This document shows, in pieces, positions 1 through 64,000 of a stretch of DNA of 64,000 nucleotides. Source of the DNA: Cupriavidus taiwanensis (lineage in GTDB: Bacteria > Pseudomonadota > Gammaproteobacteria > Burkholderiales > Burkholderiaceae); contig NZ_LT977070.1 of the NCBI RefSeq assembly GCF_900250075.1, forward strand, positions 310,001 to 374,000, written 5' to 3'. Position 1 is the first letter of the stretch; every line of letters begins with the position of its first letter. The position numbers and the translations under genes are program-made. The notes beneath the pieces were generated by a model. It saw nothing but the letters and a program-made list of their open reading frames with translations. It did not search any database and was not told the DNA's origin.

Positions 1-404
1 TCGACCTTCTCACTGGGTGCAGGCCCGGCGATGGACGAGTAGATGAGCAGGCCATGCTTGTCGATCACCGACACCTGGAACGACAGGTCCACCACCAGGT
101 TCTGCCGCTCACGCACCATCTCGATGAACCCCGGCTGGCCGGCCAGCCAGCTGGCCCGCAGGTCCAGCAGGAACTCGGACAGCCGCAGGATGCTGGATTT
201 CGAGTACGCGCCGAACGCCTGGGCCTGGGCCTGGGTACGCTTCGCGGCGTCGTGCAGCAAGCGGTCCCGCTCGCTCACGAGCTGAAACGCCGCGAACGCC
301 CATGTTGCAATCAGCCACGCCGCCGCCGCCAGGTTCAACGGGGAAAAGACCGCGCGCAGGCGCTGCAGCGCCTTGTCATAGCGGGTGGTCGGGCGTTCTG
401 GCAT
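1..404 (-). CDS. Membrane sensor protein, N-terminal part only (PDC/Cache-type)
   Basis: The gene starts with an ATG at 404 on the minus strand and runs off the window, leaving 134 residues. A basic N-terminus is followed by one membrane helix (about residues 22-40) and a helical stretch rich in Ala and Gln, then the start of an extracytoplasmic domain (FQVSVIDKHGLLIYSS) that looks like the first strands of a PDC/Cache sensor. This layout is typical of diguanylate cyclases, phosphodiesterases and histidine kinases of the inner membrane. The output domain is outside the window, so I cannot say which. No strong ribosome-binding site precedes the ATG. Confidence 0.7.
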   Translation of the reverse strand, partial: MPERPTTRYDKALQRLRAVFSPLNLAAAAWLIATWAFAAFQLVSERDRLLHDAAKRTQAQAQAFGAYSKSSILRLSEFLLDLRASWLAGQPGFIEMVRERQNLVVDLSFQVSVIDKHGLLIYSSIAGPAPSEKV

Positions 405-611
405 CAAATGGGTATCGCAGTGCAGCGAAGTGGATTGACATCCATAGCAGGCTAGTCGAGGTCAGCGAACCCGACAAGCAGGACGCACTTTAGTCCTGTG
501 CTCAGCGGGTGGAGCCGGGTTGGAGTGAGGCGAAAGCGTCACGTCGCGATCATGCTCCGGTCGCGAATGCGATAGGAAAAGGATGTGCGGTACGACATGG
601 ACGCAGAAGCC

Positions 612-1445
612 TCAATACTCCCTCAACACCCATCCGCTGATCGCTGCGAAGTACTCGCGAAGCCAGGCGTTATATCGAAGGTAGATCGGCGTTGCAGCCC
701 CGACTCCGGCGACTTTGCCGAAGCCAGCCTTCCCGGCAATCTGCACCGCCCGCCGTATATGGAAGTCGCTGGTCACCACCACAACGGCGTCGGTGGCACC
801 GACGCCCTGCCCCTCCAGCAACCGCCGGCTGAATACCAGGTTCTCCTCGGTACTGGTACTGCGTCCTTCGCGAATCACCCTGTCCGCCGCTATCCCCCAT
901 GCAACGAGGTAATCGGCCATGATGTCCGCCTCGACACACTGCAGCCCAAAGTCCTGCCCACCGCTCACAACGACCTTGGCGTCCGGCCACCTTCGCGCCT
1001 GCGCCAGTCCCTGATCCAGCCGCGCAATCAACGTTGGCGACGCCTTGCAGTTAGGGGTACCAGATCCAAGAATGATGATCGCCTTTACCGCCGTCTCCGC
1101 GGGTACGGAAGCGCCCATGCCGCTGCGGATGCCATAAAAGAACACGCCGACCGTGACCAGCCACGCAGCAAACGCAAGCCATCCAGCACGCCAAAGCCAC
1201 TGCCGCCGCCGATCCGCCTTCCGCCATCGCGCCACGCCATTCCAGCACAACGCGAGCAGCAGGAACACGGTGCCGATGCACGCCGGCAACGTGATGCCGA
1301 AGTTGAACAAGCCCATCCCCATCAGTGCGACGGCATCGCCGAGCAGCACGGCGCCAAACAGCGCCAGGGCAAGGCGTATCCATCGGGTGCTTCGTTTCAC
1401 TGCGGGGTTCTCAAGGTAGTTGGTTGTTGGATTATCCAACGGCAT
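612..1445 (-). CDS. YdcF/ElyC/SanA family membrane protein (DUF218)
   Basis: 277 residues. Three hydrophobic segments fill the first ~110 residues, followed by a soluble DUF218 domain. The family signatures are clear: AIIILGSG opening the domain, ARLDQGL, VVVSGGQ, STSTEENLVFS and VVTSDFHIRRA. Members of this family (ElyC, SanA, YdcF) act at the inner membrane and have been tied to envelope integrity and lipid-carrier metabolism; the exact reaction is not settled. It lies 27 bases downstream of the SWIM gene on the same strand, so the two may be co-transcribed. A decayed fragment of what looks like a second DUF218 gene sits near 4930-5030. Confidence 0.85.
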   Translation of the reverse strand: MPLDNPTTNYLENPAVKRSTRWIRLALALFGAVLLGDAVALMGMGLFNFGITLPACIGTVFLLLALCWNGVARWRKADRRRQWLWRAGWLAFAAWLVTVGVFFYGIRSGMGASVPAETAVKAIIILGSGTPNCKASPTLIARLDQGLAQARRWPDAKVVVSGGQDFGLQCVEADIMADYLVAWGIAADRVIREGRSTSTEENLVFSRRLLEGQGVGATDAVVVVTSDFHIRRAVQIAGKAGFGKVAGVGAATPIYLRYNAWLREYFAAISGWVLREY

Positions 1446-1472
1446 ATTTCAGCTTAGTTACCGACACGAAAC

Positions 1473-3251
1473 TCAGGATAACTTGTCGAGCAACTTGATG
1501 AAGTTGCGCTTCGCGCGATAGGTGTCGCGGATCGCTTCCAGCTCTCTGGCAAACTCGGCGCGCTCGCCCAGTTTTGCCCGCAGGCTTCCGATGGCGCGCA
1601 CGATTTCGAATGCATCGTCATAGCGCGCGTTGCGCGTGCCGCTGTCGGCAGCGACCGGCAGCAGCTGGTGATAGAGGGCAATCGCGTCATGGGGATGCGT
1701 TCTGGCGCGGAATTCCGCCATCCGGGGCCACAGTTGCGTCGCCACCGGGCCGCCGATGAAGACGTCCCAGGCTGCATCGCCCTTGTCTTCTGAGAGGAAG
1801 AGCTTAACGAGTTCAGCGCGCGTTGGCTTCTCCCAGTCTCGGCGCTTCGATTTTCCGGGCGACTCCTCCTTCTTGACGAGCGCCCACAGATGCGCCAATG
1901 CACGCTCCCGGATCGCATCATGCCGATCGATGGCCGTAGCGACCTTCATCAGGGCCGCAAACCTGTCTGCCGTGGGATGCATAGCGAAGCGCCGCCAGGC
2001 GAGCGCAGCAGCCTGGTCGGAATCGCCGCGGCGCAGATTCGCGTCGACACAAAAGTCGAGCAGGCGCAGATCGACATGCCTGCTGGGTTCAGCAAGGCCA
2101 CGCTCGGCCCACGCTAGGCCCTCGTCCGGCCGGCCGTGCTTCATGCAAACTTCTGCGATCTGGAGAAAGCGGTACGGAACCGACAGATCCTTGGAGAGAA
2201 TCCGGATCAATGCATCAACGTCACCGTCAAGCTCCGCCAGGCTTTGCATGGCGTGCTCGATCCGCATCCGGTCAGCATCGATTGGCTGATACCCTTCCTT
2301 GCCGGGAGGCAGCGGCGCGAGAGCTTCCCAAGCCTCGCTCACCAGTTCTCGGTAGCGGTTCAATCCACTCTCGTCCATAGGTTCTGCGTAAGCGGGCAAG
2401 ACATCGAAGAACGTATCCCGCTCACCTTCCATCTGCAGCCGGAACAGCCGCTCCGCAAGGCTCACAGGGTGGGGGCGGGTCTGCAGGCATGCGTCGAGGT
2501 GGACATCTGCCAGCGCCATGATGCCCGGCATCACGCCGCCGCCGGAATCATCGATCTGGTTAAGACTGTTTTCGGCGCCGGCAATTCCCAGTTCAGCAAG
2601 TTCGACCACTTGCGCGGCGTGCGGTCCGGCAAGCCTCTGGCGCAATGTATTTGCCAGGGACATCAGGTTGCTGCCATAGTCGTCGGCCTCCCTCCAGTCC
2701 AGTGGCCGGGTAATGCGCGTGGCCTGGCGCACGGCGGCTCTCATGCCCGGCAAATCAGACGCCTGCTCCGAGCGCGCGGCGATCAGCAGCTTGTCGCGTA
2801 AGCTCCGGTCATGCTCGACGGCTTCCAGCAGCAGTTCCTGCAGCGCGTCCTTGTCCAGCGTCGCCACGTATTCGCGGATCACCTCTCCGTATGTCTTGCG
2901 CTTCTTGCGTGGTTTTTTCTCGCGGGTGGGCTCTTCGGGATGGAACACCTCTGCGCCGGAGTTTTCGAGCCAGGCGAGTGCAACGGCTACCGCGTGCTTG
3001 CAGAAAATGCCCTGGTCGCCTACTGGACAGTTGCAGTCATGGGCAAGCCGGCCATTGACAGAGACGGCCAGCTCGACGCTGTAGCGGTGCGTTCCGCTTA
3101 CGGTGGCGCGAACAGCGCCATCCTGTTCCTCGAGGCGGGACACGGCACCGTCATGGAAATAGGCCATGCCGCGCTCGAATGATCCGGTATCGGCCTGCGT
3201 CCGGACTGTGGCGAGGGTGAGAATTTCTGTGAGTGTTGCAGGTGCGGACAT
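1473..3251 (-). CDS. SWIM zinc-finger protein
   Basis: About 592 residues from the ATG at 3251 (MSAPATLTEIL); in-frame ATGs at 3263 and 3398 are possible starts, but the residues they add look non-coding. After an N-terminal stretch with FERGMAYFHDG comes the SWIM motif C-x-C-xn-C-x-H (DCNCPVGDQG then FCKHAVA), a zinc site implicated in DNA or protein binding. A basic KKPRKKRK patch follows and the rest is a long helical, repeat-like region. Bacterial SWIM proteins of this size have no well-defined role. It probably forms a unit with the DUF218 gene 27 bases downstream. Confidence 0.8.
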   Translation of the reverse strand: MSAPATLTEILTLATVRTQADTGSFERGMAYFHDGAVSRLEEQDGAVRATVSGTHRYSVELAVSVNGRLAHDCNCPVGDQGIFCKHAVAVALAWLENSGAEVFHPEEPTREKKPRKKRKTYGEVIREYVATLDKDALQELLLEAVEHDRSLRDKLLIAARSEQASDLPGMRAAVRQATRITRPLDWREADDYGSNLMSLANTLRQRLAGPHAAQVVELAELGIAGAENSLNQIDDSGGGVMPGIMALADVHLDACLQTRPHPVSLAERLFRLQMEGERDTFFDVLPAYAEPMDESGLNRYRELVSEAWEALAPLPPGKEGYQPIDADRMRIEHAMQSLAELDGDVDALIRILSKDLSVPYRFLQIAEVCMKHGRPDEGLAWAERGLAEPSRHVDLRLLDFCVDANLRRGDSDQAAALAWRRFAMHPTADRFAALMKVATAIDRHDAIRERALAHLWALVKKEESPGKSKRRDWEKPTRAELVKLFLSEDKGDAAWDVFIGGPVATQLWPRMAEFRARTHPHDAIALYHQLLPVAADSGTRNARYDDAFEIVRAIGSLRAKLGERAEFARELEAIRDTYRAKRNFIKLLDKLS

Positions 3252-3263
3252 GGACGGAGGCAT

Positions 3264-3676
3264 CCCATTGAGGGTATGCCGCGACGGACGGTGGATTGAT
3301 GCGATGATACCTGTCCAGTCGCAACCGATGCGGGCCATGTCGGGACTGACCGATGCGTCACGGATTGCCTGCGCCGGCTCCCTTCCAAATGCCGGCAATC
3401 ATCAACGCCTGCGCTTCCCCAACCAACTCTGCGATAACGGCGCGCGCCGCCGGGTCTGCCATGCGCGCACGCCGTTGTCCCACCCCATGCTCGATGTCGC
3501 GTGATCGAAAAGGCCGCCATTTTGGCGTGCTTTGCCTGCAGGCCGTCGTACACGGAGTGCGGCTCTTCAAGCAAAATCAGGAACGGCCTATTGTCAGTCA
3601 TCACGGCTTACTCCCCAATGGAGGTGCGTAATGAGCGCATCAGTCGTTCGAGGACCTATCCCATGGAGAGGAAAGC
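3264..3676. other. Gap between SWIM gene and Tlde1-like gene; possible frameshifted small gene
   Basis: No convincing intact gene. On the minus strand two adjoining reading frames, 3604 to about 3480 and about 3480 to 3358, each read like protein (starting MMTDNRPFLILLEEPHSVYDG, ending ALMIAGIWKGAGAGNP). Together they would make one protein of about 80 residues if a single frameshift were removed. I do not recognise the product. The last bases (GGAGAGG at 3665-3671) are the ribosome-binding site of the gene starting at 3677. Confidence 0.4.
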
Positions 3677-4291
3677 ATGCGAATGAGTGCGGAGGAAATC
3701 TGTGATGTGATTAATCGCAATCCAGGCTTGCAATTGGAACTAAGATCCATTGCCCAGTGGCAAGCAGGCTGGACTTACGATCTGTCTATCCACAATCTGG
3801 TCCGACTGCTGAACCTCGAAGAGACGGCTCGCCGTATTGATATGCGAGAGGCGTCTCTGCTCTTCAATGGCGTAACGCTGGTGTGGTTGGAAAGTGGCAG
3901 AATTTATCGACAATGGCCAGCCACTTCCGGCAAGCGTGGATATTCCGGGCCCGAGCATCAGGCAGAACGGAATTTGGGCCCGATTCCGGCCGGTCGCTAC
4001 AAGGCGCGCCAAGGAAGAATGGAAAGATGGGATGACACCGGCTTCGTAGCGAAGCTCCTGGCGATAGTCAAGCGAGGGCCATTCCCCTCTGGTCCCATCG
4101 CATGGGGGCATCACCGTGTCTGGCTCGAGCCCCTTCCAGGGACGCAAACCTACGGTCGGTCCAATTTCTCCATTCACGGCGGCTGGGTGCCCGGATCCAT
4201 CGGCTGCATCGATTTGACGAATTCGATGGACAGCTTCATCGGTGAGTTTATCTATTATGCAAAGGACATGGATCTTGCGGTCACGTATTGA
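3677..4291 (+). CDS. Tlde1-like L,D-transpeptidase effector (DUF2778)
   Basis: 204 residues, start fixed by GGAGAGG five bases before the ATG. The N-terminal ~60 residues are unassigned and carry no signal peptide. The C-terminal domain has the DUF2778/Tlde1 pattern: LLFNGVTLVWLESG, PATSGKRG, NLGPIPAGRY and the catalytic stretch SIHGGWVPGSIGCIDL, with His167 and Cys177 ten residues apart, fitting the L,D-transpeptidase His/Cys pair. Known Tlde1 proteins are type VI secretion effectors that cleave or exchange peptidoglycan tetrapeptides in rival cells. No type VI genes are in this window. The gene is AT-richer than its neighbours and overlaps a small membrane protein that may be its immunity partner. 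Confidence 0.8.
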   Translation: MRMSAEEICDVINRNPGLQLELRSIAQWQAGWTYDLSIHNLVRLLNLEETARRIDMREASLLFNGVTLVWLESGRIYRQWPATSGKRGYSGPEHQAERNLGPIPAGRYKARQGRMERWDDTGFVAKLLAIVKRGPFPSGPIAWGHHRVWLEPLPGTQTYGRSNFSIHGGWVPGSIGCIDLTNSMDSFIGEFIYYAKDMDLAVTY

Positions 4292-4592
4292 ATGGGTGGC
4301 GTCCGGAATGCTCCTCGCGATGATGGTAATCATCGCGATTGATACTTGGCAGGCATGGCATTCACCCCAGCACTATCCGTTTGGCGCCGAGGGGCCTGTG
4401 GCAGCTCTTTGGGCGTACCAGTCGCAGCAAAGCTACCTGATTGCATCAGGACTTGCGCTCGCCTCCTGCTGCATCGCGATGATGGGGATCTGGTTGCGCC
4501 ACGCGCCGAGATGGCTTCGTTGGCTATGTGTTGCACCACTTCTAGCTATGGCGGTGCTTACGGTCTATGAGTGGGTCATCACGTTCGAATGA
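4257..4592 (+). CDS. Small three-helix membrane protein, possible immunity partner of the Tlde1-like toxin
   Basis: 111 residues from ATG 4257; a GTG at 4242 would add five. The start lies inside the 3' end of the toxin gene (35-base overlap), so translation is probably coupled. Three hydrophobic helices are visible (about residues 14-30, 58-80 and 88-105), with a Trp- and Tyr-rich loop (TWQAWHSPQHYPFGAEG) between the first two that could face the periplasm. I do not recognise a family. Position immediately behind an L,D-transpeptidase toxin suggests an immunity role against self-intoxication, but that is inference from context only. Confidence 0.55.
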   Translation: MQRTWILRSRIEWVASGMLLAMMVIIAIDTWQAWHSPQHYPFGAEGPVAALWAYQSQQSYLIASGLALASCCIAMMGIWLRHAPRWLRWLCVAPLLAMAVLTVYEWVITFE

Positions 4593-4683
4593 AAACCCAG
4601 CCAATGGCGTAACAGGCCGCGAGGTCCGCGTGGATCGCACCGGCGCTAACGTAACCCAGTCACCGGATGAGCAGCGGGGAAAA

Positions 4684-4720
4684 GCAAACGGCGCGAGCCA
4701 ACTGGTCTCGCGCCGTTTGC
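4684..4720. repeat. Perfect 14-bp inverted repeat, 9-base loop
   Basis: GCAAACGGCGCGAG at 4684-4697 pairs perfectly with CTCGCGCCGTTTGC at 4707-4720. There is no T-run on either side, so it is not a classical intrinsic terminator, although it may still end transcripts of the toxin pair. It abuts the DUF350 remnant. Confidence 0.8.
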
Positions 4721-4722
4721 CT

Positions 4723-4876
4723 TCACTAACACCCCCCAGCGCCCGCGCCGCCACCAGGTAAGCCACCACCTTCACCGCAACGCCCCAAACGCCCACAGCA
4801 AAAACATCGCAAACGTAGCGTTGTGCTGAATGCTCGACGACAACGTCAGCGAGAACCCCAACATCGCCCCACCGAG
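4723..4876 (-). pseudogene. Decayed partial copy of the DUF350 gene
   Basis: About 150 bases are nearly identical to 14055-14206, the middle of the intact DUF350 gene, including the run ACGTAGCGTTGTGCTGAATG and its surroundings. The copy reads VAYLVAARALGGVSE in one frame before a one-base deletion (GCAACGCC here, GCAAACGCC in the intact gene) breaks the frame. Both ends of the gene are missing. It is a remnant of a duplication or rearrangement about 9.3 kb from the intact copy. Confidence 0.85.
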
Positions 4877-4880
4877 CCGG

Positions 4881-4904
4881 AGCGCCCGGAGCTGTCCGGG
4901 CGCT
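4881..4904. repeat. Perfect 10-bp hairpin with GCTG loop
   Basis: AGCGCCCGGA (4881-4890) and TCCGGGCGCT (4895-4904) form a tight hairpin exactly where similarity to the DUF350 gene stops. It may mark the junction of the rearrangement. Confidence 0.75.
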
Positions 4905-4929
4905 GCGAATCCTGCCTTGAGCGCAAGCC

Positions 4930-5030
4930 GGATCCCTCAAGGCACATGGAAATCGCTGGTCATCACCAGAATCGGATTTTTATTTCCGAGTGCCATCGCT
5001 CCGTGCGCGGCAACCTGACGCTTGGCATCT
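4930..5030 (-). pseudogene. Fragment of a DUF218 (YdcF-like) gene
   Basis: The minus strand from about 5028 translates to DAKRQVAAHGAMALG, then NPILVMTSDFHVP and a stop. The last part matches the DUF218 signature (VVVVTSDFHIRRA in the intact gene at 612-1445), at the place where that family continues for another ~60 residues. The bases around ATGGAAATCGCTGGTCA also resemble the intact gene near 760. Only this piece survives and it has no start. Confidence 0.6.
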
Positions 5031-5033
5031 CTG

Positions 5034-6341
5034 TCATCGCTCCTGCCCCTGCCGCAACGCAGGCGCCACCGCACACGCGACCAATAGCAGCGCAGCCATG
5101 ATGATCAGTCCATTACGCGTGCTACCGGTCGCTTGTTCGATCAGCCCCATCACCGACGGCCCGATGAATCCCCCAATCAGCCCGCAGGTATTGATCAGCG
5201 CCAGCCCGCCCGCCAGCGCTACACCCTTGAGGCGCGACGACGGAAACAGGAACACGATCGACTGCACCACAAAGAACATCAGCGCGGTCAGCGAGAAGCC
5301 CACCAGCGCCATCACCGGGCCGGCAAAGGCGGCGATCAGCAGGCCGCCAGCCATCACGGCCAGTCCCAGGCACAGCAGTCGGCGGCCGCGGCCCGGGGTG
5401 TTGGCGTGGCGGGGCAGCCAGGCGGCGCCGATGGCGGCAGCGATCCAAGGCAGGGAATTGAGCAGGCCGATCTCCACGGACGTCAGCTTGCCGTAGGTGC
5501 CGATGATGCCCGGCAGGAAGAAGATCACCGTGTAGATCGAGATCTGGTGGCAGAAGTAGATGAAGATCGCCAGCCACACCTGCGGGTCGCGCATGGCGCC
5601 CAGGAACGAATGGCCGGCCTTGCCGGTGCTGGCATCGGCGGCTTCCGCGGCAAGGCGGCTGCGCACGGCCTGGGCTTGCGCAGGCGTCAGCCATGGCGCG
5701 CTGTCCGGTCCGTCGGGCAGCTTCTTCCAGACTACGGCGGCCAGGAACACGGCCGGCAGGCCTTCGAGCACGAACATCCATTGCCAGCCCTTGAAGCCCC
5801 AGATGCCGTCCATGGCCAGCAGCGCGCCGCCCAGCGGGCCGCTGACGATGTTGGCGATGCAGACACCCAGCAGGAAGTAGCCCACCGCCCGCGCGCGGTC
5901 TTCGCGGCCGAACCAGTAGGTCAGGTAGAGCATCACGCCGGGGAAAAGTCCCGCCTCGGCCGCGCCAAGCAGCACGCGCATGATGTAGAAGGACGTCTCG
6001 CCCTGGACAAAGGCCATTGCCGCCGACGGCAGGCCCCACGTCACCATGATGCGCGTGATCCAGAAGCGGGCGCCGACCCGATGCATGATCAGGTTGCTCG
6101 GGATTTCCAGGAAGGCGTAGCTGAGGAAGAACAGGCCGGCGCCCAGCCCGTAGGCCGCGGCCGAGATGTTCAGGTCGACCGCGATGTGGGTCTTGGCCAG
6201 CGCGATATTGGTGCGGTCCAGGAAGCTGATCACGTACGACAGCACCAGCAAGGGCATGAGCTTGCGGAACAGTAGCGCGGTCAGCGGGCGGTCGGTCGGC
6301 GCGGCCAGCGGCGGTGCGCCCGAGGCGGGTACGGTCTGCAT
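5034..6341 (-). CDS. MFS carboxylate transporter, ACS family
   Basis: 435 residues from ATG 6341, chosen because GGAG lies nine bases upstream; ATG 6356 is an alternative. Twelve membrane helices. The N-terminal pattern SYVISFLDRTNIALAK and the PGVMLYLTYWFGREDRARA loop are typical of the anion:cation symporter (ACS) branch, which takes up organic acids such as phthalate, galactonate or tartrate by proton symport. It is the last gene of a minus-strand unit with the BKACE and SDR genes, so it probably imports the substrate those enzymes degrade. Substrate unknown. Confidence 0.85.
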   Translation of the reverse strand: MQTVPASGAPPLAAPTDRPLTALLFRKLMPLLVLSYVISFLDRTNIALAKTHIAVDLNISAAAYGLGAGLFFLSYAFLEIPSNLIMHRVGARFWITRIMVTWGLPSAAMAFVQGETSFYIMRVLLGAAEAGLFPGVMLYLTYWFGREDRARAVGYFLLGVCIANIVSGPLGGALLAMDGIWGFKGWQWMFVLEGLPAVFLAAVVWKKLPDGPDSAPWLTPAQAQAVRSRLAAEAADASTGKAGHSFLGAMRDPQVWLAIFIYFCHQISIYTVIFFLPGIIGTYGKLTSVEIGLLNSLPWIAAAIGAAWLPRHANTPGRGRRLLCLGLAVMAGGLLIAAFAGPVMALVGFSLTALMFFVVQSIVFLFPSSRLKGVALAGGLALINTCGLIGGFIGPSVMGLIEQATGSTRNGLIIMAALLLVACAVAPALRQGQER

Positions 6342-6460
6342 GTGCGTAGTCTCCATCGGCCGATACGGCGCGGCGCCCGTGGCGCGGGCTTGCCATTCGG
6401 CCTGGTTGATGTCTTCGGTGATCGATGCCTGCCCGGGCCGCGCCATGGCGGCCCGGCGGT

Positions 6461-7393
6461 TCAGAACGCGGTGCCTGCTGCGCCCTTGAGGTCGAGGATG
6501 TCGCGGGCTTCGTCGGGCGTGGCGACGTCGATGTTCAGCGCTTCCAGCACGGTGCGGATGCGCTTGACCTGCTCGGCGCTGGACGCGGCCAGCTGGCCCG
6601 GGCCGATCCACAGCGAATCCTCCAGGCCGACGCGCACGTTGGCGCCCATCGCCGCGCCGATGGTGGCCAGCGGGATCTGGTTGCGGCCGGCTCCCAGGAT
6701 CGACCAGCGGAACTGGTCGCCGAACAGGCGCTGCGCGGTGCGGTGCATGTGCATCAGGTCTTCGGGATCGGGGCCGATGCCGCCCAGGATGCCGAACACC
6801 GATTGGATGAACACCGGACCCTTGACCAGCCCACGGTCAAGGAAGTGGCGCAGGTTGTAGAGATGGCTGATGTCATAGCACTCGAACTCGAAGCGCGTGC
6901 CGTTGGCATTGCCGATGCGCAGAATGTTCTCGATGTCCTGGTAGGTGTTCTTGAAGATCAGGTTGCGGCTGTTCTCCAGGTGCTCGCGCTCCCAGTCGTG
7001 ACGGAAATCCTTGAAGCGCTCCAGCATCGGGAACAGGCCGAAGTTCATCGAACCCATGTTCAGCGAAGCCAGCTCCGGCTTGAAGGTGGTGGCCGGCAGC
7101 ATGCGTTCCTCGACGGTCATGTGCGGGCTGCCGCCGGTGGTGATATTGATCACGGCATCGGTCTCGGCGCGGATCCTGGCAAGGAACGGCCGGAACAGCT
7201 CCGGATCCTGCGACGGGCGTCCGTCCTTGGGATCGCGGGCGTGCAGGTGCAGGATGGCGGCGCCGGCGCGTGCCGCGTCGATGGCGGCGGTGGCGATCTC
7301 GTCGGCAGTCACCGGCAAATGGGGCGACATGCTGGGCGTGTGGATCGCGCCGGTCGGGGCGCAGGTGATGATGGCTTTTGCTCGCTTGGCCAT
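6461..7393 (-). CDS. Beta-keto acid cleavage enzyme (BKACE, DUF849)
   Basis: 310 residues. BKACE enzymes condense a beta-keto acid with acetyl-CoA and cleave it to acetoacetate plus a new acyl-CoA, using a zinc ion in a TIM barrel. Visible family marks are the N-terminal ITCAPTGAI, the zinc pair His49/His51 in ILHLHARDP, NITTGG, LNMGSMNFG and the C-terminal RVGLEDSLW. The founding member acts on 3-keto-5-aminohexanoate in lysine fermentation, others on dehydrocarnitine or keto-adipate-type acids. Here an SDR dehydrogenase lies just upstream and could make the beta-keto acid from a beta-hydroxy acid. Substrate not determinable by eye. Confidence 0.9.
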   Translation of the reverse strand: MAKRAKAIITCAPTGAIHTPSMSPHLPVTADEIATAAIDAARAGAAILHLHARDPKDGRPSQDPELFRPFLARIRAETDAVINITTGGSPHMTVEERMLPATTFKPELASLNMGSMNFGLFPMLERFKDFRHDWEREHLENSRNLIFKNTYQDIENILRIGNANGTRFEFECYDISHLYNLRHFLDRGLVKGPVFIQSVFGILGGIGPDPEDLMHMHRTAQRLFGDQFRWSILGAGRNQIPLATIGAAMGANVRVGLEDSLWIGPGQLAASSAEQVKRIRTVLEALNIDVATPDEARDILDLKGAAGTAF

Positions 7394-7463
7394 GGTGGTT
7401 CCTTGTCGGTGTTGGTGGTCCGCATCGCGGATAGCCCGCGGTGCAAGGAATGCGAGGGGCGCG

Positions 7464-8246
7464 CTAGCTGAGCGCCTGGGTCAGTCCGTCGACGACCATT
7501 TCCTGCCCGTGCACGCTGGCGGCCTGGTCGCTGCACAGAAAGCGCACCATGTTGGCGATATCGCGCATCGTCACCATGCGTCCCAGCGCCGCCTGCGAGG
7601 TGTAGTCGCGCGTCACTTCCTCCAGCGGCTTGCCCAGCGACTCGGCCTTTGCGGCGATCACGGCGCGGATGCGCGGGCCGTCGACCGCCCCGGGCAGCAC
7701 CGTGTTGACGCGAATGCCATCGGTGCCCAGTTCCAGCGCCAGCGACTTGGTAAAGCCCACCACTGCCCATTTCGAGGCGGAGTAGGCCGAACGGCCCGGC
7801 ATGCCGAGATGCCCGGCGGCGGAAGACAGGTTGACGATCGACGGCGAGCGACCTTGCCGCAGGCGCGGCACCGCGGCGCGGGCGCACAGGAACTGGCCGG
7901 TAATGTTGACGGCCAGCGTGCGTTCCCAGTCGGCCAGCGACAGCGTTTCGACGCCGCCGGTCGGTCCGGCAACGCCGGCATTGTTGACCAGCACGTCAAG
8001 GCCGCCAAAAGCCTGGTCCACCGCCTGGAACAGCGCCTCGACGTCGCTTTCCTTCGACACATCGGCCCTGACGGCCACCACGCCCGGCAATTCGGCGCAC
8101 ACGCGTTCCAGTCCGTCGCCGGCCAGGTCGCAGACCGCGACGCGGGCGCCCGCTTCGGCCAGCGCCCGTGCAATTTCCAGCCCGATGCCGCTGGCACCCG
8201 CAGTGACCAGCACGCGTTTGCCGGCGAGCGATTCATCCTTCCACAT
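7464..8246 (-). CDS. SDR family NAD-dependent dehydrogenase
   Basis: 260 residues, classical short-chain dehydrogenase. The cofactor loop is VTAGASGIG (residues 14-22), Asp40 after the second strand favours NAD over NADP, NNAG is at 88-91, the catalytic Ser is in the NLSSAAG strand, and Tyr155-xxx-Lys159 is in AYSASKW. It is the first gene of the unit SDR-BKACE-MFS and faces the GntR regulator across a 107-base gap. A sensible role is oxidation of a beta-hydroxy acid to the beta-keto acid used by the BKACE; this is inference from order. Confidence 0.88.
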   Translation of the reverse strand: MWKDESLAGKRVLVTAGASGIGLEIARALAEAGARVAVCDLAGDGLERVCAELPGVVAVRADVSKESDVEALFQAVDQAFGGLDVLVNNAGVAGPTGGVETLSLADWERTLAVNITGQFLCARAAVPRLRQGRSPSIVNLSSAAGHLGMPGRSAYSASKWAVVGFTKSLALELGTDGIRVNTVLPGAVDGPRIRAVIAAKAESLGKPLEEVTRDYTSQAALGRMVTMRDIANMVRFLCSDQAASVHGQEMVVDGLTQALS

Positions 8247-8300
8247 GGTTTCAATCTCCTCAGGGCAGGCCGGTGCCTGCCTTCCGGACGAAGATTAAAA

Positions 8301-8312
8301 CTGTGATCACAG
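8301..8312. promoter_or_regulatory. Palindromic operator candidate, CTGTGATCACAG
   Basis: A perfect 12-bp palindrome in the gap between the SDR unit and the GntR gene, followed by a partial second half-site (ATCA). FCD-type GntR regulators bind short palindromes of this kind, so it is the likely operator for the neighbouring regulator and would cover both divergent promoters. Confidence 0.6.
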
Positions 8313-8353
8313 ATCAAATATAGAGAATAACCCTATGTGCTATGCTTCGCGGC

Positions 8354-9124
8354 ATGAGCCTGAATGACCTTGTGACGCCTCTCGTCCGCCAGACCCTCAG
8401 CCGCGACGTCTACGCGCAGCTGCGCGAGCTGCTGGTCAGCGGCCAGATGATGCCGGGCGAGCAGATTTCCCTGCGCAACATCGCTGCCGCACTGGGCGTC
8501 AGCGTCATGCCGGTGCGCGAAGCGGTGCACCGGCTGGTCGCCGAACAGGCCCTCGAACTCACGCCCAACCGCGCGCTACGCGTGCCACGCATGAGCGTCA
8601 GCCAGTTCGAGGAAATCACCAAGATCCGGATCGAACTCGAAGGGCTCGCCACCGCGACCGCGGCCGAACGCATCACCGACGAGGAACTGAAGCAGGTGCA
8701 GACCCTGCACCGCCGCTTTGCCGAAGAGATGGCCAAGCGCAATCCCGACGGCGCCGATGTCATCGCCGCGAACCAGGCCTTTCACTTTGCCGTCTACGCG
8801 GCGGCGCGCATGCCGATCCTGCTGCAGATGATCGAGTCACAGTGGCTGCGCATCGGGCCGATCCTGAACCATGACCTGCGCTCGGGGTCGCGACGGGTGG
8901 AGGAACGCGTCGCGGTCAAGCATCACGACAAGCTGGTCGAGGCGCTGCGCAAGCATGACGGTGCGGCGGCTTGTGCGGCGCTGCGCGGGGATATCGAAAG
9001 TGCGGCGGTTTATATTGTCTCGGCGGGGGTGCTGGTGAATGCGGAGACGCCTGAGGGGACGGCCGCAGCGCCGATGGCTGTGAAACCCGGTACTAAGGCA
9101 GGGCGTGCCGGGGTGAAGGGCTGA
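8354..9124 (+). CDS. GntR family regulator (FCD domain)
   Basis: 256 residues from ATG 8354; an in-frame ATG at 8342 is possible. The winged helix (residues ~10-75) shows LRELLVSGQMMPGEQIS, LGVSVMPVREAVHRLVAEQAL and a recognition region typical of GntR. The C-terminal all-helical FCD domain holds the Asp/His metal or ligand residues (ANQAFHFAVYAAA, KHHDKLVEALRKHDG). It diverges from the SDR-BKACE-MFS unit with a palindrome between, so it most likely represses that unit and is released by the substrate or an intermediate. Confidence 0.88.
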   Translation: MSLNDLVTPLVRQTLSRDVYAQLRELLVSGQMMPGEQISLRNIAAALGVSVMPVREAVHRLVAEQALELTPNRALRVPRMSVSQFEEITKIRIELEGLATATAAERITDEELKQVQTLHRRFAEEMAKRNPDGADVIAANQAFHFAVYAAARMPILLQMIESQWLRIGPILNHDLRSGSRRVEERVAVKHHDKLVEALRKHDGAAACAALRGDIESAAVYIVSAGVLVNAETPEGTAAAPMAVKPGTKAGRAGVKG

Positions 9125-9428
9125 TCTGCGCCTGCTATGTCGTGTTGTCACACATATCAGCAAGCCTATAAAAATGGCCTGCATCAAAGGTCAGGCTGAT
9201 ATGTTTCGATGTTGCAGTGTCTTCGAGATTCCGTTGAAGTCATCCAACAAAATGTAAGGTTCGATACGGATTAGGAAGCGTCCTATATTCGCCCTAGAGT
9301 CCGCTTGTTACTTTCGCCCCAAACTTAGCGCGGCGAATAGCGCTACGGACGTCATGAAGTAACCGCTATGTCTCCGTAGTGACCAGGAACTGAGGCCGCG
9401 CCCATTCAGCAAGACGGGAGCGCGGACA
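9125..9428. other. Gap between GntR gene and exoprotein fragment
   Basis: No gene seen. It holds an inverted repeat at 9152-9204 and a visibly AT-richer sequence leading into the accessory island. GGGAG about nine bases before the GTG at 9429 is the probable ribosome-binding site of the exoprotein gene. Confidence 0.6.
9152..9204. repeat. Inverted repeat, 10-bp arms
   Basis: ACATATCAGC (9152-9161) and GCTGATATGT (9195-9204) are perfect complements separated by 33 bases. It could be a terminator for the GntR gene, a regulator site, or the edge of the inserted island; nothing in the sequence decides. Confidence 0.6.
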
Positions 9429-10691
9429 GTGGGTCAAGTACGGGCAAGTACGTATCAGAATGTGGCGCCAGGGCGCGCCATAGCCGCATGGCCCTGCATC
9501 ACGGCTGTGGGTCTCGCCGCCGTGTCAATGGCTGCCACCGCATTGGCTGCCGGTGTCGTCCCAGACGGCGGCACCGCCACCACAGCCACCACCGGCGTCA
9601 ATGGCCGCATCACCGTCGGCGTCGCTGATCCCATTGGCGGTGTCTCGGCCAATACCTACCGCGAATTCAATGTCCCTCGCGCCGGGGTCGACCTGGACAA
9701 CAACGCGGCGCGTGCCCGCACCATCCTGAACCAGGTCACAAGCACCAACCCATCGCTGTTGGAGGGACCGCTCTCTGTACTGGGGGCGCGTGCGAACGTC
9801 CTGATCAGCAATCCGAACGGCGTCAGCGTCAATGGCCTTGTGGTGCGGAACGTCGGCAATCTCGCCCTTGCTACCGGTCAGGTCAGCTTCAACGATTTCA
9901 CCACCGCCAATGGCCAGTTGCAGCGCAACCTGGTGCTCAGCACCAGCGAGGGTGCGATCGACATCGGGGCGGAAGGCCTGTCCGGCACGTTGCTGAATCT
10001 GGAACTGGTCGCCAGGCACATCCGCGTGGGCGGCACGGTGGAGAACCTGTACGGCGATCCGAACGCACGCGTGCGAGTCGTCGCCGGTGCAAGCCGGGCT
10101 GAGATCGACACCAGCTTCTCTCCTACCGACAACCTCACGCCGTGGATCGACTATTCGGCACCTGCCATCAATCCTGGTGGAGGTATCGCGCTCGACATCA
10201 CCGGTGCGGGCAGCCTCTCTTCCGGCCGGATCGAGATGATGGTGACCGACCAGGGCGCGGGCGTGCGCCACGCCGGTTCCGCCTTTGCGACCGCAGGAGA
10301 CTTTCTGGTCTCCGGGACCGGGGACCTGCAGTTGGCTTCCGGACGTATCAAGGCGAAACAGGATGTGCTGATCGGCAGCGGCGGCCTAACTGGCGCCGGC
10401 GATATCAGCGCTGGCCGTCATCTGCAGATTGATTCGGACCGGGTCAAGCTTGCCGGAAGCATTGCGGCGGGCACGGGCACGGCTGGGGACCTGGTAATCG
10501 GGTCCGCGGGCCAGGTGCATGGCCAGCCGCTGCAGTTTACGGATACGACGCTCACCGCCAGCGGTGGCGTTGGTCTCTTCGATGCCGGCACAGGTATTGG
10601 CCTTAGCGGTGTCCGGGCAAGCGCAGGAGGCAATGTCCTGATCAAGGCTCCGAGGCTGACAACGGCAGCGGGCATTGCAACCCACGGATGA
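9429..10691 (+). CDS. Truncated two-partner-secretion exoprotein (FhaB/CdiA N-terminal region)
   Basis: 420 residues from GTG 9429. A long signal region (hydrophobic to ATALAAG, residues ~25-41) is followed by a TPS secretion domain: RITVGVADPIGGVSANTYREF, ARTILNQVTS and the hallmark VLISNPNGVSVNG, then the start of a beta-helix. Members of this family are normally thousands of residues long and carry a C-terminal toxin or adhesin. Here the frame ends after the first haemagglutinin-type repeats. No TpsB/CdiB transporter is nearby. The stop is three bases before the first lipoprotein gene. Probably a remnant of a deleted fhaB/cdiA gene, though a short secreted product cannot be excluded. Confidence 0.8.
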   Translation: MGQVRASTYQNVAPGRAIAAWPCITAVGLAAVSMAATALAAGVVPDGGTATTATTGVNGRITVGVADPIGGVSANTYREFNVPRAGVDLDNNAARARTILNQVTSTNPSLLEGPLSVLGARANVLISNPNGVSVNGLVVRNVGNLALATGQVSFNDFTTANGQLQRNLVLSTSEGAIDIGAEGLSGTLLNLELVARHIRVGGTVENLYGDPNARVRVVAGASRAEIDTSFSPTDNLTPWIDYSAPAINPGGGIALDITGAGSLSSGRIEMMVTDQGAGVRHAGSAFATAGDFLVSGTGDLQLASGRIKAKQDVLIGSGGLTGAGDISAGRHLQIDSDRVKLAGSIAAGTGTAGDLVIGSAGQVHGQPLQFTDTTLTASGGVGLFDAGTGIGLSGVRASAGGNVLIKAPRLTTAAGIATHG

Positions 10692-10694
10692 AAA

Positions 10695-11336
10695 ATGACG
10701 GCAGCTAAGTTATGTGTCGGGATGATGACTCTTGGTTGTGTCGCTTGTCTTCATTCGCCGCCGAATTACCCCGGTGCCGGAGGCAATAATCTCGATCCGG
10801 CTCAGTATGTAGCGGCAGAGTGCCCGAATTTGAGTGGGCGTTACCAAGGCGTTGGTGAGCTCGTAGAGGGGGATGCATCAGCGCAACAAGCAGCGCGGAC
10901 ATGGAGAATTTCAAACGTATTTCCCTTTCGGGACAATAATCAAGCGCAGGAGGTGCTGGCGGCGTCCCGATCGAGCGATGGCCGGTACGCCGCCCCTGCT
11001 TACACACTCGTGACCATGGCAACCCGTATTGCGAAGCTCAATTTACATTTTGAGAACGGGAAATCGATTGAGTATCTTTCCTCCTTTGAAGACAAGGGGA
11101 GATTCGTGTGTACTGGTCCATATGGAGTAATTTCTTGGGGAGGGGCGAGCGAAGGTGGGCGATCTGAGTACGGGCCGAATCGCTCCGACTCTGTTGTCAC
11201 GCTTTATCTGGATCCTTCTGGAAACCTCATTCTTGAACGGGGCATGCAGGTCCATATGCGCCTACGGCTAGGATTGATTCCTACGGGAACAGCCAAGTAC
11301 TTCGCCATCTATCGATTTAAACGGCTACCGGATTGA
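10695..11336 (+). CDS. Paralogous island lipoprotein, copy 1
   Basis: 213 residues; the start lies three bases after the exoprotein stop, so translation is probably coupled. A short signal peptide ends in GCVAC-LHSPP, with the lipidated cysteine at 18. The mature protein starts with HSPPNYPGAGGNNLDP and has the blocks GELVEGDASAQ, VFPF, FVCTGPYG, WGGASEGGRSEYGPN and the end YRFKRLPD, all shared with the two following genes. I do not recognise a family. A predicted outer-membrane or periplasmic lipoprotein in a contact-dependent-inhibition-like setting could be an immunity or accessory protein. The gene is AT-richer than the chromosome core. Confidence 0.8.
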   Translation: MTAAKLCVGMMTLGCVACLHSPPNYPGAGGNNLDPAQYVAAECPNLSGRYQGVGELVEGDASAQQAARTWRISNVFPFRDNNQAQEVLAASRSSDGRYAAPAYTLVTMATRIAKLNLHFENGKSIEYLSSFEDKGRFVCTGPYGVISWGGASEGGRSEYGPNRSDSVVTLYLDPSGNLILERGMQVHMRLRLGLIPTGTAKYFAIYRFKRLPD

Positions 11337-11573
11337 GGGTGCCGCTTGTGCCCTTGCTGCACGTCCCTGAGCGACGTAATTTGGACTGCCGATAGCTGGG
11401 TATCGGGTATAGGTTTTCACCGCCCGTTTTTCGGGGGATGGTTGAAGCCGAGCCCACTATTCGAAGGATGGCAAATGAATCGAACAGGCGCGTCGCAACA
11501 TTGTCAATTCAATATGGTATCGGTATCGACTGATTGGCTTTCCGTAACCTGAGCCGGAAGCTAAAGGTACTAA

Positions 11574-12215
11574 ATGAGTCGAGTGAAATTCGTCGTTCTC
11601 CTGTTGGTCAGCGCCTGTTCGGGGTGCTTCCACTCTCCCCCCAACTATCCCGGTGGGGGTGGAGAGAACATCGACCCTTCTTACTATGTTGATGCAGCAT
11701 GCCCCGAATTGACTTGTCAATATGATGGGAGAGGAGAACTACTGGACGGTGATGCGACTGCGCAAGGCTGGGCGAGAACTCGGCGCTTAGACAATGTATT
11801 CCCATTTGTGCGTACCGAAGAGGTGTCTGCAATCGACGAGGCTTCTAGGTCTGATGCGGGGCACTTCCAATACCCAAAATACGGACAAGTTTCACGGATC
11901 AGTGAGCGCATTTTTCGAAGTAGGTTCACGTACCCCAATGGAAAAGCTGCAGTTCAACGGTTCTTCTTTGAGGACAAGAACCGCTTCGTTTGCACCGGAG
12001 CTGAGGGGAAAATAGCCTGGGGTGGGTCGAGCAAGGGTGGTCGTTCCGAGTTCGGACCAAATACGTCCGATTCAATGGCTGTGCTTTACATCGATGATCA
12101 TGGCGACCTCATCTATGAGAAGTCCACGCAGATTCACACGAATATGTTGTTTGGTGCCATTCCTACTGGAACGGTAAAGCACTTTGCCAAGTATCGATTC
12201 AAGCGGATTCGATAA
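11574..12215 (+). CDS. Paralogous island lipoprotein, copy 2
   Basis: 213 residues, the same length as copies 1 and 3. AAAGGT precedes the ATG by about seven bases. The signal peptide ends ACSGC-FHSPP, then NYPGGGGENIDPSYY, GELLDGDATAQGWARTRR, FEDKNRFVCTG, WGGSSKGGRSEFGPN and YRFKRIR. It is closer to copy 3 than to copy 1 in the GDATAQGWA block. A 237-base gap separates it from copy 1, in which I see no gene beyond a short doubtful frame at 11346-11552. Function unknown; see copy 1 for the context argument. Confidence 0.8.
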   Translation: MSRVKFVVLLLVSACSGCFHSPPNYPGGGGENIDPSYYVDAACPELTCQYDGRGELLDGDATAQGWARTRRLDNVFPFVRTEEVSAIDEASRSDAGHFQYPKYGQVSRISERIFRSRFTYPNGKAAVQRFFFEDKNRFVCTGAEGKIAWGGSSKGGRSEFGPNTSDSMAVLYIDDHGDLIYEKSTQIHTNMLFGAIPTGTVKHFAKYRFKRIR

Positions 12216-12345
12216 AGGCGGCTTAAACCAAAAGGGTGTTAAAGCGCCAGATAGCAGCGTGTCTGCTGCGTGTTTGGCCTTGCTTAGTCAGTAGGGATAG
12301 ATTGTTCTGCTTTCCACAACTGGACCACCACTCTAAAGAAGCTGA

Positions 12346-12987
12346 ATGAATGGATTGATAATCAGTGCAGTGGTTCCCTTGATGTGTTGGGGGTGCCTTC
12401 ATTCGCCGCCAAATTACCCCGGCGCCGGCGGTAACAATATTGATCCGGCCGACTACGCTAGCGTTGCTTGCCCCGACCTGAGTGGCAAGTATGAGGGCAG
12501 AGGCGAACTCTTGGATGGGGACGCCACGGCTCAAGGATGGGCCAAGACTAGGCGCATCGACTATGTCTTTCCATTTGCCAGTAATGCAGAGGCGATGAAA
12601 TTTATGAGCGCTGCAAGATCTGATGCAGGCCGCACCTCGTATCCGACATACGGAGAAGTGACGAGGATCGCCGAGCGGATATTCCAAGTCAGCGTGAACT
12701 ATGAGAATGGAAAAAGCGCATCACGCACGCTATTGTTCGAAGACAAAAACAGATTCGTATGTACTGGTTCCCATGGGAAGATCATATGGGGAGGCGCTAG
12801 CGAAGGTGGCAGATCCGAATTCGGACCGAACACCACGGATTCGATGGCGATGCTCTACCTCGATGACCAAGGAAATCTGGTTTCGGAAGATTCGATGCAG
12901 GTTCACATGAGCCTGCGGCTTGGTGGAATTCCAACTGGCACGGCCAAGCACTTTTCAAAATATCGATTCAAACGGTTACCTGAGTGA
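12346..12987 (+). CDS. Paralogous island lipoprotein, copy 3
   Basis: 213 residues. The signal peptide is short and ends MCWGC-LHSPP; the mature start NYPGAGGNNIDPADY is almost that of copy 1, while GELLDGDATAQGWAKTRRI follows copy 2, so the three look like tandem duplicates that have diverged or exchanged segments. Other shared blocks are FEDKNRFVCTG, WGGASEGGRSEFGPN, DSMAMLYLDDQGN and YRFKRLPE. The stop codon overlaps the GTG start of the next lipoprotein, showing co-translation with it. Function unknown. Confidence 0.8.
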   Translation: MNGLIISAVVPLMCWGCLHSPPNYPGAGGNNIDPADYASVACPDLSGKYEGRGELLDGDATAQGWAKTRRIDYVFPFASNAEAMKFMSAARSDAGRTSYPTYGEVTRIAERIFQVSVNYENGKSASRTLLFEDKNRFVCTGSHGKIIWGGASEGGRSEFGPNTTDSMAMLYLDDQGNLVSEDSMQVHMSLRLGGIPTGTAKHFSKYRFKRLPE

Positions 12988-13394
12988 AATCGTCATTTCC
13001 ACACCACATTCGGCAATATGGACTTGCTGCTGGATGCTGCCTGGCGCTTGCTGCCTGTGCCCCGATGATTGCAACGGCCCCATCGGCTATCGAGGTCACC
13101 CAACCAAGCGCGGCCGCCCGACGCATCCAGATCCTGACCGCTACAACCATCAAACTTGACACTGGCTATTCCCGCACGCTGCCTGAAAAGTCAGTCTGGT
13201 CGAAAGCTGGCCGCGTTCCGCAGGGCGATGTCTTCCGGCCTGTCGGCACCATCTTCACCATCGAAGGCCGCCAGGTACACGAAGCCTACCTGGTCATCCA
13301 TAACCAGACCCTGGTGGGCTTCTATTTGCCCGGGGAACACAACTATTCCCCGCTATCCACCGCAGTACCTTTGAACTTGGGAGAATCAGAATGA
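12984..13394 (+). CDS. Small lipoprotein in the island operon
   Basis: 136 residues, GTG start overlapping the stop of lipoprotein copy 3 (GTGA). The N-terminus is basic and followed by a hydrophobic stretch ending LALAAC, a standard lipobox with Cys25. The rest is about 110 polar residues with a central RTLPEKSVWSKAGRVPQGDVF and a C-terminal VIHNQTLVGFYLPGEHNYSPL. No family recognised. Overlaps at both ends (GTGA upstream, ATGA downstream) place it in one transcript with copy 3 and the DUF2846 protein. Confidence 0.75.
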   Translation: MKSSFPHHIRQYGLAAGCCLALAACAPMIATAPSAIEVTQPSAAARRIQILTATTIKLDTGYSRTLPEKSVWSKAGRVPQGDVFRPVGTIFTIEGRQVHEAYLVIHNQTLVGFYLPGEHNYSPLSTAVPLNLGESE

Positions 13395-13849
13395 AACGGG
13401 TCGCACGCATGCTGATCGCTGGACTTGCAGTGTCGTCACTGCTGGCTGGATGCGCTTCGGGTGTAAAACACGCCGACATGGAGGCGTCGATCCCGACGCT
13501 GAAGCAGGGTGACGGCCGGGTGTACTTTCTGCGCTCGGCATCAATGTTCGGCGCGGCGATTCAACCGGATCTTCGTCTAAACAATGAGGTGGTCGGCGAG
13601 TCGAAGCCCGGCGGTTTCTTCTTTGTGGATCGCCCCGCCGGCAAGTACGTGGCGTCGGCTTCGACCGAAACCGAAAAGACGCTGAGCTTCGTCCTTGACG
13701 CCGGCGAGACGAAGTACGTGCGCAGTTCACCGTCGATGGGCTTGATGGTGGGCCGCGTCGTGCTGGAACTGGAGACGCCTGAGAAGGCCAAGGCAGATCT
13801 CGCATCGCTGAGCTACACCGGCGACGTAGTCAAGGCGCCGGCGAAGTAA
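13391..13849 (+). CDS. DUF2846-like lipoprotein
   Basis: 152 residues; its ATG overlaps the previous stop (ATGA). The signal peptide ends LLAGC with Cys21. The body resembles DUF2846 proteins: GRVYFLRSASMFGAA, DLRLNNEVVGESKPGGFFFVDRPAGKY and LDAGETKYVR, a small beta-rich periplasmic domain often found in lipoproteins of unknown function. It is the last gene of the island; a GC-rich hairpin follows 11 bases after the stop, and codon use is more like the chromosome core than in the three paralogues. Confidence 0.75.
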   Translation: MKRVARMLIAGLAVSSLLAGCASGVKHADMEASIPTLKQGDGRVYFLRSASMFGAAIQPDLRLNNEVVGESKPGGFFFVDRPAGKYVASASTETEKTLSFVLDAGETKYVRSSPSMGLMVGRVVLELETPEKAKADLASLSYTGDVVKAPAK

Positions 13850-13860
13850 GCGGCGCGGCC

Positions 13861-13886
13861 GCTCCCCAGGGTCTCCGTCGGGGAGC
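13861..13886 (+). terminator. Hairpin after the island operon
   Basis: GCTCCCC (13861-13867) pairs with GGGGAGC (13880-13886) across a 12-base loop. No T-run follows, so this is a weak or Rho-assisted terminator at best. Confidence 0.4.
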
Positions 13887-13960
13887 GTGGGAGGTAAGCG
13901 CTTGTGTCAGCGCGGAGCGGCGATATTGGTCGAGGGGCTTCGGATTCTCTCGATTTCGCC

Positions 13961-14359
13961 TCACGTCAAACAAGCCGCATTCACCACGCCCACCGACAAC
14001 GAAATCACCCCCATCACCGCCCCCACCCCGCGGTTATCACTTGAGATCGCCTCACTGACACCCCCCAGCGCCCGCGCCGCCACCAGGTAAGCCAGCACCT
14101 GCACCGCAAACGCCCCAAACGCCCACAGCAAGAACATCGCAAACGTAGCGTTGTGCTGAATGCTCGACGACAACGTCAGCGAGAACCCCAGCACCGCTCC
14201 ACCCAGTGACAACGCTGCCGCGATATTGCCCTCGCGGATCAGCGTGAATTCCCGATGCGGCGTGACGCGCGTATAGACCAGCAGGAACAGCCCCAGCATG
14301 GCAAAGCCGGTGACGATGTAGATCAGGTAGGCAAGCGCCGGATGCATGGTATTGACCAT
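13961..14359 (-). CDS. DUF350 membrane protein (YjfL-like)
   Basis: 132 residues from ATG 14359 (MVNTMHPALAY); four hydrophobic helices typical of DUF350, with TLIREGNIAAALSLGGAVLGFSL and AYLVAARALGGVSEAI as family marks. It is the last gene after homospermidine synthase, the ATP-grasp ligase and YgiB; in Escherichia coli yjfL, yjfM and yjfC have the same DUF350, DUF1190 and ligase content. DUF350 proteins are thought to be small membrane transport or channel-like subunits, but the activity is unproven. A broken partial copy lies at 4723-4876. Confidence 0.85.
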   Translation of the reverse strand: MVNTMHPALAYLIYIVTGFAMLGLFLLVYTRVTPHREFTLIREGNIAAALSLGGAVLGFSLTLSSSIQHNATFAMFLLWAFGAFAVQVLAYLVAARALGGVSEAISSDNRGVGAVMGVISLSVGVVNAACLT

Positions 14360-14417
14360 TGGATGGACTCGTTGTCGGTTGTCAGGGGGATGCGGGATGG
14401 CGTTTGGCGCGGGCACT

Positions 14418-15140
14418 TCAGCCGCCGCCGGAGCGGCCGGAGCTGCCGAAGCGGCTGGTGAAGCCGCCGCGCGATACCACCGGTGCGCGCGATACGGCCG
14501 CGGAGCGCATGGTCAGGCCCATGGAGCGCCCGCCGCCGAGTGAGCTGCGGCGTACGGTGGCTTCTTCCACCATGGCGGCGCGCGGGGTGGCGTTGGTGAA
14601 GGATTGCGTGGGCGTGCCGTTGCGGTCGTAGACCTGCATCGGGCGCAGCGGGCCCGACGTCATATCGCGCTGGGTCTGGCTGCCGTTGGGGTGGTAGACG
14701 GTGCCGCTGGCTGTGTAGTACGGGCCGTACCAGCGTGCGTAGTACGCGCTGCTGCTGTGCGTGGTGCCTGAGCCGGCGGCTTCGCTGGCGGGGGCGTTGA
14801 GGCTGGAACTGTAGATGGTGCTGGGGTCGTCGATCGGCACACTTTCGCAGTCGTTGGGCGTGTTCCAGTCGGCCTCGCAGTCTTCCAGCGTGGCGTAACT
14901 GGCGCGGCGCACGGTGATGCCCGGATCATCATCGGCGTCGTCGCTGCAGGAGCCGAGCACGGCCACGCCGGCGACCACGGCGCAGGCGCCGACGATCCAC
15001 AGCGCGGGCGAGCCGCCCTGCTTTTTCTGTTCGGCCTGGTAGGCGGCGATGCGCGGCGACGGGCCGCCGGAGCCGCCCCTTCCGGGCATGTATGGGCTGC
15101 CGTACTTGGAGCGCTTGGTGCCCTTCTTCTTGTTGGCCAT
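14418..15140 (-). CDS. ygiB: YgiB/YjfM family protein (DUF1190)
   Basis: 240 residues. A basic, Gly/Pro-rich N-terminus of ~45 residues precedes a hydrophobic segment ending LGSC (Cys65), which could be a lipobox or a plain membrane anchor. Then come the DUF1190 features: SYATLEDCEADW, DCESVP, ARWYGPYY and a Ser/Gly-rich C-terminus (GGFTSRFGSSGRSGGG). It begins four bases beyond the stop of the ATP-grasp ligase and is followed by DUF350, the arrangement seen for ygiB-ygiC and yjfM-yjfC in enterobacteria. The molecular role is unknown; an envelope partner of the ligase is likely. Confidence 0.8.
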   Translation of the reverse strand: MANKKKGTKRSKYGSPYMPGRGGSGGPSPRIAAYQAEQKKQGGSPALWIVGACAVVAGVAVLGSCSDDADDDPGITVRRASYATLEDCEADWNTPNDCESVPIDDPSTIYSSSLNAPASEAAGSGTTHSSSAYYARWYGPYYTASGTVYHPNGSQTQRDMTSGPLRPMQVYDRNGTPTQSFTNATPRAAMVEEATVRRSSLGGGRSMGLTMRSAAVSRAPVVSRGGFTSRFGSSGRSGGG

Positions 15141-15143
15141 GGC

Positions 15144-16319
15144 TTACGCGTGGGTGAAGTAATGGGGGACGAAGAAGCTGGTGTTCTTGGCGATGGGCCC
15201 GGATTCTTCGCGCACGCACAGGCCGCTGGGCACGTCGTCGACGATCCAGACGCCCAGCGTGGTGTAGCGCCCGTCAAAGCGCCGCGCCGGTTCGTAGGCC
15301 TGGTAGATGAAGCCTTCTTCGCCATACTCGCCGGGGTTGTGGACGCGCTCGCCCTCGGGGGTGAGCAGCGTCACGCTTTCGCCTTCGCGTGACAGGAAGG
15401 GCTTTTTCGCGTGCGGCTTGCCGGCGAAGTGGCCGGGGTCGAAGCTGGCTTCGATCAGGTTGGGATGTCCCGGGAACAGGTCCCACAGGATCGGCAGGAT
15501 GGCCTTGTTGGACAGCACCGCCTTCCACGGCGGCTCGACCCAGCGCACGGGGCTGTGCGCGAGCTGGTCGCGGTAGTCGGAGGTGGCCATCCATTCCCAC
15601 GGGTAGAGCTTGAACACGACTTCCATCGGCACGTTGTCGGCATCGTAGAAGTTGCCGCGGCCGTCGGTGCCGATCTCCTGCAGGTCGACCAGCTTGACCG
15701 CCCAGCCGGCCTGCAGCGCGGTGTCCATCAGGTACTCGGCATTGCAGACGTCTTCCTGGCTGTCGAACATGCACGCAAGGTGCAGCAGGCTGGCGTTGCG
15801 GTAGTGGTTGCGCAGCCATTGCCAGCGCGCCACCAGTGCGTCGTGCAGGCTGTTGAACTGGTCGGCCTGCGGCTGCACGGCGTCTTTCCAGTACCACTGC
15901 GCGACGGCGGATTCGATCAGCGATGTCGGGGTGTCGGCGTTGAACTCGTACAGCCTGGGCACGCCGTGCGGGTCCAGCGTCATGTCGAAGCGGCCGAACA
16001 GCGTGGGCTCGTCGCGGTCCCACGAGGTGCGGATCAGTTGCGCGAAGTCCGCGTCGATCGCCAGGCGCGCGAACAGGTCGTGGTCGATCACATGCTGCAC
16101 GGCTTCCAGGCAGCGCTGGTTCAGGTCGTACGCGGCGGCATAGAGCGTTTCCACCTCCTGCTTGCTGAAGGCGTAGGCGGCGTCTTCGCGCCAGTAGAAG
16201 AAGGTGTTGTCATCGACTTCGCGCGGGACGTTGAACTCGTCCAGCGAATGGAAGTGGAAGCCCACCTTCTCGAGTTCGCGCGGCCAGTTGCGGCGAGGGG
16301 TTTGCGGGATGCGTTGCAT
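15144..16319 (-). CDS. ygiC: Glutathionylspermidine synthase-like ATP-grasp ligase (YgiC/YjfC)
   Basis: 391 residues from ATG 16319, which shares one base with the stop of the upstream homospermidine synthase gene (TGATG), so the two are translationally coupled. The protein matches the synthetase half of glutathionylspermidine synthase: FYWREDAAYAF, LYEFNADTPTSLIE, SNKAILPILWDLFPGHPNL, KKPFLSREG, GEEGFIYQAYEP and the C-terminal GLCVREE. The amidase half of the E. coli Gss enzyme is absent. Such free-standing proteins are predicted to join a peptide or amino acid to an amine; the substrate is not known. The polyamine gene next to it suggests a homospermidine-type acceptor. Confidence 0.88.
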   Translation of the reverse strand: MQRIPQTPRRNWPRELEKVGFHFHSLDEFNVPREVDDNTFFYWREDAAYAFSKQEVETLYAAAYDLNQRCLEAVQHVIDHDLFARLAIDADFAQLIRTSWDRDEPTLFGRFDMTLDPHGVPRLYEFNADTPTSLIESAVAQWYWKDAVQPQADQFNSLHDALVARWQWLRNHYRNASLLHLACMFDSQEDVCNAEYLMDTALQAGWAVKLVDLQEIGTDGRGNFYDADNVPMEVVFKLYPWEWMATSDYRDQLAHSPVRWVEPPWKAVLSNKAILPILWDLFPGHPNLIEASFDPGHFAGKPHAKKPFLSREGESVTLLTPEGERVHNPGEYGEEGFIYQAYEPARRFDGRYTTLGVWIVDDVPSGLCVREESGPIAKNTSFFVPHYFTHA

Positions 16320-17713
16320 CAGCAGGCTAGCGTCAGGAGAGCGGGATCGGACCGGACCGTGGCATCGTCCAGCAGAAAGTCGGTGAAGGCGAGCGAGCTG
16401 GCGCCGGGCCGGGGCAGCCAGTCGGTGAAGGCGAGGCTCAGCGGCGCCCACCAGTGCGCGGCATCGGCCAGCACCGGGCCGAAGTCGAGCGCATCGGATT
16501 CCACCACGCCACGCGACGGATTGGCCAGCATCCACTGCATGCCGGCGACCAGGCTCGAAGCCACCTGCAGGCTGGTGGCGGTGTTGTACGGCGCCAGCGC
16601 GCGCGCGCGCTGCACCGACAGGCGCGAGCCATGCCAGACCGCGCCGTGCCGGCTGCTCATCAACAGTACGCCGAGTTCGTCTTCGCCGCACTGGATCTCG
16701 TCGCGCAGGATGCGTTCGCCGCGCACGCGCGGGGCGGCGCGGTCGTCCAGCCATTGCATCGAGGCCTGCGTGGCGGTGGTGGGGCGATAGGCGTAGTAGA
16801 CGGTGGGGCGATACAGCGGCTGGCCGGCGCGGGTGTCGGTCAGGTACTCGGCGATCGAGATCGATTCGTTGTGCGTGATCAGGCAGGCATCGAACGGGCC
16901 GTGCACCGGCGACCACGAGCGCACGCGGGTGCGATGGCCCGGCCGGTCCAGCGCGATCGCCACGCCGCTGCCGTAGTCGTGGCGGTAGCCAGCGGGCGGC
17001 AAGCGGGGTTCATGGCTGCCCCAGCCGAGTTCGGCGTCCTGCAGGCATTCGGTGATAAAGCCTTCGGCGGACCAGGTGTTGGCGAACTCGCCGTCGCGCG
17101 GATAGCCAGGCGCCTGCTGGCTGTCGTATTCGGCGACCTGGATCACGCGCACGTCCAGCGCGCGCGCCAGCGCGGCCCAGCCGGCGCGATCCCGGGGTTC
17201 CGGCCGATCCATGCCCGCCTTGCCGGCCAATGCCATCAGCGCGGACTTGACCAGCACCGAGACCAGCCCGGGATTGGCGCCATGCGCGACCAGCGCGGTC
17301 GGCAGCGCCTCGCGGCCGCGGGCGAAGGCCAGCATCTCGTGGCGCAGCGCGTAGTTGCTCAGGTGCGAGGCCCGCGGATCGGCGGCGTAGTCCCAGGGCT
17401 CGATGCCGGCATCGACATAGAACGCGCCGTGCGCCTGCGCCAGTGCAATCAGGTCGCGGCTGCAGACGGACGGGGCCAGGTTCAGCAGGAAGGCGCCGGG
17501 CCGCAGCAGCGGGGCCAGCATGGTTTCGTAGTTGGCCGCGGTGATGGTGGCCTGGATGGCTTGCAGCTTGTGGCGGGCGACCAGTTGCTGGCGCGCGCGG
17601 TCCAGCACGCGGTCGACCACGGAGATCGCTGCCCCCGGCCAGGCCCGCTCCAGCAGCGGTAGCACGGCCTGGCCGATGCAGCCAAAACCGACGATGACGA
17701 TTTGTTCGATCAC
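16319..17713 (-). CDS. hss: Homospermidine synthase-like protein
   Basis: 464 residues from GTG 17713, preceded by GGAAGG at six bases. The enzyme makes sym-homospermidine from putrescine (and spermidine) with NAD as a recycled cofactor. Visible marks: the NAD loop VGFGCIGQAVLP, GIEPWDY, GANPGLVS, EYDSQQ, NTWSAEGFITE with the active-site Trp, ELGWGSHE and LITHNESISIAEYL. These agree with bacterial Hss; length is also close. It leads a four-gene unit with the ATP-grasp ligase, YgiB and DUF350, and a 14-bp palindrome lies about 95 bases upstream of its start. Confidence 0.88.
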   Translation of the reverse strand: MIEQIVIVGFGCIGQAVLPLLERAWPGAAISVVDRVLDRARQQLVARHKLQAIQATITAANYETMLAPLLRPGAFLLNLAPSVCSRDLIALAQAHGAFYVDAGIEPWDYAADPRASHLSNYALRHEMLAFARGREALPTALVAHGANPGLVSVLVKSALMALAGKAGMDRPEPRDRAGWAALARALDVRVIQVAEYDSQQAPGYPRDGEFANTWSAEGFITECLQDAELGWGSHEPRLPPAGYRHDYGSGVAIALDRPGHRTRVRSWSPVHGPFDACLITHNESISIAEYLTDTRAGQPLYRPTVYYAYRPTTATQASMQWLDDRAAPRVRGERILRDEIQCGEDELGVLLMSSRHGAVWHGSRLSVQRARALAPYNTATSLQVASSLVAGMQWMLANPSRGVVESDALDFGPVLADAAHWWAPLSLAFTDWLPRPGASSLAFTDFLLDDATVRSDPALLTLAC

Positions 17714-17806
17714 GCAGACCCTTCCGCCCGAGCAACGGCAAGCGGCGGATCCCCGCACGCGGCATCGGCCGCGCCGGCGCAGGACTGCCCTTGCCTGGCT
17801 TTATCA

Positions 17807-17820
17807 ATTCTGATCAGAAT
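17807..17820. promoter_or_regulatory. Palindromic operator candidate, ATTCTGATCAGAAT
   Basis: A perfect 14-bp palindrome in the only AT-rich part of the gap between the hss unit and the hutG gene. Its place upstream of hss makes it the likely binding site of an unidentified regulator. The regulator is not adjacent. Confidence 0.5.
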
Positions 17821-17897
17821 CGCTAAATCTAGCGAAGGGCAATACTATCGCCGCGCGCGGCGGCTGCCAACTGCCGGCAGGGTCCCTGGCCGGCGCT

Positions 17898-18848
17898 TCA
17901 GCGCAGCAGGCGCCAGGCCAGCCGCGCCGCCACGCGCGCGCCCAGGTGGTCGCGGTCGTACTGGGGGTTGTACTCCGCCAGGTCGGCCACGCGCAGCTTG
18001 CCGCTGCGGCGGACCAGCCGCGCCACTTCCTCGACCACCGGCAACGGCACGCCGTAGGCGGCGGGCGCCGACACGCCCGGCATCACCGCGCCTGGCAGCG
18101 CGTCGAGGTCGATGGTGAGGTACACGTGGTCCGCGGCATCGATGCGGGCGGACAACTCCGCCAGCCGTGCTGCCAGGTGGCGTTCCTGCATGTCGACGTC
18201 TTCGACGTAGCTGACGCCCAGCGCCTCGGCGCGACCGAACAGCGCCGGCGTGTTGCTGAGGCGGCTGACGCCCAGGCAGACATAGTCGAACGGCTGGCCG
18301 CGCCCGGCGCAGGCATGGGCGATCTGGTCGAACGGCGTGCCGGAGCTGGCGGGCCGGCTGGTGCGCAGGTCGAAGTGGGCGTCGATATTGATGATCAGCA
18401 CGCGACCAGCATCGTCCTGCGCATCCAGGTGCGCACGCAGGCCCTGCCACGTGCCCCACGCCACTTCATGGCCGCCGCCCAGCACCAGCGGAAAGCCGCC
18501 ACGCGCCAGCACCGCCTGGACGGCGCCGGCCAGCGCCTGCTGGGCCGTTTCCAGCTCGCCGTCGTCGCAGCTGACATTGCCGCCGTCGTACAGCGCCGGC
18601 AAGCCGTGCGCCGGCACGTTGGCCAGCGCCTGCCGGATGGCGTCGGGGCCGTGGGCGGCGCCGGGGCGGCCCTGGTTGCGCAGCACGCCGGCATCGCAGC
18701 GGAAGCCGAGCAATACCGGCGCGTGCTCCAGCGGCGCGATGTCCGCGGGGTCCAGCGCCTGCACGATGCGGAACAGCCGCGTGGTGTCGCCCTGCTCGCC
18801 GTGGTCGATACGGCCCTGCCAGGGGTTTTGCGTCACTGCCATCCTCAT
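17898..18848 (-). CDS. hutG: Formimidoylglutamase / ureohydrolase family enzyme
   Basis: 316 residues of the arginase fold. Manganese-ligand motifs are complete: [19 protein letters not shown] and [18 protein letters not shown]. The GGGHE and SAPAAYGV details fit formimidoylglutamase (HutG), which hydrolyses N-formimidoyl-glutamate to glutamate and formamide; arginase, agmatinase or guanidinobutyrase activity cannot be excluded by eye. Its ATG overlaps the stop of the ABC ATPase (ATGA), so it is expressed with the amino-acid importer. No other hut gene is in the window, and the neighbour on the other side is homospermidine synthase. Confidence 0.82.
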
Positions 18849-19606
18849 GCCCGCGTCAGCACCGCCTGCAGGAAGCCGCGCGTGCGTTCCTGCGTCGGCG
18901 CGGAGAAGATCACCGACGGCGGCCCGGCCTCGATGATGCCGCCGCCGTCCATGACCACGACCACATCGGCCACTTCGCGGGCAAAGCCCATTTCATGGGT
19001 GACCACGACCATGGTCATGCCTTCGGCGGCCAGCACCTTCATCACCTGCAGCACTTCGCCCACCAACTCGGGGTCCAGCGCGGAGGTTGGTTCGTCGAAC
19101 AGCATCACGCGCGGCTCCATCGCCAGCGCGCGGGCGATGGCCACGCGCTGCTTCTGGCCGCCGGACAGGCTGGCCGGCATGGCGTGGGCCTTGTGTGCCA
19201 GGCCGACTTTCTCGAGCAGGCTCATTGCCTTGCGCTCGGCGTCGTCGCGCGAGACGCCGCGCAGCATGCGCGGTCCCACCGTGACGTTGTGCAGCACCGA
19301 CAGGTGCGGGAACAGGTTGAACGACTGGAACACCATGCCCACTTCGGTGCGCAGCTGGTTCAGCCCCTGCTCGTCGATCAACTGGCCGTCGGTCACCAGG
19401 CGCTTGCCAACGATGTCGATGGTGCCGGCCTCGGGCTGCTCCAGCCCGTTGCAACAGCGCAGGAAGGTGCTCTTGCCGGAGCCGCTGGGGCCGATCACCA
19501 CCACCACCTGCGACGGTTCCACGTCGAAATCGATGCCGCGCAGCACCGCGTGGCTGCCGAACGATTTGCCCAGGTTGCGGATCCGGATGATTGCGGAATC
19601 GCTCAT
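18845..19606 (-). CDS. Amino-acid ABC transporter ATPase
   Basis: 253 residues from ATG 19606. Walker [11 protein letters not shown]-loop [10 protein letters not shown], signature [15 protein letters not shown], Walker [13 protein letters not shown] and the H-loop VVTHEMGFA are all intact; the wording matches the polar amino-acid (GlnQ/HisP) group. It powers uptake through the permease encoded just upstream. It overlaps the permease stop by four bases and the hutG start by four bases, giving a tightly coupled unit. Confidence 0.93.
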
Positions 19607-20271
19607 TGCACCATGCCTCCCATGCGCAGCCGTTGTTCGGCGCGGCGCAGGATCAGCCCGGCCGCGCTCGTCAGGATCAGATACACCAGCGCGATCGCCA
19701 GGTAGACCTCCAGCGACCGGTACGACACGCTGATGATCTTCTGGCCCTCGTGCATCAGGTCGGCGATGGTCAGCAGCGACACCAGCGCCGAGTTCTTGAT
19801 CAGCGCGATGAACTCGTTGCCCAGCGGCGGGATCATCCGCACGATGGCCTGCGGCAGGATGATTGCGCGCATGGCCTGGCCGGACGACATGCCGATCGAG
19901 CGCGCGGCTTCCATCTGGCCCTTGTCGACGGACTGGATCGCGCCGCGCACGATCTCCGAGACATAGGCGCCGGAATAGATGCCCAGCCCGATCACGCCGC
20001 ACACAAAGGCCGGCAGCAGGATGTTGAACTGCGGCAGCCCGAAGAACAGCAGGAACAGCTGCACCAGCAGCGGCGTGCCGCGGATAAAGGTTACATAGGC
20101 GGTGCAGATGCCGTAGATGACGCGGCGCCTGGGGTCCAGCCGGCCGATGCCGACCAGCAGGCCCATCACGCAGCCCAGCACCAGCGCGCAGGCCGTCACC
20201 TGCACGGTGATGACGGCGCCGTGCAGGATGTCAGGCCACCCGGCGAAGACGGGAGAAAAATCCAGTTCCAT
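19603..20271 (-). CDS. Amino-acid ABC transporter permease
   Basis: 222 residues, five predicted membrane helices. The HisM/GlnP-type sequence is clear: [74 protein letters not shown] and [10 protein letters not shown], the last two contacting the ATPase. Only one permease gene is present, so the channel is a homodimer. It follows the binding-protein gene by 18 bases. Confidence 0.93.
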
Positions 20272-20289
20272 AATGTCGGTCCGCGTGGC

Positions 20290-21045
20290 TTACTTGGCGG
20301 CCGCGCCGAACCACTTCTGGGTCAGCTTGGCGTAGGTGCCGTCGGCCTTGAGCTTGGCCAGTGCGGCATTCAGCGCGCGGGTCAGCTCGGGCGTGTCCTT
20401 GCGCACGGCCATGCCGTACTCCTCGGTGGTCAGCTGCTGTTCCACCACGCGCAGGCCGCCGCGGGTCCTGACGTACTGCATCGCGGCCGGCTTGCCGGTC
20501 ACGGCGGCATCGGCGCGGCCGATCTCGACCAGGTTGAACATTTCCTGGTTCTTCTCGACTTCCACGCGCTGCACCTGCGGATAGGTGTCGCGCAGGAAGC
20601 TGACCGACTTGGTCCCCACCTGCACGCTGACCTTCTTGCCGTTCAGGTCTTCCGGCTTGTTGATGGTGGCGTTGCCGCTCTTGACCAGCGCCACCAGGCC
20701 GCCGGTGTAGTAGGGCTCGGTAAAGTCCACCACCTTGCGGCGCTCCGGGGTGATGTAGATGCCGGATACGGCCATGTCGAAGCGGCGCGAGACCAGGCCC
20801 GGGATCAGGCCCTTGAAGTCGATGTTGGTCCATTCCACCTGCTTGCCCATGGTCTTGGCCATGGCCTCGACCAGCTCGACGTCAAAGCCGGTGCGCTTGC
20901 CGTTCTCGATGAATTCCATCGGCGGGAAGGTGGCGTCGGTGGCCACGCGCAGCACGTTGCTGTCCTGCGCGTGCGCGGCGGCGCCGAAGGTCAGTCCGGC
21001 CACGGCCGAGAGGGCGGCGATCAGGCATTTGCGACGAAGGTTCAT
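20290..21045 (-). CDS. Periplasmic amino-acid-binding protein
   Basis: 251 residues. A signal peptide ends AAAHAQ (cleavage near residue 26). The mature protein has the type 3 binding-protein features: LRVATDATFPPMEF, GFDVELVEAMAKTMGKQVEW, FDMAVSGIYITPERRKVVDFTEPYY. It would deliver a polar amino acid to the permease/ATPase encoded downstream. With hutG in the same unit, histidine breakdown products, arginine or related guanidino compounds are plausible ligands. The Shine-Dalgarno AGGAG lies nine bases before the ATG. Confidence 0.93.
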   Translation of the reverse strand: MNLRRKCLIAALSAVAGLTFGAAAHAQDSNVLRVATDATFPPMEFIENGKRTGFDVELVEAMAKTMGKQVEWTNIDFKGLIPGLVSRRFDMAVSGIYITPERRKVVDFTEPYYTGGLVALVKSGNATINKPEDLNGKKVSVQVGTKSVSFLRDTYPQVQRVEVEKNQEMFNLVEIGRADAAVTGKPAAMQYVRTRGGLRVVEQQLTTEEYGMAVRKDTPELTRALNAALAKLKADGTYAKLTQKWFGAAAK

Positions 21046-21127
21046 GGGGGTCTCCTTTTTTCCGGGAACGGGAAATCTGCCGTCGCGCGGGTCTGCGGAC
21101 GGTGCGGTAAAGATTGCCTGGCTGTTT

Positions 21128-21922
21128 TCAGTAAGACTGCAGCCGTGCGGAAATCCGCATGGCTGCCGCCAAGGTCATGTCGATCAGCGCGCTTTCGCGC
21201 CCTTGCCGGCGTGTGGCCGGCACCATCAGCGTGATCGAGCCCAGCGCGTCGGCCTTGGCCCGCCGCGAGAACAGCGGCGCGCTCACGCCCCACACGCCGG
21301 GGTCCACTTCGCCCTCGCTGACGGCATAGCCGGTGGCGCGGATCGCAGCGAGTTCCGCCAGCAGCTTTTCCGCTTCCGCCGGCTCGCACTGGGCCCGTAC
21401 CACGCGCTCGCGCGCGTCGTCGCGCATGAAGGCCAGCAGCGACTTGGCCGACGCGCCCGCGCGCAGCGGCACGCCGCGGCCCTTCTCGAACGAGCAGCGC
21501 AGCGACTGGCGGCTCTCCACCATCTCCAGGCACACCGCGTGGTCCTTGACCGCGACGACCAGGCCGACGCTTTCATCCGACTGCTGCGCCAGCAGCCGCA
21601 TATCGGGCACCGCTTCACGGGCCAGGTGCGAGGCCATGTCGAAACCGAGCGCCAGCTGCAGGCTGATCGGGCCCGGCGCGTATTCGCCGTCGGACTCGAG
21701 CACGAAGCCCCAGCGCTTGAGCAGCATCAGCTGGCGGTAGAGCGTGCTCTTGGGCAGGCCGGTCCTGGTTACCAGCTCGCGCACCGTGATCGGTGATCCG
21801 TGCTGCGCCAGCGCGGCCAGCACGAAAAGCACGCGATCGGCGCCGCCGGCGGGCTGGGCGGATTCGACGGAGGCGGGAGCCGCCGGCTCCGGGGCGGTGG
21901 TTGGGTCGACTGCATTCAACAT
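21128..21922 (-). CDS. IclR family regulator
   Basis: 264 residues from ATG 21922. An N-terminal winged helix (residues ~27-85: VLFVLAALAQHGSPITVRELVTRTGLPKSTLYRQL) is followed by the IclR effector domain (SDESVGLVVAVKDHAVCLEMVES, GASAKSLLAFM, GYAVSEGEVDPGVWGVSAPLFSR). It stands first in the minus-strand run that continues with the ABC importer and hutG after an 82-base gap, so it probably controls that unit and itself. Two TTCCCGGAA-type repeats sit just upstream. Confidence 0.9.
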   Translation of the reverse strand: MLNAVDPTTAPEPAAPASVESAQPAGGADRVLFVLAALAQHGSPITVRELVTRTGLPKSTLYRQLMLLKRWGFVLESDGEYAPGPISLQLALGFDMASHLAREAVPDMRLLAQQSDESVGLVVAVKDHAVCLEMVESRQSLRCSFEKGRGVPLRAGASAKSLLAFMRDDARERVVRAQCEPAEAEKLLAELAAIRATGYAVSEGEVDPGVWGVSAPLFSRRAKADALGSITLMVPATRRQGRESALIDMTLAAAMRISARLQSY

Positions 21923-21944
21923 GGGGCCCAAGAATAGGACCGGA

Positions 21945-21976
21945 TTCCCGGAAATCAAAACCGCCAGTCCCGGAAA
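21945..21976. promoter_or_regulatory. Two direct TCCCGGAAA repeats upstream of the IclR gene
   Basis: TTCCCGGAAA at 21945-21954 and TCCCGGAAA at 21968-21976 are spaced about two helix turns apart, within 55 bases of the IclR start. Each is nearly palindromic. A candidate IclR autoregulation site. Confidence 0.45.
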
Positions 21977-22056
21977 ATGGGAATGCGTGCCTAGGGATAA
22001 CCCTTGGTGGATCGCAATTTGATGGGTGGGGTGCGCGCGGCGCCGCTTCGCGGTAG

Positions 22057-22716
22057 TCAGTAAATCCCGGGCAGCATCCGCCAGGTACGCGCGCAATAGG
22101 ACGCATACGCGTCGCCGAACTGGTCGCGCAGCAGCGCTTCTTCCGCCCGGATGCGTGCCAGCAGCGGCGGCACCATCAGCAACGTCAGCAGCACCCCCAC
22201 GCCGGAGCGGAAGGCCAGCACCCATCCCAGCGAACTGACCAGGAAGCCGAGGTAGCTGGGATGCCGGATCACGCCGTAGATGCCGGTGGTCACCAGCGTG
22301 TGCCCGGGCTGGATCGCCACCAGCCCGCTGAAGCGATTGCCCAGCACGAACACCGGCCACAGCCGAAGCACGCCGCCGCCGGCGAACATGGCCACGCCGG
22401 CCCAGCGCATGGTGTCGCCGTCGATCGTCCAGACGCCGAGGCGGTCGGTAAAGGGTGGCAGGTAGGCCGCCAGCAGCCCCAGCACGCCGAACACGGCCAG
22501 TACCCAGCGGTTGCCGCGGTCCTCGCGCATGCCGCTGCTGATGTTGCCGCCGGAAAAGACTGCCGCAATGGCGAGAGCAAAAAGGACCAGCGTCAGCGCG
22601 ACGCGAGCCGGGTGGGCAAAGAACGGCCCCGGGCCGCCCCAGCCGGCAATGGCGATGGCCAGGTAGGCAAGCGTGCCGGCCAGCGTGGCCATGGTCAGGC
22701 CGGGAGTCGGGCGCAT
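22057..22716 (-). CDS. Isoprenylcysteine carboxyl methyltransferase (ICMT/PEMT) family membrane protein
   Basis: 219 residues from ATG 22716 (MRPTPGLTMA). Five to six membrane helices, with the C-terminal ICMT/phospholipid methyltransferase signature GHTLVTTGIYGVIRHPSYLGFLVSSLGW and EEALLRDQFGDAYASYCARTWRMLPGIY. Bacterial members methylate small lipids or are uncharacterised; no prenylated protein substrate is expected. It stands alone, convergent to nothing and divergent from the MazG-like gene. Confidence 0.85.
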   Translation of the reverse strand: MRPTPGLTMATLAGTLAYLAIAIAGWGGPGPFFAHPARVALTLVLFALAIAAVFSGGNISSGMREDRGNRWVLAVFGVLGLLAAYLPPFTDRLGVWTIDGDTMRWAGVAMFAGGGVLRLWPVFVLGNRFSGLVAIQPGHTLVTTGIYGVIRHPSYLGFLVSSLGWVLAFRSGVGVLLTLLMVPPLLARIRAEEALLRDQFGDAYASYCARTWRMLPGIY

Positions 22717-22863
22717 GGGAAACCTCCGTGGCGACGGTAGATGCACAAGCGGAAGGGTAAGCCCGGGGCGGCGCGCATGTCGAGGGCGGCCGGCTCGTGC
22801 TTAAATCAGCGTTTAGCGCCCGCCGGATACCTGCGCGCAGCGAAACACTATCGCCACATCCCC

Positions 22864-23187
22864 ATGCCGCTGATCGATATCAAGAACCTCCAGCAAGCCG
22901 CCTACGACTTCGGCGAAGCCCGTCACTGGGGCAAGTACCACAGCCCCAAGAACCTCGCGATGGCACTGAGCGTCGAGGTCTCCGAACTGGTCGAGATCTT
23001 CCAGTGGCAGACCGAGGACGAATCGCGCGCCATCATGTCCACGGCCAAGCGCGAGCATGTGGAGCAGGAGCTTGCGGATATCACCATCTACCTGACCCAG
23101 CTGGTAACGGCGCTCGGCGTGGATTTGGACGCCGCGGTGCGGGCGAAGATGGAAATCAATGCGAAGAAGTATCCGGTGCCGGAGTGA
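22864..23187 (+). CDS. MazG-type nucleotide pyrophosphohydrolase
   Basis: 107 residues from ATG 22864. The all-alpha NTP pyrophosphatase fold is recognised by the magnesium motifs ExxE (Glu38, Glu41 in SVEVSELVEIFQW) and ExxD (Glu69, Asp72 in EQELADITIYL). The RHWGKYHSPKNLAMALS opening is typical of the small dCTPase-like (RS21-C6) group that clears non-canonical or excess nucleotides. A longer in-frame extension upstream to 22741 reads like non-coding sequence and was left out. Confidence 0.9.
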   Translation: MPLIDIKNLQQAAYDFGEARHWGKYHSPKNLAMALSVEVSELVEIFQWQTEDESRAIMSTAKREHVEQELADITIYLTQLVTALGVDLDAAVRAKMEINAKKYPVPE

Positions 23188-23206
23188 ATCGCACAGGCGG
23201 GTGCGA

Positions 23207-23728
23207 TTACGCCAATGACCAATTGGGATCGGCGATCAGCCGTGCCACCCACCCCGCCACATACATCCCCACGCCAAAAACCACATGCGTCACCAGGCTA
23301 TGCACCCGCGCGACATTCGGCCGTGGCGTGCGGCTGGCCGCAATGCCAGCGCCCATTGCGGGCTGCAGCAGCAGGAAAGGCGCGGCGACGCTGGCGATGC
23401 CGACGATCAGGGCCGGTGCCAGCGTAGGCTGGCGTGCCCAGTCCAGGCCCCATAACGCCAGCAGTATCCCCGCGAACGCGATGCCGGTCAGGTAATGCGC
23501 GATCCAGCCGATGGCCTGCTCGCCGCGCACCGGTGGCGTTGCGGCGATGGGTTGATGGTGGACACGTCCACGCGGGAGCCAGGCAAGCCAGCGGCCGACC
23601 AGGCCATAGTTCAGCGCAGGCACGCCGAGCAGACGTTTGCGCAGGATGGCCCAGGCATCCATGACCAGCGTGGCGCCGGTGCCGATGACCGCGGCATGGA
23701 GCAGCATGGCAGTGGTGTGATCAGGCAT
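23207..23728 (-). CDS. DUF2938 family membrane protein
   Basis: 173 residues from ATG 23728. Four to five membrane helices; typical DUF2938 sequence with IGTGATLVMDAWAILRKRLLGVPALNYGLVGRW at the N-terminus and TPRPNVARVHSLVTHVVFGVGMY at the C-terminus. Function unknown. It overlaps the end of the methyltransferase gene by eight bases, so the two are translated together. Confidence 0.85.
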   Translation of the reverse strand: MPDHTTAMLLHAAVIGTGATLVMDAWAILRKRLLGVPALNYGLVGRWLAWLPRGRVHHQPIAATPPVRGEQAIGWIAHYLTGIAFAGILLALWGLDWARQPTLAPALIVGIASVAAPFLLLQPAMGAGIAASRTPRPNVARVHSLVTHVVFGVGMYVAGWVARLIADPNWSLA

Positions 23729-24614
23729 GGTTGGTGTCCCGGCAATTGAGCGAAACAGCCGCGGTCGCGCGCGCCGTGATGGTCCAGCACGCCGCGGTGT
23801 AGCGCACGGTGTCGCCATGCACGTAGGGCTCGAACGCGGCGCGCACGGTTGTGGCGACGCGCTCGCGCGTGGTGGCGTCCGCCCCTTGCAGTGCCAGCCC
23901 GACCGGGCCGAGACGCGACAGGTAGCTGGCCAGCGCCGACTCCGGCAGCGTGCAGGTCACGTCGGTCGGTCGGATGGCGATATCGCCCCAGCCGCTCGCT
24001 TGCAGGATCGTCGACACGCGTTCGCGGTCGCCGAAGGCAAACTGGCCCGGCGCGCCGGGCTGCCGTGGCGGCAGGTTCGGCAGCAGCGGGGCGGCGGCGC
24101 GCTCGGCGGTGGTCATGAAGGGGTTCTCGGCGGCGCTGCGCCAGGCGATGCAGTGCAGCGTGGCGTCCGACGTCGCGGCCCAGCGCAGGTTGGCGAACGC
24201 GCGCACCGGGTCGCTGAAGAACATCACGCCCAGGCGCGACACGATCATGTCGAAGCTCGCCGGCGCGAAGGCGTGCTCCTGCGCATCGGCGTGGATAAAG
24301 CTTGCGTTGATGCCCTCGCGTTGCGCGCGGGACTGCGCGGCGGCGAGCATCGGCGCGGAAATGTCGATGCCGGTGCAATGGCCTTTCTCACCCAGGCGCC
24401 GCGCCAGCGCCAGCGTGGTGCTGCCGGTGCCGCAGCCGACATCGAGGATGCGTTGCGCCGCGGCGTTGCCGGCGGCCTGGACCAGCTGCTCTTCCAGTGG
24501 CCGGAACATGTCGTCCAGCAGGCCCTGGTGCTCCACCCACGCCTGGCCGGAGGCGCCGTTCCACAGTGCGGCCTGCTCGCCGCCGTTGCTGCTGGTTTGC
24601 CGTTGTTCACCCAT
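23721..24614 (-). CDS. Class I SAM-dependent methyltransferase
   Basis: 297 residues. The SAM site is motif I ILDVGCGTGSTTLALARRLG (residues ~56-75), followed by CTGIDISAPMLAAAQ and FIHADAQEHAF, and the SRLGVMFFSDPVRAFANLRWA segment that places it with UbiE/Methyltransf_11 enzymes. The acceptor is unknown. It diverges from a MerR regulator over a shared 65-base promoter region with a palindrome, and is followed by the overlapping DUF2938 gene. Confidence 0.88.
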   Translation of the reverse strand: MGEQRQTSSNGGEQAALWNGASGQAWVEHQGLLDDMFRPLEEQLVQAAGNAAAQRILDVGCGTGSTTLALARRLGEKGHCTGIDISAPMLAAAQSRAQREGINASFIHADAQEHAFAPASFDMIVSRLGVMFFSDPVRAFANLRWAATSDATLHCIAWRSAAENPFMTTAERAAAPLLPNLPPRQPGAPGQFAFGDRERVSTILQASGWGDIAIRPTDVTCTLPESALASYLSRLGPVGLALQGADATTRERVATTVRAAFEPYVHGDTVRYTAACWTITARATAAVSLNCRDTNHA

Positions 24615-24656
24615 GGTCGTATCCCCTCGCGTGGCTGGAAGCTACACTGTGCCAGT

Positions 24657-24670
24657 TCAAGTCGACTTGA
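24657..24670 (-). promoter_or_regulatory. MerR-type operator, TCAAGTCGACTTGA
   Basis: Perfect 14-bp palindrome between the methyltransferase and MerR genes. On the minus strand it directly follows TTGACC, a good -35 box, so the palindrome would lie in the spacer, where MerR-family activators bind. It closely resembles the SoxR-type operator core (CTCAAG-TTAA-CTTGAG). Confidence 0.65.
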
Positions 24671-24679
24671 GGTCAAGCG

Positions 24680-25123
24680 GTGACAAGCCTGGATATTGCG
24701 GAAGTGGCCCGGCAGGCCGGTGTGCCGGCATCGACGCTGCGCTATTACGAGGAAAAGGGCCTGATCGCATCGATCGGCCGGCGCGGGATGCGGCGCGTAT
24801 TCGATGCGGAGGTGCTGGAGCGGCTGGCGCTGATCGCGCTGGGGCGGGCGGCCGGCTTCTCGCTGGACGACATCGCGCGGATGTTTTCGCCGCAGGGCCA
24901 GCCGCGCATCGACCGGCAGATGCTGGCCGCCAAGGCGGACGAACTGGACCGGACCATCCGCAAGCTGACGGCGATGCGCGACGGGCTGCGGCATGCGGCG
25001 GTGTGTCCGGCGCCCAGCCATATGGAGTGCGCGACCTTCCGGAGGATCGTGAAGGCCGCGGGCACCGGGGCGATCGGCGGGCGGCGCGAGCGGGCGCCCG
25101 TGCCGCCGGGCAAATCGCGATGA
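24680..25123 (+). CDS. MerR family regulator
   Basis: 147 residues from GTG 24680, six bases after GAGGT. The N-terminal winged helix has the MerR signature VARQAGVPASTLRYYEEKGLI and ALGRAAGFSLDDIARMF; a coiled-coil dimer helix follows (LAAKADELDRTIRKLTAMRDGL). The C-terminal tail has Cys residues (VCPAPSHMECATF), which could be an effector or metal site. It probably activates the divergent methyltransferase/DUF2938 pair through the palindrome at 24657-24670. Confidence 0.88.
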   Translation: MTSLDIAEVARQAGVPASTLRYYEEKGLIASIGRRGMRRVFDAEVLERLALIALGRAAGFSLDDIARMFSPQGQPRIDRQMLAAKADELDRTIRKLTAMRDGLRHAAVCPAPSHMECATFRRIVKAAGTGAIGGRRERAPVPPGKSR

Positions 25124-25135
25124 CGACCGGGAATC

Positions 25136-26935
25136 TCAGCCCAGCCTGAACTGCCCCACCGCCCCCGCAAGGCTCCCGGCCTGCGTCTGCAGCGCCGCGG
25201 CCGCCGCAGTCGACTGTTCCACCAGCGCCGCGTTCTGCTGCACCATCTGGTCCAGCTGGCTCACCGCCATATTCACCTCTTGAATGCCACGCGTCTGTTC
25301 CATCGTCGCGTGAGTGATCTCGTTGATAATCCCGGTCACTTTCGAGACGTTGCTGACGATCTCGCCCATGGTGTCCCCGGCGCGGCGGACCTGCTCGGAG
25401 CCCGAGGCGACGCTGCCCACGGTGGTTTCGATCAGGGTCTTGATCTCGCGCGCGGCCTGGGCGCTGCGCTGGGCCAGCGCGCGCACCTCGCCGGCAACCA
25501 CGGCGAAGCCCCGGCCCTGGTCGCCGGCACGCGCGGCTTCGACGGCGGCGTTCAGCGCGAGGATGTTGGTCTGGAAGGCGATGCCCTCGATCACGCCGAT
25601 GATGTCCGACACCTTGACCGACGCGGTCTCGATCTGCCCCATGGTGCTGATCACTTCGCCGATCACCACGCCGCCGTCGCCGGCCACGCGCGAGGCGGCG
25701 GCGACGGATTCGTTGGCATGCTGCGCCGAACTGGCCGATTGGCCGACGGTGGCGGTGATCTCTTCCATCGACGCGGCGGTCTGCTGCAGGCTGGCGGCGG
25801 CGGATTCGGTGCGGCGCGACAGGTCCATGTTGCCCGCGGCGATTTCATCGGCGGCGGCCCGCACCGATTCGCTGGCGTCGCGGATCTGGCGCATGATGGT
25901 GCAGAGCTTGTCGGCGAAGGTGTTGAAGGCGCGCGCGATCTGCGCGACCTCGTCGTTGCCGTGCGCGGGCAGGCGCTGGGTCAGGTCGCCGTCGCCGGAG
26001 CCGATCGCGTCCATGGCGTCGCGCACGGTGGACAGCCCGCGCAGCGACATCGTCGCCACGCCCCACACCACCGCCGAAGACACGCCGACGATCAGCACCA
26101 GCGCGATCACCGACGCGATCAGCACGGAGCGCATGCCGGCGGTGGCCTCGGCCTGGTCCAGCGCGACGATGACCAGCCAGTCGGTGCCGGGGATGGCGCG
26201 TGCGCCGAGCAGCTTGGTGCTGCCGTGCACCTCGACTTGCAGCGGCGTCTTCGCACCGGCCAGCGTGGCGAGCTTGTCGGCGCTCAGCGCCGGCACGAGT
26301 TCCGTGACCGGCTTGAGCGTGAGCTTGTCGTCGGTGTGGGCGACGATGTCGCCGTTCTGCGCCACCAGCATGCCGAAGCTGGCCGGCGACGGATGGATGG
26401 CCTTGACGTTGGCGATCACGGTATCCATCGCGACATCGCCGGAGACCACTGCCTGCACGGCGCCGTCGCGCATCACCGGCGCGGCGAACGCCACCACCAG
26501 CTTGCCGGTGCCGGCATCGACGTAAGGCGGCGTGACCACGGGTTTGCCGGCCGCCGCGGCCTGCCGGTACCACGGGCGGCCGGTAGGGTCGTAGCCGGGC
26601 GGGATGCCTTGCGGGTTGGAAAACTTCGCGGTCTTGTCGGCGTAGCCGACGTAGACGTTGGTGAAGCCCCCGGCCTGCGCGATCTGCCTGAGCGCAGCAT
26701 CGGGTTCGGGCTGCAGCACGGCGTCCTGCAGCGACTCGATCATTCGGCTGTGCGAGGCCACCCAGTCGGCGATGGCGCTGGCATGGCCGCTTTGCACCGC
26801 GGCCAGGCTGCCGTCGATGGCGTCTTCATTATGGCGGTTGGCAACGAACTGGTTCAGTGCCGTGTTGATGGCGAGGGCGGCGACCACGATGGCGACGCAC
26901 AGGGCCACGATCCGCGCGCGGATGGTAGTGAACAT
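25136..26935 (-). CDS. Methyl-accepting chemotaxis protein with dCache domain
   Basis: 599 residues from ATG 26935 (AAGGA ten bases upstream). Two membrane helices (about 7-28 and 270-292) enclose a periplasmic dCache_1 domain; then HAMP, and a long signalling coiled coil with the invariant tip [21 protein letters not shown]. In the sensor domain [19 protein letters not shown] and VSGDVAMD match the pattern of amino-acid-binding dCache domains (Y-x4-R-x-WY, Y-x-D, D). The C-terminus ([11 protein letters not shown]) has no CheR-docking pentapeptide. Confidence 0.92.
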
Positions 26936-27239
26936 CAAGGGGGGATCCTTCGTAAGGAATCGTTGGGGGCGTTTGCAGGAATCTGCAGGGTGGGATTTCC
27001 ACCCCCGCTGTATACGGAGCGCGACCGGCTGGACTTGAGCAATGTGATGCATTTGCTTGCGATCGCTGGAGTTGACCAAACAATGCAGCGAGATGGTTGC
27101 GATCGCTCAAGACCTCCTGATCGGTCATGCAGACAATGGGCCGGGACTTTTTCACAACGTATTACAAAGATTTACACCGCTTGTGCGAACCGCCACATAT
27201 GCTGCGATCAACCCACAAACAATAAACGGAGAAATTACT
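26936..27239. other. Divergent promoter region between chemoreceptor and DUF4382 genes
   Basis: No gene seen. It holds two direct copies of TTGCGATCGCT (27057 and 27097), an AT-rich stretch from about 27150 to 27239 and the GGAG ribosome-binding site for the GTG start at 27240. Confidence 0.6.
27057..27107. repeat. Two direct TTGCGATCGCT repeats, 40 bases apart
   Basis: Copies at 27057-27067 and 27097-27107, each carrying the palindrome GCGATCGC, lie four helix turns apart between divergent genes. The spacing would put two bound proteins on one face of the DNA. Confidence 0.5.
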
Positions 27240-28442
27240 GTGTCATTCCTTGTCAAGACTTCTGCACCGTTGCGCCTGCTTGCCCTGAGCAGCGTCCTTG
27301 CGCTGGCTGCCTGCGGCGGTGGCGGCGGCGACGATGGCCCGGGCCGCGGCACGCTGCAGGTATCGATGACCGATGCGCCGGCCTGCGGTTTCAGCAATGT
27401 GTTCGTGACCGTGAACAAGGTGCGCGTGCACAGCAGCGCCAGTGCCGAGGCCAGCGCGGGGGGCTGGGTCGATATCGACGTCGTGCCGGCGCGCAAGATC
27501 GACCTGCTGTCGCTGACCAACGGCGTGATGACGGTGCTGGGCCAGACCGCACTGCCGGCCGGCAACTACCAGCAGGTGCGCCTGGTGCTGGATGCCAACC
27601 GCGGTGGCGGTGCCTCGGCCCTGGCCAATTCCGTGGTCCCCGTCGGCGGCGTCGAGCAGCCGCTCGAGACGCCCAGCGCGGTCCAGTCGGGCATCAAGAT
27701 CAATCGTCCGTTCACGGTGGCGCGCGACACGCTGACCGACCTGGTGCTGGACTTCGACGCCTGCAAGTCGGTGGTGACGCGCGGCAATGGCACCTATGGC
27801 CTGAAGCCGGTGGTGACCGCGATCCCGATGACCGTCAGCGGCGAAGTCAACGGCGTGGTGGCCGCGGCCCCCGGTGCGCGCGTCTATGCCGAGCGCAATG
27901 GCGTGGTGGTGAAGTCGACCGTGGCGGATGCCAACGGCAGCTTCCGCCTGTCGCCGATCGAGCAAAGCAGCACGGCCGGTCCGGTCGACGTGGTGGTGGT
28001 GCCGGGTGCGGCCAACGCCAAGGCGGCGGGCATCGTGCGCGGCGTGCCGGTGGTGGTGGGTACGCCCACGGCGATCTCGACCGCCGCGGCGCCGATGACG
28101 CTGCCGGCATCGACCTATCGCCGCGTCTCGGGCGCGGTGGCGCCGGCCTCGGCCGAAGCCACGCTGCGCGCGCTGCAGCTGGTCAATGGCGGTACCTTTG
28201 AAATCGCCGCGACCGCGGCCGCCAGCGATACCGGCGCCTACAGCCTGTTCGCGACCGAACCCGCGCTGCCGGTGGCCGCGCCGGTGATCGGCACCTACCA
28301 GGCCGCGCTGCCGATCCCGCTGTCGCCGGATGGCGCCGCGGCAGGCAAGTACAGCATCCAGGCCACCAGCGCCGCGGGTGCCGTGCAGACGCAGCCCGCG
28401 GACGTCAATATCGCGGACGTGCTGCTCAATTTCTCGTTCTGA
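27240..28442 (+). CDS. DUF4382 lipoprotein
   Basis: 400 residues from GTG 27240, preceded by GGAG at eight bases. The signal peptide ends ALAACGGGGG (lipidated Cys25). An N-terminal DUF4382 domain follows (TLQVSMTDAPACGFSNVFVTVNKVRVH, LPAGNYQQVRLVLD), then a carboxypeptidase-regulatory-like beta sandwich (AYGLKPV, GEVNGVVAAAPGARVYAERNG, ADANGSFRLSPI). Such proteins are surface or periplasmic and of unknown role. A strong intrinsic terminator follows. Confidence 0.85.
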   Translation: MSFLVKTSAPLRLLALSSVLALAACGGGGGDDGPGRGTLQVSMTDAPACGFSNVFVTVNKVRVHSSASAEASAGGWVDIDVVPARKIDLLSLTNGVMTVLGQTALPAGNYQQVRLVLDANRGGGASALANSVVPVGGVEQPLETPSAVQSGIKINRPFTVARDTLTDLVLDFDACKSVVTRGNGTYGLKPVVTAIPMTVSGEVNGVVAAAPGARVYAERNGVVVKSTVADANGSFRLSPIEQSSTAGPVDVVVVPGAANAKAAGIVRGVPVVVGTPTAISTAAAPMTLPASTYRRVSGAVAPASAEATLRALQLVNGGTFEIAATAAASDTGAYSLFATEPALPVAAPVIGTYQAALPIPLSPDGAAAGKYSIQATSAAGAVQTQPADVNIADVLLNFSF

Positions 28443-28464
28443 ACCCGGGGGATCGGGGAGCGGG

Positions 28465-28498
28465 CCGGAAGGGGGCATTGCCCTCTTCCGGTTTTTTT
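28465..28498 (+). terminator. Intrinsic terminator after the DUF4382 gene
   Basis: CCGGAAGGGGGC and GCCCTCTTCCGG (28465-28491, one mismatch) around an ATT loop, followed directly by seven T residues. A textbook Rho-independent terminator 22 bases after the stop. Confidence 0.9.
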
Positions 28499-28593
28499 AT
28501 GGGCGATGGATTTGGCCGCATCGCCACGGCGGCGTTACCGCATCGCGCGGTTTCCCGCTAGACTGCCAGTCTCGCGTCTCGGGAGACCGCGCC

Positions 28594-29529
28594 ATGCCAG
28601 CACGCACCGCGGCGAAGGCCGCAGCAAAGCCTGCCGCAACCTCTGCGCCCCCGTCCAGGGCCCCGTCCAAAACCCCGTCGACCTCGCCATCGCGCAAGGC
28701 CGCCGCGTCGGCCGGGCTGGTGCGCGTCGGCATCGGCGGCTGGAACTACGCGCCGTGGCGCGACAACTTCTATCCCGCCAAATTGCCGCAGTCGCGCGAA
28801 CTGGCCTACGCCAGCCGGCATCTCAGCGCGATCGAGATCAACAGCACCTATCACGGCACGCAGAAGCGCACCTCGTTTGCCAAGTGGCGCGACGAAACCC
28901 CGGATGACTTCGTCTTTGCGGTGAAGGCCTCGCGCTTTGCCACCAACCGCCGCGTGCTGGCGGAGTCCGGCGAGTCGATCGCGCGCTTTATCGACAGCGG
29001 CATTGCCGAGCTGGGCCGCAAGCTGGGGCCGGTGGTGTGGCAGTTCGCGCCGACCAAGCAGTTCGACGCGGAAGATTTCGAGGCCTTCCTGCAACTGCTG
29101 CCGGCCTCTGTCGAAGGCGTGACACTGCGCCACGTGCTGGAGGTGCGGCACGACAGTTTCAGGTCGCCGGACTACCTAAAGCTCGCGCGCAAGTACAAGG
29201 CCGCCACGGTCTTCACCGATGCGCAGAAATTCCCGTCGATGGCGGACCTGACCGCGGATTTTGTCTACGCGCGACTGATGGAAAGCAGCGCAAAGCTGAA
29301 CACCGGCTATGGCCCGAAGGCGCTCGACGAGTGGGCCGCCCGCGCGCAGTCATGGGCGCAGGGCGCGCAGCCAGACGACCTGCCGCTGCTCGAAGAGCGC
29401 AAGCCCGCGGCACGCAGGCGCGAAGTCTTTATCTTCTTCATCAACGGTGCCAAGGAACGCGCGCCGGCCGCCGCGCAGGCGTTGCTGGAGCGGCTGGGCT
29501 GGGCGCCGCCCGCTGACGCGGATGCCTGA
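28594..29529 (+). CDS. DUF72 family protein (YecE-like)
   Basis: 311 residues from ATG 28594. A 40-residue Ala/Pro/Ser/Lys-rich leader precedes a TIM-barrel DUF72 domain: VRVGIGGWNYAPWRDNFYPAKLP, AIEINSTYHGTQKRTSFAKWRDETPDDF, FAVKASRF, LGPVVWQFAPT, LEVRHDSF, FVYARLMES. The family is widespread and its activity is unknown. The low-complexity leader is unusual for the family and may be an unstructured extension. Confidence 0.85.
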   Translation: MPARTAAKAAAKPAATSAPPSRAPSKTPSTSPSRKAAASAGLVRVGIGGWNYAPWRDNFYPAKLPQSRELAYASRHLSAIEINSTYHGTQKRTSFAKWRDETPDDFVFAVKASRFATNRRVLAESGESIARFIDSGIAELGRKLGPVVWQFAPTKQFDAEDFEAFLQLLPASVEGVTLRHVLEVRHDSFRSPDYLKLARKYKAATVFTDAQKFPSMADLTADFVYARLMESSAKLNTGYGPKALDEWAARAQSWAQGAQPDDLPLLEERKPAARRREVFIFFINGAKERAPAAAQALLERLGWAPPADADA

Positions 29530-29551
29530 CCCAGGCTCGCTATAATCCCGC

Positions 29552-30961
<1,410 letters not shown>

Positions 30962-31116
30962 TGCGCGCGCCCGGTAGTGGGAGCGCCACACCCTTGCTTA
31001 CAAAGATTAGCGTAAGTCACCCTGTAAGCCCGCGCGATCCTTTGCTACTCTGGTTCCATTGGCAGCAAGCCAGGTAGCGCCAGCCGCATGTTTTCTCGAC
31101 GGAAAAGGAGTTGGTG

Positions 31117-31557
31117 ATGAAAACCGCACGCCAGGTTCTGGAGTCCAAGCCGAGTCAGGCCATCTACAGCATTCCGCCCACGGCGTCCGTCTACGCCGCG
31201 CTGCAGCTGATGGCCGAGAAAGGCATCGGTGCGCTGCTGGTCATCGAGCATGGCGAGATCAAGGGCATCATCAGCGAGCGTGATTACGCGCGCAAGGTGA
31301 TCCTGATGCAGCGCACCTCGCGCGAGACGCTGGTGCGCGACATCATGACCACCGCGGTCATCTACGTCAGCGCCAACCAGACCACCGACGAATGCATGGC
31401 GCTGATGACCCGGCACCGGCTGCGCCACCTGCCGGTGATGCAGGGCGACGAGCTGATCGGCATGCTGTCGATCGGCGACCTGGTCAAGGACATCATCTCC
31501 GAGCAGCAGTTCATCATCGAACAGCTGGAGCATTACATCACTGGCGGCGGTCGCTAG
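31117..31557 (+). CDS. CBS-domain pair protein
   Basis: 146 residues from ATG 31117, six bases after AAAGGAG. Two CBS motifs make up the whole protein (VYAALQLMAEKGIGALLVIEHGEIKGIISERDYARKV and TTDECMALMTRHRLRHLPVMQGDELIGMLSIGDLVK), forming a Bateman module that binds adenine nucleotides. No catalytic domain is attached. Such free-standing modules regulate partner proteins according to energy state; the partner is unknown. Confidence 0.92.
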   Translation: MKTARQVLESKPSQAIYSIPPTASVYAALQLMAEKGIGALLVIEHGEIKGIISERDYARKVILMQRTSRETLVRDIMTTAVIYVSANQTTDECMALMTRHRLRHLPVMQGDELIGMLSIGDLVKDIISEQQFIIEQLEHYITGGGR

Positions 31558-31575
31558 CGTTTGCATCCGCCTGAA

Positions 31576-31600
31576 GCAGGGCCGCCTTGCTGCGGCCTGC
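31576..31600 (+). terminator. Hairpin downstream of the CBS gene
   Basis: GCAGGGCCGC and GCGGCCTGC pair with one bulged G around CTTGCT or similar, 18 bases after the stop. There is no real T-run, so terminator function is likely but weakly supported. Confidence 0.4.
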
Positions 31601-31820
31601 CTTGTTCCTTGCTTTCACGGCAAGGCAGCAGCGCCGCGCGCGGTCCTGCAGTCCATCCCGATCCTCCGCCAGCACGATATTCGTTGGCCGCATATAATTA
31701 TGCGTTCGCTGAATTAGGCCACCCGCTCCGGCATCACGCCCCCCTCGCGCGGTTCCCGGCCGAGATTCCCTGCCTTTGACGTTGCTTTCGCCGCACATCG
31801 ATGCGGCCTTGTGCTTGCCC

Positions 31821-33407
31821 ATGTCTTCGCCCGCCTCCGCCGGTCCCGCCGCGTCCGCTGTCTCGTCCTCGCCCAACCTCGCATCCGCCCTGCCCGCGCA
31901 TGACCATCGCGCGGTGATGCGCGTGATCGGCGGCATCGTGCTGTGCATCCTGCTGGCCGCGCTCGACCAGACCGTGGTGATCCCGGCGGTGCCGGCGATT
32001 GCCAATGACCTGAACGGCTTCGGCCACCTGTCGTGGATCGTCACGGCGTACCTGATCGTGTCGACGGTGACGACGCCGCTGTACGGCAAGCTGTCCGACA
32101 GCTTCGGGCGGCGGCGCCTGCTGATGGTGGCGATTACGCTGTTCATCGGCGCTTCGGTGGCGTGCGCGCTGGCGCAGACGCTGGGGCAGCTGATCCTGTT
32201 CCGCGCGCTGCAGGGCGTGGGCGGCGGCGGGCTGATGTCGCTGGCGCAGGCCGCCATCGCCGACGTGGTGGCGCCGCGGCAGCGCGGGCGCTACCAGGGC
32301 TACCTGGCCACGGTGTGGGCGGTGGCGTCGATCGCCGGGCCGCTGGTGGGCGGCTGGGTCTCGGACCACATGTCGTGGCGCTGGCTGTTCTGGGTCAACG
32401 TGCCGCTGGGCCTGCTGGCGATGTTCATGTGCTACCGCGGCCTGGCCATGCTGCCCGCGCGCGGCGGGCGTGCGCGCGTCGACTGGCTGGGCGCGCTGCT
32501 GCTGGCGGTGGCCATCGTCGCCTTCCTGCTGGCGATGAGCTGGGGCGGCGATGTCTACGACTGGCTCTCGCCCGAACTGGGCGCCCTGCTGCTGGCCGCC
32601 GTCGCGGCCGTGCTGCTGCTGACCTGGCAGGAGCGCCGCGCGGCCGACCCGATGCTGCCGCCGCGCCTGTTCGCCAATCGTGCCTATGTGCTGGGCGTGG
32701 CCGCGTCGGCGCTGGCCGCGCTCGACATCTTCCTGTGCATCTTCGCCCTGCCCCTGCACTTCCAGCTGGTGCGCGGCGCCGATGCGTCGACCTCCGGCCT
32801 GCTGGTGATGCCGTTCCTGCTGGCGACGGTGGCGGGCAACTTTATCGTGGCGTGGCTGGCGCCGCGCGTGGGCCGCCTGCGCGGCATCCTGAGCGCGGGC
32901 TATGTCGCCGGTGCGCTGGGCCTGATCGTGCTGGCGCTGGTGACCCCGGCGGTGCCGCTGGCCGTGGTGCTGGCGGCGATGACGCTGGCGGGCGTGGGCC
33001 TGGGCATCACCATGGTGGCAACGCTGATGAGCGTGCAGAACGCGCTGGAGCGCCGCGATACCGGCGCCGGCACCGGCGCGCTGCTGGTGCTGCGCTCGCT
33101 CGGCAGCGCGCTGGGCGGCGCGCTGGCCGGCACGCTGCTGACGCTGGAATTCCGCCAGGCGCTGGCGGCCACGGGGGTCACGCAAGCGCTGGACCTGGGC
33201 GCGCTGCGCCACGGCAGCGAGGCCTTCGCGCAGCTGTCGCCATCGGTGCGCGCGGTGCTGGCCGGCGGCGTCGAATCCGGCTTCCACCTGATCTTCGCGG
33301 TGGGTGCCGCGGCGGCGGTGCTGGCCTTGCTGATCGTGCGCCGCATGCCGGACGTGGAGCTGCGCAGCAGCGTCACCGAGCACGCCGCCACGCTGGCGAT
33401 GGACTGA
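31821..33407 (+). CDS. MFS drug exporter, DHA2 (EmrB/QacA) family
   Basis: 528 residues from ATG 31821 (MSSPASAG). Fourteen membrane helices, with the DHA2 marks LDQTVVIPAVPAIANDL in helix 1, GKLSDSFGRRRLLM in loop 2-3, LFRALQGVGGGGLMSLAQA and GPLVGGWVSDHMSWRWLFWVNVPLG (motif C region). It is expected to expel hydrophobic drugs or dyes in exchange for protons. It is a single gene; a TATAAT is visible at 31694-31699, but without a clear -35 box. Confidence 0.9.
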   Translation: MSSPASAGPAASAVSSSPNLASALPAHDHRAVMRVIGGIVLCILLAALDQTVVIPAVPAIANDLNGFGHLSWIVTAYLIVSTVTTPLYGKLSDSFGRRRLLMVAITLFIGASVACALAQTLGQLILFRALQGVGGGGLMSLAQAAIADVVAPRQRGRYQGYLATVWAVASIAGPLVGGWVSDHMSWRWLFWVNVPLGLLAMFMCYRGLAMLPARGGRARVDWLGALLLAVAIVAFLLAMSWGGDVYDWLSPELGALLLAAVAAVLLLTWQERRAADPMLPPRLFANRAYVLGVAASALAALDIFLCIFALPLHFQLVRGADASTSGLLVMPFLLATVAGNFIVAWLAPRVGRLRGILSAGYVAGALGLIVLALVTPAVPLAVVLAAMTLAGVGLGITMVATLMSVQNALERRDTGAGTGALLVLRSLGSALGGALAGTLLTLEFRQALAATGVTQALDLGALRHGSEAFAQLSPSVRAVLAGGVESGFHLIFAVGAAAAVLALLIVRRMPDVELRSSVTEHAATLAMD

Positions 33408-33490
33408 CGCGCGGCCGCCTCCGGCTGCCCGCCATCGGCGTAGACTACGCGTACCCGAACCAGCGAGCCGACCACCGGAGCCCCGTTGTC

Positions 33491-34111
33491 ATGAGCCGTC
33501 GCCCCCCGCCTTTGCGCCTGTCCGTTCCCCTGGCTGCCGCCCTTGCCGTGGCAGCCGCCAGCGCAGCCCTGTTGCCGGCGCCGTTGCGCGCTGCCGACAA
33601 GCCCGCCGTCCCCGTCGCCGCTAGCAGCTGCCCGGCATCGCTCAACTTCACCTTCCCACGCCTGCAGGACGATGCGCCACAGAACCTGTGCCAGTACGCT
33701 GGCAAGGTGGTGCTGGTGGTCAATACCGCGAGCTATTGCGGTTTCACGCCGCAGTACGAAGGGCTGGAGGCGCTGTACGCCAAGTACAACGCGCGCGGGC
33801 TGGTGGTGCTGGGTTTTCCGTCCAATGACTTCTCGCAGGAGCCGGGCTCGCAGAAGGAGATCGCGGACTTCTGCTACAACACCTACGGCGTCAAGTTCCC
33901 GATGCTGGGCAAATCGCATGTGCGCGGCAGCGACGCCAACCCGATGTACGCGCTGCTGGCAAAGCAGACCGGCACTACGCCGAAATGGAATTTCTACAAG
34001 TACCTGATCGGCCGCGACGGCAAGGTGGTGGCCAGCTACGGCAGCCGCACCACGCCGGACGACAAGGAACTGGTGGCGAAGATCGAATCGCTGCTCGCGG
34101 CGCCGCGCTGA
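33491..34111 (+). CDS. Exported glutathione peroxidase
   Basis: 206 residues. A signal peptide or N-terminal anchor (about residues 10-35, ending PLRAADK) directs it outside the cytoplasm. The peroxidatic Cys83 is in NTASYCGFTPQY, with FPSNDFSQEPGS and the Trp-containing KWNFYKYLI completing the active site; a second Cys in FCYNTYGVKFPM could be the resolving residue, suggesting a thioredoxin-dependent mechanism. It removes peroxides in the periplasm. The gene ends 25 bases from the convergent glutathione transferase gene. Confidence 0.9.
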   Translation: MSRRPPPLRLSVPLAAALAVAAASAALLPAPLRAADKPAVPVAASSCPASLNFTFPRLQDDAPQNLCQYAGKVVLVVNTASYCGFTPQYEGLEALYAKYNARGLVVLGFPSNDFSQEPGSQKEIADFCYNTYGVKFPMLGKSHVRGSDANPMYALLAKQTGTTPKWNFYKYLIGRDGKVVASYGSRTTPDDKELVAKIESLLAAPR

Positions 34112-34136
34112 GCAGCGATCCTCGGTGCGGCTGGGC

Positions 34137-34763
34137 TCAGTCGCGCACCAGCCCTTCGGCTCGCATTGCTTCCTGCACCGCGGGCCGCGCGCCCACGCGC
34201 GACAGGTATTGCTGCAGCGCCGGGTAGTCGTTCAGCGGCAGCCTGAGGATGCGGGCCCAGCCGACGATGGTGAAGCAGTACGCATCGGCCACCGTGAAGG
34301 TGTCGCCCGTCAGGTACTGGCGGGTTTGCAGGTGCTGGTCGAGTTCGGCAAAGCGGCGCTGCAGCTTGGCCTTGCACTCGTCCTGCGTGCTTTGCGCGGT
34401 TTCCTTGTGCCACAGCCACGGGCTGAAGACCTTGTGCAATTCCGTCGACACCAGCGTGATCCAGCCGGTGGCGTCAAGGCGCTCGCGGGTGCCGGCCGCG
34501 GGCAGCAGCGCGCGTTCGGGTACGAGGTCGGCAATGTACTGCAGCAGCGACGCCACCTCGGTATGGCGCGAGCCGTCGTCCAGCTGCAGCAGCGGCACGT
34601 AGCCGCGCGGGTTGATGGTGTAGTAGTCGTCGGTGCCGTGTTCCGGCACGGCCAGCTTGTGGGTGTGCAGGTCGACTTTGGCCAGCGTGACCGGCAGGCC
34701 GGCTTCGCGCAGGGCGATATGGACGGCCATCGAGCAGACGCCCGGTGTGTAATAGAGCTTCAT
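34137..34763 (-). CDS. Glutathione S-transferase, beta class
   Basis: 208 residues from ATG 34763 (MKLYYTPGVCS). The thioredoxin-like N-domain has the beta-class cysteine at position 10 in YTPGVCSMAVHIALRE and the cis-Pro strand GYVPLLQLDDG; the helical C-domain ends YLTGDTFTVADAYCFTIVGWA. It conjugates glutathione to electrophiles or stores disulfides. Convergent to the glutathione peroxidase gene. Confidence 0.93.
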   Translation of the reverse strand: MKLYYTPGVCSMAVHIALREAGLPVTLAKVDLHTHKLAVPEHGTDDYYTINPRGYVPLLQLDDGSRHTEVASLLQYIADLVPERALLPAAGTRERLDATGWITLVSTELHKVFSPWLWHKETAQSTQDECKAKLQRRFAELDQHLQTRQYLTGDTFTVADAYCFTIVGWARILRLPLNDYPALQQYLSRVGARPAVQEAMRAEGLVRD

Positions 34764-34902
34764 CGCGATCCTGTAGTGGTTGCCTGGCCGCCACGCCATG
34801 CGGCGACCGTGGAGGCAGTCTAGGATCGGGGCCCTTATGCAGCAATGCGCGTCCGTGCGGACGCGCATTGCAGATCTGCACAGGGCCGACTGAGGTCCCG
34901 GC

Positions 34903-35631
34903 TTACTCGACTTCCCGGAACAGGCGGCCCCAGCCGCGCAGCTCGCGCGTATCCACGCCGCACAGGCGCAGCGACTTCCATACCACCGTGGAGATGGTGT
35001 CGTACAGCGGGATGCCGGTCTCGGCTTCCAGTTCTTCGGCCAGGTGCGCGGCGCGCAGGTTGGTGCAGAAGGTGGTGATGGCCTGCGGCTGGTGCTGCGC
35101 CAGCCCGCGCACCATCTCGCGGATGGTGTCTTCCTCGACCTCGGCGAAGCTGTAGTTCACGTGCAGGTCCAGGTGGCTCTCGGCCACGCAATGGAAGCCG
35201 CTGCGCTCATAGTTGGCGATGATGCGCTGCTGCACGTCATCGAGGTATGGCGTGGCCAGGCCGAAGTTGCGCGCGCCGGTCTTTTCCAGGATCTCGTTGA
35301 GCGCCAGCACCGAGGTCGTGGCCGGGATGCCGGTAGCTTCGGTGATCTGCCTGCACAGCGCTTCGTCCTTGTCGAAGCCGAGCCAGCCGGAAGAGGTGCC
35401 GTTCCAGGCGATGACGTCGACACGCGCGTCGGCCAGCAGGCTGGCGGCGGCCAGGATCTTGTCGAGGTTGAACTGGCCCAGGGCCTGGTCGCGCAGCGAG
35501 ATCTCGGTGACGGTGAAGCGCGAGAAATGCGCGCTGACATGGGGCAGGCCGGCGACCATCGCGCTGGTGATGGGTTCGAGCGCGGTGTTGGAAGACGGCG
35601 TCAGCATGCCGAGTCGGATTTGCTTGGTCAT
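34903..35631 (-). CDS. Aspartate/glutamate racemase superfamily enzyme, arylmalonate decarboxylase/maleate isomerase-like
   Basis: 242 residues. The fold is shown by MLTPSSNTALEP near the N-terminus and the second half-site TTFCTNLRAA. Racemases and maleate isomerase need two cysteines; here the first is replaced by Gly78 (WNGTSSGWLG) while Cys189 remains. This Gly-Thr-Ser plus single Cys pattern, with Tyr129 between, is what arylmalonate decarboxylase has (Gly74-Thr75-Ser76, Tyr126, Cys188, from memory). A decarboxylase acting on a malonate-type acid is therefore a fair guess. The ACS-type carrier gene lies upstream on the same strand. Confidence 0.8.
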   Translation of the reverse strand: MTKQIRLGMLTPSSNTALEPITSAMVAGLPHVSAHFSRFTVTEISLRDQALGQFNLDKILAAASLLADARVDVIAWNGTSSGWLGFDKDEALCRQITEATGIPATTSVLALNEILEKTGARNFGLATPYLDDVQQRIIANYERSGFHCVAESHLDLHVNYSFAEVEEDTIREMVRGLAQHQPQAITTFCTNLRAAHLAEELEAETGIPLYDTISTVVWKSLRLCGVDTRELRGWGRLFREVE

Positions 35632-35729
35632 TTTGCTCTTGTCTCAGGAGTGAGTGCGGGCGCCGGGACGTTGCCGGCGCCTGTCGCGGGATTTCTTGTG
35701 TTGGCGGAGCTCGGTGATCCGACGGGTCT

Positions 35730-37028
35730 TCAGACCGGGATCTTAGTCTCGTAGTCGATCGCGGTGGAAGCCAGCAGCAGGCCCACGCCGGCCGCGGCAA
35801 AGAACATCAGCGCCAGGAAGTACGAGCCGGTGAACTGCACGATCATGCCGACGATGATCGGCACCGAGATGCCGCCGATATTGCCGCCCAGGTTCATCAC
35901 GCCACCCAGGAAGCCGACCTTGTTGCGCGTGCCCAGCATCGACGGCACGCACCAGAACAGGCCGCACCAGCGCAGGAAGAACAGCGTGGACGACAGCAGC
36001 ACGACCACCACCAGCGGGTCGGTGACATAGGCCACCGAGAAGATCGACGCCGTCGCCACCACCGCGGCGATGCCGAACAGCGTGCGCATCACCACGTTGG
36101 GCCGGCCGCCGGCTTCCTTCCATTTGTCGGCGATCCAGCCGCCGATCAGTTCGCCGACGAAGCCGCTGAAGAAGATGATGAAGCTGGCGCCGCCCATCTG
36201 CTTGATGTCGAAGCCGTGCACCTTGTTCAGGTAGTTGGGCATCCAGGTCAGCAGCCCGTAGAACACGGTGTTGAAGCACATCCAGCCGATCGCCATGCAC
36301 CACACCGAGCGGTACTTGAAGAAGTCGAGGGAGCGGCCCGACAGGTTGGCCGGCTCGGCGCGGTGTTCATTGGCCAGGGCGTCCTCGATGTAGCGGGCTT
36401 CCAGTTCGTTGACGCCGCGGTGCTCGCGCGGGGAATTGCGCACGTAGTACCAGGCCAGCACGCCGGCCAGTACCGTACCCACGCCGGCGACGATAAAGGC
36501 CAGCCGCCACGAGTCCAGCGCGGCGATCAGCCAGGTGATGATGATCGCGCCCAGGGCCGCGCCCAGCGGGGCGCCGCCGTCCAGCAGGGTGGCGCCGCGG
36601 CCGCGCTCGTTCTGCGTCATCCAGATCGCGTTGAGCTTGCCGCCGGCCGGGTAGATCGGCGCCTCGGCCGCGCCCAGGCCCAGGCGTGTCAGCAGCAGCT
36701 GCGTGGCGTTGGTGGTGAAGGCCGCCACGGCCTGGGCAATGCCCCAGAACACGGTGGCACACGCAATCACGATGCGCGGCTTGTACTTGTCGGCCAGCAT
36801 GCCGCCCGGTACCTGCATCAGCGCGTAGGTCCAGAAGAAGGAGCTGAGGATCAGGCCCTGCATGGTGGGGCTGAGGTCGAACTCCTTGGCGATCAGCGGC
36901 ATAGCCACCGACAGCGAGGCGCGATCGATGTAGTTGATCGCGATGAGAAACAGCATCATCAAGAAAATCTTCCAGCGCACCGAGGTCCTGGCCTCGGTCA
37001 TCACTGTTGCCCGCGTTGTCGTCTGCAT
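35730..37028 (-). CDS. MFS organic-acid transporter, ACS family
   Basis: 432 residues from ATG 37028, with AGGAG nine bases upstream. Twelve helices; INYIDRASLSVAMPLIAKEF in helix 1 and the RLGLGAAEAPIYPAGGK segment are typical of the anion:cation symporter branch (glucarate, galactonate, tartrate carriers). It shares its strand with the racemase-superfamily enzyme 98 bases downstream and diverges from a GntR regulator, which together look like uptake, reaction and control of one carboxylic acid. Confidence 0.9.
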   Translation of the reverse strand: MQTTTRATVMTEARTSVRWKIFLMMLFLIAINYIDRASLSVAMPLIAKEFDLSPTMQGLILSSFFWTYALMQVPGGMLADKYKPRIVIACATVFWGIAQAVAAFTTNATQLLLTRLGLGAAEAPIYPAGGKLNAIWMTQNERGRGATLLDGGAPLGAALGAIIITWLIAALDSWRLAFIVAGVGTVLAGVLAWYYVRNSPREHRGVNELEARYIEDALANEHRAEPANLSGRSLDFFKYRSVWCMAIGWMCFNTVFYGLLTWMPNYLNKVHGFDIKQMGGASFIIFFSGFVGELIGGWIADKWKEAGGRPNVVMRTLFGIAAVVATASIFSVAYVTDPLVVVVLLSSTLFFLRWCGLFWCVPSMLGTRNKVGFLGGVMNLGGNIGGISVPIIVGMIVQFTGSYFLALMFFAAAGVGLLLASTAIDYETKIPV

Positions 37029-37112
37029 GACGGCGTCTCCTGTTTTCGTCCTTTGGTTGAGGCAGTTCTGATGGGGTGTCGCGCAACAGGCCGGAGTATA
37101 GGATACGTAATC

Positions 37113-37122
37113 TGTAATTACA
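37113..37122. promoter_or_regulatory. Palindromic operator candidate, TGTAATTACA
   Basis: A perfect 10-bp palindrome (TGTAATTACA) in the 180-base gap between the MFS gene and the GntR gene. Short palindromes of this shape are bound by FCD-type GntR proteins, so it is a likely site for the neighbouring regulator. Confidence 0.5.
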
Positions 37123-37208
37123 ACGCGCCTAACTCATTGATTTTACGATGTTGCGGATGCACAATTTCGGGGTGTGGTAGCCTTGCTGTGGTGCATTTCC
37201 CCAATTTG

Positions 37209-37937
37209 GTGACGTCTGTGACACAAACGCTTTCCCCTTCCGCGCGCCTGCGCACGCTCGGCATGTCGGCCGAGATCGCCGCGCGGCTGCGCACCATGAT
37301 CGAAGAGGGCGAACTGCCGCCCGGCGCGCGCATCGACGAACGGGCCTTCTGCGAGACCTTCGATGTCTCGAAGACACCGCTGCGCGAGGCGCTGAAAGTG
37401 CTGGTGTCCGAGGGACTGGTGCTGCACCGGCAGTACATCGGCTACCGGGTGGCGCCGCTGGACCTGGAAGAACTGCGCGCCACCTTCGAAACCCTGCACG
37501 GGCTGGAGGCGCTGGCGGGCGAGCTGGCGGCGCAGCGGCTGGGCGCGGCGGCGATGGCCAAGCTGGAGCGGCGCCACCAGGCCATGATCGATGCCCACAC
37601 GGCCGGCCGGCGCACCGACTATTTCCGCATCAACCAGGAGATCCACCAGCTCATCATCGACGGCGCCGCCAACCCGGTGCTGGCCGGCGTCTACGCCACG
37701 CTGATGAGCAAGGTGCACCGCGCCCGCGGCGCCGCCAACGCCGATACCCTGCGCTGGCAGGAGTCGCACGAGGAACACGAGGCCATCATGGCCGCGCTGC
37801 GCGAACCCGGCCGGCCGCGGCTGGCGCAGGTGCTGCGCAGCCATTCGGAGAACACCGCGCGGGAAGTGCTGACCGTGGTGGCGCAGACGCTGGCCGAAGG
37901 CAATGCGCGCAACGGCGCGCTCAAGCAATCTGCCTGA
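37209..37937 (+). CDS. GntR family regulator (FCD domain)
   Basis: 242 residues from GTG 37209; GTG 37218 or ATG 37263 are alternatives and no start has a strong ribosome-binding site. The winged helix reads LRTMIEEGELPPGARIDERAFCETFDVSKTPLREALKVLVSEGLV, and the FCD domain has FRINQEIHQLIIDGAANP and QESHEEHEAIMAALR with the metal-site Asp/His residues. It lies between the divergent MFS/racemase-type pair and the FAH gene 36 bases downstream and probably controls both. Confidence 0.9.
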   Translation: MTSVTQTLSPSARLRTLGMSAEIAARLRTMIEEGELPPGARIDERAFCETFDVSKTPLREALKVLVSEGLVLHRQYIGYRVAPLDLEELRATFETLHGLEALAGELAAQRLGAAAMAKLERRHQAMIDAHTAGRRTDYFRINQEIHQLIIDGAANPVLAGVYATLMSKVHRARGAANADTLRWQESHEEHEAIMAALREPGRPRLAQVLRSHSENTAREVLTVVAQTLAEGNARNGALKQSA

Positions 37938-37973
37938 ACCCCTTCCAAGAACACACACCACCCAACGACGACG

Positions 37974-38822
37974 ATGAAACTGGTTCGAGTAGGCAACCCC
38001 GGCGCGGAGCGCCCCGGCATGATCGATGAGGCAGGCCGCGTGCGCGATCTTTCCGCCGTGATCCACGATGTCGATGCGGCGCAGTTGGCGCCGGCCGCGC
38101 TGCAGTCGCTGGCCCAGGTCGATCCGCACACCCTGCCGGTCATCGAAGGCGCGCGCTTTGGCGTGCCCTGGACCGGTATCGGCAAGATCGTGGCGATCGG
38201 CCTGAACTATGCCGACCACGCCGCCGAAGCCGGCATGCCGCTGCCGGCCGAGCCGATCGTATTCCTGAAGGCCAACAGCTCGCTCAATGGTCCCAACGAT
38301 GCGGTGATGCTGCCGTTCGGCTCGCACAAGACCGACTGGGAAGTGGAGCTGGGCGTGATCATCGGCACTACTGCGCGCAATGTTTCGCGCGAGCAGGCGC
38401 TGGAGCATGTGGCCGGCTACTGCGTGGTCAACGATGTCTCCGAGCGCGAGTTCCAGATCGAGCGCGGCGGCACCTGGGACAAGGGCAAGGGCTGCGACAC
38501 CTTCTGCCCGGCCGGCCCGTGGCTGGTGACCCGCGACGAAGTGCCGGACCCGCAGGCGCTGGGCCTGTGGCTGGAGGTCAACGGCGAGCGCGTGCAGCAG
38601 GGCACCACCGCGACCATGGTGTTCGACGTGGCCACGCTGGTCAGCTATGTCAGCCGCTTCATGACGCTGCTGCCAGGCGACCTGATCGCGACCGGCACCC
38701 CGCCCGGCGTGGGCATGGGCTTCAAGCCGCCGCGCTTCCTGAAAGCCGGCGACACCATGCGCCTGGGCGTGGATAAGCTGGGCGAGCAGGTGCAGCCGGT
38801 GGTGGCGTACGGCGAGCGCTGA
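37974..38822 (+). CDS. Fumarylacetoacetate hydrolase family protein
   Basis: 282 residues. FAH-fold hydrolase/isomerase/decarboxylase: an N-terminal beta domain, then IVAIGLNYADHAAEAGMPLP, the metal-binding Glu residues in DWEVELGVIIG, NDVSEREFQ, KGCDTFCPAGPWLVTRDE and LLPGDLIATGTPPGVGMG. Close relatives act as ureidoglycolate lyase, hydroxyhepta-dienedioate isomerase or acylpyruvase; the substrate cannot be read from the sequence. It follows the GntR gene in the same direction, so it is likely part of the same organic-acid pathway. Confidence 0.9.
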   Translation: MKLVRVGNPGAERPGMIDEAGRVRDLSAVIHDVDAAQLAPAALQSLAQVDPHTLPVIEGARFGVPWTGIGKIVAIGLNYADHAAEAGMPLPAEPIVFLKANSSLNGPNDAVMLPFGSHKTDWEVELGVIIGTTARNVSREQALEHVAGYCVVNDVSEREFQIERGGTWDKGKGCDTFCPAGPWLVTRDEVPDPQALGLWLEVNGERVQQGTTATMVFDVATLVSYVSRFMTLLPGDLIATGTPPGVGMGFKPPRFLKAGDTMRLGVDKLGEQVQPVVAYGER

Positions 38823-38852
38823 AGGGGACTGCCGAAAGGGTTCCCCAGCGAT

Positions 38853-38892
38853 ACGCTTTCATACAAAGCGTTGGGTTTCCACACAAAGCGTA
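38853..38892. promoter_or_regulatory. Repeated ACAAAGCGT boxes upstream of the amidohydrolase gene
   Basis: ACGCTTT (38853-38859) and AAAGCGT (38865-38871) form an inverted repeat; a further AAAGCGTA copy follows at 38885-38892. They lie in the 204-base gap before the M20 gene and could be sites for its regulator. No regulator is adjacent on this side. Confidence 0.45.
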
Positions 38893-39026
38893 CGATTAGG
38901 GCAACAGATCTGGCGCAGAAAGCGGCCCGATTACATGGTTTTACAGGAAATACCGGGCCTGACGTTTCGCTCGCCTTTTCTGCGTGAAATACTGGTTATA
39001 CAGGTTTCGCCAGAGAGCAAAACGTC

Positions 39027-40271
39027 ATGTCTGAGCACGCCCCCGAAATCGAGTCTTACCTCGGCGCCACCCTCCAGTCCCCCGCGTCACCGCTGAAGCA
39101 TCGATACTGCGCGCTGGCCGATACCCTCGACAGCCGCGCCGAACTCGAAGCGATCCGGCGCAATATCCACCAGCACCCCGAACTGGCCTTCGACGAGGTC
39201 CGCACGGCCGGCCTGGTCGCCACCTTGCTGGAAGGCTGGGGCTACGCGGTCACGCGCGGTGTGGGCGGGACCGGGGTGGTGGGGACCTTGCGCTGCGGCG
39301 AAAGTGGCCACAGCGTGGGCATCCGCGCCGACATGGACGCGCTGCCGATCCACGAGCGCACCGCGCTGCCGTACGCCAGCGTCAACGCGGGCCGCATGCA
39401 CGCCTGCGGCCACGATGGCCACACCGCGATCCTGCTCGGCGCGGCCAGGCAACTGGCGCGCACGCGCAATTTCAACGGCACCGTGCACCTGATCTTCCAG
39501 CCGGCCGAGGAAATCGGCGCCGGCGGCGGTGCCGAGCGCATGCTGGCCGACGGGCTGTTCGAGCGCTTTCCGTGCGATGCCATCTTCGGCCTGCATAACC
39601 ATCCAGGCGTGGAGCAAGGCACATTCCTGTTCCGTTCCGGTCCGTTCATGGCGGCGTGCGACACCGTCACCATCACCATCCGCGGCAAGGGCGGCCACGC
39701 CGCGCGACCGCACCAGTCGGTCGATCCGATCCTGGTGGCAGGCAGCCTGGTGATGGCGCTGCAGTCGGTGGTGTCGCGCTATGTCGATCCGAACGAGACC
39801 GCCGTGGTGACGATCGGCACGCTGCACGCCGGCCACGCCCCCAACGTGATCCCCGACCATGCGCGCATGGAACTCAGCGTGCGCTCGTTCAGCCCCGACG
39901 TGCGCGCCGCGCTGGAGCACCGCATCCGCCAGCTTGCCACGGCGCATGCCGAAGGCTACGGCGCGGTGGCAGAGATCGATTACGTGCGCGGCTACCCGGT
40001 GCTGGTCAACAGCGAGCGCGAGACCGAGTTCGCGCGGCAGGTGGCCGAGGAACTGGTCGGCCCCGGCAAGGTAGTGGACCAGGCCGCGCGCATTGCCGGC
40101 AGCGAGGACTTTGCCTACTTCCTGCAACAGCGCCCCGGCTGCTTCGTGCGGCTGGGCAACGGCGCCAACCAGCCGCTGCTGCACAACGCCGGCTATGACT
40201 TCAACGACGACAACCTGACCGTCGGCGCGGCCTACTGGACCCGGCTGGTGGAGCGCTACCTGGGCAACTGA
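39027..40271 (+). CDS. M20 family amidohydrolase (hippurate hydrolase-like)
   Basis: 414 residues. A di-metal aminoacylase/carboxypeptidase: IRADMDALPIHERTALPYAS, HACGHDGHTAILLGAARQL, FQPAEEIGAGG with the catalytic Glu, DAIFGLHNHPG, and the lid-domain GKGGHAARPHQSVDPILVAGS. It hydrolyses an N-acyl amino acid or similar amide in the cytoplasm. A 204-base gap separates it from the FAH gene, so it may have its own promoter. Confidence 0.9.
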   Translation: MSEHAPEIESYLGATLQSPASPLKHRYCALADTLDSRAELEAIRRNIHQHPELAFDEVRTAGLVATLLEGWGYAVTRGVGGTGVVGTLRCGESGHSVGIRADMDALPIHERTALPYASVNAGRMHACGHDGHTAILLGAARQLARTRNFNGTVHLIFQPAEEIGAGGGAERMLADGLFERFPCDAIFGLHNHPGVEQGTFLFRSGPFMAACDTVTITIRGKGGHAARPHQSVDPILVAGSLVMALQSVVSRYVDPNETAVVTIGTLHAGHAPNVIPDHARMELSVRSFSPDVRAALEHRIRQLATAHAEGYGAVAEIDYVRGYPVLVNSERETEFARQVAEELVGPGKVVDQAARIAGSEDFAYFLQQRPGCFVRLGNGANQPLLHNAGYDFNDDNLTVGAAYWTRLVERYLGN

Positions 40272-40295
40272 GCGCGGCTTCCTCGCTCCAGGGCC

Positions 40296-41168
40296 TCAAC
40301 GGAAGAACGCGCTCGGCGGCACGCCGAACTGCCGCCGGAACATGGTCGCGAACGCGCTCGGGCTGTCGTAGCCCAGGTCCAGCGCCACATCCACCACCTT
40401 GCTGCCGGCCGCCAGCTTTTCCAGTGCGGCCAGCAGGCGCGCCTGCTGGCGCCATTGGCCGAAGGTCATGCCGGTTTCGCGTGCAAAGCGGCGCTGGATG
40501 GTTTTGGGATCCAGTCCCAGCCGCATGCCCCAGTCCGCCAGGGTCAGCGCGGTGTCGGGCGCCTCGGCGATGGCCTCGCAGATCTGCCGCAGGCTGGCAT
40601 CGGCCGGGCGCGGCAGGTGCAGCGGCAGCGACGGCACCAGCATCACTTCATCGAGCAGCAGCCGCATCAGGCGCGCATCGCGCGTGTCGGGCGCGTAGGG
40701 CAAGGCGATCTCCACCGCGGCCAGGATCAGCTCGCGCAGCAGCGGCGAGATGCCCAGCACCGTGCAGCGCTGCGGCAGGTCGGGCGCTGCATCGGGGCGG
40801 ATATAGGCGGTGCGCATCTGCACCCGCCCGACCATGCGGATCCAGTGCGTGGTGCCGCCCGGCATCCACATGCCGCGCGTGGGCGGCACGATCCACTGGC
40901 CTTCGGCGGTGGCCACCACCATCACCCCATGCACGGCGTGAATCAGCTGCGCATGCGGATGCTGGTGCCGCTGGGTCACGTGCCCCGGCAGGTAGTCGGC
41001 CGCCATCGCCGTGACCGGCAGCGGGCTGCGGTCGAAGCGGACATAGGCCGGCGCATCGGCGTAGGTATCGCCCAGCGCCAGCGTCTCGGGGGTGGGATCG
41101 GGCAACGGCTGCCGCGAGCGGGGGCCGGCGGAGGCCGAGGCGGAACGGGGGCGGGAGGCGCGCGCCAT
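40296..41168 (-). CDS. AraC family regulator with N-terminal cupin
   Basis: 290 residues. The N-terminal half is an AraC-type cupin (HQHPHAQLIHAVHGVMVVATAEGQWIVPP, MWMPGGTTHWI). The C-terminal half holds two helix-turn-helix motifs (LTLADWGMRLGLDPKTIQRRFARETGMTFGQWRQQARL and VVDVALDLGYDSPSAFATMFRRQFGVPPSAFFR). Divergent from the Fsr exporter gene 127 bases away, which it most likely controls. Confidence 0.92.
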   Translation of the reverse strand: MARASRPRSASASAGPRSRQPLPDPTPETLALGDTYADAPAYVRFDRSPLPVTAMAADYLPGHVTQRHQHPHAQLIHAVHGVMVVATAEGQWIVPPTRGMWMPGGTTHWIRMVGRVQMRTAYIRPDAAPDLPQRCTVLGISPLLRELILAAVEIALPYAPDTRDARLMRLLLDEVMLVPSLPLHLPRPADASLRQICEAIAEAPDTALTLADWGMRLGLDPKTIQRRFARETGMTFGQWRQQARLLAALEKLAAGSKVVDVALDLGYDSPSAFATMFRRQFGVPPSAFFR

Positions 41169-41295
41169 GTCCTTTTCTCCAAGGTTGCGGACCTATTCTC
41201 GCAGGACAGGCGCCGGCACGCCAGCTAGCATCGGTGCTCAGATCCTTCCCGGCCGGCGCCCCCGCTGGCCGCTTTCCGTTTGTCGAGAGCCGCCA

Positions 41296-42543
41296 ATGAG
41301 CACAACCATCGACTCCGCGCCGGCTGGCGCAGCCCCCGCGACCCCCTCGCTTGCTCCGTCCCCGCAGGCGGAACGCACCGGCTTCCGCGTGCTGTCCGCG
41401 ATCAGCTTCGCCCACTTTCTCAACGACATGATCCAGTCGTTGATCCTGGCGATCTATCCGATGCTGAAGGGCGGCTTCAACCTCAGCTTCACCCAGATCG
41501 GGCTGCTGACCATGACCTACCAGGTCACCGCGTCGCTGCTGCAGCCGGTGGTGGGGCTGTACACCGACAAGCATCCCAAGCCGCATTCGCTGGCCGTGGC
41601 GATGGCCTTTACGCTGGCCGGCCTGCTGCTGCTGTCAGTGGCGCCCAGCTATGGCGTGCTGCTGGTGGCCGCGGCGCTGGTCGGCACGGGTTCGTCGATC
41701 TTCCACCCGGAGTCGTCGCGCGTGGCGCGCATGGCGTCGGGCGGGCAGCACGGGCTGGCGCAGTCGATCTTCCAGGTCGGGGGCAACGGCGGCAGCGCCA
41801 TGGGCCCGCTGCTGGCGGCGTTGATCGTGCACCAGCAGGCCAGCCTGGCGTGGTTCTCGCTGGCGGCGCTGGTGGGCATCGTGGTGCTGTGGCGCATCGG
41901 CGGCTGGTACGCGCGCCAGTTGGCGCAGGGCGCGCGCAAGCGCAAGGCCCCTGGCGCCTCGGCCAGCCCGGTGGCGACGCGCGTGGTGGTGCGGGCCATG
42001 GTGGTGCTGATGGTGCTGGTGTTCTCCAAGTACTTCTACATGGCCAGCCTGACCTCGTACTACACCTTCTACCTGATGGAGCGCTTCGCGCTGGCGCGCC
42101 AGGACGCGCAGCTGCACCTGTTCCTGTTCCTGTTCGCGGTCGCCGCCGGCACCATCCTGGGCGGCCCGATCGGCGACCGCATCGGCCGCAAGCGCGTGAT
42201 CTGGGCCTCGATCCTGGGCGTGGCGCCGTTCACGCTGCTGCTGCCGCACGTGGGCCTGTTCTGGACCACGGTGCTGACCTTCATCATCGGCTTTATCCTG
42301 GCCTCGGCGTTCTCGGCGATCCTGGTGTTCGCGCAGGAGCTGATCCCGGGCAAGGTCGGCATGGTCTCGGGGCTGTTCTTCGGCTTTGCCTTCGGCATGG
42401 GCGGCATCGGCGCCGCGGTGCTGGGCGGCATGGCCGATACGCACGGCATCCGTGCGGTGTACGAGTACTGCGCCTACCTGCCGCTGCTGGGGCTGCTGAC
42501 GGTATTCCTGCCGGACCTGCGCGAACGCCCGCAGCGCGCTTGA
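41296..42543 (+). CDS. fsr: MFS exporter, fosmidomycin resistance (Fsr) family
   Basis: 415 residues. Twelve helices; the opening AISFAHFLNDMIQSLILAIYPMLKGGFNLSFTQIGL and GSSIFHPESSRVARMASGGQHGLAQSIFQVGGNGGSAMGPL are hallmarks of the Fsr group, which exports fosmidomycin and some other compounds. Divergent from an AraC regulator and convergent with the MarR gene 21 bases away. Confidence 0.9.
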   Translation: MSTTIDSAPAGAAPATPSLAPSPQAERTGFRVLSAISFAHFLNDMIQSLILAIYPMLKGGFNLSFTQIGLLTMTYQVTASLLQPVVGLYTDKHPKPHSLAVAMAFTLAGLLLLSVAPSYGVLLVAAALVGTGSSIFHPESSRVARMASGGQHGLAQSIFQVGGNGGSAMGPLLAALIVHQQASLAWFSLAALVGIVVLWRIGGWYARQLAQGARKRKAPGASASPVATRVVVRAMVVLMVLVFSKYFYMASLTSYYTFYLMERFALARQDAQLHLFLFLFAVAAGTILGGPIGDRIGRKRVIWASILGVAPFTLLLPHVGLFWTTVLTFIIGFILASAFSAILVFAQELIPGKVGMVSGLFFGFAFGMGGIGAAVLGGMADTHGIRAVYEYCAYLPLLGLLTVFLPDLRERPQRA

Positions 42544-42564
42544 AGCGCAGCTCAGTCGACTAAT

Positions 42565-43116
42565 TCAGTCGCCCGACTTGCCTTCGCCGCCATCGCCCGA
42601 TGGCGGCTCGAACATGCGCAGCCAGCGGCGCAGCAGCGCGGCCAGCTGCGCGCGCTCCGTCGCGGTCAGCCCTTCCAGCAGGCGGTGCTCGTTGGCCACG
42701 TGCAGCTCCACCGCGTGGTCGACGCGCTCGCGGCCGGCGTCGGTCAGCGCCACCAGCAGTCCGCGCCGGTCTTCCGGATTGGGCTCGCGCCGTACCAGCC
42801 CGGCCCGCTCGAGGTGGTCGAGCCGGTTGGTCATGGTGCCCGACGTGATCATCAGCGAACCGATCAGCGCGCCCGGCGACAGCGCATAGGGCGGCCCGGC
42901 ACGCCGCAGCGTCGCCAGCACATCGAACTCCCACGGCTGCAGCCCGGTCGCGCCCAGCGCGGCCTCGATCGCCCGGCCGGTATGGCGATTGAGCCGGCCC
43001 AGCCGCCCCAGGATGCCCATCGGCGAGGCATCGAGATCGGGCCGTTCGCGCGCCCATTGGGCGAGGATGCCGTCGACATGGTCGGGCGCGTCTTCGGGTT
43101 TGCGGCGGGCGGTCAT
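42565..43116 (-). CDS. MarR family regulator
   Basis: 183 residues. The winged helix is clear: LQPWEFDVLATLRRAG, GSLMITSGTMTNRLDHLERAGLVRREPNPEDRRGLLVALTDAGRE, with the DRR wing tip that contacts DNA. Divergent from an EamA-type exporter; two MarR-type sites lie in the 96-base gap. It is expected to repress the exporter and itself until a phenolic or other ligand binds. Confidence 0.92.
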   Translation of the reverse strand: MTARRKPEDAPDHVDGILAQWARERPDLDASPMGILGRLGRLNRHTGRAIEAALGATGLQPWEFDVLATLRRAGPPYALSPGALIGSLMITSGTMTNRLDHLERAGLVRREPNPEDRRGLLVALTDAGRERVDHAVELHVANEHRLLEGLTATERAQLAALLRRWLRMFEPPSGDGGEGKSGD

Positions 43117-43151
43117 CAGGGCAGGGGATACAGGTGCAAGGGTGAGCGAAG

Positions 43152-43202
43152 TATCTTGACATCAACCGATCGCCTTCGTAAAGTGATTTATCTTGACATC
43201 AA
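43152..43202. promoter_or_regulatory. Two TATCTTGACATCAA sites for the MarR regulator
   Basis: Identical 14-base copies at 43152-43165 and 43189-43202, 37 bases apart, between the divergent MarR and EamA genes. The second continues to TCTTGA-CA-TCAAGA, a perfect-armed palindrome common for MarR operators. The second site covers the region just before the EamA start. Confidence 0.75.
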
Positions 43203-43212
43203 GAATATCGAC

Positions 43213-44124
43213 ATGAAGGCGAACAGCGTTTCGACGACTGCGGCGGCCGGTGTGGGGTTGCGGGATATCCTGCTGACCGGCCTGGCCCCCGCGATCTGGG
43301 GCAGCACGTATCTGGTGACGAGTCAGTGGCTGCCGCCTGGGCAGCCCTTGCTTTCCGGCGTGATCCGGGCGCTGCCGGCCGGCCTGGCGATGCTCGCCAT
43401 CGGCCGGCAACTGCCGCAGGGCGGGTGGTGGTGGCGCGCGGCGGTACTGGGCGTGCTCAATATCGGCTTCTTCCAGGCGATGCTGTTCATCGCCGCCTAC
43501 CGCCTGCCGGGCGGCGTGGCGGCCACGGTCGGGGCGATCCAGCCGCTGATCGTGGTGGTGCTGGCGTGGGCCTGGCTGGGCGCGCGGCCGCGCCCCGCCG
43601 CGTGGATGGCCGGCGCGGGCGGGCTGCTCGGCGTGGCGCTGCTGGTGCTCGGACCGGCCGCCCGGCTGGATGCCGTCGGCGTCGCTGCGGCGGCTGCGGG
43701 AGCGGTGTCGATGGCGGTGGGCACGGTGCTGACGCGGCACTGGCGGCCGCCGGTCTCGCCGCTGGTGCTGACGGCATGGCAGTTGTGCGCAGGCGGGCTG
43801 TTCCTGCTGCCGTTCGCGCTGGTGCTGGAACCGCTGCCGGGTCATTTCACGCTGGTCAACTGGCTGGGCTACGCGTGGCTCAGCATCGTCGGCGCCGGTT
43901 TCAGCTACGCGCTGTGGTTTCGCGGGGTAGGGCGCATGGCGCCGGCGGCGGTGGCGGCGCTGGGCCTGCTCAGTCCGGTCAGCGCCACCGTGCTCGGCTT
44001 CCTGGTGCTGGGGCAGGCACTGACCGCGGTGCAGGCGGCCGGCGCGCTGCTGGTGCTGGGCAGCGTGTGGCTTGGCCAGCGCGCGGCGGCGCCAGCCACG
44101 GTGGCGCGCACGCAGGCGGCCTGA
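43213..44124 (+). CDS. EamA/DMT family exporter
   Basis: 303 residues from ATG 43213. Ten membrane helices in two EamA repeats: LAPAIWGSTYLVTSQWLPPGQPLLSGVIRALPAGL in the first and LGYAWLSIVGAGFSYALWFRGVGRM with LGLLSPVSATVLGFLVLGQAL in the second. Members export amino acids, metabolites or drugs. The divergent MarR gene and twin operators indicate ligand-induced expression. Confidence 0.9.
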   Translation: MKANSVSTTAAAGVGLRDILLTGLAPAIWGSTYLVTSQWLPPGQPLLSGVIRALPAGLAMLAIGRQLPQGGWWWRAAVLGVLNIGFFQAMLFIAAYRLPGGVAATVGAIQPLIVVVLAWAWLGARPRPAAWMAGAGGLLGVALLVLGPAARLDAVGVAAAAAGAVSMAVGTVLTRHWRPPVSPLVLTAWQLCAGGLFLLPFALVLEPLPGHFTLVNWLGYAWLSIVGAGFSYALWFRGVGRMAPAAVAALGLLSPVSATVLGFLVLGQALTAVQAAGALLVLGSVWLGQRAAAPATVARTQAA

Positions 44125-44170
44125 TGTCATCCGCGAAGGGTGCTGCTGTCGCGCGGAATTTTGCGGCATC

Positions 44171-44485
44171 ATGGCGGGCACTCAAGACAGACCTGCCCCG
44201 TTTCCGCCGACGCCGCCGACGATGCCAGCCGCCCCAGACCCTTCCGCCCCCGCCACGCCGCCCTGCGAGCGCTGCCTGGCGCTGGCCGACGATCCGCGCC
44301 GGCGCGAGCCGCCCGCCTGCCTTGCGCTGCGCGGCACGGCCCCGGTAGTCACCCAGAGTGCCGCCGGAGTGCCGTACAGCATGTTGTCGTTCTGCTGCCG
44401 CGACTGCGGCACGGGCTGGCGGCTCTATGATCGCGCCAACGAGCTGTTCGTCTCGTGGGTGCCGGAGCGGCCGCTGGAGCGCTGA
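44171..44485 (+). CDS. Small cysteine-rich hypothetical protein
   Basis: 104 residues from ATG 44171; ATG 44222 is also possible and neither has a good ribosome-binding site. A Pro/Ala-rich leader is followed by CERCLALADDPRR and FCCRDCGTGWRLYDRAN, whose four cysteines in two CxxC pairs could form a zinc ribbon. I do not recognise a family and no neighbour suggests a function. The CxxC pairs and the sensible C-terminus favour a real gene. Confidence 0.55.
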   Translation: MAGTQDRPAPFPPTPPTMPAAPDPSAPATPPCERCLALADDPRRREPPACLALRGTAPVVTQSAAGVPYSMLSFCCRDCGTGWRLYDRANELFVSWVPERPLER

Positions 44486-44584
44486 ACGCGCCGCATGATC
44501 GGCTAAGATAGCGGCTGTTCCGCGCCGCGCCGGCCCGTTGCCGCCGCGCGGCCGCTTCCGTCGAATCTCTCCCGCTTTCCCATC

Positions 44585-45574
44585 ATGGCCTTCCCCTTCC
44601 GCCCGTCGCTGCTGGCCGCAGCGTGCGTCTTCGCTGGCACCGCACTGACCCACGTTACGGCCGCCGCGGCCGACGCCTATCCCAGCCGCCCGATCCGCCT
44701 GATCGTCGCCTATCCCACCGGCGGCATCAGCGACACCGTCGCGCGCGCGCTCGGCGAGCGCCTGTCGGCGCAGATGGGCAACTCGGTGGTGGTCGAGAAC
44801 AAGGCCGGCGCGGGCGGCAGCATCGGCATCGATGCGGTGGCCAAGGCAGCGCCGGACGGCTACACGCTCGGCTTCGCCGCCACCAGCCCGCTGACGCTGA
44901 ATCCGTATGTCGGCCGCGTCAACTACGATCCGCAGAAGGACGTGGCGCCGGTGATGAGCGTGATGTACTCGCCGGTGCTGGTGGTCGCGACTTCCGCGTT
45001 CAGCGGCAAGAGCTTTGCCGACGTGGTCGGCCAGGCCAGCACCAAACCGGGTTCGGTACGCTGGGCCACGTCGGGCCTGGGCACGGTCGGCCATGTGGTG
45101 CTGGAACAGGTCAAGCAGAAATCGAAGGCCGACATCGTGCTGATCCCGTACAAGGGCGCGGGCCAGCAGATGAACGATGCGCTCGGCGGCCAGTTCGAGG
45201 TGATGAGCACCAACGCCAGCCCGGTGCTGAGCCAGCATATGCAGGCGGGCCGCCTGCGCGCGCTGGCGGTGGGCGCGCCCAAGCGCCTGGAGAGCCTGCC
45301 CGCCGTGCCGACGCTGGCCGAGCTGGGCTACCCCAAGGCCAACCTGACCTCCACCTTCGGTGTGTTCGCGCCGGGCAAGACTCCCGCGGCCATCATCAAC
45401 CGGCTGAACGCCGAGCTGAACAAGGCGCTGGCCGAGCCGGAAGTGCATGAGCGCCTGCTCAAGGGCGGCGAAGTGCCGACCGGCGGCACGCCGGCGCAGT
45501 TTGCCAAGGCCATCCGCGAAGAATCCGCGGAGAACGCCCGCATCGTCAGGGAAGCCGGCATCAAGGCTGACTGA
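44585..45574 (+). CDS. Bug family tripartite tricarboxylate transporter substrate-binding protein
   Basis: 329 residues. A signal peptide ends AAAADAYPSRPIRL, the classic Bug mature start. Further marks: VAYPTGGISDTVARALGERL, VVENKAGAGGSIGIDAVAKAAPDGYTL, VPYKGAGQQMNDALGGQ and LAELGYPK. Bug proteins bind carboxylates such as glutamate, nicotinate or terephthalate in the periplasm; most are orphans in Burkholderiales, as here, with no TctAB transporter next to them. Confidence 0.93.
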   Translation: MAFPFRPSLLAAACVFAGTALTHVTAAAADAYPSRPIRLIVAYPTGGISDTVARALGERLSAQMGNSVVVENKAGAGGSIGIDAVAKAAPDGYTLGFAATSPLTLNPYVGRVNYDPQKDVAPVMSVMYSPVLVVATSAFSGKSFADVVGQASTKPGSVRWATSGLGTVGHVVLEQVKQKSKADIVLIPYKGAGQQMNDALGGQFEVMSTNASPVLSQHMQAGRLRALAVGAPKRLESLPAVPTLAELGYPKANLTSTFGVFAPGKTPAAIINRLNAELNKALAEPEVHERLLKGGEVPTGGTPAQFAKAIREESAENARIVREAGIKAD

Positions 45575-45609
45575 ATCACCCAGCCCGGCGTGCCGGCGCC
45601 GCAGAAGCG

Positions 45610-46290
45610 CTAGGCCGCATCGAGCCGGCTGCCCAGCCCGTACACCGACGACAGCCGCACGCCGTTGTGCGGCCACAGCGCCAGCTTGGTGCGCACGCGC
45701 GACAGGTGGCTGTCCACCGTGCGCGAAGCGGCGTCCATGTGGTAGCGCCAGACCTGGTCGACCATGGTCTGGCGCAGCACCAGCGAGCCCAGGTTGCGGA
45801 ACAGCAGCACCGCCAGGTCGAATTCCTTCGGAGCCAGCAGCACCGGCTTGCCCTGCACCCACACCTGCCGCTCGGCGGTGGCAAAGCGGAACGGCCCGTG
45901 TTCCAGGTCGCAATCCGCGCTCGCCGGCCGCGCGCGGCGCAGCAGCGCCAGCACGCGCGCGGCCAGTTCCGCGGTGCGCAGCGGCTTGGGCACGTAGCTG
46001 TCCGCGCCCTGCGCCAGGCAGGCCGCGACAAAGCCTTCTTCGTTAGAGGTTCCGGTCAGCATCACCGGCATCTCGGGGCCCAGCATGCGGCGCACCCACG
46101 CCAGTACTTCCAATGCCGGCAGGCCCGGCGTATCGCAATCCAGCATCAGCAGGTCGAACGATCTGCCGCGCAGCGCGCCGATCACGGCGCGCCCGCTGAG
46201 GTAGCGCGTGCACTGGTGGCCGTTCAGGCGCAGGGTCTGTTCGATGCTGACGGCGAGGGTGGGGTCCGCCTGCAGCGCGGCGATCTTCAC
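45610..46290 (-). CDS. OmpR/PhoB-type response regulator (A)
   Basis: 226 residues from GTG 46290, eight bases after AGGAG. The receiver domain has the phosphorylated Asp51 (LLMLDCDTPG), Thr in LTGTSNEEG and Lys102 (VPKPLR); one acid of the usual N-terminal pair is missing (LQADP). The winged-helix output domain ends RTVDSHLSRVRTKL. It is a clear paralogue of the regulator at 46522, transcribed away from it (231-base gap), with the shared string PKEFDLAVLLFR. Confidence 0.9.
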   Translation of the reverse strand: MKIAALQADPTLAVSIEQTLRLNGHQCTRYLSGRAVIGALRGRSFDLLMLDCDTPGLPALEVLAWVRRMLGPEMPVMLTGTSNEEGFVAACLAQGADSYVPKPLRTAELAARVLALLRRARPASADCDLEHGPFRFATAERQVWVQGKPVLLAPKEFDLAVLLFRNLGSLVLRQTMVDQVWRYHMDAASRTVDSHLSRVRTKLALWPHNGVRLSSVYGLGSRLDAA

Positions 46291-46521
46291 GGACGTGGCT
46301 CCTGTGCGCGGACGCACCGCAGTGCGCCGCCGGGATGGACACAGCTCGACAAACAGGTTGTGCGGGCACGGGTCGCACCGCAGCGAAGCCCATGGTAGGA
46401 GCGGCCCGCTGAGGCGAGAAGTAAAAGATTGTTGAAAGGCGAGATTGAGCGCTTTCCTATTCGGGCGGGCCGCTACACCGGATTAAATGTCCCGCTGATG
46501 GCCAGCTACGTCGGAGGCAAC

Positions 46522-47250
46522 ATGGGAAAGAAAACGGCACCGCGCATTGCATCGCTCGAGGACGCGCCCGCGGATGCGGCGCTGATCCGCCAGGTCGTCG
46601 CCAGCGCGGGATTCGAATGCGTCAGCTTCAGCGAAAGCCGGCGCCTGCTGCTGGCGCTGCGCGACGCCGGCTTCGACCTGCTGCTGCTGGACTGGCAGAT
46701 GCCGGACCTGTCCGGGCGCGAGGTGCTGGCCTGGGTGCGCACCCACCTGGACCGGCGCATCCCGGTCATGTTCCTGAGCTGCCGCGATGCCGAGCACGAC
46801 ATCGTCAGCGCGCTCGCCGCGGGCGCCGATGACTACATGGTCAAGCCGATCCGTCCGGCCGAGCTGGCCGCACGCATCGAATGCCTGCTGCGGCGCGCGT
46901 ATCCCGCGCAGGCGTCGCCGCACGCGCCGCTGCGATTGGGCGACTACGCCTTCGACTGCGCGTTGCGCCGGGTCACCTGCAACGGGCAGCCGATCGGCCT
47001 GACGCCCAAGGAGTTCGATCTTGCGGTGCTGCTGTTCCGCCACGAGGGACGCATCGTCACGCGCGACCACATCACCGCCGCGGTCTGGGGCCGCGAGATC
47101 TCGCCGATGTCGCGCACCATCGATACCCACGTGTCGCGCGTGCGCAGCAAGCTCGGGCTGCAGGCCGGGCGCGGCATGCGGCTGACCCCGGTCTATACGC
47201 ACGGGTACCGGCTTGAGCGCCTGGCACACGCCGAGCGGGCCGCCGCATGA
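46522..47250 (+). CDS. OmpR/PhoB-type response regulator (B)
   Basis: 242 residues from ATG 46522, chosen because GGAGG lies five to six bases upstream. The receiver has Glu13/Asp14, the phosphorylated Asp57 (LLLLDWQMPD), Ser86 and Lys108 (YMVKPIR). The output winged helix carries LTPKEFDLAVLLFRHEG and RTIDTHVSRVRSKLGL. It overlaps the start of the kinase-like gene by four bases (ATGA) and is paralogous to the divergent regulator A, which suggests a shared or competing circuit. Confidence 0.92.
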   Translation: MGKKTAPRIASLEDAPADAALIRQVVASAGFECVSFSESRRLLLALRDAGFDLLLLDWQMPDLSGREVLAWVRTHLDRRIPVMFLSCRDAEHDIVSALAAGADDYMVKPIRPAELAARIECLLRRAYPAQASPHAPLRLGDYAFDCALRRVTCNGQPIGLTPKEFDLAVLLFRHEGRIVTRDHITAAVWGREISPMSRTIDTHVSRVRSKLGLQAGRGMRLTPVYTHGYRLERLAHAERAAA

Positions 47251-48008
47251 CGGCGCGCCCGCTGCGCCTTGCGCTGCTTGCCGCGGCGTGGTGTCTGGGC
47301 GGCTGCTGGCTGGCGCGACGCAGCCGCAGCGGAGCTGCGGTGCAGGCGCCGGCAGGCGGCTGCGACGTGCGCGATCCGGCCGCCGTGCACGACATGCTGC
47401 TGCATGCGCTGGGCCACGACCTGCGCGAGCCCAATGCCTCGCTGCTGGCGTGGCTGGCGCTGCGCCAGACCCGGTCGCAGGCCGATGCGGCGCTGCTGGC
47501 GCAGGTGGACGGCCATGCGCGCCGCTCGCTGCGCCATATCGACGACCTGAACCGGCTGCTGCGCGAAACGCGGCATGCCTATCGGATGCGGCGGCTCGCC
47601 ATGGACACTTTGCTCGATGAAGCGCTCGACCGGGTCTGGACCGAGGCCGGCGCGGCCGGCATCCGGCTCGAACGCCCGGCCGGGCGCCTGCCGCGCATCG
47701 GCGGCGACGCGGGGATGCTCGCCGGCACGCTGCAATGGCTGCTGGCGAGCGCCATCGCGGCGGCGGCGCATGGCACGGCCTTGCGCACCGCGTGCCGCGG
47801 CCATGCCGGCGGCGTGGCGCTGTCGATCGTGTTCCAGCCCGCCGATGACGCAGCCGCATCGCAACTGGCCCGGCCCGGACCGGCGCTGCTGTGCGCGCAG
47901 CGCGTGGTGGCGCGCCATGGCGGTCTGCTGGTGCCGCTGCAGCCGATGCAGGGCGAAGCCGCGCAGGCCGGCTGGTACCTGTGGCTGCGGCGCCGGCCGC
48001 GCCCATGA
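47247..48008 (+). CDS. Histidine-kinase-like protein with degenerate ATPase domain
   Basis: 253 residues, ATG overlapping the regulator B stop. An N-terminal hydrophobic segment (residues 6-22) anchors it. The HisKA helix keeps the phospho-acceptor His57 in LGHDLREPNAS. The ATP-binding half is eroded: the N-box is LQWLLASAIA (both Asn replaced), no DxGxG is visible, and the G2 region GPALLCAQRVVARHGG has lost its glycines. It is short for a sensor kinase and has no sensor domain. It may be a phosphotransfer protein or an inactive kinase. Confidence 0.75.
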   Translation: MTARPLRLALLAAAWCLGGCWLARRSRSGAAVQAPAGGCDVRDPAAVHDMLLHALGHDLREPNASLLAWLALRQTRSQADAALLAQVDGHARRSLRHIDDLNRLLRETRHAYRMRRLAMDTLLDEALDRVWTEAGAAGIRLERPAGRLPRIGGDAGMLAGTLQWLLASAIAAAAHGTALRTACRGHAGGVALSIVFQPADDAAASQLARPGPALLCAQRVVARHGGLLVPLQPMQGEAAQAGWYLWLRRRPRP

Positions 48009-48009
48009 A

Positions 48010-48033
48010 AAAAGGCACCCGAAGGTGCCTTTT
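48010..48033 (-). terminator. Bidirectional intrinsic terminator with UUCG tetraloop
   Basis: AAAAGGCACC (48010-48019) pairs with GGTGCCTTTT (48024-48033). Read on the minus strand the loop is C(TTCG)G, an extra-stable tetraloop, followed by a T-run. It ends the porin transcript and, on the other strand, the kinase-like gene (the A-run overlaps its last codons). Confidence 0.9.
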
Positions 48034-48059
48034 GCCAGTGACTGCCAATCAGGTATCGA

Positions 48060-49139
48060 TCAGAAGATGTGGCGGATACCGACGGCAGCGCCGGTCTGGT
48101 TGTTACGGCCAGGCATTTCGGTGATGGTGCCGCCCGAAACCTTGTTGAAGTCAACCGTGCCGTAGACCTGGGTGCGCTTGGACAGCGAGTACTCGGCCAG
48201 CAGCACGCCGGTGTAGCGGCGGCCGTTGTTGTCGTTCACGCCGTTGACGTTTTCGACGTAGTCGCCGTAGAACACGCCGGTCAGGGCCAGCGCCGGGGTG
48301 GCCTGGTAGGTCACGCCGATGTAGCCGATGGTGTCCTTGCGCGGGTTGGCTGCAGCGTTGCCGCCAGCCGGGATCGGGTTCAGCGTGGCGCCGCCCGTGA
48401 AGTTCAGCGAGGCATCCACCGAACCGGTGCGGTCCTTGCCGCCGATGTAACCCAGGAACACCTTGGCCGGCCCGATCGAGTACTTACCGGCAGCGCCCCA
48501 CATCTGCTGCTTCTCGCCGGTGAGATTACGCACTTCCTGGTACACGCCGCCGATGCCGAACGGACCGAAGGTGTACGCGGCGCGAGCGCCCCAGTACTGG
48601 TTCTGGCTCATGCTGCCAGCCTGCTCACCGAAGCCGTAGCTGGCGCCGACGTCCAGGCCGCCGAACTTGCCGCCGTAGCTGACGACGTTGTCGTTACGGA
48701 AGTTGGTCAGGAAGAACGGCCAGGCGTTGTTGGTGTAGTTGCCGATGGTCAGCGGATCGTAGTCGCCGAAGAAGTTAAAGCCTTCGGTGTACTGGCGGCC
48801 CAGCTTGATCGTGCCGAAGTCACCGCTCAGGCCCACGTAGGCCTGACGACCGAACAGGCGGCCATTCTGGTTGGCGCGGCCGGTGTCCGGATCAAAGCCA
48901 TTTTCCAGCTGGAAGATCGCCTTCAGGTTGTTGCCCAGGGCTTCGCTGCCCTTGATGCCCCAGCGGCTGTTGGTGACGGCGCCGTTGGTCAGTTCCCACG
49001 AGTTGTCATTGTTGGCGTTCGCGTTCGTCTGGAAGCGGATGCTCTGGTCGACGATGCCGTACAGGGTGACGGAGGATTGTGCGAAAGCCGAACCTGCCAA
49101 CAGGCTGCCGGCTGCGAGGACGATGGCCGATTTCTTCAT
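48060..49139 (-). CDS. Gram-negative porin (Burkholderiales type)
   Basis: 359 residues. A signal peptide ends SAFAQSSVTLYGIVDQ, the usual mature start; 16 beta strands follow with SRWGIKGSEALGNNLKAIFQLENGFD, RQAYVGLSGDFGTIKLGRQ and the C-terminal sorting residues GIRHIF ending in Phe. It is a trimeric outer-membrane channel for small solutes. AAAGGAG sits six bases upstream of the ATG, the codon use is highly biased and the terminator is strong, all fitting high expression. Confidence 0.93.
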   Translation of the reverse strand: MKKSAIVLAAGSLLAGSAFAQSSVTLYGIVDQSIRFQTNANANNDNSWELTNGAVTNSRWGIKGSEALGNNLKAIFQLENGFDPDTGRANQNGRLFGRQAYVGLSGDFGTIKLGRQYTEGFNFFGDYDPLTIGNYTNNAWPFFLTNFRNDNVVSYGGKFGGLDVGASYGFGEQAGSMSQNQYWGARAAYTFGPFGIGGVYQEVRNLTGEKQQMWGAAGKYSIGPAKVFLGYIGGKDRTGSVDASLNFTGGATLNPIPAGGNAAANPRKDTIGYIGVTYQATPALALTGVFYGDYVENVNGVNDNNGRRYTGVLLAEYSLSKRTQVYGTVDFNKVSGGTITEMPGRNNQTGAAVGIRHIF

Positions 49140-49487
49140 GGTGCTCCTTTTCTGTCTTGTACTGTGCCCTTCGCCGGATCACGGCGGGGATAAGGTCTAC
49201 GTTTCCTGTAAACGCCGCGAAAATTTAACAAAACGTAAGGAACAAGGACACAAAACTCCGTGGAGCCGCGCTTTCAAGCAGGAAATTGGTGCAATTCCGT
49301 TGTCTGGCCGCTACAGAATTCTGCATTTGGGGCCTGCGGCAGCGCTGTGGAGAAGCCTCGGCGGCGCGCTGGCACGGCGGCGGGGCGTTGGAGCGGAAGT
49401 GGGGAAGGAGGAGGAAAAAGGGGGAAGAAAGAAGGAAGGGGCGGGGCGACGAGCCCCGCATGGACCCGGCGCTGCCGGGTCCCGTGC
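49140..49487. other. Gap between porin and minE genes
   Basis: No gene seen. The first ~120 bases (AT-rich near 49220-49260) should hold the minus-strand porin promoter and leader; I could not fix a -35/-10 pair. From 49401 to 49441 lies an uninterrupted purine run on the plus strand, just past the minE stop. Confidence 0.6.
49401..49441 (-). repeat. 41-base polypurine/polypyrimidine tract after minE
   Basis: The plus strand has only A and G from 49401 to 49441, so the minCDE transcript would carry 41 pyrimidines in a row shortly after the minE stop. This could act as a Rho loading site or adopt triplex DNA. No intrinsic terminator is seen after minE. Confidence 0.7.
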
Positions 49488-49742
49488 TCAGTGCTGCGGG
49501 ATCTCGATCTTGACCTCGAGCACCTCGAGGTTGTCCTGGCGTTCCAGGCTGACGCGCAGGTCCTGGTCGCCGATCTTGACGTACTTGGAGATCACCGCCA
49601 CCAGCTCGCGCTGCAGCGCGGGCAGGTAGTCGGCGGGGGCGGAATGGCCGGTGCGCTCGTGCGCCAGGATGATCTGCAGCCGCTCCTTCGCGACCGACGC
49701 GGACTTCTTCTTCTCTCCCAGCAGGAAGGAAAGGATCGACAT
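49488..49742 (-). CDS. minE: Cell division topological specificity factor MinE
   Basis: 84 residues. The N-terminal membrane/MinD-binding part is [29 protein letters not shown], then [19 protein letters not shown] and the C-terminal dimer strand [11 protein letters not shown]. MinE drives the pole-to-pole oscillation of MinCD and so keeps the Z ring at mid-cell. It starts 21 bases after the minD stop in the order minC-minD-minE. Confidence 0.97.
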
Positions 49743-49763
49743 GGGGTGAGCCCTCCTTGACCG

Positions 49764-50579
49764 TTACTTGTTGCCGAAGATGCGCGAGAACAGCCCCGGC
49801 TTCTGGTAGTCGGTGAAACGCATCGGCTTGTCCTTGCCGAGGAAGCGGTCCACCACGTCGCCATAGGCGTCGGCCACGTCGCTGCCTTCCAGGTGGATGG
49901 CGGGCGTGCCCTGGTTGGAGGCGTGCAGCACCGCTTCCGATTCCGGCACCACGCCGATCAGCTTGATGCGCAGGATTTCCTGGATGTCGGTCAGCGACAG
50001 CATCTCGCCGCCATGCACGCGCTTGGGGTTGTAGCGGGTGATCAGCAGGTGTTCCTTGATCGGGTCGCCGCCCTCGCTGGCGCGCTTGGTCTTGGACGAC
50101 AGGATGCCGAGGATGCGGTCCGAATCGCGCACCGACGACACTTCCGGGTTGGTGACGATCAGGGCCTCATCGGCAAAGTACATCGCCATCAGCGCGCCTG
50201 ACTCGATGCCGGCGGGCGAATCGCAGACGATGTACTCGAAGTCCATCTCGATCAGGCCGTTGATGACCTTCTCCACGCCTTCCTTGGTCAGCGCGTCCTT
50301 GTCACGCGTCTGCGAGGCCGGCAGGATGAACAGGTTCTCGCACTTCTTGTCCTTGATCAGCGCCTGGCGCAGGTTGGCTTCGCCCTGCACCACGTTGATC
50401 AGGTCATACACCACGCGGCGTTCGCAACCCATGATCAGGTCGAGGTTGCGCAGGCCGACGTCGAAGTCGATCACGGCAGTCTTGTGGCCGCGCAGGGCCA
50501 GGCCGGCGGCAAAGCTGGCGCTGGTGGTGGTCTTGCCGACGCCTCCCTTGCCGGAGGTCACAACGATGATTTTTGCCAT
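49764..50579 (-). CDS. minD: Septum site-determining ATPase MinD
   Basis: 271 residues. Deviant Walker A SGKGGVGKTTTSA, switch I DFDVGLRNLDLIMG, switch II CDSPAGIESGA and the C-terminal amphipathic membrane-targeting helix (GLFSRIFGNK) are intact. ATP-bound MinD recruits MinC to the membrane and is released by MinE. Second gene of minCDE. Confidence 0.97.
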   Translation of the reverse strand: MAKIIVVTSGKGGVGKTTTSASFAAGLALRGHKTAVIDFDVGLRNLDLIMGCERRVVYDLINVVQGEANLRQALIKDKKCENLFILPASQTRDKDALTKEGVEKVINGLIEMDFEYIVCDSPAGIESGALMAMYFADEALIVTNPEVSSVRDSDRILGILSSKTKRASEGGDPIKEHLLITRYNPKRVHGGEMLSLTDIQEILRIKLIGVVPESEAVLHASNQGTPAIHLEGSDVADAYGDVVDRFLGKDKPMRFTDYQKPGLFSRIFGNK

Positions 50580-50646
50580 GGCTCTTTGGTCCAGTAATAA
50601 GTTGAAGCTTGCGCTCTCTGTGATCCGGTCCCGATGAGCGCCGCGG

Positions 50647-51447
50647 TTACTTGAGCCGCAGCGCTTCGAGGATCAGTTTTTCATCGGCCAGGCGCACCTG
50701 GGCGGTCTTGCCGTGCACATCGGCCGGAAGCGTCTGCTCCGCGGTCCGGTAGATGCCGGCGATGGAAATCAGTTCGGGCTCCATGCACGTGCTGAAGATG
50801 CGCGCGGCGGTGTTGCCCTTGACCCCCGCCAGCGCACGGCCGCGCAGCGGGGCATAGATATGGATGTTGCCTTCGGCGATGACCTCGGCACCGTAGCTGA
50901 CCACGTCCATGATGACCACGTCGCCATGCGCGTAGACCTGCTGGCCGGAGCGCAGCGGCTTGTCGATCAGTAGGGTCTGGGTCTGGCGCACGGCCGCGGC
51001 GACGGCGGCGTCGGTGGCTGCCTGGGCCGCGGCACGGGCGCCTTCTTCACGCGCCGCCTGTTCGGCGGCGGCCTGTTCCGCCGCGGCAGCGGCCTTGGCC
51101 TCGGCGGCACGCTCGGCGGCGCCGTTGCGGCGGGCCTGGCTGTCGAGCAGCGGCAGGCCGAAGCGCTCGGCCCACTCGCGCTGGCCGGCACGGGCCACCA
51201 CGCCGATGGCGCGGGCCTTGAGCGTGGCCAGCGTGTCGATCACGGTGCCGAGCGCGACTTCGCTGTCATCGTCGAGCGCGCGCAGGTCCAGCGCGATCAC
51301 GTCATTGGAGAAGAAGTCGGGGGTGGCTTCGAAGCGGGTGAGGAGGTCATCCCGCAGCGCAGCCATGTCGGCGGTCTGGAGGGCGAGAAGGAGGGCGTCG
51401 ACGTTGCCACTGCGCAGCTCGAAGCGTGGCGTTTTCTTCTGGGACAT
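50647..51447 (-). CDS. minC: Septum site-determining protein MinC
   Basis: 266 residues from ATG 51447. An N-terminal FtsZ-antagonising domain (FELRSGNVDALLLALQTAD, DVIALDLRAL) and a C-terminal beta-helix domain (LRSGQQVYAHGDVVIMDVVSYGAEVIAEGNIHIYAPLRGRALAG) that binds MinD are joined by an unusually long Ala/Glu-rich helical linker of about 50 residues (around 108-155). It blocks Z-ring assembly near the poles. First gene of minCDE; the next gene upstream diverges. Confidence 0.96.
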   Translation of the reverse strand: MSQKKTPRFELRSGNVDALLLALQTADMAALRDDLLTRFEATPDFFSNDVIALDLRALDDDSEVALGTVIDTLATLKARAIGVVARAGQREWAERFGLPLLDSQARRNGAAERAAEAKAAAAAEQAAAEQAAREEGARAAAQAATDAAVAAAVRQTQTLLIDKPLRSGQQVYAHGDVVIMDVVSYGAEVIAEGNIHIYAPLRGRALAGVKGNTAARIFSTCMEPELISIAGIYRTAEQTLPADVHGKTAQVRLADEKLILEALRLK

Positions 51448-51665
51448 AGCCGGGTGACCGTGGAAATGCCACATTCTAACGTCGTATCTGTCGCGAACTG
51501 TAACAATTGGATCGATATGTACCGCAGGTGGCGCGTGGGCTCCATGCGCGAGCCGGTGGCGCGGCGCAAGTGTGGCCGGCGCGGCTTGCGCGGCCTCGGC
51601 ATCGCGCGGCGCGGGCATCGTGCAAAGCCTTGTTACGATTGCGCCATCTGATCAGCGGAGTTTCC

Positions 51666-52637
51666 ATGGGCGCCATCGTCAATTGCGTGGCCTACCGGCA
51701 GGGCAAGCGGCTCGGCACGGTAGGCATGGAGGAAATCCCGGCGGTGCTGGCGGTGCCCGGCACCTTCGTCTGGCTGGGCCTGCACGAGCCAGACCTGGCG
51801 CTGCTGCGGCAGGCGCAGCAGGCCTTCGGCCTGCACGACCTCGCGGTTGAAGACGCGACCAACGCGCACCAGCGTCCCAAGCTCGAGGCCTACGGCGATT
51901 CCGTGTTCGTGGTGCTCAACACCGCGCAGCTGGTGCAGGACGAAGTCGTGGTCGGCGAGACCCACCTGTTCGTCGGCCCCAACTACGTGGTCTCGGTCCG
52001 CCATGGGGCCAGCAGCACCTATACGCCGGTGCGCGAGCGCTGCGAACACGACCCGCACGGCCTGGCCAACGGGCCTGGCTATGTGCTGTACGCGCTGATG
52101 GACTTCGTCGTCGACCACTACCTGCCCATCGTCACGCGCCTGGAGGACAACTTCGAGGCGCTCGAGCAGGGCATCTTTCGCGACGAGTTCGACCGCGCCG
52201 CGATCGAGCGCCTGTACCAGGTCAAGCGCCAGGTGCTGCGCCTGCGCAATGCGGTCAGTCCGGTCGAAGACATGTGCGGCCAGCTGATCCGGCTGCACGA
52301 ACAACTGGTGCCGAAGGAGCTGCGCGCCTATTTCCGCGATATCGAAGACCACGCCAGCCGGCTGGTGCGCACGCTCGACGTGGTGCGCGAAATGCTGACC
52401 ACCGCGGTGCAGGTCAACCTGGCGCTGGTGACCGTCGGGCAGAACGAAGTGGTCAAGCGGCTGGCCGGCTGGGGCGCGATCCTGGCAATCCCGACGGTGG
52501 TGTTCAGCCTGTACGGCATGAATTTCGATTTCATGCCTGAGCTCAAAGTCCACTACGCGTACCCGGCCGTTATCGGTGTGACCGCGGTGGCCTGCGGCGC
52601 GTTGTGGCGGCGGCTGCACCGCGCGGGGTGGATCTGA
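51666..52637 (+). CDS. CorA family divalent cation transporter
   Basis: 323 residues from ATG 51666, GGAG six bases upstream. The cytoplasmic funnel domain leads to two C-terminal helices with the pore signature YGMNF (SLYGMNFDFMPEL). FVGPNYVVSVRHG and LEDNFEALEQGIF are family-typical. It carries magnesium (or cobalt/nickel) inwards, or in ZntB-like members zinc. Divergent from minC with 218 bases between. Confidence 0.92.
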   Translation: MGAIVNCVAYRQGKRLGTVGMEEIPAVLAVPGTFVWLGLHEPDLALLRQAQQAFGLHDLAVEDATNAHQRPKLEAYGDSVFVVLNTAQLVQDEVVVGETHLFVGPNYVVSVRHGASSTYTPVRERCEHDPHGLANGPGYVLYALMDFVVDHYLPIVTRLEDNFEALEQGIFRDEFDRAAIERLYQVKRQVLRLRNAVSPVEDMCGQLIRLHEQLVPKELRAYFRDIEDHASRLVRTLDVVREMLTTAVQVNLALVTVGQNEVVKRLAGWGAILAIPTVVFSLYGMNFDFMPELKVHYAYPAVIGVTAVACGALWRRLHRAGWI

Positions 52638-52780
52638 GCCAGCGCTCGAGTTATTTGTGCGAAGAATTATGCTGTCTGAAATCTCAGCTATTTGATTATT
52701 CGTGTAGATAATCGGTCGCTACCGGGCACCTCGGCGTACTCCTACACTGAAGCACAGAAGGCCTCGCGCCGGAGTCCGCC

Positions 52781-53482
52781 ATGTCGAAAGCCCGTTTCCC
52801 GCATGCCGCCGTGCTGGCCGGCGCGTTTTGCGCGTGGCTGGTGTTGCCACCCGCCGCCGCGGCACCGCAGCCGCCCGCGCCGGCGCAGGCGCAGACCCGC
52901 GACGCTGTCGCGGCCTACGAGTCGGGCCGCTTCGACCAGGCTCTGCAGGGTTTCTCCGCCGCCGCGCGCCAGGGCAACCGCCTCGCGCAATTCAACTACG
53001 CGATGATGCTGCTGCGCGGCGAGGGCACCGCCGCGCAGCCGCAAGAAGCGCTGGTGTGGCTGCGCAAGGCAGCCGACAACGGCATGACCCATGCGCAATA
53101 CACCTGGGGCGACCTGTACGAGCGCGGCGAGCTGGTGCCGAAATCGCTGGAAGAGGCGAACCGCTGGTATGAGCGCGCGGCACAGGGCGGCCACGTGCAG
53201 GCGCAGATGGAACTGGCGACGAACTACTTCACCGGCCGCGGCGTGCCGCGCGACTACGCGCAGGCGTTTGCGTGGTACCAGCGCGCGGCAAGCGCGGGGG
53301 ATGGCGGTGCGCAGTACATCGTCGGCAGTTTCTACGAGCGCGGCGAGCCGGGCGTGGTCGAAAAGGATATCGAGCAGGCGAAGATCTGGTACGCGCGCTC
53401 CGCGGCACACGGGGATCCGGGGGCGCTGGCGAAGCTGAGGTCTTTGCTGGAGGAGACGGTGCGGGGGAGGGCGGGGATGTGA
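52781..53482 (+). CDS. Exported Sel1-repeat (TPR-like) protein
   Basis: 233 residues. A signal peptide ends PPAAAAPQP (cleavage near 28). About five Sel1-like repeats follow, each with the A-x-(Y/W)-x8-G-x-A pattern (for example ALVWLRKAADNGMTHAQYTWGDLYERG and AFAWYQRAASAGDGGAQYIVGSFYERG). Such repeats form a protein-binding solenoid, here in the periplasm. The partner is unknown. Convergent with gatB. Confidence 0.88.
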   Translation: MSKARFPHAAVLAGAFCAWLVLPPAAAAPQPPAPAQAQTRDAVAAYESGRFDQALQGFSAAARQGNRLAQFNYAMMLLRGEGTAAQPQEALVWLRKAADNGMTHAQYTWGDLYERGELVPKSLEEANRWYERAAQGGHVQAQMELATNYFTGRGVPRDYAQAFAWYQRAASAGDGGAQYIVGSFYERGEPGVVEKDIEQAKIWYARSAAHGDPGALAKLRSLLEETVRGRAGM

Positions 53483-53529
53483 CGGGCGTGTCGGTGTACG
53501 CAACGCCTTAGTGGACCGTGGGCGTGCTC

Positions 53530-53551
53530 CCTCTCCCGCAAGCGGGAGAGG
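53530..53551. repeat. REP-like hairpin CCTCTCCCGC-AA-GCGGGAGAGG
   Basis: A near-perfect palindrome (53530-53551) between the convergent Sel1 and gatB genes. CTCCCTCTCCCGCAAGCGGGAGAGG-type elements recur between genes across many proteobacterial genomes, so this is probably one member of a dispersed family, and it may also end both transcripts. Confidence 0.6.
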
Positions 53552-53580
53552 CGAGCAAACCACCCGGCGAGTGACTGCAC

Positions 53581-55038
53581 TCAGCCCAGCTTCTTCCTCA
53601 GCAGTTCATTCACCTGCGCCGGATTGGCCTTGCCCTTGGTCGCCTTCATCGCCTGTCCGACCAGCGCGTTGAATGCCTTTTCCTTGCCCGAGCGGAATTC
53701 CTCGACCGACTTGGCATTGGCCGCCAGCACGTCGTCGATGATCTTCTCCAGCTCGCCGCTGTCGGACATCTGCTTCAGGCCCTTGGCGGCGATGATGGCA
53801 TCGGCATCGCCGCCGTGCTCGCCTGCCCACATCGCCGGGAACACGTCCTTCTTGGCGGTGTTGTTCGAGACCGTGCCGTCGGCGATGCGCGCCAGCAGCC
53901 TGGCCAGCTGCGCCGGCGTGACCGGGGCGGCATCGATGGCGATGCCTTCGCGGTTCAGCTGCGAGGCCACGTCGCCCATCAGCCAGTTGGCGGCGGGCTT
54001 GGCGTTGGCGGCGCCGGCATCGGCGAGCATGGCCTCGTAGTAGGCAGCGAATGCCTTGGTTGCGGTCAGCGTGGTCGCGTCATACGCCGACAGGCCGTAT
54101 TGCGAGACAAAGCGCGCCTGCATCGCGGCCGGCAGCTCCGGCAGTTCGCCGCGCACGCGTTCGATCCAGCCGGCGTCGATCTCCAGCGGCATCAGGTCCG
54201 GGTCGGGGAAGTAGCGGTAGTCGTGTGCATCTTCCTTGGTGCGCATGGCGCGGGTTTCGCCGGTGTCCGGATCGAACAGCACGGTGGCCTGCTGGATCTT
54301 GCGGCCGTCCTCGATCTCGGCGATCTGCCACTGCACTTCGTATTCGATGGCCTGCTGCAGGAAGCGGAACGAGTTCAGGTTCTTGATCTCGCGGCGCGTG
54401 CCGAATTCCTTCTGGCCGAGCGGGCGCACCGAGACGTTGGCGTCGCAGCGGAAGCTGCCTTCCTGCATGTTGCCGTCGCAGATGCCCAGCCACACCACCA
54501 GCGAGTGCAGTGCCTTGGCGTAGGCCACCGCTTCGGCGGCGCTGCGCATGTCGGGCTCGGTGACGATTTCCAGCAGCGGCGTGCCGGCACGGTTCAGGTC
54601 GATGCCGGTCATGCCGGCAAAGTCCTCGTGCAGCGACTTGCCCGCGTCTTCTTCCAGGTGCGCGCGCGTCAGGTTGACGGTCTTTTCGTAGGACTCGCCC
54701 TGCTTGCCCTCGACCTGGATGGTGATGGTGCCGCCCTGCACCACCGGGATCTCATACTGGCTGATCTGGTAGCCCTTGGGCAGGTCGGGGTAGAAGTAGT
54801 TCTTGCGCGCAAAGACGCTGCGCGGCGCGATGGTGGCGCCGATCGCCAGGCCGAACTGGATCGCGCGCTCGACCGCGCCCTGGTTCAGCACCGGCAGCAC
54901 GCCCGGCAGCGCCAGGTCCACCGGCGATGCCTGCGTGTTGGCCTCGGCGCCGAAGGCGGTGGAGGTGCCGGAAAAAATCTTGGAGGCCGTCGACAGCTGC
55001 GCGTGCGTTTCGAGGCCGATCACCACTTCCCATTGCAT
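53581..55038 (-). CDS. gatB: Aspartyl/glutamyl-tRNA amidotransferase subunit B
   Basis: 485 residues. [13 protein letters not shown] at the start, [56 protein letters not shown] and [12 protein letters not shown] are GatB signatures; the C-terminal YqeY-like domain ends [16 protein letters not shown]. GatB binds misacylated tRNA and phosphorylates the acyl group before amidation. It is last in gatC-gatA-lipoprotein-hydrolase-gatB, 90 bases after the hydrolase. Confidence 0.97.
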
Positions 55039-55128
55039 GGCGGTATTCCTGTTCGGTTCTTTCGGTGTTGTCTGTTGCGGGGGAGCGGCAGCGCTGCCCC
55101 GGTGTTCTGTCTGGTTATGGCGTGGTCG

Positions 55129-56250
55129 TCAGGGGTCGGGGCTGGCCAGCCAGGAGTCGAGCTGGGCCAGCGCGGCCACGCGCGCTACCGCGTCGCCGCC
55201 GACGGTGACGCTCTGGCTCTTGCGCATGGCGGCGGCAGGCACGTCGGTGCGCCGATGCAGCTCGCTGGTGCCGTCGAAGCCGTGATAGGCGCCGGGGTAG
55301 ATCTCCAGCCGGAAGCGCGCGCCCGGCTGGCGCGCCTGTACCGCGCTCTGCAGCATGGCGCAGCGGGTCGCCGGGGTCCAGTCGTCGGCGCCGCCGATCA
55401 TCAGCAGCAGCGGCGAGCGCAGGCGGAAGCTGTGCTGCTGCACCGCGCGCTTGCAGCCCGGATAGAACGCCACCGCGCGCTCGACCGGCGGCGTGCCGGC
55501 CGGCCACGGGCGGCTGGCGTCGACGGTGGCCAGCACCGCCTGCGCGCCGTTCGACCAGCCCAGCAGCACGATGCGCGACGCGTCCACGGCGGGTTGCTGC
55601 GCCACCCAGCGCAGCGCGGCGAGCGCGTCGGCGCGGCGGGTGCGGTCGTCGATGGCGCGGTTGTCGATGGGCTCGGCGCAAATGCCGTGCGGCCTGCCGC
55701 GCGCGCTGAAGCTGTCGGGCATCAGCACCGCGTAGCCGCGTTCGGTGAGCCAATGCGCGTATTCGCGGTAGCGTTGCTGCAGCAGCGCGGCAACATCGGC
55801 GGTGTCGGTGCCCGCTGCCGTCGCGGTTGTCCCTGCGGTGCCGTCACGCGCGGCGCGCTGCGCCAGCAGGCCGCCGCAGCCGTGCAGCGCCACCACCACC
55901 GGCAGCGCGCGCGGCGTGGCGCCTTCGCGCGGCAGGAACCAGTAGGCGCTCAGCGCCGGCGTGGCGGCATCGCCGCGCAGCTGGACCCGCTGCGCGGGCA
56001 CGGGCGCGACTGCAGTTCTGGCGGCTGCCGACGAGGCGGGCGCGGCCCGGCTCACGGCGTTTGGCGCCAGCACGCCCGCCGGCGTCAGCGGTGCCGGCGC
56101 GTCCAGTGCGGGTGCCGTCAGGTCCGGCGTATGCGCCGCGGCGCAGGCCAGCCACGTGCCAAAGCCCAGCGCCACCGCGGCGCGCAGCCACGCGCCCGCC
56201 GGACGGGCGGCGCGCGGCGCGTGTTGCGGGGGGAGGTGGGCGTGGACCAT
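55129..56250 (-). CDS. Exported dienelactone hydrolase family protein
   Basis: 373 residues. A signal peptide (AVALGFGTWLACAAAHT) and a Pro/Ala-rich stretch precede an alpha/beta hydrolase: VVVALHGCGG (oxyanion loop), YAVLMPDSFSARG, the nucleophile elbow GWSNGAQ, LLLMIGGADDWTP with the acid, and YPGAYHGFD with the catalytic His. The substrate is unknown. The gene is embedded in the gatCAB unit between a small lipoprotein and gatB, which is unusual. Confidence 0.85.
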   Translation of the reverse strand: MVHAHLPPQHAPRAARPAGAWLRAAVALGFGTWLACAAAHTPDLTAPALDAPAPLTPAGVLAPNAVSRAAPASSAAARTAVAPVPAQRVQLRGDAATPALSAYWFLPREGATPRALPVVVALHGCGGLLAQRAARDGTAGTTATAAGTDTADVAALLQQRYREYAHWLTERGYAVLMPDSFSARGRPHGICAEPIDNRAIDDRTRRADALAALRWVAQQPAVDASRIVLLGWSNGAQAVLATVDASRPWPAGTPPVERAVAFYPGCKRAVQQHSFRLRSPLLLMIGGADDWTPATRCAMLQSAVQARQPGARFRLEIYPGAYHGFDGTSELHRRTDVPAAAMRKSQSVTVGGDAVARVAALAQLDSWLASPDP

Positions 56251-56285
56251 GGCCGGCTGCTGTGGCTTCGGTGGCGACTGTGGCT

Positions 56286-56744
56286 TCAGCGCGTGCGGGC
56301 GCAGGCGCCGGTGCCCGGCTCGAACATCACGGGCCAGGCCTCTTCATAGATGCCCGGGGTGCAGCGCTGCTGGCAATTGGCGTGCGCCAGCGTGACGCGG
56401 CGCGGGTCTTGCCACACCATCAGCTTGCAGCCGCTGCCGTCGTTGGCGCGCAGCTCGATATGCGGCTTCTTCTGGACCTGGCGGAATTCGGCCAGGTTGA
56501 AGCTGCACGAGCCGCGCTTGCCGACCCACAGCTTCCACGACAGCTGCTGCACGCTGTTGTCCGCAATGCGCAGCTGCGCGTCTTCGCGGAAGCCGTCTTC
56601 CTCGGTGCGGCGGCAGTCGCCGGCCAGGTCGATGTCGCGGCTGGCGATCGGCGTGGGCTTGCCGATGATCGGCAGCTGGATGCAGCCGGCCACCAGCGCG
56701 GTCAGCGCCGCGGCGGCGAGCAGGCGGAGCAGGGCGCGGGTCAT
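56286..56744 (-). CDS. Small lipoprotein of unknown function inside the gat operon
   Basis: 152 residues from ATG 56744, two bases beyond the gatA stop. The signal peptide ends LVAGCIQLP (lipidated Cys22). The mature part has several Cys residues (DCRRTEED, GSCSFN, GCKLMVWQ, CQQRCTPG, ACART) that could form disulfides and an acid-rich centre. No family recognised. Its tight spacing to gatA and the hydrolase implies co-transcription with the tRNA amidotransferase genes. Confidence 0.75.
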   Translation of the reverse strand: MTRALLRLLAAAALTALVAGCIQLPIIGKPTPIASRDIDLAGDCRRTEEDGFREDAQLRIADNSVQQLSWKLWVGKRGSCSFNLAEFRQVQKKPHIELRANDGSGCKLMVWQDPRRVTLAHANCQQRCTPGIYEEAWPVMFEPGTGACARTR

Positions 56745-56746
56745 GG

Positions 56747-58252
56747 TCAGGCCTTGGCGGGGCGGCGCAGGTGCCAGTCGGTCGCCTGCTGGAACGCATG
56801 GGCGGCCTGCAGCAGGCGCGCCTCGTCGAAGTAGTTGCCGATCAGCTGCAGGCCGACGGGCATGTTGCCCTCGCCGAAGCCGCACGGCACGCTCATGCCG
56901 GGCAGGCCGGCCAGGCTGGTCGACAGCGTGAAGATGTCGGCCAGGTACATCTGCACCGGGTCCGAGGTCTTCTCGCCCAGCTTCCACGCCACCGTCGGCG
57001 CCACCGGGCCCATGATCACGTCGCACTGGGCGAAGGCGCGCTGGAAGTCGTCGGCGATGATGCGGCGGATCTTCTGTGCCTGCAGGTAGTAGGCGTCGTA
57101 GTAGCCGTGCGACAGCACGTAGGTGCCGACCATGATGCGGCGCTTGACCTCGGCGCCGAAGCCTTCGGCGCGGGTCTTCTTGTACATGTCGAGCAGGTCG
57201 CGGTACTCGGCGGCGCGGTGGCCGTAGCGCACGCCGTCGAAGCGCGACAGGTTGGACGAGGCCTCGGCCGGCGCGATCACGTAGTACACCGGGATCGACA
57301 GCTCGGTCTTGGGCAGCGACACTTCGACCAGCGTCGCGCCCAGCTTCTCGTACTCGGCCAGCGCCGCGCGCACGGCCTGCTCGACGTCGGCCGCCAGGCC
57401 CTTGCCGAAGTACTCCCTGGGCAGGCCGATGCGCAGGCCCGCCAGCGGGCGCTCGGCGCTGGCGCCGGCGCGCGGCTGGCCCAGCAGGCGGGTGTAGTCC
57501 TCGTCCACGCCGCCCTGCGCGGGCGGGATGCTGGTCGAGTCCTTCGGGTCGAAGCCGGCCATGGCGTTGAGCAGCAGCGCGCAGTCCTCGGCGGTGTGGG
57601 CCATCGGGCCGCCCTGGTCCAGCGACGAGGCAAAGGCGATCATGCCGTAGCGCGACACGCGGCCGTAGGTCGGCTTGATGCCGGTGATGCCCGAGAACGA
57701 TGCCGGCTGGCGGATCGAGCCGCCGGTGTCGGTGCCGGTGGCGGCCGGTGCCAGGCCGGCGGCGACGGCCGCGGCCGAGCCGCCCGACGAGCCGCCGGGC
57801 ACGCGGCTGGCGTCCCACGGGTTGCGTACCGGGCCGAAATGCGAATTCTCGTTGGACGAGCCCATCGCGAATTCGTCCATATTGGTCTTGCCCAGCGTGA
57901 CCATGCCGGCGGCGGCCATGCGCTCGACCACGGTGGCGTCGAACGGGCTTTCATAGTTGCCCAGCATCTTCGAGCCGGCGGTGGCGCGCCAGCCGCGCGT
58001 GACGAACACATCCTTGTGCGCGACCGGCACGCCGGTCAGCGGCGCGGCCTCGCCGCGCGCGCGGCGTGCGTCGGCGGCGCGCGCCTGGGCCAGGGTCAGC
58101 TCGGCATCGACGTGGATAAAGGCGTTGAGCGCGGCGGCCTGCTCGATGCGGGCCAGGTACTCGCGCGCGAGTTCCTCGGCGGAGACGGTGCGCGCGGCCA
58201 GGGCGTCGGCAAGCTGGCGCAGGGAGGTCACGGAATCAGCGGAAAAGGGCAT
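56747..58252 (-). CDS. gatA: Aspartyl/glutamyl-tRNA amidotransferase subunit A
   Basis: 501 residues. The amidase-signature triad is complete: Lys in [14 protein letters not shown], cis-Ser and Ser nucleophile in [18 protein letters not shown] and [14 protein letters not shown]. The N-terminal [19 protein letters not shown] helix and the [18 protein letters not shown] segment are GatA-typical. It supplies ammonia from glutamine for Glu-tRNA(Gln)/Asp-tRNA(Asn) conversion. It follows gatC by 76 bases. Confidence 0.97.
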
Positions 58253-58328
58253 GACAGTCGGTTGGCATCAGGGGTGTTGTACTGGCGGGCGGACCGTGGC
58301 GCGGTTGGCGGCACGGCCCGGGCAACGG

Positions 58329-58628
58329 TCATTCGATGACCTTGGGCACCAGGTACAGGCCGTTTTCGGTGGCCGGCGCGGGGCGCTGGTAGTCGGCGCG
58401 GCGGTCGGCTTCGGTGACCACGTCCTCGCGCAGGCGCTGGACCATGTCGCGCACCGCCGACAGCGGATGCGCCAGCGGCTCGATGCCGGTGGTGTCGACC
58501 GCCTGCATCTGCTCGACCAGCGAGAAAAAGTTGTTCAGCTGCGCAAGCGTCTGGGCGGCTTCGTCATCGCTGGTTTCGATGCGGGCGAGGTGGGCAATGC
58601 GCTTGACGTCGGATAGGTCGAGGGCCAT
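58329..58628 (-). CDS. gatC: Aspartyl/glutamyl-tRNA amidotransferase subunit C
   Basis: 99 residues, the usual size. [51 protein letters not shown] and [34 protein letters not shown] match GatC throughout. It wraps around and stabilises the GatA/GatB interface. First gene of the gat operon, divergent from mreB. Confidence 0.97.
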
Positions 58629-60272
<1,644 letters not shown>

Positions 60273-60366
60273 GAAGGACGCTCACGTGGCGATGCGCGGC
60301 CTGCCGGATCGACCGATCATGGCGGCGTCGCGGCGCCTCATCCGCCGGGGCCGGGCCCTGGCAGCT

Positions 60367-60432
60367 CCCGCCGCCCGACCGTGCCGCGCCTGTCCCCGCC
60401 AGGGGCCGGGGCGCGGCACGGCGGGCGGCGGG
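60367..60432 (+). promoter_or_regulatory. Very stable hairpin between mreB and mreC
   Basis: CCCGCCGCCCG-A-CCGTGCCGCGCC (60367-60390) pairs with GGCGCGGCACGGCGGGCGGCGGG (60410-60432): 23 base pairs with one bulged A. The 19-base loop contains its own CCCC/GGGG pair. No T-run follows. It could attenuate read-through, block decay of the mreB message, or both. Confidence 0.7.
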
Positions 60433-60468
60433 GCGTTTCCGCGTGGCCTCCGGCCTTTGTTCGGGTAA

Positions 60469-61434
60469 ATGGATTACTCCCCTCCGCCGCTCTTCAAGCA
60501 AGGCACCTCGGCCGTCGCCAGGCTGGTCCTGTACGTGGGCATCGCGCTGGCGCTGCTGGTGGTCGATGCCCGTTTCGACGCGCTGCGCGTGGGCCGGCAG
60601 GTTGCGGCCACCGTGCTGATGCCGGTCGAGCGCCTGGTGCTGGCGCCGCGCGACGCGCTGCGCACCATGTTCGACTATGCGCAGTCGTCGGCGATGCTCG
60701 CCACCGAGAACCGCGAGCTGCGCCAGAACGCGGTGCAGCAGGCCCAGGCCTCGGTGCGCCAGGCGCAGCTCGAGGCCGAGAACCACCAGCTGCGCAAGCT
60801 GCTGGGGCTGGCGCAGCAGTCGGCCACGCCGGTAACCGCGGCCGAGATCCTGTATGACGCGCGCGACCCGTACAGCCAGCGCATCGTCATCGACAAGGGC
60901 AGCCAGCACGGCCTGCGCGCCGGCTATCCGGTGATCGACGAGCGCGGCGTGGTCGGGCAGGTGACGCGGGTGTCGCCGTTCCAGTCCGAGGTGACGCTGC
61001 TGACCGACAAGGACCAGGCGATTCCGGTGCAGGTGGTGCGCAACGGCCTGCGCAGCGTGGCCTTCGGCGGCGCGCGCGCGGGCCACCTGGACCTGCGCTT
61101 CATGGCCGCCGCCGCCGACCTGCAGCAGGGCGACCTGCTGGTGACCTCGGGCCTGGACGGCACCTATCCGCCGGGCCTGCCGGTGGCGAAGATCGTGCAG
61201 ATCGAGCGCAAGGCCGATACCGCGTTCTCGCGCGTCTATTGCGAGCCGGTGGCCGGCGTGCGCGCGCACCGCCAGCTGCTGGTGGTGCGCTACGACGCCA
61301 ACATCCCGGCGCGCGAAGCGGTCGAGGCCCGGCCGGAAGCGCCGGTCAAGGGCGCCAAGTCCGCCGCGGCGCGCGCCGCCGCCGACAGCGCCGCGGCCGG
61401 CAAGGCGCCGCCCGCCAAGGAGGCACCACGGTGA
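60469..61434 (+). CDS. mreC: Rod shape-determining protein MreC
   Basis: 321 residues. One N-terminal membrane helix (about 18-37), a coiled coil (MLATENRELRQNAVQQAQASVRQAQLEAENHQL) and two beta-barrel domains (RDPYSQRIVIDKGSQHGLRAGYPVID, GVVGQVTRVSPFQSEVTLLTD, GDLLVTSGLDGTYPPGLPVA). The C-terminal ~45 residues are Ala/Lys/Pro-rich and probably disordered, as often in betaproteobacteria. It activates PBP2-RodA from the periplasmic side. It follows mreB after a 196-base gap with a strong hairpin. Confidence 0.96.
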   Translation: MDYSPPPLFKQGTSAVARLVLYVGIALALLVVDARFDALRVGRQVAATVLMPVERLVLAPRDALRTMFDYAQSSAMLATENRELRQNAVQQAQASVRQAQLEAENHQLRKLLGLAQQSATPVTAAEILYDARDPYSQRIVIDKGSQHGLRAGYPVIDERGVVGQVTRVSPFQSEVTLLTDKDQAIPVQVVRNGLRSVAFGGARAGHLDLRFMAAAADLQQGDLLVTSGLDGTYPPGLPVAKIVQIERKADTAFSRVYCEPVAGVRAHRQLLVVRYDANIPAREAVEARPEAPVKGAKSAAARAAADSAAAGKAPPAKEAPR

Positions 61435-61943
61435 CCAATCCCCAATACCTGCTGCGGCCGGTCAACCCGGCCTTTATCGCCTTCAGCTTCGTGCTGGCGT
61501 TCCTGTTCAACCTGATGCCGTGGGGCACCACGCTGTGGATCCCGGACATGGTGGCGCTGGTGCTGGTGTTCTGGAACATCCACCAGCCGCGCAAGGTAGG
61601 CATGGGCGTGGCCTTCCTGCTCGGCCTGCTGATGGACGTGCACGATGCCCGGCTGCTGGGCGAGCATGCGCTGGCGTACACGCTGCTGGCCTATTTCGCC
61701 ATCACCATCCACCGCCGCGTGCTGTGGTTCACGGTCTATACCCAGGCGCTGCACGTGCTGCCGCTGCTGTTTATCGCCCACGCGGTGCCGGTGCTGATCC
61801 GGCTGGCGATGGGCGCGCCGCTGCCGGGCTGGCCGCTGCTGCTGGCGCCGGCGATCGAGGCGCTGCTGTGGCCGCTGGCCACCAGCCTGCTGCTGGCGCC
61901 GCAGCGCCGCTCGACCGATGTCGACGAGACCCGGCCGATCTGA
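61431..61943 (+). CDS. mreD: Rod shape-determining protein MreD
   Basis: 170 residues from GTG 61431, overlapping the mreC stop by four bases and preceded by AAGGAGG at seven. Five to six membrane helices; FNLMPWGTTLWIPDMVALVLVFWNIHQPRKVGMGVAFLLGLLMDVHDARLLGEHALAY is the conserved MreD core. It is the integral-membrane partner of MreC in the elongasome. Confidence 0.95.
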   Translation: MTNPQYLLRPVNPAFIAFSFVLAFLFNLMPWGTTLWIPDMVALVLVFWNIHQPRKVGMGVAFLLGLLMDVHDARLLGEHALAYTLLAYFAITIHRRVLWFTVYTQALHVLPLLFIAHAVPVLIRLAMGAPLPGWPLLLAPAIEALLWPLATSLLLAPQRRSTDVDETRPI

Positions 61944-62003
61944 CGCCGCCGCCGCCATCGCCCGCCACCGTCCACCCCCGATTTCTCCAGGCCACGCAGT
62001 ACC

Positions 62004-64000
62004 ATGACCGAAATCCGCAACGTCGAACTGGAAATCGGCCGCTTCCGCATCCGCGTGGCGGCCGCGGCGCTGTTTACGGTGATCTGCTTCGGCCTGCTGT
62101 TCTCGCGCTTCCTGTGGCTGCAGTGGTACAAGCATGACCAGTACTCGGCCAAGGCCGAGGACAACCGCATCTCGGTGGCGCCGATCGAGCCCAACCGCGG
62201 CATCATCATGGACCGCAACGGCATCGTGCTGGCGCGCAACTATTCGGCGTATACGCTGGAGATCACCCCGTCCAAGCTGACCGATACGCTCGACAACACC
62301 ATCGAGAGCCTGTCCGGCCTGGTCGAGATCCAGCCGCGCGACCGGCGCCGCTTCAAGCGGCTGATGGAGGAGTCGCGCAGCTTCGAAAGCCTGCCGATCC
62401 GCAGCCAGCTGACCGATGCCGAGGTGGCGCGCTTCTCCGCGCAGCGCTTCCGCTTCCCCGGCGTCGACGTGCGCGCGCGGCTGTTCCGCCAGTACCCGCT
62501 GGGCGAGTCGGCCTCGCACGTGGTTGGCTACCTGGGCCGGATCTCGCAGCGCGACCAGGAGCGCATCGAGGCCATGGACGAGGCCAACGATGCCGACGGC
62601 GCCAAGTACGATCCGCGCAAGGATGCCGACAACTACAAGGGCACCAACTACATCGGCAAGATCGGCCTGGAGCAGAGCTACGAGAGCGAGCTGCACGGGC
62701 TGACCGGCTTCGAGGAAGTGGAAGTCAGCGCCGGCGGGCGCCCGATCCGCACGCTGTCGACCTCGCCCGCCACGCCCGGCAACAACCTGATCCTGTCGCT
62801 CGACATCCGCCTGCAGCAGCTGGCCGAGGCGCTCTATGGCAACCGCCGCGGCGCGCTGGTGGCGATCGAGCCGTCCACCGGCGACATCCTGGCGTTCGTC
62901 TCCAAGCCGACCTTCGACCCCAACCTGTTCGTCGAGGGCATCGACACCAATACCTGGAACGAGCTCAACGGCTCGCCCGACAAGCCGCTGCTGAACCGCC
63001 CCCTGCGGGGCACCTATCCGCCGGGCTCGACCTACAAGCCGTTCATGGCGCTGGCCGCGCTGACCACCGGCAAGCGCACCGCCGCGTGGGGCATGTCCGA
63101 CCCCGGCTACTTCACGCTCGGCAACCACACCTTCCGCGACGACAAGCCGGGCGGCCACGGCTGGGTCGACATGCACAGCTCGATCGTGCATTCGTGCGAC
63201 ACCTATTACTACGCGCTGGCGCGCGACATGGGCGTCAACGGCATCCACGACTTCATGAAGCCGCTGGGCTTCGGCCAGATCACCGGCATCGATATCGAGG
63301 GTGAAAGCCGCGGCATCCTGCCGTCGACCGAATGGAAGCGCCGCGCCTACCGCAAGCCCGAGCAGCAGAAGTGGTACGAGGGCGAGACCATTTCGCTGGG
63401 CATCGGCCAGGGCTACAACAGCTTCACCATCCTGCAGCTGGCGCAGGCCACCTCGGTGATCGTCAACGACGGCAAGGTGATGAAGCCGCACCTGGTCAAG
63501 GCCATCGAGGACGCGGTCACGCGCAAGCGCACGCTGACCGTGCCCAAGGAAAGCTACACCATCCCGTTCAAGCAGGCCGACATCAACGTGATCAAGCGCG
63601 CCATGGTGGCGGTGACGCACTCGGGCACGGCCGCGCGCGTGTTTGCCGGCGCCGCCTACGAATCCGCCGGCAAGACCGGCACGGCGCAGACCTACAGCCT
63701 GTCCAAGGGCGAGAAGTACAACCACCACGCGCTCGCGGAGCACAAGCGCGACCACTCGCTGTACACGGCCTTCGCGCCGGCCGACAACCCCAAGATCGCG
63801 ATCGCGCTGATCGTCGAGAACGCCGGCTTCGGCGCCGCGGTGGCCGCGCCGATCGCGCGCAAGGTGATGGACTACTACCTGACCGGCAAGTGGCCCGCCG
63901 AACTGGAGGCGATCGCGCCGCCCGCCGGCGAGCGCGTGGCCGGCCGCGCGCCGGTGGATACCCCGAGCGTGTTCACCACCGGCCAGACCGCCAGCATTGC
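62004..64000 (+). CDS. mrdA: Penicillin-binding protein 2, N-terminal 665 residues (gene cut by window end)
   Basis: The gene starts at ATG 62004 and runs past the window end. After one membrane helix (residues ~18-38) comes the pedestal domain (NRISVAPIEPNRGIIMDRNG, LARNYSAYTLEI) and the class B transpeptidase domain with SxxK (GSTYKPFMALAAL), SxN (HSSIVHSCDTYYY) and KTGT (SAGKTGTAQTYS) all intact. PBP2 crosslinks lateral-wall peptidoglycan with RodA, whose gene would normally follow. A 60-base gap separates it from mreD. Confidence 0.97.
   Translation, partial: MTEIRNVELEIGRFRIRVAAAALFTVICFGLLFSRFLWLQWYKHDQYSAKAEDNRISVAPIEPNRGIIMDRNGIVLARNYSAYTLEITPSKLTDTLDNTIESLSGLVEIQPRDRRRFKRLMEESRSFESLPIRSQLTDAEVARFSAQRFRFPGVDVRARLFRQYPLGESASHVVGYLGRISQRDQERIEAMDEANDADGAKYDPRKDADNYKGTNYIGKIGLEQSYESELHGLTGFEEVEVSAGGRPIRTLSTSPATPGNNLILSLDIRLQQLAEALYGNRRGALVAIEPSTGDILAFVSKPTFDPNLFVEGIDTNTWNELNGSPDKPLLNRPLRGTYPPGSTYKPFMALAALTTGKRTAAWGMSDPGYFTLGNHTFRDDKPGGHGWVDMHSSIVHSCDTYYYALARDMGVNGIHDFMKPLGFGQITGIDIEGESRGILPSTEWKRRAYRKPEQQKWYEGETISLGIGQGYNSFTILQLAQATSVIVNDGKVMKPHLVKAIEDAVTRKRTLTVPKESYTIPFKQADINVIKRAMVAVTHSGTAARVFAGAAYESAGKTGTAQTYSLSKGEKYNHHALAEHKRDHSLYTAFAPADNPKIAIALIVENAGFGAAVAAPIARKVMDYYLTGKWPAELEAIAPPAGERVAGRAPVDTPSVFTTGQTASI

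Follow-up and report, generated by a model that had tools for sequence, protein, structure and literature searches.

A probable remnant of a polymorphic-toxin locus with retained lipoprotein genes in Cupriavidus taiwanensis

This work describes a region of the Cupriavidus taiwanensis genome that is very probably the remnant of a polymorphic-toxin two-partner-secretion (TPS) locus of the contact-dependent inhibition (CDI) type, in which putatively protective immunity lipoproteins have been kept. We read it as a deleted locus with retained immunity genes because, in relatives, the lipoprotein gene adjoins only one type of exoprotein end, here called the FAGPHD domain, and because scars of the 3' end of such a toxin gene precede two of the three lipoprotein genes. 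The parts of this explanation drawn from sequence comparison are gene order in relatives, adjacency, polymorphic exoprotein ends, scars, and low dN/dS. The region offers a clear case of a weapon lost and immunity genes kept, and the FAGPHD end, which lacks a pretoxin motif and is usually paired with a lipoprotein, points to an envelope-acting CDI-type weapon. Natural toxin-end/lipoprotein pairs make this idea testable in laboratory Escherichia coli.

Organization of the region

The window, i.e., the whole 64,000-nucleotide stretch of DNA analyzed from this soil bacterium, contains the following features.

9429-10691, + strand: TPS fragment, GTG start, 420 aa (PF05860, E 8e-34; TIGR01901, E 1e-19)
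10671..10694, + strand: probable deletion junction, where homology to A2 gives way to the ribosome-binding stretch 5' of Lip1
10695-11336, + strand: Lip1, candidate immunity lipoprotein, 213 aa (ORF list, paralogue comparison)
11499..11573, + strand: scar preceding Lip2, from the 3' end of a FAGPHD toxin-end gene (dinucleotide shuffles, 0/300)
11574-12215, + strand: Lip2, candidate immunity lipoprotein, 213 aa (ORF list, paralogue comparison)
12271..12345, + strand: scar preceding Lip3, from the 3' end of a FAGPHD toxin-end gene (dinucleotide shuffles, 0/300)
12346-12987, + strand: Lip3, candidate immunity lipoprotein, 213 aa (ORF list, paralogue comparison)
12984-13394, + strand: 136-aa lipoprotein, flanking gene (GTGA overlap with Lip3)
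13391-13849, + strand: 152-aa DUF2846 lipoprotein, flanking gene (ATGA overlap; PF11008, E 2e-13)

An earlier note on this DNA, made from its letters alone, had reported a 420-aa TPS fragment ending three bases 5' of Lip1, three 213-aa paralogues, and two small lipoproteins with GTGA and ATGA overlaps, and all of these open reading frames, the spacing, and the overlaps are present. The AT-richer island that it had noticed was also recovered (GC content of 51% at 11 to 13 kb versus 62 to 75% from 14 kb on), with the TPS fragment, at 60 to 62%, above the 11- to 13-kb stretch. Likewise, a tblastn search of the whole window returned no match to the TpsB transporter that the note had found missing; one distant ShlB-type protein is encoded in the genome, on another contig. 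No TPS domain besides the 9429-10691 fragment, and no copy of the 213-aa family beyond Lip1 to Lip3, was found in this genome. No RNA family reached its gathering score, and promoter- and terminator-like sites were no more frequent than in shuffled sequences.

Lip2 and Lip3 are 50 and 58% identical to Lip1, respectively, and 60% identical to each other. Each clusters with a set of lipoproteins from other genomes: Lip1 with those of G060, G080, and G020 (support 96/98), Lip2 with those of G060, G080, and G016 (support 100/99), and Lip3 with those of G014, G082, and G073 (support 94/89).

Intact loci in related genomes

Homology shows the TPS fragment to be the N-terminal part of a short exoprotein, A2, with which it shares 63 to 72% identity in 12 Cupriavidus genomes, 58% identity in G195, and 47 to 49% in G065 and G007. 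Derivation from the large, toxin-bearing exoprotein A1 was considered and rejected, as identity to A1 is only 24 to 31%, compared with 58 to 72% for most A2 proteins. The earlier description of a truncated TPS exoprotein accordingly holds for the N-terminal fragment itself, but its source is the second, short exoprotein and not the toxin-bearing one. In comparison with six full A2 proteins, homology stops at 10646-10670, and the point at which it meets the ribosome-binding stretch of Lip1 is a probable deletion junction.

In relatives, A2 sits in a locus together with TpsB (recognized in 11 of 14 mapped loci) and A1, a protein of 2,402 to 2,741 aa (3,990 aa in one case). Across an alignment of 11 A1 proteins, mean identity is 42 to 71% in well-filled windows and 12 to 25% in the last ∼500 of 4,558 columns. 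By this comparison, A1 bodies are shared and the C-termini differ, as in polymorphic toxins. One A1 end is an Ntox22 domain, and an orphan end gave a Ribonuclease match; of the 10 pieces searched, 8 had no Pfam family. A large TpsA with a conserved body and a variable C-terminal toxin region, the combination expected of CDI, is found in these 11 A1 proteins, and A1 is absent from the window. Because TpsB is absent as well, we regard the window as holding a remnant and not a working CDI locus. In other Cupriavidus genomes, the typical order is A2, TpsB, often an ∼270-aa prolyl-isomerase-like gene, A1 with its exchangeable toxin end, and the immunity gene.

The FAGPHD domain and its lipoprotein partners

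The full-length exoproteins of G001 and of G195, together with the contig-cut exoprotein of G065, share an end of ∼193 aa, bearing the motif FAGPHD and lacking a Pfam or NCBIfam family, and overlap a lipoprotein gene by 4 bases. A lipobox gene follows A1 for both FAGPHD ends and for none of nine other ends, and the 213-aa lipoprotein stands behind this A1 ending only. Of 398 family genomes, 11 contain both the domain (or a remnant of it) and the 213-aa lipoprotein gene, and in every one of these the two abut. The position of a specific immunity gene, directly behind the toxin end, is accordingly occupied in 11 of 11 abutting genomes versus 0 of 9 other ends. The earlier note had proposed a survey of lipoprotein neighborhoods and held that homologues lying mostly away from exoproteins would count against its idea. 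For close relatives that pattern was not seen: an exoprotein end lies directly in front of the gene in 11 of 21 lipoprotein genomes (the other 10 have no CT end by profile), and in intact relatives the gene directly follows a full-length TpsA whose ends are polymorphic.

As predicted outer-membrane lipoproteins within a TPS locus, these proteins could instead be accessories of exoprotein secretion or maturation, like BcpO of Burkholderia thailandensis, which, in the passages of PMC3415462 that concern it, is such a protein and is required for full CDI. We consider an accessory role improbable, since A1 proteins with other ends lack the gene, no other candidate immunity gene intervenes between the toxin end and the lipoprotein gene directly behind it, lipoprotein copies survive in places from which the exoprotein has disappeared, and other FAGPHD ends have unrelated lipoproteins.

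In general, the gene directly behind the FAGPHD domain encodes a lipoprotein, which belongs to any of several families (22 of 29 genomes), and in G710 domain-lipoprotein modules occur in tandem. In other genomes, what comes after the domain is TpsB, without any lipoprotein gene (G066), transposase-like genes (G682 and G469), or signal-bearing proteins that lack a lipobox (G426 and G727). Seven domain-lipoprotein pairs show only moderate co-divergence (r 0.51; 88 of 5,040 permutations). In exoproteins of this kind, a pretoxin motif marks the start of the exchangeable end. All 9 A1 proteins that have other ends carry this motif, AAQNExxNN, whereas both FAGPHD A1 proteins and all 34 database relatives lack it. 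The missing motif and the lipoprotein gene that immediately follows in 22 of 29 genomes suggest that the domain acts in the envelope, and the relatives suggest that toxins of this type usually come with membrane-anchored protectors.

With regard to activity, the domain matched no Pfam family above the cutoff and no NCBIfam family. A structure model had a pLDDT of 58, too poor for fold assignment, and Foldseek gave no match at an E value of 0.001 or better. A lysozyme identity, prompted by a single weak PDB sequence match (E 0.004), was not believed, and neither phospholipase A2 nor a lipocone, both brought to mind by a His-Asp pair predicted inside a helix, forms part of the proposal made here. 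The lack of a known toxin fold in these searches would fit a non-toxic domain that closes or anchors large surface proteins and docks onto the lipoprotein in the periplasm, as would the capping of both TPS and RHS proteins by the domain and the exoprotein of G066 without a lipoprotein behind it. Such a structural role is unlikely, given that the domain occupies the exchangeable position at which other A1 proteins carry toxins, that tandem modules occur in G710, and that lipoproteins outlive the domain in at least 9 genomes at one site. In the open literature covered, through listings, abstract starts, and passages, we recognized no paper describing the FAGPHD domain or its lipoproteins; among the matches listed for the letters AGPHD, all concern an unrelated human gene.

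Scars and selection

The scars before Lip2 and Lip3 were scored against intact and partial CT ends, and none of 300 dinucleotide shuffles reached either score. A tblastn search of the same regions gave no match for the Lip2 scar and only E 1.2 for the Lip3 scar. Before Lip1, 18 bases within 10671..10694 match the sequence that precedes a lipoprotein gene of G080, and 19 of 300 shuffles did as well; this match is not significant alone, and no significant toxin-end scar precedes Lip1. No CT end was detected by profile in this genome, while Lip1 to Lip3 are all intact. For the lipoprotein family, dN/dS was 0.14 to 0.30 in 15 pairs with >70% identity, a 16th pair being saturated; these ratios indicate purifying selection, part of which may predate toxin loss. 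A plasmid search returned three distant Paraburkholderia lipoprotein matches and no CT match.

The earlier note had offered two options, a deleted CDI locus in which protective lipoproteins were retained and duplicated further or a self-standing lipoprotein system that captured a TPS fragment by chance. The first is upheld by the intact loci, the polymorphic ends, and the toxin-gene scars preceding Lip2 and Lip3. Chance capture appears very improbable: lipoproteins in G145, G197, G320, G340, G381, and (its short CT end aside) G412 do lie away from complete exoprotein genes, but in intact loci the gene directly follows a full-length exoprotein, even in the distant G412 a CT end immediately precedes the lipoprotein gene, and the window carries scars.

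Proposed origin and function

Under the deletion reading, the window would have lost the whole stretch that began near A2 codon 415 and ran through the toxin domain, and each of the three remaining immunity lipoproteins would be the last gene of what was once a toxin-end/lipoprotein module. The lipoproteins would reside in the envelope, probably in the outer membrane, where they would bind and neutralize FAGPHD domains delivered by competitors, and the domain itself would act in the periplasm or membrane rather than the cytoplasm. More broadly, we see an about even prospect that FAGPHD represents an undescribed family of polymorphic toxin ends in TPS and RHS proteins that stays in the target periplasm or membrane, lacks a pretoxin/entry module, and is neutralized by unrelated lipoprotein families, with weapon-less cells keeping lipoprotein arrays both as a record of past toxins and as a defense. 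The entry module would be dispensable in this proposal because the toxin end does not leave the periplasm or membrane.

Relation to described systems

Most characterized CDI toxins are nucleases, and one is pore forming, according to passages of a review (PMC9086364). The closest parallels are orphan cdiA-CT/cdiI modules (PMC3150448; PMC9086364), which these sources describe in part as displaced toxin-end/immunity pairs behind a TpsA toxin, the toxin part often lacking a start, and in which the retained immunity genes are presumed to guard against toxins of other strains; the review also cites an orphan CdiI from a genome that has no cdi genes (PMC9086364). The window differs from the modules as outlined there in having only immunity genes and short toxin scars, in the immunity genes being same-family paralogues, and in their encoding lipoproteins.

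BcpO of Burkholderia bcpAIOB loci, to which the earlier note had likened the lipoproteins, is also a lipobox protein of a CDI-type TPS locus with a predicted outer-membrane location. The comparison does not fit in size, variability, or gene position: in the account given in passages of PMC3415462, the lipobox-bearing form has 73 to 74 aa, is near-invariant when mature, and is encoded 5' to the TpsB gene (variants without a signal have 57 to 172 aa), whereas the family described here has 213 aa, is variable, and lies directly behind one toxin end only, outside the definition of BcpO.

Lipocone polymorphic toxins resemble the proposed FAGPHD weapon in that their tips are predicted to target extracytoplasmic lipids and are matched by membrane or lipoprotein immunity proteins of several folds; the comparisons made here showed no homology between the FAGPHD domain and a lipocone, and the passages of the source that concern them name no two-partner-secretion carrier. 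Orphan type VI secretion system (T6SS) immunity genes of gut bacteria, as portrayed in PMC12247911, are likewise kept without the cognate weapon but counter T6SS effectors, not TPS exoproteins.

Flanking lipoproteins

The earlier note had grouped all five lipoproteins in one tandem array. The two small lipoproteins are also found without the 213-aa array, and a single five-lipoprotein system is unsupported for this reason. Of 60 Cupriavidus genomes, 20 encode the 136-aa lipoprotein, and half of those (10) lack the 213-aa family; in relatives the 152-aa DUF2846 gene adjoins the 136-aa gene. The 136-aa lipoprotein is probably encoded by a flanking gene outside the array.

Gene content of the island

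The window (C1:310001-374000 of a 6.77-Mb genome), a region whose nearest named relatives are Cupriavidus, contains an island of two-partner-secretion (TPS) and lipoprotein genes:

9429-10691: open reading frame with a TPS secretion domain, its stop three bases 5' of the first 213-aa paralogue
10695-11336, 11574-12215 and 12346-12987: paralogous 213-aa lipoproteins (Lip1, Lip2 and Lip3), candidate immunity proteins
directly after the three paralogues: a 136-aa lipoprotein, then a DUF2846 lipoprotein, with overlapping gene ends

The 213-aa paralogues match no Pfam or NCBIfam family above cut-off, and the genome holds no further copy of this family. As the first of two options, the earlier note had proposed a contact-dependent-inhibition (CDI) locus that was deleted but kept its lipoproteins; this reading is right in outline, the island being what is left of a CDI-like locus with only its candidate immunity genes. 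Orphan immunity as such has precedents. Positions 5034-9124 are likely a catabolic operon flanking the island, and a GntR/FCD regulator gene (8342-9124) is divergent from neighbors read by eye as SDR, BKACE-type, and MFS genes. On the minus strand, 13961-17758 begins with a DUF350 membrane protein gene; the genes after it look, by eye, like a glutathionylspermidine synthase and a dehydrogenase of the saccharopine or homospermidine type.

A candidate toxin end adjoins the lipoprotein gene in relatives

In two genomes (G001 and G195), a TpsA exoprotein gene (product of 2402 aa and 2741 aa, respectively) shares its last four bases with the lipoprotein gene; in a third (G065), the TpsA before the lipoprotein is cut by the contig. 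Common to these three proteins is a C-terminal region of ∼193 aa (CT), 56 to 61% identical and carrying the motif FAGPHD (FACPHD in G065). Partial CTs run up to the lipoprotein start in G020, G016, G067, G014, G060, G025, G080 (for two of its three lipoprotein genes), and G412, where the lipoprotein shows only ∼30% identity, and a 17-aa trace (E 0.02) precedes the lipoprotein of G082. With tblastn, no CT was detected ahead of the lipoproteins in G197 and G073, the third one in G080, or one of the two in G060; the last of these has a short DNA match. No CT was seen with the distant lipoprotein relatives in G145, G320, G340, and G381.

Among 398 genomes of the family, CT occurs in 15 and the lipoprotein in 21; 11 have both, and the two abut in all 11. 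The hypergeometric probability of this co-occurrence is 5e-13, and that within the genus, where 9 of 10 CT genomes fall among the 14 of 60 with the lipoprotein, is 1e-6; both values are inflated by genome relatedness, and the adjacency is independent of them. CT is present without the 213-aa lipoprotein in G066, G209, G214, and G352, and the CT profile finds nothing in 10 of the 21 lipoprotein genomes, the window's own among them. Across seven CT-lipoprotein pairs, four of them only indirectly matched, co-divergence is positive and moderate (r 0.51; 88/5040 permutations). The predicted model of CT is poor.

More widely, CT-type ends are present in 15 of 399 Burkholderiales genomes (12 genera) and also cap RHS-repeat proteins (P0075-P0089), some of which have SpvB and TcdB-midN domains. 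Behind CT, the family search (15 genomes) retrieved the 213-aa family in 11, another small lipoprotein (124 to 129 aa) in 3, and the TPS transporter TpsB in 1 (G066), for which the scan's signal flag was false, the signal being TpsB's own. At that locus (L074), the exoprotein with a FAGPHD-type end runs directly to TpsB, with no lipoprotein gene between. The order search added 14 genomes, a count that includes G491, which has CT pieces only and lay outside the scan; a lipobox protein stands directly behind CT in 8. G426 and G727 have a signal-bearing protein without a lipobox, G471 has a protein related to the small Cys-rich lipoproteins but lacking a recognizable start, and G682 and G469 have transposase-like genes (by eye). 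In all, a lipoprotein lies directly behind CT in 22 of 29 genomes, and these lipoproteins form at least three groups without clear mutual similarity:

Group 1: the 213-aa family and weakly related proteins of 219 and 232 aa
Group 2: seven Cys-rich proteins of 119 to 153 aa; four of 108 to 113 aa from G710 are weakly similar
Group 3: one protein of 110 aa

G710 carries tandem CT-lipoprotein modules on two contigs (L132 on C176 and L143 on C115), with small Cys-rich lipoproteins. Several of these modules are in decay, but the toxin parts of the array can still be read.

Architecture of the intact locus

The window's TPS fragment is 63 to 72% identical to A2, the short exoprotein, in 12 Cupriavidus genomes (58% in G195; 47 to 49% in G065 and G007) and only 24 to 31% identical to the CT-bearing exoproteins. 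Fourteen loci were mapped (13 fetched, plus L057). Their usual gene order is A2, TpsB, and A1, the large exoprotein; G195 starts with A1 and a lipoprotein, and the G065 and G062 loci are cut. TpsB was recognized in 11 of the 14 (not in G064, G001, or G076), and G076 retains only an A2 relic, directly 5' of the 136-aa and DUF2846 genes. Seven loci have an open reading frame of 268 to 307 aa between TpsB and A1, just behind TpsB, or two genes behind it (G195); four of the products (G074, G012, G022, and G195) were read by eye as parvulin-type prolyl isomerases.

The eleven A1 proteins are 2402 to 2741 aa long, except that of G007 (3990 aa). Where an alignment window offers 36 or 55 pairs for comparison, their mean identity is 42 to 71%; it is 12 to 25% in the last four windows (1 to 29 pairs), which span roughly 500 of the 4558 columns. 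Ntox22 forms the end of one A1, and an orphan end matches Ribonuclease; for 8 of 10 pieces, Pfam gave no family. Incomplete A1 fragments bearing other ends trail in G074, G022, G072, and G064, resembling orphan toxin modules. This architecture is that of a polymorphic toxin locus.

Indications of possible action in the envelope

In the scan, a lipobox gene lies directly 3' of A1 in 2/2 cases with FAGPHD and 0/9 with other ends. All nine A1 proteins with other ends carry AAQNExxNN, 168 to 398 residues from the C terminus; it is absent from both FAGPHD A1 proteins and from 34 database relatives. We liken it to the VENN-type motif in CDI toxins, behind which, according to PMC9086364, the region includes an inner-membrane entry domain. 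The missing motif, together with the lipoprotein partners, suggests that the FAGPHD end is a candidate toxin not destined for the cytoplasm. No description of such a toxin end, without the motif and with lipoprotein partners, was found in the literature and libraries searched.

Deletion scars and repeated loss at one site

Over the 75 bases 5' of Lip2 and of Lip3, the match to CT gene ends exceeds that of all 300 dinucleotide shuffles; before Lip1, 19 of 300 shuffles were as good, so the match is not significant. With tblastn alone, no scar was found before Lip2, and the hit before Lip3 had an E of 1.2. Compared with six A2 proteins, the TPS fragment loses homology at 10646-10670.

A lipoprotein gene (G000, G014, G025, G060, G073, G080, and G082) or its relic (G013 and G071) lies directly 5' of the 136-aa gene in nine genomes, none of which has a complete CT. 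In G060 and G073, an A2-like N terminus is fused either to a CT end or straight to the lipoprotein. The weapon was thus lost through different deletions that spared lipoproteins. The 136-aa gene occurs in 20 of 60 Cupriavidus genomes, of which 10 lack the 213-aa family.

Directly before a lipoprotein gene of G060 is a 239-aa open reading frame (L050, 10726-11445; same as L005 of C. alkaliphilus) in which a transposase-like N terminus and a signal peptide of A2 type are fused to the final ∼45 residues of a FAGPHD end. In G073 (L052, near 9837), the A2-like N terminus is in frame with the signal peptide of the 213-aa lipoprotein, whose start would change.

Properties of the lipoprotein family

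Protein searching gave 57 relatives of the 213-aa lipoprotein, with Cupriavidus, Ralstonia, and Paraburkholderia among the matches listed. By genome, the family occurs in 14 of 60 Cupriavidus, 21 of 398 Burkholderiaceae (4 of 25 genera), and 2 of 399 Burkholderiales. The lipid-Cys motif is present in 38 rows of the 41-row family alignment, always preceded by Gly or Ala (38/38) and never followed by Asp. For this family the Lol rule, applied in the same way in PMC3415462, predicts an outer-membrane location. Structure prediction gave a good model of the lipoprotein (pLDDT 84.5), with a borderline-scoring resemblance to a calycin-type barrel.

Among 18 lipoprotein genes, dN/dS is 0.14 to 0.30 in 15 pairs of >70% identity (a 16th is saturated); part of this constraint may be older than the toxin loss. 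Decayed copies occur in three genomes (G013, G071, and G067). Lip1 and Lip2 each cluster with lipoproteins of other species with strong support, and Lip3 does so with lower support (94/89); the three-gene array is probably older than the species whose lipoproteins group with it.
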